Assembly (NCBI GenBank): GCA_022829145.1
Contig: CM040753.1
Location: 9,712,384 to 9,776,383, forward strand
DNA from: Albula goreensis
Taxonomy: Eukaryota > Chordata > Actinopteri > Albuliformes > Albulidae
DNA: 64,000 nucleotides
Direction: 5' to 3'
Each line of letters begins with the position of its first letter. Position 1 is the stretch's first letter. Of this stretch, positions 1 to 64,000 are shown one piece after another. Made by a program: the position numbers and the translations under genes. The notes beneath the pieces are model-generated. The model saw only the letters and a program-made list of their open reading frames with translations, had not been told where the DNA came from and did not search any database.

Positions 1-3000
1 CTACTACTAGCATTTCCACAGACTTAATACACATACTGTGACCAAATATATGACAGTCCTTCAGCAGTCCATGTTGGACAGATATTAGAATGGCCCATTA
101 ATAAGTCCACGGTTCCAATCATACTGATTTCGAAAGTTGGAGAGCTTTTGGTGGACCCTAGGACCACCTGTTAAACAATGTTTGCTGTGGCCAACCATAA
201 AAACACAGCTCAATTTCATCTTGACTGAAATTGCAACAATATACAATAAACAATTCTTTTGTATCCCAGTTTTAGGATCTAGGGATTGAATCTGACAAGA
301 GTTTGTCCATTCCCTCTTTTGTCAAAGTGAGCTCTTTCTGGGTAGTTTCCTCCTATGGTGCAAGCACTGTCTGTTAACTGAGGTTGATAGGTGTCTGTGA
401 CCTGTTCCCCATTGCGTTTCCTGATATGAAGTGGCATCTCATTCATGGCATGATTCCAATTAATGCCACATGCAGATGGAGGCATTATTATTGTAGTAAT
501 TGATTGTAATTGATTGTGTTGTAAAATTAGTAAGTTAAACACAGAAGTAAAGTCAATTCATTATTGACCTGCTCCCCATTGTGTTTCCTGATAAAAACTG
601 GCATCTCATGGCATGATTCCAATCAATGCCACATGCAGATGGAGGGATTCACATCATTCAACCGAACATTAGTAATCAAATATTTTTCTTAACATTTTAT
701 ACAGTCTATAGTTTATTGGTACAGATGGCTTATGCATTTCTCTCTGCAAGTTTATGTGAGTTTTAATTTTACAGTCAAACATATTTCTTGTTTATGTTCC
801 CTGTGCATACTTAGATTTACACAAAGGGATTTACATGTTTGAATGTAGATCACTTGTCTGTACTTTTCAGTGATCATGAATATGATGTTATCTTATTTGT
901 TTGAGCCTCCTTCCCACGACTCTAGAGTCAGATAAGATCAGTGTCACTGATCTGTGTATTAAAATGAATTTTACTGTAGTGGTGTAATTGACCTTTCAAG
1001 TAGTGTACAAAGTAAGGGTGCTCCAAAACACTTCCCATTTTTAAAAGTTTGTTATTGTGGTAATTGATTGTATTGTAAAATTACTAGCTAAACACAGAAG
1101 TAAAGTCAATTCATTAGTGAAGCTGAGACAACGCAGGCATGTATGTAAGTTTCAGTTGCATTAAGCTGGTTCTGATGTATGGTGATGAATGAGAAAAGGC
1201 ATCGTAAAGGCTTTCTCAATGTAAGACTGATTTCATTTTCATGTTTTCAACATAAACCTAGTTAGTTTCTTTGATTGATAGAATTATAAATAGTCATTAT
1301 TTGAAATTAAATAAATTCACAGTATATGTATATGTCATAAATGCAGTTTAAATCCCTGACTTGAAAGATGCAGGAAAAAAAATATGATCTCAGTAACTGA
1401 TTACTTTTACAATGTTTCCATCATGTTTTTTCCAAAACCTAAAAACAGACATGTATTATTTTCAGACATATATGTTTATGAGTCAACCTAGTACATGGAC
1501 CAAACATAGTCATGATATTTACCAATTCAAAGAAACTTGATTTAATCAAAAATTGATGTCACAATTTCTAAATCGAACACAATTACCTTTACACAATCTT
1601 GAAACAGTACTTTCCTATCATTCTGTAAAAATGACCCTGCTAATTGTTGCAGTAATATCACATAATTTACAGTGCAATATACACATGCCTTAAAATGCCA
1701 GGGCCACCTTCCTTTAAATGAGCAGAGGATATGTAACTTTATTTGAAATATAGGCATATACAATAAATTATAACTACTTTAGTGATTAAATTCATGTGCA
1801 ATCTGCCCACGATATGTTATGCTTTGTATGCCTTTAACTTTGCATTAGACTTTCTTCATTAATGGGATGGTGGTATTCTGTTGTTATATCTATATTAACA
1901 GAATTATATTGTTTATAACTATATTATTAAACAAATGAGTTACGAAGATAAATCTTGAGAAGGAAAAGAGAGAATATTTGTATTTAACAGGAAATGCTTT
2001 TAGAAGAGAGTGCATGTTTGCTCAAATTAAAACATTAATGTTAATAAATATAAATTAATTTCTTTAATGGAAACAAAGTACTCCCATGTTTCTACACTTT
2101 AGAAGGAAATATCTAACTTATTACTGTTTTGAAAATGGTTTTGTAATCCTGTACATTACATTTTTACATTCCAGAATCCAGATGATCTACAAAAATGATC
2201 AGCTAAATTTCAAGATGTTAATTGAAAGAAAACATATAAGATTATGCTTTTGTATGCTTTATATTATTACACTTTATATTATATAGTCAATGTAAAATTA
2301 TGACCTCTGTGAACAGAATTTTTAAAGGAAATACCACGTGGAGTCCTTGCTGATAGTTGTAGGCATGGACATAAATAATGGTTTTACATTTTATTACAAA
2401 TGTATTACAATATTTTCAATATTTAAATGAACAAAACAAATGAACATGGAAACAAAATAATGGATAAGAAATTGGTTGGACTTATTTTTTGGTTGGGTAT
2501 GGTTTTGACTGTGACCATCAGACAGTTAAAATCCTGTCCACTGCAAATTGAATTATATTATGGGATAACCTTTGTACCATTCATAATTTCTTATCATTTC
2601 CAGTGGTAAGTGTATTGCAATGTCTAGTCAACAGTTTGCTCCATCTTGTTTAAAAATTAAAAAAAACTGTAGATTTACACAAATTATTAAAAATGTCAGT
2701 CCAATGCCTGAAATTCAGTATTACAGAACTTGTACCAAGATCAAGAATCATGATGTTAGAGAGATCATCATTTTTATTTGAAGGTTTCCTGTAAAATGTT
2801 GTTAATTGGTTGTCTTAAATCTCCCTTTACCTTTTACTCAGTGTTTAGTGCTTTGTCGTGTAAGAAGCTCATTAAATGAGAGTATGTAGTGCAGTTTGGA
2901 AGAAAAAAAACCTTTTGTGGATAAACCCTAATGAGAGTAGGCATTGGAAACAGGGTGGTGTGCCTAGAAATGTGACATTTTATTTTTGTGGTGAATATCC

Positions 3001-3123
3001 CCTGTGAAATGTCACTGTTCAATGCATCCCACATAAGTCTCTGTCTTCATCCTCCTCCGTAGCAGTGCAGTATGTTCTCACCACTCTGCTCTTTCTCACT
3101 GTTTTGGTAGTGGTGGTGCTAAG
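1..3123. other. Non-coding region upstream of nrros
   Basis: AT-rich sequence with no recognisable coding exon; the short open frames do not resemble any family I know. It holds imperfect local duplications (399-480 with 566-643, and 487-566 with 1051-1119). The last part probably contains nrros 5' UTR: a pyrimidine-rich tract ending in AG at 3061-3062 could be a splice acceptor for an exon carrying the start codon, which would put the promoter further upstream. I could not identify a promoter. Confidence 0.6.
399..1119 (+). repeat. Two interleaved local duplications (A-B-A'...B')
   Basis: Unit A at 399-480 recurs at 566-643 with a small internal deletion and scattered substitutions. Unit B at 487-566 recurs at 1051-1119. 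The order is A, B, A', then about 400 bases of other sequence, then B'. The copies are clearly alignable by eye but diverged, so the duplication is not recent. No coding potential or terminal inverted repeat was seen. Confidence 0.75.
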
Positions 3124-3231
3124 ATGCCCCTCACTGGCTTCACCTCCTGGCTGCTGTGCTTCACGCTCGGGCTGATGTGGACCCTCCTGACCCCGGCATC
3201 CTGCTACCCGCAGCAGGGCCTGTGCAGACTG
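3124..3231 (+). CDS. nrros: nrros coding exon 1 (signal peptide)
   Basis: 36 codons from ATG to a GTATGT donor. They encode a short polar start, a leucine-rich hydrophobic core and a small-residue end before the QGLCRL sequence. That sequence matches the start of the mature protein in the family, where a Q-G-hydrophobic-C-basic-L block begins the N-terminal cap. Confidence 0.88.
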
Positions 3232-6200
3232 GTATGTGTCGGATCACCTTCTGGAAGGGCTTGAGCGCAGCGTGCCCCGTTTGGCTATCATAAGGGGCTC
3301 TTGTCTGCAGCCTTGCTAATGCTGTGGCAGCGTTCAATGAGCGTTTCAGGGACATTGTCCCTTAGCAGACCCGTGTCTCCTTACGAGCTGCCTGCACGAG
3401 AAGCCACCTGAGAGGGTGTGAAAGTTTCTTCCTTTTTAATAAACAATGGTGTGTGTGTGTGTGTGTGTGTGCATATATGAGAATGAGAATTTATATGGTT
3501 TATTGTTAATTATTAAGTCTGGTGAAACATTTTTTAGTTTACTTTAATTTAAATACATTTTTTATTTTTATTTATTCAATGTATCTGCCAAACATTAAAC
3601 AAGGCTGTTAATAATTTTACTCTCAGCTGATCAGCTTATTTCATACATTTGTCCTTAAATATTGCTACAGAATCAATTAATAAATCTATGTCAAAGAATT
3701 TGAATGAATTTATAATAATTATGCATGAATTAAGAGTTTTATGTCAATTGTAGTTTTTGAAACGGCTTAGTAATCTGGGGTTGTTGCATCCAATTAAATA
3801 AAAAATTTCATTGTCATAAATTTGACCTGAGCCACAGGTCATAAATAAATACTTTAAAAAAGCTGGTTTGAAGGGAGAGAGTAAGGCATGACAGACTTTG
3901 AACAAAGAAACAGTGGAACGGTGAGGACAGCCTGACAGTGGGGGTGGGGGAAACTGCACTAAAATGATATGGCAGCCAGAGCTGAAGAGGAGCAGAGCCA
4001 TAACCAGACTGGCTGGCAGAGGCCAGAGCTCTGTGTTTAAATGTTCGTTTAAATAAGGTATTTCAATATGTGGTAACATTTCAATATAAGCAATAAGGCA
4101 TTGGGACCGTGCTGTATCGTCGATACAGTCATAGCTTAAGGGTTTGAAGGAGGACTGCTGTGCTTTAGCTGTGACCATATTGATGATACACTATGGCTTA
4201 TTCCTTAATATGTAGAAGTGAGCTAAATTATACAATGGGCCAAGCTAAGGTGGAACAGAGCTGTGACCAAACTGAATCTTCTCGGAGCTTGAGGGTGTGA
4301 AAGTGTGCTCTGAGATGCCTTTGTTTACCAGAAACTCAAGCGCATTTGTATGTTGCGAGGCAGAGACAGAGCTCACCACAACAGAGAACCGACATATGAA
4401 AGTAAACAGGTACATGAACTTAGGTGATTTAAGGGTATGATGTATTGCAGAAGCAGAAACAGCACAGCCCAGTTGTGTTTAGAGTGGGAGGGTTTACTAT
4501 TTCCATCACCAGCACTTTTCTTTAAATGCAACTAATTTCTAAACTCAATAACATGACTAAGTTCCATTGTCAAAAAGGATAAAATTGTGATCCTGTGAAT
4601 TCTGGAGGTTCCCCATTGTGTTCCACAAAGCAAATCTTAGTTATTTTTTAAGTTTGAATGTTTTATGATTTCACCGATTTATTTAGAATAATGTATCTAC
4701 AAGATGCAATCACTTTTTAAGTCAGCAGCAATGTCCCATTTGCCTCTGTGCTGTTGTTGTAATATACTTGAGAGCAAAGTGTTCATTCCTCTTCATTAAC
4801 ACATGAAGTGAATGTGTATACAGTATGGGGATGTATTTTCTGTGCATGCTGTTTTTACAGTGGCTCTTTGCTCTCTCCTTAGGATTCTGGGATTGCTCTT
4901 TGCAACAATTGCCAGCTTTCAACTGTGCCCAGGGACCTACCTGGCAACATTGCAGAGCTTCAAATAAACAACAACCACATAAGAACGTTACAGAGCAGAT
5001 GTCTGTCTGGATATCCTGCTCTCCGTATCCTGAGGTGTGCAAGCAACAGTTTGGACACTATTGAGCCAGAAACCTTCCTCAGCACTGCTCACATAGAGAG
5101 CCTCAGCTTGGCCGATAATAACCTTTTTATTGGATACCGGCAGACTGGCTGGGCTCTGCGCTCATTAACTCGGCTGAGAAACTTGGATCTTTCAGGGAAT
5201 GGACTGACAGAGGATATGGCTTCCTTCCTTCTGGGAAACATGACCTCGCTGGAGTACCTGTCTCTCTCCAGGAACATCATGTTGAGACTGGATGAGGACA
5301 TTTTTCGTCATCTTCATCAGCTCAGGGAGCTAAATGTGGAGAGGAATGTGCTCTTTGAGATAGATGGGGCCTTTGATCACTTGCATAAGCTCCAACGGCT
5401 CAATGTGGCCTTCAATAGCCTGCCCTGCCTGGTGGATTTCCAGCTTACACAGCTGGTGGAGCTGAATGCCAGTCACAACGCTCTCGAGTGGTTTATCTCC
5501 CGCCCGGACATGGAGGAGACGTTCCACTTGGAGACTCTTGATCTCTCAGACAACAGTCTCCTCTTTTTCCCTTTCCTGCCCACCCACAGCCGAATTCAGA
5601 ACTTGCTGCTGTCCAACAACAGGGTGAGATTTTATGAGGACCTTGCAGAGCATGCCTCTCCAAATTGGACCACCACAGTTCAGTTTTTCAACCTGAGGGG
5701 AAATGTAAGCAATGTGACCGCTAAGCTGTGGGATGAAAGTCTTCATGGGGGAATCTCTACCTTGACGGTGGTGGACCTGACTGGGAACCAGGTGAACTAC
5801 CTCCCTCAGAATTTCCTCCGTAAAATGCCATCTTTGTCAAGACTAAAATTGGGAACAAACTGTTTGGAATCCCTGAACATATCCTCCGAGGAGTTCCCAG
5901 CTAATCTGTACGAGCTTGATGTGAGCAACAACAGGCTAACGTCTTTACAAGGTAACCAAAGCTCATTCAGAGAGCTGAGCAGGTTAACATATCTCAATCT
6001 CAGTTCAAATAGCCTGCAGTTACTCCCTCCCAGGATGTTCTCTGCCCTGCCTAGGCTTAGCACAGTGGATCTTAGTTATAACAGAGTGAGGATCTGCCCC
6101 TCAGAGGAAGGTGGTGACACAGTGTCTGAATACTCGGACTGTGCTGCTTGGAGAAACATCATCTCTCTGAGACAGCTCTACCTGGCAGGGTGCAGCCTAA

Positions 6201-6841
6201 GACACCTGCCACCTGCTGCCTTTGAGAGGACTCCCATAACACACCTGGACCTGTCAAACAATCCAGAAATCCTGATAAAACAAGAAGCATTGACAGGTCT
6301 GGGCAGAACTTTGCAACATTTAGGCCTGGCAAACACTGGTTTAAAAAATTTTGACTTTTCACCATTTCAGCAGTTAAAATCGTTGAACATTTCCAGTAAT
6401 GACATTCATCAGCTCCCGGGTTCTCTACTGAGCCTCCGCCTGAAATTGCTTGACCTGAGGGACAACAGGCTGACCACTATTCCACCTCAGCAGGCTAACG
6501 TGCTAGCCCAGAGTGTTAAGACTCTTTTCCTCGGGGGAAACCCTTTCAACTGCTGCCAGCTGGACTGGTACAGAACATTCAAGGAGACAAAGGTGGTAAA
6601 TATCGAAGACTGGACAGAATTGTCCTGCCAGTTTCTCTCACACAGGGCATACAGAGCGGAGTTTTTCCGGGGACAGATTTGTGGGGGTGGTGCTGGAGAG
6701 CCCAGCTGGTGGCATGTTGCACTCCTCCTGTTTGCAGCTTTCTCTGTGGTGGGAATCGCCATCATTTTCATGATCACCTTCTGTCCCAGACAGTTGCCTA
6801 AGGCTATCAAAAAGAAATGCAGGAGACCCACATCCTATTAA
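3124..6841 (+). CDS. nrros: Negative regulator of reactive oxygen species / LRRC33 (two coding exons)
   Basis: Coding exons are 3124-3231 and 4883-6841, joined in phase 0 (donor GTATGT, acceptor CTCTCCTTAG), giving 688 residues; the mammalian protein is about 690. Seen: a hydrophobic signal peptide in exon 1, a cysteine-containing cap, an array of extracellular leucine-rich repeats with several N-glycosylation sequons, a C-terminal cysteine-rich cap with a CC pair, one membrane helix at about 645-669 and a basic tail of about 19 residues. LRR blocks such as LDLSGNGLTEDMA and FEIDGAF match LRRC33 better than its relative GARP/LRRC32. Known for the family: in macrophages and microglia it binds latent TGF-beta1 covalently and presents it to integrins, and it was also reported to restrain NOX2. 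Cysteines at about 218 and 363 align with the family's TGF-beta-linking cysteines. The GTG at 4925 is not a start; it lies inside exon 2. Confidence 0.93.
3449..3471 (+). repeat. (GT)n microsatellite in nrros intron 1
   Basis: About eleven uninterrupted GT units followed by a CATATATG stretch. Confidence 0.9.
4091..4207. mobile_element. Degenerate palindromic MITE in nrros intron 1
   Basis: About 117 bases with imperfect inverted ends. The left end AATAAGGCAT pairs with the right end ATGGCTTATT (9 of 10), and the inner arms around 4114-4138 and 4165-4190 are also inverted copies of each other with about one mismatch in five. The arrangement resembles short palindromic elements common in fish genomes. 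No target-site duplication could be confirmed, and the family name is not assigned. Confidence 0.5.
4883..6841 (+). CDS. nrros: nrros coding exon 2 (LRR ectodomain, TM, tail)
   Basis: One long exon of 652 codons plus TAA carries the whole LRR ectodomain, the membrane helix and the tail. The start is fixed by the AG at 4881-4882 after a pyrimidine tract; reading from there stays in frame with the open frame visible from 4925. A single large LRR exon preceded by a small signal-peptide exon fits the LRRC32/LRRC33 gene structure. Confidence 0.93.
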   Translation, partial: DSGIALCNNCQLSTVPRDLPGNIAELQINNNHIRTLQSRCLSGYPALRILRCASNSLDTIEPETFLSTAHIESLSLADNNLFIGYRQTGWALRSLTRLRNLDLSGNGLTEDMASFLLGNMTSLEYLSLSRNIMLRLDEDIFRHLHQLRELNVERNVLFEIDGAFDHLHKLQRLNVAFNSLPCLVDFQLTQLVELNASHNALEWFISRPDMEETFHLETLDLSDNSLLFFPFLPTHSRIQNLLLSNNRVRFYEDLAEHASPNWTTTVQFFNLRGNVSNVTAKLWDESLHGGISTLTVVDLTGNQVNYLPQNFLRKMPSLSRLKLGTNCLESLNISSEEFPANLYELDVSNNRLTSLQGNQSSFRELSRLTYLNLSSNSLQLLPPRMFSALPRLSTVDLSYNRVRICPSEEGGDTVSEYSDCAAWRNIISLRQLYLAGCSLRHLPPAAFERTPITHLDLSNNPEILIKQEALTGLGRTLQHLGLANTGLKNFDFSPFQQLKSLNISSNDIHQLPGSLLSLRLKLLDLRDNRLTTIPPQQANVLAQSVKTLFLGGNPFNCCQLDWYRTFKETKVVNIEDWTELSCQFLSHRAYRAEFFRGQICGGGAGEPSWWHVALLLFAAFSVVGIAIIFMITFCPRQLPKAIKKKCRRPTSY

Positions 6842-6874
6842 CAGAGTTCCCCATGTTGGCTGTATGGAAGGTCA

Positions 6875-6880
6875 AATAAA
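6875..6880 (+). terminator. nrros: nrros polyadenylation signal AATAAA
   Basis: Canonical AATAAA 34 bases after the nrros stop codon. It would give a very short 3' UTR. Another AATAAA at about 7165 could serve a longer form. Confidence 0.6.
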
Positions 6881-8332
6881 ACCATAAATATAATCAAAGC
6901 ACTTGTGTCTGTGTTTGTCAGAGATTACTGTACTGTACTGCACAGCATTATTGCAGATAAATGATAGTGTTGAAGACTGTGTCAGTTTTGTGTGACCTAT
7001 GTGGTTACTATACAAAATAACAGTTGTACTCCTGTTCAGTATGAAGTTACTTTTTTTTACATTTTTACATGTTGTTTGGCTGGATTATGAAAACTTCTTC
7101 AAATACAAATTCAATGAAGAGGATCAAGTTAACACACATGTATTTTGTATATACACATACACTAAATAAAGAAACAAATGAAGGCTCCAAAGTGCACACA
7201 GTGCATGATTATGTTTCTTTGGTTTGAGGGTGTTTTATCTTCGTTTTGTTTTAATTTGATTGAGCAGTACATGTGGTTTACACCAAGCTGTTCCCGAGAG
7301 AGGTTGGTGAGCGTGTGGCCAAATGTGTGCATTGTGGCATATTAGCGCTTGCGTGCGTATCAGCTTGTGTGCATTTGCAGAAGTCTTGTGATGCAAGCTG
7401 TTGCTAAAAACAGAGGGGAAACATGAAATTTCCTGTTTTGCTGCTCAGCAGCAACTGCCCAGTGTTGTACCTCAGAAACATGGTTGTGAGGTTTTTCCTT
7501 GATTCGAGGTCCTTGCAGCTTGATGAGATTAGCACTGTCAAGAGCCCCACACCATTAGCCTTTCAGTCGAAACTCATGCACAATTGTGTGCTTATCATTT
7601 CAGGCATCATTTTTAATTCTCAATTAGTCACAAGAGCAGACGGTTCTCACAGTTTGAAACACACTTCCTGTCTTAACAGTAGTCCTGAAGAAGAGGAAAT
7701 CCACACCCAGTAAGCCACATGTACTCTGATAGTTAGTCATATAAACTATAACAGAAAGAAGTTCAAAATATTCCAAGAAAGAAAATCCAAATATCCAGTG
7801 TGAAGAATGGGATGAAACCAAAGAGACCCAGTGGTGCGGCGCATAAGGTTGTTCGTTTTGGCCAACTTCAGCATCCACAGAAACCAAACTTAGGTAGCAG
7901 GGTCAAACCAAGTTTAAGCCCATATTTCCTGAGAAATGCTGTGTTCCTTTGCTCTACGTGTAGATTAAATAAGTGAGTTTGCTGGACAGAGAGGGGGAGC
8001 AGGTGCTCGCTGTGCAGCGCAGGTGAATGGGGGAAACACTGAGAACCAGAACGTGGCTGCTGTTCTGCAGGGTGTGCTGACAGTCGAGTGCACAGGCAAA
8101 CCAGAGTGTAACCAGAATACCGCTGTGGTGGTGCTCTGGGTCATAGTGGTTGGAACAGAGAGAGAGAGAAACTGGGGAGCACTGTGAAAGGCCTCTAACC
8201 TGAGCCACAGCAGCCTCCTCCTGAGGAATGCGGTCTCATTTTAAACTCTGGAGCAGGAGCCCTGAAGAACATCCAAATGTCACAACCAATTTAGCTGCAT
8301 ATTGGCTTGGTTTATCTCGAGACAGTCTCACG

Positions 8333-8375
8333 CAGCCATGTCTCACAAAGGTTTCTCCTTTGTGAGACATGGCTG
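8333..8375. repeat. Perfect 19-bp inverted repeat, 5-base loop
   Basis: Arm 8333-8351 is the exact reverse complement of 8357-8375, with TTTCT between. A transcript across it would fold into a very stable hairpin. No flanking target duplication or tRNA-like sequence was seen. Confidence 0.9.
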
Positions 8376-8533
8376 GTCATTTTGTTGTACTCCATCTCAC
8401 ATTAAACATAATTGGTGCATGATCTGTGATATGTGAAGTGTGGGGAAGTTTGAAGACTCTGTGTGAAAATCACACCCAGGCCACTGATTTGATTGGACAT
8501 ACCTATCAAAACTACCCCCCTTCCCCCAAACTG

Positions 8534-8576
8534 TATTATAGAGGTCCCTAAACTGTGCATAGGGACCTCTATAATA
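8534..8576. repeat. Perfect 17-bp inverted repeat, 9-base loop
   Basis: Arm 8534-8550 is the exact reverse complement of 8560-8576, with a 9-base spacer. It lies about 160 bases from the hairpin at 8333-8375 but has an unrelated sequence. Confidence 0.9.
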
Positions 8577-10096
8577 GTCAAATAAAATTGTCACACTTGT
8601 GTGGCATTGCAAATGAAGTGCATGGCTTTGTGGCCAAGGCATTGTGGGTTAAATATGTTATGCACTGCTTTTGTGTCCTCAACCTGGGTATTTGCTTAGA
8701 GATGTGACAGTAGACCAATGGCTGATCAAATGGATGACAGTTATATTACTAGCCCTGGATATATGCATCACCAGCAAGTATTGAATATCTGTGATTTGAC
8801 TAGATAAAAAAAGAGGTGATAAAAAAAAAAAACTGATCTGCACTTTGCAGTTTTTCCTCTGACGTGGGACTCTTATCTCTGAAACACAACAACTAAGCTG
8901 ATTAAGCTAACATTACCCCAAAGCCACTCCTTGAGTGAACTTTCAGTTTCTTTTATCCCTGGAGTGTCAACCTCTCAGATTGCATAATATAATCAGGTAA
9001 ACACTGGGTTTACTAAAGTACTTCAGTGACCCACGTCTATCTGGGTCATTTCAGAAATCAATTACAAAACTAATCAAATTAAAGGTCTTCCTTTGCTCTG
9101 AATTTTAATGACTCAACATGCAGCCATGATCCTGAAAAGGCCTTAAACATCCTCTCAAAACTACCCAATGACAGAATTTACAATTGTTTATATGTTCACC
9201 ATAAATATACCGTGCAAAAGTTGCATTTTTTTGTTTCCAACCACTCACTTCACAAAAAAAAAAGAAATTTGATTTCCACCAGAACGGGCCATCTTTAATC
9301 AAGACAGCTTGTTCCGTTTTAAAGGGACTGGGCGAAGAAACTTTTAGGGTTTACTTACCTTTGAATATGTATCCTTTGGACATTTTTGACTTACTGGTTA
9401 AGACAAATAGTTTTGGATGATCATTGCTGTAATTGGTCAGGTTGACAGGCATTCCATAAAACATGAAACCCCAGACTAAGATTAAGGGCCACTACTTAAA
9501 GTGATTCCGTCAGTAAACAACACAAATTCAACATACCAAAGAAAATAGTCATAAGTGAATTATGAGGAGAAAATTGTCAACAAGAAACCTGCATAAGATA
9601 CTAAGTATAAAGTTTGGGGTCATGCAGTTGTGTGTGGGCTGTTATCTGGCGGAAGCTGGTTGGGGCCCATTTCTCCATGGTTGTGTTTTTGGGAAGGAAC
9701 TGAGCAGGGCCCCAGCATGTGTGGGTAACGGGCAGCAGTAGCAGTCTCCTACCCACAGCACAGGAAGTCAGCAGACCCTGTGGCCCTACTTCCACTTAAC
9801 CCTTTGCTCACCACACAGCATCAGCCCAACTGCTATAAATTTCAACAGTATGCAATCCACATATGCTAGTACCAAGGGGGGAGTACATTCCTCATGGCTA
9901 AAGAACATAAAATATAAGCTAAAATACAGGTAAGAAATCTTACCTGTGACCACTCTTTCCAGTATCGAAATGAGAAGAAAAAACCTAGATACAATGGTCT
10001 TCATTGGGATTAGCAACTTAGTTTAAAACAGATTTCTGGCTACATAAAAATTTCAAGATGTATTTAATAATGTTCTATAATAATCACTTTTAAAGC

Positions 10097-12181
10097 TTTA
10101 TTTATGTTATTTTGTTTGTACAATAAGTTTCAGAAGAAAAACCATTGTTTAATGGTCAAAACTAATTTTAGGAATTGACACCACTTTCACAAAGAAAACC
10201 TGTTGGTATGAAAACAGCAGTAAAGATTTGTTTAACGGTTACAACTAATTTCATGAGTTGCCAGCGATAGGAACTGACACCACTTCAACAAAGACATTGC
10301 GCTGTGCACTGCTTGAGGGCTGAAGCAGCCATTACTGACCACCTTTATAGCTGTGACACCTGCTGGCCAACAAGAGAATTTTATACAATAGCAAAATCAT
10401 ACTTCAGCATTTGTTGGTATAAAATGTGACATTAGTTCAAAAAATATGTACAAATATATTCAAGCAAATAAATGTTATATAATTATATGATGTTGCTTAA
10501 ATCTGTTACATAAATTACATTGTACACAAGTTGTTGGGTAAAGAGCATTTGTTCATTGCTTAAAACCAATTTAGGAGATGGTAGTGTTTCCCTTCACCTC
10601 AGGATTAAAAAAAAAATGGGAACCACACAAGAAAAAATGGTAGGAAAAGCTTGAGAACCAAAAATTTTTCCAAACTCTGCAATATGGCATTTTCCCCACT
10701 CAAACTGAACTATAGTCCATCAGCACACCAAGCAACTGTCCCCCACAGATTTGGGAAGAAAGAGGGCTTATCATGAAATTGAACAAAGCGACAGCCAAGC
10801 TGTCAATGAAATATCAAAGAGTATTATCCCCACACTTAAAAGAAAACAAGACACATACATCTTTTCTTTTAATACATCAGACTGCATACATTCTTTACAT
10901 TTCCATAATAATAACTGAACAGATGGCAATACGACAGAATTAACCTGGTTTGAGTCACTTCAGCTCCTCTTTTACAAAAGTGAAAAAGGGAGCCCTGAAG
11001 TGAAAACACTGTTCTAATCTTGGTACTGAAACTACAGCGTTCAACCACGCAAGTCAGTTCCAACCACTCTTTTTTTACTTTACATATTCATTTTAAGGCA
11101 CTGTTACACATCAACAATGTGAATATACTGCATAAAAAGTCCTAAGCGGTAAACTAACAATTAGTTTAACTGTTTACAGGGCAACTGTGGATAACGTATT
11201 TGAACATTGTATTTGGCAGGGGAAATGTGCTTACTGTACTTAGGGTAAGGCTAATGGTGAAAGCATTGCTTCTTAATTCTCAGTCTAGAGAAAGTACAAC
11301 CATAGAGTGTTGTGGGGCTACCTTTAAAGGTTTTTTAGATTTGTTCACTGAAATTCCTTTTTAGCAAAAATGGTTGAGTTTAACTACACACTCCACGGCA
11401 TTTGCCACTGGACTAGATACCATTCCTAAAACATGTAAATTGGTACAATAGGAATAATATCAGAAGCATATAAAAAATACCCCTGTGCCAAACAGCCAAA
11501 GATGTAATTCACAACCTTCAGTTTTGACTTATGTAATGAAATGCACTGGAATGTTCTCAACCTGATTTCGTTATCCTCCAGGTTACTCTGGCAAAACCCA
11601 TGACAGGAAAAGCCATGTGACACACCATGTGACCAAAAAATCCATTATCTTCTCTGATGCACAAATCAAGACCTTGTGGCAATATCAAAGGCAAGCTTTT
11701 ACCCTACATCCTGAGAAACAGGAGGCAAATATATCTATAGCATTGCACTAAAAAGGAAAATTAAAAAGCGTTCTTCAGCTTTTCAGTCAATGTTCAAGTG
11801 CTTTTTTACAGGTCAAAAAGGCTGTTTAAAAAAAAAAAAAAACAAGTTACAAACAGAGGCACCGCCAGTGAGAAATGCGATTTAAGCACTAATGCACAAA
11901 ATGGCCATAGCCTTGGGTTAGCCAAACATGTTTAAAAAAAAGGTTGGAACATTAGAGTCGTAAGCTCTTGAGAAATGTTTGCGAGTTTCTGTGGTCGCTG
12001 ATATTGCAGCTGTCCGCCGTGCGACCGTATGTCACTAAGGACTGGAGGCAGAGCCATCTGTAAGACATGGCAGTGTGGAAGACTCAAAAGCACTTCATAC
12101 AAAGTTAACCGCATGACAGTATAAATATGGTAATCACAGCTGGCATACTACTTTGCCTTTCTTCAAACCCGCACAGAACAC
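10097..12181 (-). other. sh3glb1: Probable 3' UTR of sh3glb1
   Basis: No coding sequence follows the sh3glb1 stop in this stretch. An AATAAA on the minus strand (plus-strand TTTATT at 10097-10102) is a candidate polyadenylation signal; a weaker ATTAAA lies near 10867. Mammalian SH3GLB1 also has a long 3' UTR. The true cleavage site cannot be fixed from sequence alone. Confidence 0.45.
10145..10294 (+). repeat. Imperfect tandem duplication
   Basis: 10145-10194 and 10228-10294 share a start (TTGTTTAAYGG) and an end (TTGACACCACTT in one, CTGACACCACTT in the other) with a short insertion in the second copy. It lies at the probable 3' end of the sh3glb1 transcript. Confidence 0.65.
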
Positions 12182-28773
<16,592 letters not shown>

Positions 28774-30225
28774 AGCGAACTGTAACTAGACTAGATTACG
28801 GTTTGAAATATCGAATACAACCTAACAAGCCAGCTAGCCAGCTTCCTAGTTATCCGCACAACAAACGTGGATCTGTGGGAATTAAATGTTAGCTAGCTAA
28901 CTATCCCTGATTTTGTCAATGGTCCGATTGATAACATGGGAGTGTACACTACTACAAGCTCGTCGTTGCTCAAGAGGAAGGGGAGCTTGGTCCAGGACTG
29001 CATGGGTTCACACAAGTGCGTGAATTACGGTTTGTGGGAAGTGCGTATTTTCGGGCTAATCCTCTGCCACGAAAGCAGTTGTTAGGCTGTTGGGTGCTGC
29101 ATGGATGCCGTTCCAAGCCTTATTATATTGTACACTATTAGTATTTATGTATTTATTTATCGAGCCTAGAAAGTATATAGGTACAATTTTTCTGTCTCCA
29201 CCCTAAACCTAAAAAAGTTTTAAGTTCATGTCAGATGAATTAATTTAGTTGTTCTGTCAAGTTTAGTTAAGAAGTAAATCGTCAAAGCAACTGAACTCCC
29301 AATTCATAAAAAAAAAAAAAAAAAAGATATACACAATTAGAAATGCACATAATTTTGCATAAAGTGTTCTTCCAAGTAAATTAATATTCTCAAAAAATCA
29401 CACTGTGTCATCAAAAACGCTTTGTTTTATTGTAAATAAATACATTTACAAATCAAATGCATCATCTGAGATGACATTTTATTTTAAAACAAACGGACTA
29501 TAAATGGGGATAGAAAACTGAAATGAAGATTGAAGATTTGGACTCCATATGAATCACAAAATAAAAACAAATAAAACTATTAAAGCCTGGATATGATTTT
29601 TAGAGAAAACCAGTGTCACTGATTGTTAGTAAATAGTTGGAATCCTTGGTATTTTAGATACACAAGGTTGTGAATGACAAGGTGAAAGCTACAAAAAAAA
29701 AAAGAAAGAATAACAGAACTGAAGTGGGCCAAGAATGCTGGGATATTAAAAAAGAGGAAACAGACATATGGTGTAGGCCAACAAAGTTCTGGAGAAAGCT
29801 TGGCCCAACAATACATACCAAAAATGAATTGTGTTGCACAGAAGAATGGGTTCAAGTCAACAATGAGTCTGAAACTTGAACTTCCTGCTTAACCTTGATG
29901 GATACTATATTGTCGAGCATGTTACACCAACAGTTTTTTGGATATATTGTTTGATTTGATCCCCATTTTAGGCTGTAACATTCCACAGATTGCTTCCCGT
30001 ATGATTAGGCCTGTCTGTGTCTAACAGCCACATTCAATATTCACCCCTGTCCACAGCCCAAGAAGCCTTTTTTGTTTGGTTTTGTTTTCAGTTGTAGAAT
30101 TCCTCAACACCAGTTTCCTATTTTCTACAAGCTTGATGACATGCTGCTTTCTTTCTTATTCAATTTGCATTTCCTCTTTCCATGTAATGTATTCTGAAGT
30201 TCACAGAAGTGCATATCATCAGCTG

Positions 30226-30228
<3 letters not shown>

Positions 30229-30303
<75 letters not shown>

Positions 30304-30310
30304 ACACACA
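30229..30310 (+). repeat. (TG)36 followed by short (CA)
   Basis: About 36 uninterrupted TG units end in TACACACACA, so the right end can fold back on the repeat. This is a classic Z-DNA-prone sequence. It has no gene association beyond being intergenic. Confidence 0.95.
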
Positions 30311-33254
30311 TAGGCTCTTAATGGAATATATGAAGGAAATGGTGATAAGAAAAAACTGATTTTGTTTCTAGGAAATTGAATTAGCTTGTATGCGTATGAG
30401 GTCAATCCATGTGGCATCTACTGCCAGATTTATTTTTTTTCCAATACTCTCATGACTTTAAATTATATTATTGCATTTAGTTTGACACTAATGTTAAAAA
30501 AGGCTTCTATTGTAAATAGCAAGCTAAAGTATGTTCCGTTTCATGTTGCATATTATCCATCTTCTGTGTCCTACAAAATCTGACATTTTTATGACTTTAA
30601 GTACTCTAGAGAAGACATACAACCAGTGAGATATAGGCAATATTTAAACACTAGGTGGCAGCATATGCCTACAATTACAGAACTTGAAAACATTTGCAAT
30701 TCTTTTTGAAAAAGAGTCCACAACATATCCCACACGAGTTGTGGAAACAAATAGCTATATACACACAGAAAATACAGGACCACAATTATTTCAACTATTT
30801 GTGATTTGAGAGAGTTTACAGATTTCCAACACTTGCAATACCTATTGTGAAAGGTACTCTGCAGCATGTGGAGGGGGCATCCAAATGAACACGGACATGG
30901 ACGCAGCTGATTACAGTATTATAATGTATTTGTGTTTCTTTAACACTCACAAATATATCAATATAGGGATGGTTTTTTCACCAAAACTGATTGTTTGAAG
31001 TGCAATTGTAGTAACAAGCATGACCATTTTAATCACGCAAAATGTGTATGCTTTTAAATAATTATGTGATGACCATTTTATCTTGATACCTGAAACAAAA
31101 TAATGCTCATGCAAAGACAAATCTAAATAATGCAGTATAACTTAACAATGACACTGTCTCTCTGTCTCAAAAAAAAAAAAAAAAAAAAAAATAACTTTGG
31201 AATTTTAATAAACAGCAGTGTTATTAGCCATACTCATTTAATGCAAATGGTCTCAAGACAGTGGAAAGACAAATGTAGCACTCATTTCCCTCAGTTTTTA
31301 GGAAGACACTACATCAAGCTGGAGACAAAGATAAAGAGTACAGACTCAACTTTAAGGACTTCTCCATTTGCAGGAGCATGTGGAGCACTTTCTTATGTTA
31401 GACAAGCAAAGGGAATGCCATTTAACTGAATTTCCTTTCTTTGAAACAGCTCTTAATCACAACATGCCATAGTTCTATAGTCCATCTACAATGCACACAG
31501 ACAGTGATGAAGGACTTTTCTCGGATTGTTTAGTTTAAGGAACTATATTTTGCTGCAACCACCTTTTTAAGAGAAAATCTTGGTGCTGACAGTCACCTCA
31601 GCTCAGAAGCCTGTTTTTCAGCTTCACAGTCTAATGGAGTACAGACTGCTGTGTTTCATCATAACCTCTGTGCGGAGTTGGGCATTTTAACTTGTCTTTT
31701 ACAATGTTTTTTCAAGTGTGTTGGGCGGAGTCTCTCTAGAGCCACAGACTGGCTGAACACAGCTCAATGCACTGATCAGTCGCTGACACTCGCCACCCAC
31801 AGCACTTTAAAAAGGGGAAGTCCTTACTCAATAGGCAAGAATAATTTGGGTGTCACAGAACATTCAGGGGTGTGTTTATCACTAGTTTTAATAATTTTTT
31901 TTTCTCATTTCCTTTTTTCCAGATATATACTTGAATTTAAAGAAAATGCTTGCTTGTGCAGAACAGTGAATTCTGTATGAGATCATAGATGTGGAAAATT
32001 GTGGCCTAAAACAGAACTTCCACCGTGGATTCTTGTATATCACATGATCTGTTGAACTTCCTCATCGATACAGTCAGTGGAGTTTAGTTTTGCCTGTAAC
32101 AGTGGTAGTTAGTCCTGGTCCTAGTGAACCTCTGTGTTTGCTGTTTAGTTTATACAGACTAGGTTTGATGCAGTTGTTTGCAGACAACATTTTTTGATGG
32201 CTACATGCTATATTTTGTTTTTAGACGTGTTTGTTATATTCAATGGATATGTAATATTGCTTTCAAGTCATCATGTTAATAACTGCCTCTGTATTTTTAA
32301 TATATCTGCTAAATTTGTTAATTAGTTTTTAACCCCTTAGCAATTATATATTTGAATGATGTCTCTTGAATATAATCAGTATCACAATTTTTTGGGGTGC
32401 AAATCAGCATAATACTTTAAATATACGTATTTATTATAAATAAGTGAAATAGACTGCTTGTACACGTCCATGTCTTTATTGTAGCCTCTTCCAAAAAGGA
32501 CACATAGTAGACAGCTGTCAAGACATTACATCCAGATTAACATTTCATTAACAACTCAGTGAAACATAATTGAAACTAGTTAGATTTCAGTCCAGCAGAC
32601 TCAGTGGAGCACCATGGCCAAGAATGGGAAACACTGATCCATGAAGCAGATTGCATAAAACAACCCAAATGTTCACATAAAGACCCAGACTGTAACCATG
32701 TGATTAACCTATTGAGATCTGCAGGACTGCAAAGCTCATTTTCTCTCTGGCTTTATTCTAAGGCCACCAGAGAAAATGGAAAGTGAATAACCCAGGAGCC
32801 AAGATGTATCTTGAGCAGGGATTTGGAAGAAATGAGCATCCGTTATACCATATAATCATTTTGAACATCCCTGACCAAAGCACAGTCATTCTAACTTCTT
32901 GTTCATGTTTTCATGTCCTGAGCATTAGAAGTTGCACTGGTCTGGTTGCCGCTAAATGCCTGCTGGTAATTGGTAAAATATATTTTAATGGCTCTGGTTC
33001 TTGTGTAATTATTTGGCAACTGGGGCATGGGTGCACTCTATCTGAAGCTGGGAAATTTAAATCTGCAGGCTGGATGGAGAAAATAGTCTGTCAATATGAT
33101 ATTTTAGATATAGTGTGTTTTTTTCACAATGTCCACCAAAGTACAATGTAAAAATGTTACATTATGGAATAAAAACAAACACATATGGGACACCTTACAA
33201 ATTTCTAACATTGTGATAATGTTACTATTATATTATGGTAAGGTTAAATTGTGT

Positions 33255-33312
33255 TACATTTACATTTTGCATTTAGCAGATGATCTTATCCAGTGTGACT
33301 ACAAAGTTACAG
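33255..33312 (+). repeat. Fragment of a common teleost interspersed repeat
   Basis: The order ACATTT, GCATTTAGCAGATGATCTTA, then TCCAG-GTGACTACAAAGTTAC resembles a short motif (often written ATTTAGCAGACGCTTTTATC...) found in thousands of fish repeats. It is too short to assign a family. Confidence 0.45.
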
Positions 33313-35984
33313 CAGAACAAATAGGTTTTCTAATATTGTGACACATTCACATTAATAAATGTGATTAATCCTTGTTTACACACCCCAGACCTTCTGTCCA
33401 GGGCTGGGGTTGTATCAAGGGGAAGGCCTTGAGGAGCATGACTTATCATCTGTTCCTTATTTCACTGTATGTGAATCCTCTGCTGTCATTCAACCCTGAC
33501 CCTGCCCAGTCTCTTTGAGTGACTGCATGTGTCATGTGAAGAGGAGGAGACAGGACTTACTCTTAGTGATGCCCCTTCAGCTCTCTCCCTCATATCTCAT
33601 GGGCTTCATTTGGACTGACCATAGGCAATGATTTGCTCTCAAGAAGCTGCCTTTTACATATCAGTGAGATTACAAGATTATGCTGACTTACATGCAGGCA
33701 CCTCAGTGTTTCACCAATCTAAGAAAGGCAGGTAAGACAGGAGGAAGCAGATGACACTTATCACCTAAAATTGTTTACAGAGAAAAAAAAGCACAGTAAT
33801 TCCAGCTTTTTTCAGAAATGAGAAGGTAGTTTATTTGCTGTTGGATATGACTCCAGCATGTCTCAGTGCTTCATTACTTCACTGGACAACTCTTTATTTT
33901 TCTCTGTTATGGTTTCCTGGCAACACATCCACTGACCAATAACTAATGAACACTGCAGACACTAGAAATAGTACTCTTTGGCCAAAAAGGCACTCACCGT
34001 ATCAGATTTCCCTATGTGATCAAAGGCTACCTGACTCAGCATCTTTGTGTTGAAGGCAGAATCCATACTGGTCCATTTTTAAATCATGTTTCTTTTTGAA
34101 AACTGTTTAATGATTTGAAAACATTCAGACTTCACAGATTGACCCTGAGGTCTAAACAGAAAATATTTGCTTAAAAACTTGGTTGAAAGTGAATTATTCT
34201 ACCTGCCATATAAAATGTTTCCATAACACATAATATTTTTTTGTGGCTGACAACTTTAGATCACATATATTTACACATACCAAATGTTTTTAACAAAATT
34301 ATAATAATGTAAAATTAAATAAGAAAGAACTACAATAAAAGAACAGACAGAGATCATACTGCAAACTAAATACGCCTTAACTACAAAAGTGCAATTATCA
34401 AAAATGACCTGTTGCGTGTGAGGACAGAACTATAAGGTATCAAGGTACTTCCTTCATAATTCACATATTGCCTAACGGACAGTCTCATGCTGTTAAATGA
34501 TCTTTTTCCTCTTCTGCAAGTGACCACTTAAGAAACCAGCTGAAATATATGGTGCCTGTGCACCATTTATTTCTTATGGCATTCCTCAAGAGTGTTTCAA
34601 ACCTTGCTGGCATGAACTGAAATACTGGGAAACACCTGGCATTCATTTCTCCAGTGTAACCCAGGGAGCTGCAGGTTTGAGCCACGCGCGAGACTGCCGT
34701 CAAGCCCTCGAGCAAATACTGAAAGGCCTCAATAAATATGTTGCCGAGCAATAGGGCTCAGGGTTTGAGGGCCTGTTAATCACATAAATGTGTTTTCATA
34801 TTTCCACAAGTGTTCCTCAGGGACTCAGCCACAAAATATGTCCGGGATAACAGGGACAGAGCGTGCTCCTTCAATAATCATGTTCCGCTTGGAAGGTGCT
34901 GGCACAAGTCTACACAAACTCTTTGAACTATTTTGTGGTTATCCATGTAATCAAAGCCATTTGAGGTACCATTTGAAGTGAGATGGTTAAAGTCTGGAAG
35001 TCAGAATATTTGTTAAAATAACAGTCCAGCTCCTTGGAGATAGGGATAAGTTACAGCCCCACTAGTTGCCACTATATTGTAAATCATCATGCTTCTGCTG
35101 TTTCATCTCTTCATGTGCCAGAGATCCAGGATTTTGCTGCTTGTGGAAATTCACTTCCCTTTTATGCAAAGTGCGTTCCTGTTCCTTAAATTACCGAGTT
35201 TACAGTTTCTTTAACCTGGCCAGAAGTTATTCAGGAATATCATGTGACTAACACAAAACACTATGAGCCACTGTTATGTTAGGCTGCAGTATGCATTCTT
35301 ATCTATACTGAAGTGTACAGGCAGTTATCCAAAAATAAAAACACTACTATGAGGTTACTTTGGTGTTGGGTTACCACATGTAGCTAATATGGCTGGTGTG
35401 TGTGATGGCATAGAACATATCGGCATCATGTATTCAGTCCAAGGAATGCAATATTAATCTTCTGCAGTAAATTCAGTCATCCAAGTATGAGCTGTTTGAC
35501 GCATATATCACAAGCGCTGTCATGCTCCTCATTGGTCAACTACTTGCACTGTGTGGGTGGGGACACTGTCATTTTACAAGACAACCCTCTCTGCAGGAAA
35601 GAAATTCTTTAACATGAAGATGTTCTGAACTGTTCTTTAATGGCTAACATCAATCTAACCTTCCATGGGTACCCAAACCTTGCTGGGAAAATTCTGTGCC
35701 ACTCCTTTAAAGAACCACCAGAACCCTTCAGTATTGGAACACTGTAGCATTTAATTGTTTGTTTCATGAACTTCAATATTATACATATATTGCCCGTACA
35801 ATTCTGTTGACCCTAAATTCACTGAATATTCAGCTTTTTATTTCTTATAACCCAAAAAATGTGGTGCTTTTAGACAATGCCTTGGGAAGACACAGAGATG
35901 TGGAATACCCTACTCAAGTAAAGACTTCTAAAGACCTTGGGGGTTTTTTCTTATGCTAATCAAACACATTGTGTCCTTATCCAT

Positions 35985-35990
35985 TTTATT
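35985..35990 (-). terminator. selenoj: selenoj polyadenylation signal
   Basis: AATAAA on the minus strand (plus-strand TTTATT), 283 bases beyond the selenoj stop and about 80 bases past the SECIS, giving a compact 3' UTR of about 300 bases. Confidence 0.6.
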
Positions 35991-36059
35991 TCAATGTTAG
36001 GGGCACGGTATTTTATACAAGCAAAACATTTCTAGTGGAACACACAGGAGCTTTTGACA

Positions 36060-36121
36060 GAACAAAATACATCAAGTTCCAACCCTCCAGTCTTTAAGCT
36101 GGAACTTTCATTTACTGTGTT
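36060..36121 (-). promoter_or_regulatory. selenoj: SECIS element in the selenoj 3' UTR
   Basis: Read on the minus strand, ATGA (36111-36108) and TGAT (36074-36071) form the non-Watson-Crick quartet. The 11-base arms between them, AGTTCCAGCTT and GGGTTGGAACT, pair completely (eight Watson-Crick pairs and three G-U). The apical loop AAAGACTGGA carries the conserved A-run at its 5' side (36095-36093). Outside the quartet, AACACAGTA can pair with TATTTTGTT with a single mismatch plus one G-U, forming the lower helix. This meets all eukaryotic SECIS rules (SBP2-binding quartet, 11-bp helix, apical AA). It lies 162 bases after the stop codon and would direct Sec insertion at 38473-38475. Confidence 0.9.
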
Positions 36122-36272
36122 GTCAAAGCACAAGTGCGACACAAGAAGATTAATGCAATAAAAAATAAAATAAAAAAGCAATGTCTTCATTAATGCAAGA
36201 ATCTCAATGATGGACGGTCTAAAATGTGAATGTTTGTGAGTATCTGTTAGTGTGTATGTGTGCGGGCATAGG

Positions 36273-36368
36273 TTAATTTAAGCTTGCAATTTTATTCGCC
36301 AACTCAAGCAGCATGAGATATCTGTGGGTCCTACTCTTCCAAGAATCAGGAATCCCCTGCAGGCCAAG
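36273..36368 (-). CDS. selenoj: selenoj terminal coding exon
   Basis: 31 codons plus TAA (36275-36273): LGLQGIPDSWKSRTHRYL followed by a leucine-rich helix. The genuine stop is TAA, distinct from the recoded TGA, which avoids ambiguity at termination. The acceptor is CCAACAG. Confidence 0.9.
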   Translation of the reverse strand, partial: LGLQGIPDSWKSRTHRYLMLLELANKIASLN

Positions 36369-39300
36369 CTGTTGGCATAAAAAGAGCACATCTTCAGGAA
36401 AGAAATAAACCGCACACTATGCAAGGTCAAACACATTACATTGGAAAAGGCATGACAGATGTGGAAATCTTAAAGGGCTATGAAAATATCCATAAATACT
36501 TCAGTGTTCACTCAATGCCAAATCCTCCCTCTGTATTTTTTTTTTTTCATTCCAGCAAAAGAAGAGCCTCAATAGTAAACACATTCGAAACAGGAAAATT
36601 AAGTAAATATTAATGAATTCACTCATATATGTGAGCAAAATATAAATATTGAGTAACAACAATTCAATAGCCTGGCGTCTCATTTAACATCCTCTCAGAG
36701 GCAAAGCACTTAAATATGTGGCATAATTAAATGCAACACTATTTTGTGGCTTGTTTGATTAAATATCCATGCATTTTGCTAATGGAGGATGGATATGCAG
36801 AATGGTGGAGAGAAGGGTGCAGTGTAGCAATGTCAAGATAAGGGATGATCGTACTCCAGATGCAGCACATTTTCAGAAATTGGGTCATAATGTCACTGTC
36901 TTACGATACATGGGCATTAAGCATGTACCCAAACATTTGCACGCTGCCATGAAAGATGTCATGAAAGGTTACTTTTACAGATGGAATCATTTAGGATGTA
37001 TATCCTCCACACGCACCATATAGCCTCATAAATGAGGAACTTTCTCATTGTTCCTGCTTACCTGTCTATATTTATTCCAGTATTTTTTCTTTTTCTTAAT
37101 GACTTTGTGGAATGTCCAGCTCATTGTAATGAAAAAAAATATATTTTTTTTGTGACATTCTTAAGAGTGGGAAGGCCTACCTACCTATGCAGTGATCCCA
37201 GCTACTGCCAGGTTATCTGACAAATTGTTGATTCTTTCGTCAAAGGTTTTAATTCAGTGCTTTACACTGTTGTTTACTATGCCATATTCACTGGGTTTAT
37301 TAACTGATGAAAGCTCCATTAGTAAGATGTCATGTCCATGTTAGAAAATGACCCTGCCTGTTTCCTGTATACATCTATATAAGTCTGCAAAACTGGTGGA
37401 TACACCTGACAATGACTAATTATGAAATGTTTTATTCTATAAAATCACTATTTGGGAGCAATTAGAACAGTGTGTGCATATCATATCATGATGACATTGT
37501 GGCACGGGATGTGTGGCATCTTTCATTACATGATTTTTCAGTGTAGATCTATTTGCTTCTCATCTTTATTTTAACCACAAGAAGTTTATTTTTCCCATAC
37601 CTGAGCCCCCAAACAGGCCCCAATGAAGGAACCTCTGCTACTGGTGCAGCCCCCGCAGCGCATGGTGTCCCGAATGGCCGTGTCAAACTCGACCGCTGTC
37701 AGGACCCCATGCAGCGCTGCCTGGAATGCACCAGGCAAACCTGAGCAGGAAGCAGAACACAGAAGAAGACAAGAAGCATTTCAATAAGTAATTCTCATTA
37801 AGGCACATTTGCCAGATACTGTTGTCAAAGAATCATTTTCAAACTGGAACTTGCTATGGCGTAAAGCCTCCGTATCCTTCAAGCAAACAAATCTTATCAC
37901 TGGTTCATATTGAACATTCATCCACTCCAGCCATATGCTTCTATGCAACCCTGATGCAGTTAGTGGAATGCACATAAATATAGGCAGTGCTGCAAGTGAA
38001 TGTGGCTAGTTTTACAGCAGTTAAATAAACAAACTGTGACTGGAATGGAGTCTTTCTAATTTCAAAGATATAGCTGGCTAGTTGCTCAAAAAGATTCCAA
38101 TGACTCTTCTAGTAGCCAGCTATCACAATACAGCAGCTAAAGAGTTGTGATGAATGAACCAATCAGAATGCTGATCACCATTGACCCTCCCACTCCCACA
38201 TTTTTCCAATCATCCAAGACAGTGGATGTTGAGTGAGCATGTTTGAAGAAAAAAATAGCACACAGACCCTGGCAAATTCAATTCAGTGAATATTTTAAAT
38301 ATTTTGTTTTTTCTCCAGCAAACTATGCTGATATTGAAAGCTTTCAAACATTTGCATTTTTGTGGAAAAAAAGGAAGAGAATTCATAACAGGATAAAAAG
38401 GGAGAGCAGCATTACAGAATTTTATGTCTCTGTTTTCTGTTGCTCCAGAGATGAATAGGTGTACGGCCTACCTCATGTGTTTGTGAAAATACTGGGAATC
38501 AGTTCTTTTGGACCCTTGGATAAGTAATTTTTTACTTGGAGAATGTGGTCTGCAGTAAAGAGAAAGAAACACAGAGAAACAATTTGAAATATCAGATCAT
38601 GCTTTTGATTAGTACTCTACAAAGTGTTTTTCAGGGTGTTACTGTTCTGAAGATGTTATTTTGCTGTTATATACAAATGTCAAGTCAATACCATGGACTT
38701 TATGAGAATGGTTTATTCTTGACACCTTTAACTGCTACACACACTTCTTAATAAGCCCATTTTAAACATTACTTGATTTTTAAATCCAGTCTGATGGCAT
38801 GAAGTAGCATGAAGTGAAGATTCTAGAACTACCATCATGAAGGGAAGTTTGTATGTGATCACCATAGCATATGGAAGCTGTGTACTGAAGAGGCCTAAAA
38901 ATACAGGACTGAGACAGGATGAAAATGTACTGAAGCAAAACCGTTTAGTGTGTCACATACCAACCACAGCAATGTCCATATCTTGGGGGTTGTTCCGGTT
39001 TGGGTCCTTGAGCTGTTGCAGCACTGAATCAAGGGCATTTGGATCAGAACCATTCAGGATGTAATGTTCCAGAAACCTGGGACGTAACAGGAATTGGTGA
39101 TTAAACCTAGCCATCACTAATATAACACTGACATCACAATTATGTGTTTTACATTGCAATGTGGTTGGAATACCCTTGCAAGGGTATTATTCATGTCAGT
39201 AGGATTGCCATGGTAAAAAAAAAGACAAATGCAATTTAAAAACATACACCATGGCAATTTGAAATTCTGAATTGGGAATCTTGTGCTAGTGTTCTCCACT

Positions 39301-41973
39301 GCCCCAATCTTACTCCATTCAGTAAAACCAAGGTGCCACTCATGTATGGATAATATTCTTGTTATAAATGACTGCTACACATGCTTTGACATTTTGGTTA
39401 TTTATTATTATTATTATTATTAGTAGTAGTAGTATTATTAGTATTATTATTATTTCTACTTCAGAATACGTCAATTTGTTTTGGTATTTTTACAGACATA
39501 AGGGGCACATTCACTTTAGGAGTGATTGCGCATCGCAGGTGCTGAGATGAAAACCCTCACCGAGCTGCAGCCAGTGTCTCCGCCACACACATGTCATTGT
39601 TCTGTGTGACACGCGTGGCCTCTTCAACTCTTTCCAACATTTCCTGAGTACCAGCATACATGGCCACAATCGGAGCCAGCTTCGCAATCCCATCAATCTG
39701 ATTGTCTATGTCACATCCTAATGGGAAAACACATGGTTATATATCAATTACAGATACAAAAAATAATATAATACAGTAATACAAACAGTGGGTACGATTA
39801 TGTGCAAATTAACTGTTAAGTTAATAGATTAATTCAGTAAAATAATCCTCTACTATTTTGGATGTTTTGTTGACTGTTTTTAACTTTCTTGGGGAATTAT
39901 AGCCTTTTTTGTTTGGCTGCTATTTAATTTGCGTACATGCTAGATAAAATTTCAACATGGCACAATTCACCATGCTATGTCAACTGCCCTGACGGCCATA
40001 CAATAGCAAAATACCACAGAAATAAGGTAACCTAACAAACTTTAAATTAATGATGGGCTCTGCCTTTAGATTTCTAAGAAGTCAAAGCTATTAATAAAAT
40101 GCATCTATCCCAGAGTTTCTAACATTGTTCTAGCAGACCCTATGTACAAATTTAATATACATTAGCTGGTAAGCAACATTTTTAGATGATGTATAAATTC
40201 ACAAATATATCACATCCTATTGTATATTCACATCAAAAGCATGGAGCTTCAACTCCAACGGATTCTCCAACTGCCTGGAGCCCCACTAAACTTCTTAGCA
40301 ACGTCATAACTTGGAAAACACAAATAATTGTCTTGAGCAGAAAGCTGGATAATTTCACATTTTAACTCCAGTACCCCTTCATAATGTCTGCCCCTTCAGC
40401 ATTATTTTTATAAATGTGTTTTTTTTTTTAATTTGGCATTATACAGTAACCAGCCAGTGATATTTATGTTGTTCTCATGAACCACCTACAACCAGCTGGT
40501 AACAAGTACCTTTTGAGGCAAAGCCTTAGCTGTGAACCAGTAATGGCATATTGGATATTAAAATTAGATTTAAATTGGGATTTAAATACAGCTTCTCTTA
40601 CAGTATATTAGGCTAGTTACTCATGTACATCTAGCTCTTGTACCAGTCTCTGTCTTGCCCATATCCATGTTTTTCAGGAAGCTCTTGAGGCTGGCATGTC
40701 TCCAGGGTCCCTCAATAGGTAACTGTGGTCTTGGAGCTTAAAATAATAGATTTTATTCAGGATTATGAATTTTTTTAGACAAATGATTATAGTAACAATT
40801 ATAAAATAAAATTTACAAGAACAACACCAATAACAATAATCAACCCTTTATTTAGGGATCACTTGGAGCCTACCTCCTTTTGACCTATAAGGGTCATTTA
40901 CAGGAGTGTCATACTCTGATCCTGGACCAAAAACCTTGTATATGCGTTCCTTTAGATCATCTATATTCAACCCTGATGAAGAAATGCACAACACAACAAG
41001 ATTAGTTAGGCCTGTTATATAGCCACATTGCTGTAAGTTCCATTCAAATGTACATTTTCCATTCATAAACATTGAATGCTGTTTGTAACTGTGGGATGAC
41101 AATTGCCACCATCTCTCTCAGTTTGTCAAAAACATACAATTTGGAAGGCTGGAAACCCAACTCTCAGCTTGTTACACAACCGATTTTTGTCTTATGCTAA
41201 ATTTTAATACTGAAATACTATAGTTACCTTCACATTCACACAAAGACTCCAACAGCACATACGCCTGGTCACCATAGCAAGTCTGCTGGCCAGTGTCCCT
41301 CCGGTAGAAAGGGTTGGCAGACTGAGGACGGAATTCTGGATAGGGCTCTACTTCTGACAAGATGTCATTAAGCTTCTGAGGGTCATATATCCAATGGAGT
41401 GGCTGTGCTGTAAGTACAAAGGAAGAAAAGACTTTGCTGGCACTGGTAAAAAAAAAAAAAGGTTTATCACATATGAACAGATATTCTGTGGCTAGCACTT
41501 TCAAAGCTTAATGATTCCACACATAGATTTGTTTAGAAACAATTTATGTGAATGCAGACTGACTGTAATGCAAATCATCCCTTATGTGAGAGGTTTTGAC
41601 TTATTATATGTTATTATATGGTACAAATGGCTCGCTAGCTTTCTCTGGAGATTGAATAATGTTTTATTCACATTTAGTGGCTTACACAGCAGTTTAACAA
41701 ACAGCTAAGTAAACAAGTTATACAAGTCGGAACAACACCCAAAAAGCCCTTTCTTATCACTGGCTTCAGAAGTGCAGATGTCCAGCTGATATGTGCATTG
41801 AGAACGCTCTGAACTGGAGGCTCACGAGGTTCATGCAGTTATATTTCTGGTTTTACCTCATTAAAACTCACCACTTTTGGCTTCATATTTCACTACTGCA
41901 ACCTACCTGCTGCATCCGCCACAGCAGCTCCAACAATCGCCCCGACAATCCTGTCAGCAAGCGCAAGGGACAT
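36273..41973 (-). CDS. selenoj: Selenoprotein J (ADP-ribosylglycohydrolase / J1-crystallin-like fold)
   Basis: Nine minus-strand coding exons: 41907-41973, 41228-41407, 40874-40972, 40644-40736, 39561-39717, 38961-39076, 38472-38549, 37601-37740 and 36273-36368. All GT/AG phases match, giving 341 residues with TGA read as selenocysteine at residue 263 (IFTNT-Sec-GLPG). The start VGAIVGAAVADAAAQPLHWI and the CYGDQAYVLLESL block mark the ADP-ribosylglycohydrolase superfamily, in the SelJ/jellyfish J1-crystallin branch. Known: SelJ is a selenoprotein largely restricted to ray-finned fishes (also reported in sea urchin), reported to be expressed in the lens and possibly structural. Acidic metal-binding motifs of active hydrolases are altered here (YGDQ, GGCTSSR), so classical ADP-ribose hydrolysis is doubtful. 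The SECIS at about 36060-36121 supports recoding. ORF callers would break or skip exon 7. Confidence 0.93.
36815..37110 (+). mobile_element. Degenerate retroelement remnant, GIY-YIG-like C-terminus
   Basis: On the plus strand, antisense to selenoj intron 8. The frame at 36769-37020 has GHNVTVLRYMGIKHVP, and after a frame change near 36970 a Q-x-E-S-F-x-M-Y-I-L-H-T stretch appears, followed by a stop. This pairing recalls the C-terminal region of Penelope-type retroelements. It has at least one frameshift and a stop, so it is dead. The family is assigned from memory and is tentative. Confidence 0.4.
38472..38549 (-). CDS. selenoj: selenoj exon 7 carrying the Sec UGA
   Basis: A TGCAG acceptor at 38550-38554, 78 bases, and a donor GTAGGC at 38471-38466. 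It encodes the HILQVKNYLSKGPKELIP segment, then SIFTNT and TGA at 38475-38473, with a single G left before the donor. Phases (2 in, 1 out) fit exons 6 and 8 exactly. Without this exon the flanking exons would still join in frame but would lack a helix that the family conserves, so the exon is real and the TGA is in frame. Confidence 0.92.
39402..39456 (+). repeat. (TTA)n/(GTA)n trinucleotide repeat
   Basis: Interrupted TTA and AGT repeat of about 55 bases in the selenoj intron between exons 5 and 6. Confidence 0.85.
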
Positions 41974-42575
41974 CTGAAACCAAACAATCGGCATACTGTT
42001 GCATGAGCAAGCAGCAATTAAGAAAATAACCCTTTCAGCAAATCGTGCGTATAGCTCAAATGAAATATAGGCCTATCATTAGGCCTAGAAGAGTTTAAAT
42101 TAAGATACATTAAAACAGTATTTCTCCAATAAATAGCTACAATACACATTTTTATATCATTTTTGAAACATTACTACTGTTAACCGTGCCGATTGTGCAA
42201 TTTTGTTTGTCTGACTGTATGAATTAACACTCATTAGATGTAACTAAAATGTACAATCAAGGATGGTGTCACTATGGTTCAATCGTAAAAATCTGTCATA
42301 TAATACAAATTACTGCTATGTTAGTAACACGTGTTGCGGTTCACACACATCCCACAACCTTAAATTTGAGAGTGTGCTACTCCATTGGCCTCTGTTATAA
42401 ACATTTAATTTACCAAAATGGCCAGGTATAGTTAACTACTGTGCAAACCCACAGTCAGCACATGCTGCCAGGCAGCAATTGCCTAGAAGAAACATATTTC
42501 AGGTACCTATAACCTGCGATTCAACTCAAAGAATTGTTCTCTCCTCTGTGAAATGCTTGTTTTTCAAACACTCAC

Positions 42576-42705
42576 CTTGAATTCTCTCCGAACCAAAACT
42601 CTGTCCTACACAAAATAAGTGCTCTTCTTGGGCATTACGAAAATGTGAGTACGACTTGTGTTCACAGGGATCTGGTTGTGACTAAGTCTGCTCTGGAACA
42701 TGTCA
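42576..42705 (-). other. selenoj: selenoj 5' non-coding exon (predicted)
   Basis: The first coding exon begins directly at an acceptor (TTTCAG before ATG at 41973), so a leader exon must exist upstream. A strong donor, TTCAAG/GTGAGTG, lies at 42576/42575 on the minus strand. The upper limit is estimated from the TATA-like box at 42728-42737 and is uncertain. Confidence 0.5.
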
Positions 42706-42727
42706 GATTAACAAAAAGGCACACGCC

Positions 42728-42737
42728 CTCTTATACA
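42728..42737 (-). promoter_or_regulatory. selenoj: Candidate TATA box for selenoj
   Basis: Minus-strand TGTATAAGAG in a GC-richer context, about 150 bases upstream of the predicted leader-exon donor. This would place transcription start near 42700. The element is short, so this is inference. Confidence 0.4.
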
Positions 42738-43082
42738 CTGGACTTGGACGTTGTCCTTATGTAACTTAGCATCGAAGTAAACTTTGTAGGACATTTCATG
42801 TGTTTTCGGTAGTTGGCTATACTTTGGCAAGTCTTTTTATCTTAAGTAAATAAATAGGCATCAATTAATTTGACTCCCTTTGAATACTAGCCTTTGTCGA
42901 CAGTAATTCTCATCAGCATAAGTAGAATTCATTTATTAGACAACATTTTACTTTTAAAAGTATATTGTGCAGGTACAGGTGATCTGCACAGTTCTGTTGG
43001 TACTAATGCTAACATTGCTACTGCTGCATGCTGTTGTTAATAACAACATCAACAACAGCATATGATACTACTATTACCACTA

Positions 43083-43144
43083 CTATGGCTAGTACTGCTA
43101 TTTACTACTACTACTACTACTACTACTAATAATAATAATAATAA
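43083..43144 (+). repeat. (TAC)n-(TAA)n compound microsatellite
   Basis: About eight TAC/ACT units run into about six TAA units. Confidence 0.85.
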
Positions 43145-44385
43145 AAATAACTTTGAAAGTTTGTGCTATATGTTATAAAAATTAAGTGTACAATAATTGA
43201 TTAAATGTGAGAATAAATATGGCTGTTATAAAAGTATTTATGTTTGTCATTTCAAGTTAAATGGCCTTTTGTTTCAGTTTCTTTTTTTCATTTGTGGCCC
43301 TACCACCACATTTCAGTCCTCCTGCTGTACTGTGTGATGCACCACTGGTCTGTCGTGTAGAGCTGCCACTTTGAGACTCTCCTGCAGACCAAAAACACTA
43401 GCACAGAAATGTTTGCTAACTGCCCTCATTTGGACTCTCTCCTAGGCTTCTTAGCCTATTGATTTTTCCACTGCACTGAAAGACAGCAGGTAATAAAACA
43501 CTATGTTTTATTGGGATGCAAAAAAACTGTTATGCATACATTCTGTTTCTGAGTCAAGTTATTCAAAATGACAGTTAATGTGTTTCATGTTATGGTGAAA
43601 TAAAATAAATTGTGCAATATTATATGTGTCAATTTGGTAACTTTGATATATATATAAATTATGAACTTACATATTAATGCTCCTGTGGTAAAGGTAATGG
43701 AAGTCATTATCAGTTATTCAAACCCAATCACATAATTACACAGGTTGAGAAATTAAGACTCATTGAGACAATTTCAAAGCAACTTTTAAACGCAATAAGT
43801 GGTTTCAGCACACTGTGATGTTTATAAGTGGTTTCAGTGCACTGTTCCACAGACAAGACTGGATGCTCAGCTGAAGTGCAGACATCAGCTGTTGTCCCAA
43901 CATGCAGCATCACCATCAATATGGGAATAAAACCATAAATTACCAACACAATATAGTGTGCAAAAGCAGATTGGATTGGTGGAATGCTGATTGATGTTGC
44001 CAGGCTCATACACTCTGGGCAAAGAGCTTGAGTTTAAGCCTTTGATCATCTGGCTGCACAGTGGGGGCATGCCAACTTATGCCAGGACTTTAAAATAGCG
44101 GTGGGGGGAAGTGGAGATAGACGCTGACCTCGAACACATTGCGCTCTCCCCTTCCTTCCTGTGCTGGCCCGCCTCGGTAGGTTTCCTACATATTCCCTTT
44201 GATAAATCACAAATCCAGAGAAGGTTTCCCAAATGTAATTCACCCTCTCTTCACTGTAGCTTCAACTGTGGTACCAGTCCCCAGCCCATAGTTTCAAAAA
44301 CAAATGAGCAATGATGTAAAAGTGAAAGGGAGATATGTTATTGTACAGTGTAAATTTACTTTCTCTACCACTAAAGCTACTGCTA

Positions 44386-44422
44386 CAATAATAATAATAA
44401 TAATCATAATAATAATAATAAC

Positions 44423-44481
<59 letters not shown>
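44386..44481 (+). repeat. (TAA)n microsatellite, about 32 units
   Basis: Near-perfect ATA/TAA trinucleotide repeat with two single-base interruptions. The poly-Tyr and poly-Ile open frames over it are artefacts. Confidence 0.95.
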
Positions 44482-44482
<1 letters not shown>

Positions 44483-47260
44483 CAGAACATTGCACATCAC
44501 CTGTACATACACTAAATATGTTTGTATGAGAATTGCAGTCTACAAAGGCTAGTAGTTAGTGGAGAGCTTGTCCAATACAAACCTGTGATGCATCATCATT
44601 TGCAAAAATAAATGAGACTTCTTGACTTTAAGTGGCCTCATTTCTGTGTGCTTGCATTTGTGCTCTGAAGAGTGCGAGTAATTGATAGAATGATTGCTCT
44701 TGGTTAGCCTTCTCCTCTGCAGAGGGCTCTCAGAGATAGCAGAAACAGAAGCTGAGAGATGAGAAGCAGAGCCTGGATACTAGCCAGATTACCCTTCATC
44801 TGCTCTCCTCTTGCATCACCTTCCATCACTACAGCAAGCCAGCTGCCCACTGCTAAGTTATTTGCTGCTTCTTATTTTCCTAAATGTCCACATCTACAGG
44901 GAAACGATGATTAGGGTCACTCAGACCTTAAAATTTAAATTTGATACAACAGAAGCTGATCATAGAATACAATTTTATCATTCAGTATATACATATTCTA
45001 TAATTTTACAGGACATTATTAATAAAATGTGTTTAATGTAGTCAGATATACTGTCTTGAAACACTGGAGCATTGTGATTTTTTTATATCAATGACATTAC
45101 ACTCTGTCAAAGTAAGATGGACAACAAAATCAGAAATGTAAAAACAATTTGAAAAAAAAGTCATTTACTGGTATAATTTTGGTCTACTCTTCTTTATCCT
45201 ACCAATAATCTAATTAAATAATTTTTAATATCTGTTTGGTAGTAGACAGTAAAGAAAGAAACATGAGATGGAGAAAAATGCAACAAATGCAATTAGTAAA
45301 GATGTCCTCACCATACAGTATTGGAGACTCATAATAGAAGTTAATAAACTTATGCAACTGTACAGTGGATGAAACTGTACAAAGGATTAAGAAAAATCTC
45401 CCTATGTCCTTATGAACATAGGATGTCTTATGCCACATATAATAACATCAATGAGACATACTTATTTTGCTTATTGAGAGGAATAATATACATTTATCAT
45501 AAAACTGGGATGAAGGATTAAGGTCTTCACATACAAAATGCACGGTGATGACTCATAAACGTCACTGAATTCTGAAGTGGGTTCTAATTTTAGCCGGTTG
45601 CTCCATAAGCAATTTCCCCTTAAGCAAGATATATCCTACAATTTGACATTTCAAATACAAACAAGTAAACCAAAATCCTGGTTCTCAATATGTTACAGTT
45701 TTTAAAGAAATATAATTATTATATTTTATTTTTGTTATATTATGTATGCACATTAATTGCACATTAATTCCCTTAATACACTTTCCCTGATGATGAATAA
45801 TGTGTCTGCATGATTTAGGTTAGATTTGGTAGAATTTCTTTCTCATTAATTACATGCATGGCTGGTTCTTGGAGAATACATCTCAATGCAATCTCATACC
45901 CATCAGATAAAATAACGGGAGTCTGATTTTCTGCAGCCAGCAATGTTGTGCTTCAATGGACAATAACTGTTCAAGAGCAGAAATGAAAGACAATACAGCA
46001 AATTTCAAAGAAACAGAAACACACCACACAGACTGTTTTCATGGCTGTGTGAATCTATAGCTAATTTTCAAATCCACCTGAAACAAGGAGATGGGGTGGA
46101 ATTTTGGCCTCCCCATTGAGAGGCCATTAATTCACGCTCCTCTGCTTTCCTCCACCAGGCCCCTGGCAGAGGCCAGCTTAATCCTTGAGTAATGCAACGC
46201 TTCATGGGCCGGTGCCTTGCAGAGAAGGGCACGGGGCTGATCCCCCTCCTTTCTCCCACACACACTCACACATTTCCTCTGGTAAATGGGAGCATGGCTT
46301 AGTCATGTAGGGTAAGAGGCCAGTGCCAAGCTTTGGTGTGAATATTCCTCTGTTCAAACAGCAGTACCTTTTTGTATTTTTGCTATAGCACAGAATGCTT
46401 CAATATTGGTCCGAGTGAAAAGTGAAGGTGTAAGGCAAAGATGATTTCTGTTTTTTTTCCATTAGTGATAGCACAAATACAGTAATGCCAATAGCAAAAG
46501 ATTTCCGTAATGTGACGGAAAAAAAGCATTAATAGTATAATTCATAATAATGAGTTATAAAATATCAACCCAATTTATCAAAATATCAGTTGGAAGCACT
46601 CTTGCAGTCTTGGTGGCAATTTAGAGGTTTGCATAAAATCTGCTCCCGCACTGTGAAGCCTGCATAGCTACCACTAAAAGTTCACAGAGTGACTTTTCTT
46701 TTGGAGGAGATTGTCAAATAGTCGGTATAAATCATTACTTGCCAATAATGTCAGTGGTCCGGTGAGGTTCAGCTGTATTTGTTATCGAGTTAATTGTAGA
46801 TACTGAGATAAACAACTTTAATTTTATTATACCCTTCTGTGCAATCATGCACAATCACGATCAATCTTTAACCAGCAGCAGTATGGTTTGTAGGTTTATA
46901 TTATGAAGTCATCAGTCACCTTAATGATTTGCATATCGTTATGCAAAAGTACTAGGTTCGCAGTATACCTCTGTGCCCCTATAACCGCTTAGAACACCTT
47001 TCTCTCATCATATTGAAAATGAAAGACAGACCCCTTTGTGCTCCTCGTTTTAAGAAATTATTCATTGATTCTTTAGAATTTTCTGAAAGTCACCAATCAT
47101 CAAAGACGCAAGAAAAGAGTACAACAAATAACACCAGTATGTTTTAATATTATTATATAAAAAGAACAGAATCCAATGATAATCAGTCTAAATTAAATTT
47201 TGTGACTTTTTCCCAACAGTTTGTCGAATATTTTTCCATGTGACAGGCAGTCATCGATTG

Positions 47261-47732
47261 CTCAATTAGCTCTTCCACGAGACAGTAGAGTTTCCGCGCA
47301 CTCGTGGATACAGCACTTCAGAGGAGGCGGTGACTGTCTGTACGGAACATATGAGTAGCTGGCGGAAGAGAAGGCAGCAACAGAGCAGAGAGAGAGGGGA
47401 GGGAGGGAACTGGCGAGAGAGAGAGGGAGTAAGAGAGAGCAGGCAAGCGAGCAATGCAAGCTGTCATAGCAGCACTGCTCAGTGAATCAGTAGACTGTGC
47501 GAAGCTTCCATCGATGCATAGTTTACGCTTATACTTCTGCGATGTTAAAGTGGGAAGTGGAATCGAATCTTGTTTTCGAGTTTCACTTTCCCTGTAGGGG
47601 GGTACAGAACACGGATCCGCTGTAACAGAGGGCTGATTTGGTTCAGTTTGAAAAATAAATAGTCAGTTTAAAAAATAATAATTTATCAACCTGGAGAAAT
47701 AAATTCATTTCATTTGGCCCGACTAAAACACG
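47261..47732 (+). promoter_or_regulatory. vav3: Presumed vav3 promoter and 5' UTR with purine tract
   Basis: The region before the vav3 start contains an A/G-rich tract (47357-47445, mostly GAGA repeats), a feature common in vertebrate TATA-less promoters and 5' UTRs. No TATA box was found and the start site is not determinable. An ATG at 47714 lies 19 bases before the vav3 start in a different frame (76 codons, overlapping exon 1) and could act as an upstream ORF. Confidence 0.4.
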
Positions 47733-47936
47733 ATGGAATACTGGCGGCAGTGCGCACTGTGGCTGATCAATTGCAAGGTGCTTCCACCGACCCATCGGGT
47801 AACATGGGAGTCAGCCCAGGTATTCGATTTAGCACAGACCCTCCGGGATGGGGTTCTTCTGTGCCAGCTTCTCAACAATTTGAGACCCCAGTCCATCAAC
47901 TTGAAGGAGATCAACCTGAGGCCGCAAATGTCACAG
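47733..47936 (+). CDS. vav3: vav3 coding exon 1
   Basis: 68 codons from ATG to the donor CAG/GTAAGTG. The start is chosen because it aligns with the conserved Vav M-E-x-W start. The alternative ATG at 47714 is in another frame and gives an unrelated peptide. Confidence 0.93.
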
Positions 47937-50678
47937 GTAAGTGATGGTGTTGGCTGTTGGCCTCAACATTTGATAATGGCTGTTTGAATAAAATAGTACA
48001 ATTCATTTCAATTATCAGCTACTCTGAAAAGGAATCGCTTTTCTTGGGGTAAATAGTGACAACCATGAGAAAAAATACCTACGTAATGGGTGGTCACATT
48101 AAAATCGGCATCATATATGTGTCTGTTTTTCTTTTTTCAATCAAGGAAGTTGCGTGATTGGTAAGCAGCGACAAAAACGTGTACCGTTATCTTATTTCAA
48201 AGACTTATGCCCTCTACAGGTAATATGAGAGATAACGTCAGGTGGAACGCAAAGGTTGTTTAAAATTTAATCTAACGAACCTTGTATTGTACCTTTTAAC
48301 CTTGTATTGTAACCCTTTTGTATTTATAGGATAACGTAATAGATTATTCGTTTTCACGAAATACCATGTGTCTTCCTCTTTAATTTGCTTAATGTGTCAA
48401 CAGGAGCAAGACTACGTTTAAAGTCATGCTGGCGGTGTAATTACATTATGATTGTAGCAGTTAGAAACGCAGATTAAGCTCTTTTATCACAGACAGGCTA
48501 AACACAAACTATCATTATGTCAGCATAATTATGTGACTGATTGCGTCTCAGCATTCAGTCCCGCATTACTTGTATTTAACGAGTTTTATCAAGTACTGTT
48601 CCTGCACCGTCTAGTGAAACTATTGCTGTCATTGTCTAGTTAGTAATCATTGACCGTGTGAAAATCTTTTTTTTTTTTTTTTTTACAGGGTATAAATAGT
48701 CAGCAGTTTTGTATTTTAACATTTGAACCCTCGTGTAGTGTAGCTAGTGTCATAGTGAAGCTTGGAAAACTTTTTTTTCCCTTTGTGATGGTTTATGTCA
48801 GTGTACAAGGGGTGTATGTCAGAGTTTCATGTTTTATTGTGCAGGATTCTGTATCAAACCTTGTGGTCCCTGATATCCCACTGTACATTGCATTACTTAC
48901 ACAAAGCACTGCAAAACACGCCACGCAATCTGTGATTTTGATTCATCTGCTATATTTCAACCATGTTAAAAATCCTACAGTTTGTTTTTGATTAATGTGG
49001 CAAAGCGTGATATCATTGGGGACAGCAGTAACTGAAGATGTTACTGCTGCTCAGCAGAGATGTATCTTGCTGTGCTGTTTTGCAGTACATTAGATTTACT
49101 CAGGAGATGGACATTCAGAAAGACCTGCTGATTCTGTGTGAAACCCTTTGCGTGCATACATAACCCGCAGTTCTGCCTTTAAAACAGGCTCCATGATGTG
49201 GTGTGACGACCCTGATGGATCAAATATAAACTGTGAATAAGCAATTCTGCCCCACTTTGTCAGAGCATCCAAACAAAGCCAGAGAGTGCAGTTTTCCAAT
49301 AAAAGCACTCACGGAACTGTTTTGGATGCCCAACAGTCAATAGTGTTGGCTTTCACAATTATAATTTATTGTTTTTAAGGCTCAATGTGATTCACTTCTT
49401 TTAAAAGGCACAGCAGCTGTCTCTTTTGAATTGTTATTGTTATTGACAGTTTTATTGCTTTAGTGTCCTAAACAAATAGTTGAATTATCTCTTCTGGTAC
49501 TGGAAGTGATGTCTGGAAAAATAAGTCTCAGCAGATAACAAGATAATTTAAACCATCTATTAAAAAACATTTAGCTACTTGTGTTATGGATGTGCCACTG
49601 ATTAACATCACAGAGGATGAATGTATTTGGTGTCATCCAGTCATGATTAGGGCCAGACCATATCGTATAATATGGTCACAGGGTTCTATTTGTGATCTAT
49701 GGGTCTGCTGAACTTCTCTTCACAGTTGTGCTTGTTACGCTTTTGTCAAATTAAATTACCACACTTTCTAAATGAACAATGATAACACAGACAGCATGGA
49801 TGAAAAAGTTTAATTAATTCACAAGTAGGGTGTCATACATACTACAGTGTAAAAATGCAAACTCTGTGTACAATATTATTTAAGAAGAATAAAACACTGC
49901 TGAAAATTAATACAGTCCTACAGGAAGTCTTGCAGAATTTCTAAAAATGTTGACATTTGGAAAAAAAATAGTGTACATGAAATCTGTTTAGTTTGGAATC
50001 ACCGTAGTGAAGAAAAAAAAAACTTCCAGCTTTCAGTGTGTTGGGGTGAAATTTACATAACTGCAGGGTGAAATGCGAATTCCACAGTGAATTATTCATG
50101 AAGCTAGAGACGGCTATTTTATCATCTGCCCATTACAACACATGGGACACAGGCGAGCCATACCCGGGGGACAGTGAGGAAGACAAAAGCCTGAAGAGGC
50201 CTGACACAAAGATACTGTCTGGACCTCATTTGGCTCACCTCAAAGGATTTAATGGGGCTTCAAAGCAGTGGGCTCCAGTACTGCATTAGCTGTATAATTA
50301 ATACACAATACATTTGCCCCATTTGTGATTTATAGTGTTCTATTAGCGGCCCTGTCGGAGAAGGTCAGTTGCTACAATCCAGTTGTTCCATGGTTTGATA
50401 GCATCTTTTGAAAGGCTAAAGAGATGGAATCATATAATGGACTGGGTTCACTGCACTTTTCACTTGTCATAATCTTGGCTCAAAGCCTTTCAAAGGAAGG
50501 TGGACCCATGGAGGTCTCAAAGTAAAAACAAGGGCACCCTTTTAAGATCAATACGCTGTTGCATCATCTTTGAAGACACCCATGAAGTGGGAGAGGGGTG
50601 GGTAGGCTGCCCTTTTTTTGCTGAAACATGCAGAGAGAGAGGGAGAGGGAGGGAGGGAGAGAAAGAGAGAGAGAGAGA

Positions 50679-50720
<42 letters not shown>

Positions 50721-53700
50721 CTGCAACAGGTGCAGCATTGAGTCAAAACCTGCCTGTCACAAAAAGAAAAAAAAAGAAAAACAGAAGTTCAGTAGGCTGC
50801 ATTCAAAAGCACTGAACTACCAGGCAATGTGACAAATGACTCATTGAGAATTATCTGCTTTGAGAAGTAACACATTTCCAGGCTGTTCCCAAAGGGTGAT
50901 TGATATAGAGATGACTAATGCTCTATCACTTTTACATATCACACAGATCACCCAGGCATTACTAAACAATTGCCAATGACCCCTACGCTTAAGCTTCAGC
51001 TGTGTGGCATCTTGTTCCATCATAGCCATCTGATACATGATGTCGGTTGCATTGCAGGGTTTACTCTCTGAATTAGCATGCTTTCTGCAGGGAAGTGTAA
51101 AAGCCTTCACATGCAACTGAATGCCTGGAATGGCTGCTACCATAGAAGAGGACCTGTTATTATCTAGTGCTTTTATCAGTACCTTAATCACAAAACACAA
51201 CCCTGTGCTGTCAGCCCTATCACAACTATTGCTTTGCCTTGTTAATTTTATTACTTCCTTGGGGTGAGAGGGTCAGAGATATTATTTATTTGCAGCTGAA
51301 TTTGAAGCGGAGCGGTGCTGTCTCTTATACAGAAGAGAATTTAACCTACAATGAAGTTAGTAATGAAAAATTCATATGTTGTTACATTTTCAGTTCCCTA
51401 AGAGAAAGAACTTGGCATCTGTATTGACAGTCATGCGTGTTGCAGATGAGTTCACGGCCTGTAGATAACATAGGTGTTAATCACCCTCAGGCTTTAAGTT
51501 TCAAGCTGTAGTTTTACTGAAATCAGGGCACCACAAAGAGCATGCAGGCCCTCATTGTGCAGCACCACACCCAAGAGTTGGGAAAATACATGGGGAAGGA
51601 ACTGAGTAGGAAATATGCTGGTCAGCACTCAACCCATAATCTTACACCGAGATACACAAAATCGCTGCAGGATCTGTTGAACTGAGTGCATGTGTCTCAC
51701 TTCCTCTAACATCCCATTGCAGGATGTCAAACTTGAGAGGGGGAGAGAACAGACAGGAGAGAAAAGGCAGAAATTATGAGGAGAGTAATATTGATTGAAA
51801 ATGTCCACTTTTATTTTTACTATTATCCCTAATAATTAACTTTTTGCTCTATATTTAAATCAATATGCGAACCCTCCTCTGCCTCTGTCTCTGCTCTATG
51901 TTCCTGCACCTGGGATCTTCCTGTCCTGGCATGGTTGCTCAAGGCGTAGCTCTTTACTTGCTGTTTCTGCCACATTGTTTAACTAAGAGGAAGGATATGG
52001 AGTCGTTGTGATTATGTCATGGTTAGAAACTGGAGGTGAAAAAAGGCCTTCCGTGCATGTGATCTGCACAGAGCTGGGAAGCAGATAAAGTTTGTGACAG
52101 ATACACTTCTCTTAAAGCACACTGCAGTTATGAAAAAAATGACATTGGCGACCCCAGCAATGCATCGTACAACTGCCATCCTCCGTGATGGGTTTTCTTT
52201 TTTCCCCTGCCTGGCCTCAGCTTTTAATGTTGCATCATATTTGCATTTCTGCTTTTGTTGTTAAGAAGAACAGGGTGTAGCACATGTGGCAGAATGATGA
52301 AGGAGCTTGGAGTTCAAACCTAACTAACTGTAGGAAAATACCTTTCCTTTACGTGATATATTGGCATGGCAGAATCATAGTGACTCTCAGTACAGCATCT
52401 ACTATTCAAACTTTGCCCATTCTCTAATGCGTTATCACTGATTAGTTTTTACTGGAGCAATTGAAGTAATGTACATACTTGAGGGTACAACAAATCAGAC
52501 TCAAAGACACTAGATTCAAAGTCAATGCTTTAACCACCACACTGCAGAGCTGGGCACAGTGTTATGCTAACATGATGAAACTGCCTGGAATTGGAGAGAC
52601 AGAAATCTCAGTTTAGACTGAAAACCCCTGAATAATTAATATTTTCATATCTGACTTTACTATTGAAGCTGCTCCGTTTCTTGCTTTCATTTGCAAAATG
52701 CATTTTACTTTCATTTATCATTTAAACTGATCTAAAATAGGTATGTTTTATCGCTGTCTGAAAACGTAAGGGTTAGGTGCAGCTGCCTTTTAAAGGGGAA
52801 GAGGTTGAGTCTGATAAAAACAGATCTCTCTGAGAGCATTCTTCAAAAAATGGTTATTTCGAAGTACACTTGGGTGTTTTATGGTAAAAGTAATATGTTT
52901 CAGCACTAAAAAATATTTTTTTAATACCGGGAAAATGTTGTAGTACAAGGAAAAATAATATTAATAATGTCCTTTAAAAATATTAGATTTAAAAATAGAT
53001 AAAAATATTACATTTATTAGGATTATCTAGATAAATAAACTAATTATATTGTAAACAAATACTATTTTCTGTGTCTTGGTTATGGAATAATTGTCATAAG
53101 ACGGGGTGTAGCAGCCATGTGCAATATGAGTTACAGCATGGAGGCTTGAGTATTAAGTCTTGTGGGAAAGCCCCTGTTGGATTCTCTAACAAACTGCTTC
53201 ATGTGGTGTGCCATACTGAAAACTCACCAGTGCAAATATGCAGCAAAACGGGTAGAACTGTTGCATCGAGCATACACACCACAGAGTTATGACAGGTAAA
53301 TAGTCTACAGTTCACTGTGCTGTCTTTAAGTCCTGCAGATAAAAGGTACCATCAGTACTTTTAAGTCAGGATGTTTTTAGCATGATGAACTAAAAAATGC
53401 TGAAAAAGAGAAAACACTCAAAAACCCTCAGGGAATTTGGCTCTGTGGATCACGATGCATGGAGCTTTTAATCCTTGATAAAAGCCACTACTGTTGCTTC
53501 AAGAAGTACCAGTCAGAGGATTAAATTCCCCCAATAAGGTTTTTCTCTTTTGCCATACCTTAGCTGAGGACAGCTGACAAATTAACACCAGATCCAACAA
53601 CTATATTGCTTCAGAGTGGAAACAACCAGAAAAAAACTGAATACACGTGAGTGTTTAGTCTTTCACCTGACCACAAGGAAAGGGGTTTCCTGCTTTGACA

Positions 53701-54324
53701 TTGTGTTGAGGTTCCATGTTTTCAGGTTTCCATTGGATTGGTTCATGACAGAGGAGACCGTAGAGGTTTAGGGACTGGGTTCACAGAGAGGTACTGCTTC
53801 CTGTCAGTAAAAGGTGGTCCACAGGGGGCACATTAATTTGTGGAGCCACAGTGGTCAGTAATGATGTACGGCGGAGACCATGTCAGCCTGGCTTTCACAG
53901 GCAGTGGGCCTTAATCCTACTGACTCGCAGGGACTGCCAAGAATTGACCAATCAGATGATGCAGCCAACCCCATGAGGTGAATTCCACTGTGGATGTGCT
54001 TCATTTTCTTATTAGCTCAAATAAAGGAAAAACTAAAACCTTTCATGTATAATGTTTTACTTGAAATACTGACCACAAGATAGGCATGTTATTAATGACC
54101 CCCCAAAGTGCCAAAAAATGTGTACAATTGCAAGCAGTATTGTTATGATTTTAAGAAATACAATGAGTACATGATGAATGAAAAGATCTCAGCATTCATT
54201 TACTTCCTTTAGTATTTGTGTGGCAATAATGCCATTACCATGGTTTGTTTTTCATGCTGCTGTCATGACCAGATTTGTAAGTCTTTGCACAGTCGAGTAA
54301 ATCCCCTCCCAACAGACACATGCG

Positions 54325-54356
<32 letters not shown>

Positions 54357-57300
54357 CACTCTAGGTCTGACCTTTCATTCTGTCACCAAGGTAACTGGCT
54401 CCCCATCCACCAGGGAGCAGGGCGGATAAAGCCTTTGTGAACATAAAAAGGGGATGTTATTTTCCTAATTACAGAGTGTTAAATATTAACAATTACACCT
54501 TGTGACCAAACCATTTATTTCATTCCTCATTCCTGGATTTTTAAATTGAAAGGATATCTTAATTAAATTTTGATAAATTAAATTAAGATGAATTTCAACA
54601 ATGCTCAGCTATACTCAATGTATTTTTTATATTTGTGTGAAATAATGGCATGATGGCAGAGTTTGCATATTTATAAATAATGGACATACAGATTAATTTA
54701 TGAATTAATAGATGAATGCATACGTATTGTACATAAATAATACATACAATATTATTTTTTAATGCATATGAAATATATATAATAATATAATCATATAGTA
54801 AGTTCTTTACGTCATAGGCATCTTGAAATGAACTCCTAAAAATACATGACAATTACATTTTTATATCCACTTCATGGATTTATGCTGTTTGTCATAAGAT
54901 TTATCAGCAGCTTTTACAAGCTACATACTTAATAAAATATGTGTATTTGCAAGCGCTCATCCATTGCATTTGAATTGTATGTGTGGCTTTCTAAAAGCAT
55001 TTTTGCCTTTATTAAGTAGAAAATGATATTACTAGTTAAATACAATCCCAGTTACATGTGGCCACCTGGTCAATAAAATCTATGAGAAACAGATAAAATA
55101 ATTTCACAAAGTGTAATTTTTGTAACTTGTCAATGTGAGATGAATTGACACGTATCTGTTATTTTGATATTTCCGTATAGTATATGAATGTAGACTGTGG
55201 ATGCTCATGCAGGAATCATTATTGTAAATGAACTGACATCACAAAGCAGACATATTGCCTGCAGTGGTAACTTTCAGTGGTACTTCCAAAAAGCATTGTG
55301 CTTCTGAGCACTTCCTAAATTAAATGGGGTTTCGTTGTATGATTCAAGCTAAAAATAGGGTGGTAATATGAGCAGAGATACGGCTGGAGGAAGCAGCACT
55401 TATATGAGATGATTCACTTTGAACTGTACTGCAGATATAGATACCACAAATACATTTGAGCACTGTAAAACTAGGTTTGTATATAAAATGGACTGGCTAA
55501 GTTGTAAAAGAAATGGTTTTTATAGTAAGTAATCCAGTAGCACCCTAATCTGAGGAACAGGATAACCTGGTACAAATAGGAGACCTTTGATACAAATATA
55601 GTATTTGAACTAGAGATGATAAGTGAAAATTTATGCAGACTAAGACACTACACTACACTACACTACACTACATACACACACACACACACCATGTTCCACA
55701 GTACCTGCTCCAGCTGAGCTTAGAGTTGTAATTATGCACTGTGGCGTCTCAGAGGAAGTGTGTGTGGGGGTGGGGGTGGGGGTGGGGGTGGAGCTGGCTA
55801 GATATACTGCCTTCACGCTCCACTGGGAGTCCTTGGTAGGCCGCTGCACTTCTTAAAGGGAAGATTTTACCGCGAGGATAGAGGAACCCTACATTATTGA
55901 TAAACTGTAAAGGTTTACACTTGCAGCACTGAGAGCTTCATTGTTCCCCACAGCTTTCAATGAGGATATATGCACCCATTGACAGCAGTGGGTTAAACAT
56001 GAAGGTTATGTGTGTTGCAGTTTCATTTCCTCCCTCCCTAATTACCCCTGAAGGACCAGGATAATAACATGGCCACACTGTCATCTCACTCTGACTGTCT
56101 TACTCTTGTACTCTCTCTCCCTTTCTTTCATTTTCTTTCACTGTCTCCTGCATACTAATGTATTCCAATGTACTAAATGAGAAATAACCTCACTTGATTG
56201 AAGAAAAAATATATAATCTACAGCAGAATCTCAGCAAAATCACTTGGGAACCCTGCACATTTTTATTTTACTAAGCAAAACATTGATTTAGCTGTGTAAA
56301 TTATTGATACATCAATACCATTTGAATTTGACTTGGCTCTCTAGTTATTTTTTTCCACTTGAAGTGCTCTTTGGGTAGCTTGGCAGTTAGAGCTGATTAT
56401 TTGTAGGCAGAAGTGGATGGGAACTCAGTATGGCTTCATCAATTTCTATTTAAACACCCAACAGCAATCCCATTCACTGTGTTATGCTATACTGTGGGTT
56501 TGCTCTGCTCAATACAAATGACTCTTTCAGTGGTAATTTTTGGTGTACTTCATTCTGGTTCTAATGTTGACAAAACACCCTCAGATTTATTATAATTGTA
56601 ATGATATTCAATGGCCAATAAATTACAGTCCATTCTAGGAGTATCCTATTATGTGCATCAAAGTTGGGAGAAATATTTTCACTGTCTTTAATATGTGACT
56701 GTATGCAGAGTTGATATGAATCATCTGGGCCCAGCTGTACAAATCTGAACCATTTTTGTCTTGTTGGAATTATAGTATATGAATTTTTCAGCACATGCAT
56801 TTACTGATCACACTGATGAGATCTGTGCCTCCTGCATTTATTTAATGTGCTTAATGTTTAAAACACACTAGATTTATATATTTAGAAAATCAACTTTTGT
56901 CTCACTTTATTTTTCACTTCTAATTGGTTCCACAGGGTTTTGCATGAGATTGATAAATTTTTTTTTTCAATATAATTTTGCATGATGGTTGATTATGATA
57001 TTTAGCTTCAACCGATATGGACTGTTAAGAAGAGTGTTTTTCATAAACAACCTTTTTTATTTATCATGAACTGGCTGCAGCAAAAGACAGATAAAAAATG
57101 GAAGAGCCTGCCTCTGTAACTGACAGTGCCTTCTAAGTAAGGTGCAGAGTGAATAGAATAAAATATAGACCTCACTGCATGAACGACTGAAATGGCGTGA
57201 GTAGTTAATGCGTAGCTGTCACTAAAAAGCCGCTATTGCACACCTTTTTCACACGAGATATTAAATACATTAATACATTAAGGATATAATTCCTTAATCT

Positions 57301-60300
57301 ATTAAATCATAACACCATGGCATGCAGCCACCGAAAACAAATCACTTAGCTGGATTTAAGTGTCTCATTATGTTAACAGAATGTGTCTTACAAAGCGATA
57401 ACCAGATTCTGTATGTGGACTGCATTATCAAACATACTTTTTGTCTGTTGAGTAATATGCAATTTCATTTCTGGTTATGGATATTTATGAGACAATAGGC
57501 AAATAAAGAATGGAAAAGTGAAGCGCAGATTTTCTGAAATAGCAGTGATCAAAGATAAGACTGGTGGGACCTGACTAAGTGCCTTGATATGCTGCATCGG
57601 TATTGACTCCTCCTCTGGGTTGCCATGGTGCAAGAAATCAGTCAATTGGCTCTGGAGCCTCTTGAAAAATGCAGAAGATGAAATGAGATCTTTTGATATT
57701 TTGGAAGCAAGAAAAAAACACAGTATTAAAACAGAATAACATAAGACTTCAGTAACAGAGATCAGAATGTGATTTTCAGAGGGTTTATACTCTGTTTTAC
57801 AGATGTTTTTTTCCACATTGTTGTAATGTAATACGGCTTTAGTGTTTTGTGCTGCTGTGAGATCTTGTGACTTACAAATTGTCTCATCCAAATTGGGTTT
57901 TGGGTGACATGCTGGGCCTCTGATGATATCAGTGATTCCTACACAGATGGAATACTCAGCTGTGGCACTGTGTCGCCGTTTGGAAAAGCAATCAGCCAAA
58001 AGATTTTTTTTTTTGCAGAAGGTTCTTAAGGACACACATTTGTAGCTATCTCACCTTGCTGAAATGCAGAAAACAGCTTACTGCAATGATCTGCGATCTA
58101 GCCCAGGGATGCCAGGTGCCATTGTCACATTTTTTTTTCCTCATCTCTGTCTTAAACACACCTCCTTGGAAGGCCAAATCAGAGAAACCCAACTGAAGGA
58201 CAAATCTGTTAACTAATTTGAGGCAGAATGACGTGTGTGTTTCACCTGGAAGTCTTTCTATATCTCTAACAACATATCAGTTCAAATCAAAGTGATCTTT
58301 ATTTTCAAGCATGTAAGCAAATTGTGCTTGTATGTTCAATCATCCTGTGTTTTCTTTACTTATTCTACTCACCTCCTTGTAGTTTCTTGCTTCGCACATG
58401 ACCTTCCCCTCGTAACATTCTCCCATCAGTAGGAAATTGGCTCTAACATACAATCAACACAGTTGATCCTAATTGGGCCAAGTTATCTGTGATTTTCAGA
58501 GTAGTTTAACACAAAGAAAAACAAATCTCAATGGATGTACACACACAACATAAACACACTCATAAAATAAATGAAAATAATAGCAATTCCCTTTGCAGTT
58601 TTATTGAACCAGAATGTGATGTCTATTGGACATACACGCCAGCAACCAGGTTTTATGGGAGTTCCAGCCATAAATTTTCAGTTGTTGGCTGTTTTTCCTA
58701 CAACACGCATCCCTTCATCAGCATATGTTTTGTTGCTGTGGTAAGCAGTGGTCCACTTTATTTGATTTATTTTAACTTACTTAAATATTTATCTTTATCT
58801 CATTCAAATCAAAGATGCCTGCACCATAATATCACACCATAGGTCCTAATCAGCTCATAAAGTATGATTTTTTGAAGGAGCTGTATTGATACAAAAAGAC
58901 AACACAGGCTGTACTTGATGCAATTTATAGCTGTTTTCACTGAACCCTCTTAGCTGTAAGTTAGCTAAATCTGGTGCATTGGGTGTGAATCAGAGGTTAA
59001 AGGCATTTGTTGTTTGAGGTGTTTCCACAGCACATTTACCCTGGACTGCAGTGTGTTAGGAAACATTACACAGAATAAGACAAGAGATCAGTCAATTGCA
59101 CATGCACATGAAGACGCTAAGTGTATGAAATGCTTTACTTATCCTTTCTTATATATAGTCCTAAATGAGGTTTAATCCCTAACTGTTCTCTGTCTTCAAG
59201 TTGAATTTGCCCTGTAAAAGGGGTATTTTTCCAACCCGAGTAACAGTTCTCTGAGTGGTCACTGTCTTTCCCTTCAGCATAGCACAGCACCATAGAGTTC
59301 CTCAGAAGCTTTTAAACCATATCTAGCCTGTTTCCTTCAGATACCAAGTCCCCTGAGATAAGTAAAGACTACTGGGCGACTGCAAGATGTGCATTTTGAT
59401 AAAAACCAGACATATACAATTCTAAACTTTACATGTATTTCCAGGTTATGTGGAACTGTATTAGTTGTTTTTTATCCCCTTGATCCTCCTGAAAGAGTTT
59501 TGTGTGAACGTTTTTATAATTCATAATATTAGTGGAGCATTGGCACATACCACATCTGATATTCAGGCCCATCATAAAGAGGTCAGATCATAAATCTATT
59601 TGATTTTTAACATTTTTTTATGAATAAGCCAAACTTTATTGCATGTTCTGCTTTGTTTCATAGATCACTTGACTCAAGCCAATTTTAATCAGTCAATGTT
59701 CAGAATTTATGGGCATTCAAAGAGCAGTGTTCTCAGTATGGATCCAGCAAGACCTCCAAAAAACTCAGGATCTCTTATAAACCTGTATCTGTTGCAATAA
59801 GAAATCATGAAAGGGAAACAGTAACACTTCTTCAGAGTTTGGCACAGGACCAGAGAACATGACACACGCATATCAATAGACTGATTAACGGAATTCTGAG
59901 GGCTGGCTGAATTCTGGGCATAGCCTGATAAGCAGTAGTTTCACAGAAAGGTTTGACATGAGCAGCCAATAGCAAAGTATATAAATTATGATTCTCATCA
60001 GCAGTTCTGGTCATTATGCACACTGTGTGCTGTTTTAAATGCTGCTGTTTCATCTGCCATCAAGCAGTTCCACAGTTTTCACACAGCCATTCCCCTGAAA
60101 TACCCGTTATTAGCATTTACAGGAAACAAGCTTACTTCCTGTTTTTTTTTTTTACAAGAATGACTACACAATGTCAGTGAGGACATGCCCATGTAGAAGT
60201 ACTTTTTTCTAGATGAAGAACAAAAAAATGAAAGCATAAATATAAATAAAAAAAAATTAAAAATCAATATTTTTTGCCATTGAAGTTTTGTTGTAGAGTT

Positions 60301-62130
60301 GACCTTATATTGCACCATGACATGTGGTCTTTTCATGTAAAAAAATCTCATAATAAGGAATGATGTCGAAATACTTTTTTCATTTTCTTAATTACACCAA
60401 TTCCAACTGGCATTCACTTTTTTGGCAGTTAATTGCTTTAAATTTGCTTTAATGAATCTTTTTCAATAGAAGCACATTCTGATGAAAGCTAAACAATGCA
60501 GCACAATTTGAAGAATGCTACTGGAAACGGTATCAGGCTGTGCAAGCCTCTCAGTGCACATTGACCTTTTGGGGTCGCGAAATCTGAGGATTTTATTTAG
60601 TTATTGCCCACTGGCTCCGTTTAATGTTGACTGTGTTCTAGGGCATTTGTATATGGAAGCATCTGAAAGCAACCCTATCCAATGGATGCTAATTAATATT
60701 GTTGTCAAAAATTATCTGAGAACACTTTTGTGCAATAATATCTGCCAAACACTGATTGATATTTTCACAGTATAAATGCTTCATTCTTATGAACATGTGA
60801 GTTTTTTTGTCCAATAATAAAAGTCTGCAACATTGTTTCTCCAATCTTGAGTGGGTCAGTGTTTTTTCCCATGTGTCAGCCAAGTTCCATTTTGAGCCAA
60901 AATGTAAAATTGAGTCTTTTTGGTTCCAAAGACCAGTGAAAACTGTTGATGTCCCCTAGCAGTGTCCTTGCAAACTGGGTGGGCAAAGCTTGTGCAACCA
61001 TAAAAATGCTGGCTGATACTTGGGAAACTATATGATTACCTCATTGTGAATCAGACTGCATACAAAACGTTTCAGTCTAGACCAAATCATAACTTTGACC
61101 CACCCAATAATTTAGTCTGTGAGGCTAATTTCCCATACAAGGAGACATATTTCTCCCTTTTGCTTTTTTTTTCCTCTCCCGATTTGAAATTCGGTTTTGG
61201 TCTACTGATTGTTTGATCACTGTCTCTCTCACTTTACAAGGCCAGACAGACATGTGTCTTCTTAAAGGATGCACTATAGCTGGTCATGAGTTGTCAATAT
61301 ATAAGATGTGCAAAGTCAGTATGTCAGAGGAGTGGAACTCTTGAACAGCTGGTGCAGATGCTTGATTGACCACAAGAGTTGTTGTTTTGCATTGAGACAT
61401 GGAAAGCCCTACTGTCAAATGTTCAAACAATTATGCAGGTAATTAGGCAATTAGGCCTTACTGTATGTGGCTGCCAATCATGACTGCCCCCGGCTTGTCA
61501 GAATTTGATACCTAGCTGTGTACATATATCACTAACCAGAGACCCAGAGGAGCCTCACCACCGCCACAGCAAGATACATATTCTGAGCATGAATTTCAAG
61601 TGTTGAGAATTTATGGTCAAATAAAATCCTCCTTACACATATAACATTAATCTCACTTTAGTGCCTAAACTCAGATTCACTCTTAGCACAATGTATTTAA
61701 CTGATGAATTTAAGGAATGATTTTTCAAAATGGACATATTTCAGCTTAACGAGAGTGACCATCAGCTTCTTGATGTTCCATAAGTATAGTGCAATGGAGC
61801 TACTTATTTAAATGAGCCATTCAAAGTCAGACATGAAGTGGAATTAGACTTTGTATTTTATGGAACAAAATCTTCTATAATTGACTGAAAGATTGTTAAC
61901 TTTTTAATACTTCCATTGGGACGTGACTCTGTAACTGCCTTGAATAGACTCTTTTAGATGTAATTCAAAGGCTTAAATATGACTGGGTGTTTCTCAAATT
62001 TTTCCTCCTCTAGTTCCTCTGCTTGAAAAACATCAGAACATTCCTTTCTGCTTGCTGTGAGATATTCGCCATGAAGAAGAGTGAACTCTTTGAGGCCTTC
62101 GACCTTTTCGATGTGCGGGATTTCGGAAAG
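47733..62130 (+). CDS. vav3: Vav3 guanine-nucleotide exchange factor, first two coding exons (partial)
   Basis: Coding exons 47733-47936 (68 codons) and 62014-62130 (39 codons), both phase 0, encode the first 107 residues. The rest of the gene lies beyond the right edge. They form most of the N-terminal calponin-homology domain: [19 protein letters not shown], the [20 protein letters not shown] block, [12 protein letters not shown], then [11 protein letters not shown] and [29 protein letters not shown] and the [12 protein letters not shown] residues favour Vav3 over Vav1 and Vav2. Known role: the CH domain helps autoinhibit the DH-PH-C1 exchange module, which is released by tyrosine phosphorylation downstream of receptors to activate Rho/Rac. 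The intron between the exons is 14,077 bases. Whether this is vav3a or vav3b is not resolvable here. Confidence 0.93.
50631..50717 (+). repeat. (AG)n purine tract
   Basis: About 85 bases of GAGA with GGGAGG interruptions, ending in G7. A homopurine stretch of this kind can form triplex (H-DNA). Confidence 0.92.
52455..52555 (-). mobile_element. Degenerate tRNA-derived SINE in vav3 intron 1
   Basis: On the minus strand: GCAGTGTGGTGGTTAAAGCA (A-box-like), a degenerate B box, then TTGTACCCT and ACATTACTTCAATTGCTCCA. These match the order of a fish SINE tRNA-like head and body. On the plus strand, 52275-52330 (GTGTAGCACATGTGG..GGAGCTTGGAGTTCAAACC) may be the head of a second SINE. Confidence 0.55.
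54323..54359 (+). repeat. (CA)n microsatellite
   Basis: About 18 CA units with CG interruptions near each end. Confidence 0.92.
55647..55689 (+). repeat. (CACTA)n plus (CA)n
   Basis: Five tandem CACTA units followed by a short CA repeat. Confidence 0.9.
55766..55788 (+). repeat. Perfect G-quadruplex motif, (G5T)3G5
   Basis: Four runs of five G separated by single T bases. This is an ideal short-loop parallel quadruplex on the sense strand of vav3 intron 1, preceded by GTGTGT. Confidence 0.92.
62014..62130 (+). CDS. vav3: vav3 coding exon 2
   Basis: 39 codons between the acceptor TTTCCTCCTCTAG and the donor AAG/GTAAGAC. They encode the second half of the CH domain ending in DVRDFGK, the point where the exon boundary also falls in mammalian Vav genes as I recall. 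Confidence 0.92.
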
Positions 62131-62758
62131 GTAAGACAAGGATTTGACAAAGTGAAGGATTATTCAGTGCTTTTTCAGTTAACATAATCTTTTTCTCCTT
62201 TATATATTTATGAGAATATAATGAAAGCCTGAGTTATAGTTGGCTGTAACTGGGTTGTTTTCATGGAAGCTGATGATGTGGATATCTTGTTTTCTGTACT
62301 GTATAACTGAGGTAGGCAATGGAAATAAACGTGTGCATTATCGTCAGAAAATCCCCTCTCCAGCCACAACATTACATTTGCATGTTAAAAATGCACTCTA
62401 TATGGTGTGTGTAACTGGTTCCTATGCCAATGCAATGGATGCTGCGACCTGAGGACACAATACTCGAATTCCCATTCATTAAAATGGAAACCCTAGGCTG
62501 TGTCCCTTTTATGGGGTTAATAGTGCAGACCTGGTTCATTATTTTTCCATGATGATGAGAGTCTGCATGCATGCTCTGCTGTGCGCAAACATTTATAGCG
62601 CTAACAACCCCACTGGCAATTTAATAAATTCTCCAGTGAGCTTTAATTAAAAATCACTGCTGTTCAGCAGGGCGACCCACCTACCTTCTGTGTGGGTGGG
62701 GCGAAGCTAGCTGTTTGAGTGGCAGGCGTTGTCTTGATTGGGATGTGGGTCAGTCATA

Positions 62759-62759
62759 A

Positions 62760-62789
<30 letters not shown>
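62759..62789 (+). repeat. (TG)n microsatellite
   Basis: About 14 uninterrupted TG units ending in CGC. Confidence 0.92.
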
Positions 62790-62790
<1 letters not shown>

Positions 62791-63947
62791 TGTGTGGAGG
62801 TATCGGTGTTGGGTTTCCCTGCTGACATGTGAATTTGACCATATTTTGAGCCCTAGGCATTGTGGGCCAGAATATGCCACTGTGATCAATCCTGTCCTCA
62901 AGGCACAGATCTCACAGTTGTCTGTTCATAAATGGGCTCCATACCTTACCAACCCCTTGTGGTGCCACCAAAGAAAGTTTATTGCTTCACAATGTAAAAG
63001 GGTTATTGTCTATTCTCTAGACAATTATGAACACATTTAAACTGTTTGCCCTTGAGGGAATTTGCATACTGGCACAATTTGCTTTATTATTTCTAATACA
63101 GTCTCTTAGGAATCTACAATGTAGGAATACATATACATGGTAAGGATTATCATAGAACATTTTATGTGTGGTTCCTTGTGCACTGCTTAGCTGAATAAAA
63201 TCTGTGATTAAAAATAATTTTTGATTAAAGCACAGCTGGATCACTGTCAAAATACTGTCTTCCGTCCAAGTACATCACCGTGAAATTTTCCCTATTGGCA
63301 CACTCGCTTGCCTTTTGAATATGTATAATGTGTAAATGTGCCATTCCAGAACACAACAGCAAAGGTGATATTTACTCCCCGGAGAGACTCACTTTCCATT
63401 TATCTCATCAAGCAGTCGCTGTACACCCTTTCAAGGTCATCTGAGATCAATAGCTTGCTCATTCATGTGGCTCACCCCCTTCTCCCTTCTCCAGAGTTTC
63501 GCTTGATGACGACATGCTGCCCTTGGGAATCATGGGATAAGACTGTTGGCTTGTTGCTTTAGAGAGGCAGTACTGTCTTCTGTGATACTCCTTTGCTCCT
63601 ATTCGCTGCTCACAGATGCTGTATGATTTCAAATGAGAGTCAGATCAGATTAGCCTCTGCTGCATGTGCTTCATTGAATCTTGCATCACGTTGATGGGAC
63701 TGAGAAGGCAGCCGCATAGTGAGCAGTTTAATGTTAGCGGGCTATCACTCTGCAAAATGATGTCTGGCATGCTGAGCCCAATAGCATTAATGGAGCATTA
63801 AGAAGGACATATCAGGGAAGGGGGCTGTCATTGCTGTACATTCTCAAATCATGTGCTTTCAGGACCATCTTGATGTGTTTTAAAAGTAGACAGCGTGCTG
63901 GTGTGCTGTCGTGGGCAGGGATATTGGAAAGTCGCTTGAGGAATAGA

Positions 63948-64000
63948 CCGTACTTAGCTGACATTGCTTTAATATATATCCAGCTGTATAAATGGATTAT
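63948..64000 (+). mobile_element. 3' part of a SINE, cut by window edge
   Basis: ACTTAGCTGACATTGCTTTA followed by ATATATCCAGCTGTATAAAT and GGATTAT, the characteristic tail of a SINE family widespread in fishes. The 5' head, if present upstream, is too diverged to see, and the 3' end lies beyond the window. Confidence 0.6.

Follow-up and report, generated by a model that had tools for sequence, protein, structure and literature searches.

A selenoprotein J gene of Albula goreensis with an in-frame TGA that is most likely read as selenocysteine

A nine-exon gene on contig CM040753.1 of the fish Albula goreensis (assembly GCA_022829145.1) raises the question of whether an in-frame TGA ends its product or specifies selenocysteine (Sec). 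The window, by which we mean the whole stretch of DNA that was analysed, comprises 64,000 nucleotides, and positions refer to it unless a contig or the paralogue piece L002 is named. The gene runs on the minus strand from 41973 to 36273, and its joined exons amount to 1026 bases, i.e. 341 codons followed by TAA (Table 1). All eight introns are of the GT-AG type and the phases fit across every junction. The sole in-frame break is the TGA at codon 263 (38475-38473), which is the final complete codon of exon 7 and is followed in that exon by one further base; the surrounding residues read FTNT-Sec-GLPG. An earlier sequence-only reading had claimed this continuous frame, the residues around codon 263 and the match of the exon 7 phases to both neighbours, and the coordinates, introns and phases of the joined frame agree with it on each point. 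With a probability of roughly 0.96, we regard the locus as an intact bony-fish SELENOJ gene in which the UGA would be decoded as Sec via a SECIS element, giving a full product of 341 residues from the ADP-ribosylglycohydrolase family.

Table 1. Positions of the SelJ gene features in the window and of the second gene copy.
Feature	Position	Strand	Basis
Coding exon 1 (residues 1-22), ATG at 41973	41907..41973	-	Joined frame; matching paralogue exon L002 1775-1847
Coding exon 2, with T65-C66-Y67 in the T-D-D position	41228..41407	-	Joined frame; protein search of genome
Coding exon 3	40874..40972	-	Joined frame; protein search of genome
Coding exon 4	40644..40736	-	Joined frame; protein search of genome
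Coding exon 5	39561..39717	-	Joined frame; protein search of genome
Coding exon 6	38961..39076	-	Joined frame; protein search of genome
Coding exon 7, 78 bases	38472..38549	-	Joined frame; paralogue exon 7 (L002 4740-4817) likewise 78 bases
In-frame TGA, putative Sec codon 263	38473..38475	-	Joined frame; paralogue TGA aligned
Coding exon 8, with C292-G-G-C295-T296-S297 at the place of GGDTD	37601..37740	-	Joined frame; domain and structure-sequence alignments
Stable hairpin immediately 3' of the Sec codon (spliced mRNA)	37717-37738	-	Fold
Coding exon 9, TAA stop 36275-36273	36273..36368	-	Joined frame
SECIS element, 3' flank (presumed 3' UTR)	36061..36121	-	RF00031, 27 bits; fold
AATAAA, possible polyadenylation signal	35985..35990	-	Motif read in sequence
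Second SelJ gene (paralogue)	L002 1775-6347 = contig C24 3346274-3350846		Nine exons, same TGA, own SECIS

The joined product was matched to the Pfam family ADP_ribosyl_GH (PF03747) over residues 11-318 (1.9e-40; 139.8 bits against a cut-off of 26.2). TGA is by default a stop codon, and if it were a true stop here the locus would be a pseudogene or would encode a shrunken protein of 262 residues, with exons 8 and 9 as remnants. However, when the protein was split at the TGA both sides matched the family separately (residues 1-262, 1.5e-23; residues 264-341, from exons 8 and 9 alone, 5.5e-12), and the frame beyond the TGA is therefore real protein sequence.

For comparison, the window's own assembly (932 Mb) was used, in which the window lies on contig C13. 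A protein search of this genome returned 15 matches, eight on C13 belonging to the window gene and seven on C24 belonging to the paralogue. Exons 1 and 7 of the paralogue are absent from the protein-search matches and were located by reading the sequence. The second copy has nine exons at matching positions and 344 codons, and its TGA at codon 264 (FPNT-Sec-GLPG, compared with FTNT-Sec-GLPG in the window) aligns with codon 263 of the window gene. A stop or shift of frame in relatives, which the sequence-only reading had set against its own proposal, was looked for in one relative, the paralogue, and there the frame, the TGA, the intron positions and the SECIS are all kept.

Selection was assessed from the two copies within the same genome at 339 aligned codons without the TGA, 261 before it and 78 after it. 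The pN/pS ratio is 0.20 before the TGA (75% identity) and 0.22 after it (77% identity), and the Fisher P value for an excess of synonymous change after the TGA is 7e-11, which together indicate protein-level constraint downstream of the TGA. Such purifying selection on exons 8 and 9 argues against a true stop, as does the presence of the same TGA in both copies despite strong divergence at synonymous sites (pS 0.71 before and 0.57 after; dS before the TGA is 2.28, near saturation). A true stop would be favoured by the low conservation of exon 7, which has a pN/pS of 0.575 and the same residue at 14 of 25 aligned codons, the lowest identity of the nine exons. The description of this exon as well conserved in the earlier reading does not hold between the copies, although NT-TGA-GLPG is conserved in both; with the exception of its end, this exon varies more than any other.

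At the gathering threshold, an Rfam search of the whole window gave no match to any family. A search of positions 33000-37000 at a loose threshold (4,001 bases, 4227 families) placed SECIS_1 (RF00031) at 36121-36061 on the minus strand as the best of five rows, with 27 bits against a gathering score of 35 and an E of 0.031, or about 7e-6 for SECIS_1 alone after division by the number of families. Over the whole window, with E up to 5, one SECIS match was obtained among 13 rows (E 0.5). The element starts 161 bases past the stop codon, the AATAAA at 35990 comes after it, and its core consists of ATGA, 12 bases, AAA in the loop and TGAT. Folding gave z scores of -3.80 for a 43-base piece (none of 200 shuffles equally stable) and -2.47 for a 76-base piece (one of 200). 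A SECIS pattern scan is not specific by itself, since four places in the window fit (one on the plus and three on the minus strand); the longest helix, of 11 pairs, is that of the place behind the stop. In the 3' flank of the paralogue, the SECIS at L002 6559-6621 scored 21.4 bits (gathering 35; E 0.99 in 3,902 bases), about equal to the 21.7 bits of the snoRNA family SNORD81 on the same hairpin. Of the 12 helix pairs in the window copy, two are lost in the paralogue and ten also form there, one of the ten having changed on both sides, from T-A to G-C.

Because the window score falls below the gathering score, which counts towards a true stop, the assignment draws its support from the core motif, the helix and the SECIS of the paralogue. 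The claim of a SECIS in the 3' UTR thus stands as regards the SECIS_1 match, core, helix and second copy, and falls short in its bit score. The element presumably lies in the mRNA. A SECIS-like hairpin in both copies is a further point against a true stop, which we consider highly improbable.

In the general mechanism of Sec insertion, a SECIS element brings in SECISBP2 and EEFSEC with Sec-tRNA. For the SelJ gene, the nine coding exons would be joined in the mRNA and the SECIS hairpin would recruit SECISBP2 and EEFSEC with Sec-tRNA; because of this hairpin in the 3' UTR, the UGA at codon 263 would be decoded as Sec and the full product would have 341 residues and belong to the ADP-ribosylglycohydrolase family. 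Six matches to SepSecS were found in the genome, at one locus and all over the cut-off. Among 24 tRNA-Sec matches listed, one exceeded the cut-off (82 bits; cut-off 47); the other 23 were below it, and such weak matches are present in all 14 control genomes. Given that the paralogue shares the TGA and has its own SECIS, that selection acts after the TGA and that the genome encodes SepSecS and tRNA-Sec, the TGA at codon 263 is most likely read as Sec; its insertion in translation we infer from sequence. An in-frame Sec UGA in a fish SelJ, as had been proposed, is accordingly the best reading of the frame, the Pfam matches on both sides, the SECIS, the TGA of the paralogue and the selection.

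In each copy exon 7 has 78 bases and both of its ends are in phase 1. Skipping it therefore keeps the frame and, were this to occur regularly, a 315-residue protein without Sec would be the main or a second product. As the sole product, however, it leaves unexplained why both copies retain the TGA, the splice sites and a SECIS, and we give regular skipping scarcely any credence. A minor isoform lacking exon 7 would not contradict decoding of the UGA as Sec. A general rule stated in an excerpt of PMC8704476 is that a UGA upstream of exon junctions leads to nonsense-mediated decay when selenium is short. Since the SelJ UGA lies upstream of two exon junctions, decay of its mRNA would under that rule be expected at low selenium if the UGA were read as a stop.

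In the spliced mRNA, a stable hairpin is predicted immediately 3' of the Sec codon. Among 332 codon-aligned windows of the coding sequence, the 30 bases following the UGA rank first in stability; with 42 and 51 bases the ranks are 20 of 328 and 3 of 325, respectively. Synonymous shuffles, drawn with usage-weighted and uniform codons, respectively, gave P values of 0.13 and 0.036 for 30 bases, 0.28 and 0.15 for 42 bases, 0.045 and 0.012 for 51 bases, and 0.068 and 0.028 for 60 bases. The paralogue hairpin has lost one pair (-9.5 kcal/mol, compared with -14.6 kcal/mol in the window copy). No excess codon conservation after the UGA was detected with four window sizes (P 0.11 to 0.26), and no literature report of a redefinition element in SelJ was found. 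The resemblance to a selenocysteine redefinition element (SRE), a conserved stem-loop directly 3' of the UGA that raises recoding, is supported neither by the paralogue nor by most of the synonymous controls and is unproven.

Each SelJ copy is followed downstream by a BAR-domain exon in the same orientation, from a gene that we take to be SH3GLB-like: at C13 9730884-9730970, 17.7 kb from SelJ, and at C24 3359907-3359987, 9.1 kb from the paralogue. A third BAR-domain exon, on C4, has no adjoining SelJ match. A single event, such as a genome duplication, probably copied SelJ and the BAR-domain gene together. Exon-like frames on the minus strand of the window at 13084-13533 and 18309-18623 yield matches to the beginning of an SH3 domain (E 0.0068) and to a BAR segment (4.8e-5). 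Neither match reaches its Pfam cut-off; the frames presumably resemble an SH3GLB (endophilin-B) gene. Elsewhere in the window, a 652-residue open frame at 4883-6838 on the plus strand contains leucine-rich repeats (LRR_8, 9.3e-51) and a hydrophobic stretch near its end, and is assumed by us to resemble an LRRC32/NRROS-type receptor; at 33263-33315 on the minus strand, the UnaL2 LINE 3' element was matched weakly, with 18.4 bits against a cut-off of 55.

The aspartates of the TDD and DxD motifs are the presumed metal ligands of ADP-ribosylhydrolases. These enzymes (DraG, ARH3, MJ1187; PF03747) share with SelJ the domain family (1.9e-40) and an alignable sequence, whereas in SelJ the presumed metal-ligand aspartates are replaced and a Sec codon is present. 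In the alignment with MJ1187 (1t5j), T-D-D corresponds to T65-C66-Y67, in a weak segment (domain i-Evalue 2.6), and D-T-D to C295-T296-S297; at the second motif SelJ likewise departs from 2cwc and 2woe. The paralogue has S-C-Y and C-T-C at these places, and it shares C66, C292, C295 and the Sec codon with the window gene. The aspartate ligands of an active metal-dependent ADP-ribosylhydrolase are thus absent, the first motif being read from a weak alignment. Because these residues are replaced, partly by Cys, SelJ is unlikely to be a metal-dependent ADP-ribosylhydrolase of the classical type.

A putative redox or structural role is more likely for SelJ than that of a classical hydrolase. A redox role of Sec263 with Cys residues is possible; the alternative would be a structural role like that of the J1-crystallins of cubozoan jellyfish. 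The J1-crystallins, which serve a structural role, are a related subfamily and were reportedly identified by Castellano et al. in 2005 as the subfamily nearest to SelJ. That SelJ might be a former ADP-ribosylhydrolase whose metal site became a selenium-sulphur redox site, with Sec263 acting together with C66 and/or C295, is a doubtful proposal. The C-terminal 60 residues of mt-SAF23 (PDB 6sga), presumably of the trypanosome mitochondrial ribosome, align with SelJ (2.3e-6), and both Asp residues of GGDxD are absent as in SelJ; its N-terminal half aligns over only about 20 residues, and we know of no Sec in this protein. Of the relatives of the SelJ C-terminus with a solved structure, mt-SAF23 (PDB 6sga, 9hny) is one of the closest. 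A search of the collected genome contigs for relatives gave one locus (L001), a bacterial frame of 831 residues that matches residues 281-341 only; none were found in plasmids and viral contigs. NCBIfam returned only DraG and Tri1, both far below their cut-offs. A review (PMC9087173), in the excerpt available, describes ARH proteins as homologous to SelJ with the Ribosyl_crysJ1 domain in common. No established SelJ function was found in literature excerpts, and no literature report of selenoprotein J in the zebrafish lens was found.

Selenoprotein J (SELENOJ/SelJ) of bony fishes is said to have been described by Castellano et al. in 2005. An excerpt of PMC3316567 gives it, among vertebrates, for fishes only and reports that medaka and stickleback have a duplicate, SelJ2; passages of PMC9988957 and PMC7539508 name selja of Atlantic salmon and algal SELENOJ with Cys homologues, respectively. 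Published SelJ and SelJ2 resemble the window gene in their ADP-ribosylglycohydrolase-type protein, one internal Sec UGA, 3'-flank SECIS, fish host and two gene copies, and by description no difference was found. As SelJ of fishes and its duplicates are already in print, novelty is low and the finding is correct but ordinary. Misannotation by standard pipelines had also been predicted, which fits an excerpt of PMC12822975 that places SELENOJ among the families with <1% 'Well annotated' genes in Ensembl; in the same excerpt, RefSeq does no worse on families specific to fishes. At this locus, the reading of a selenoprotein gene is confirmed as correct; automatic pipelines often misannotate such genes. 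Both copies within one fish genome retain the Sec codon, and the replaced metal ligands provide a concrete, testable hint that SelJ may be no normal ADP-ribosylhydrolase.
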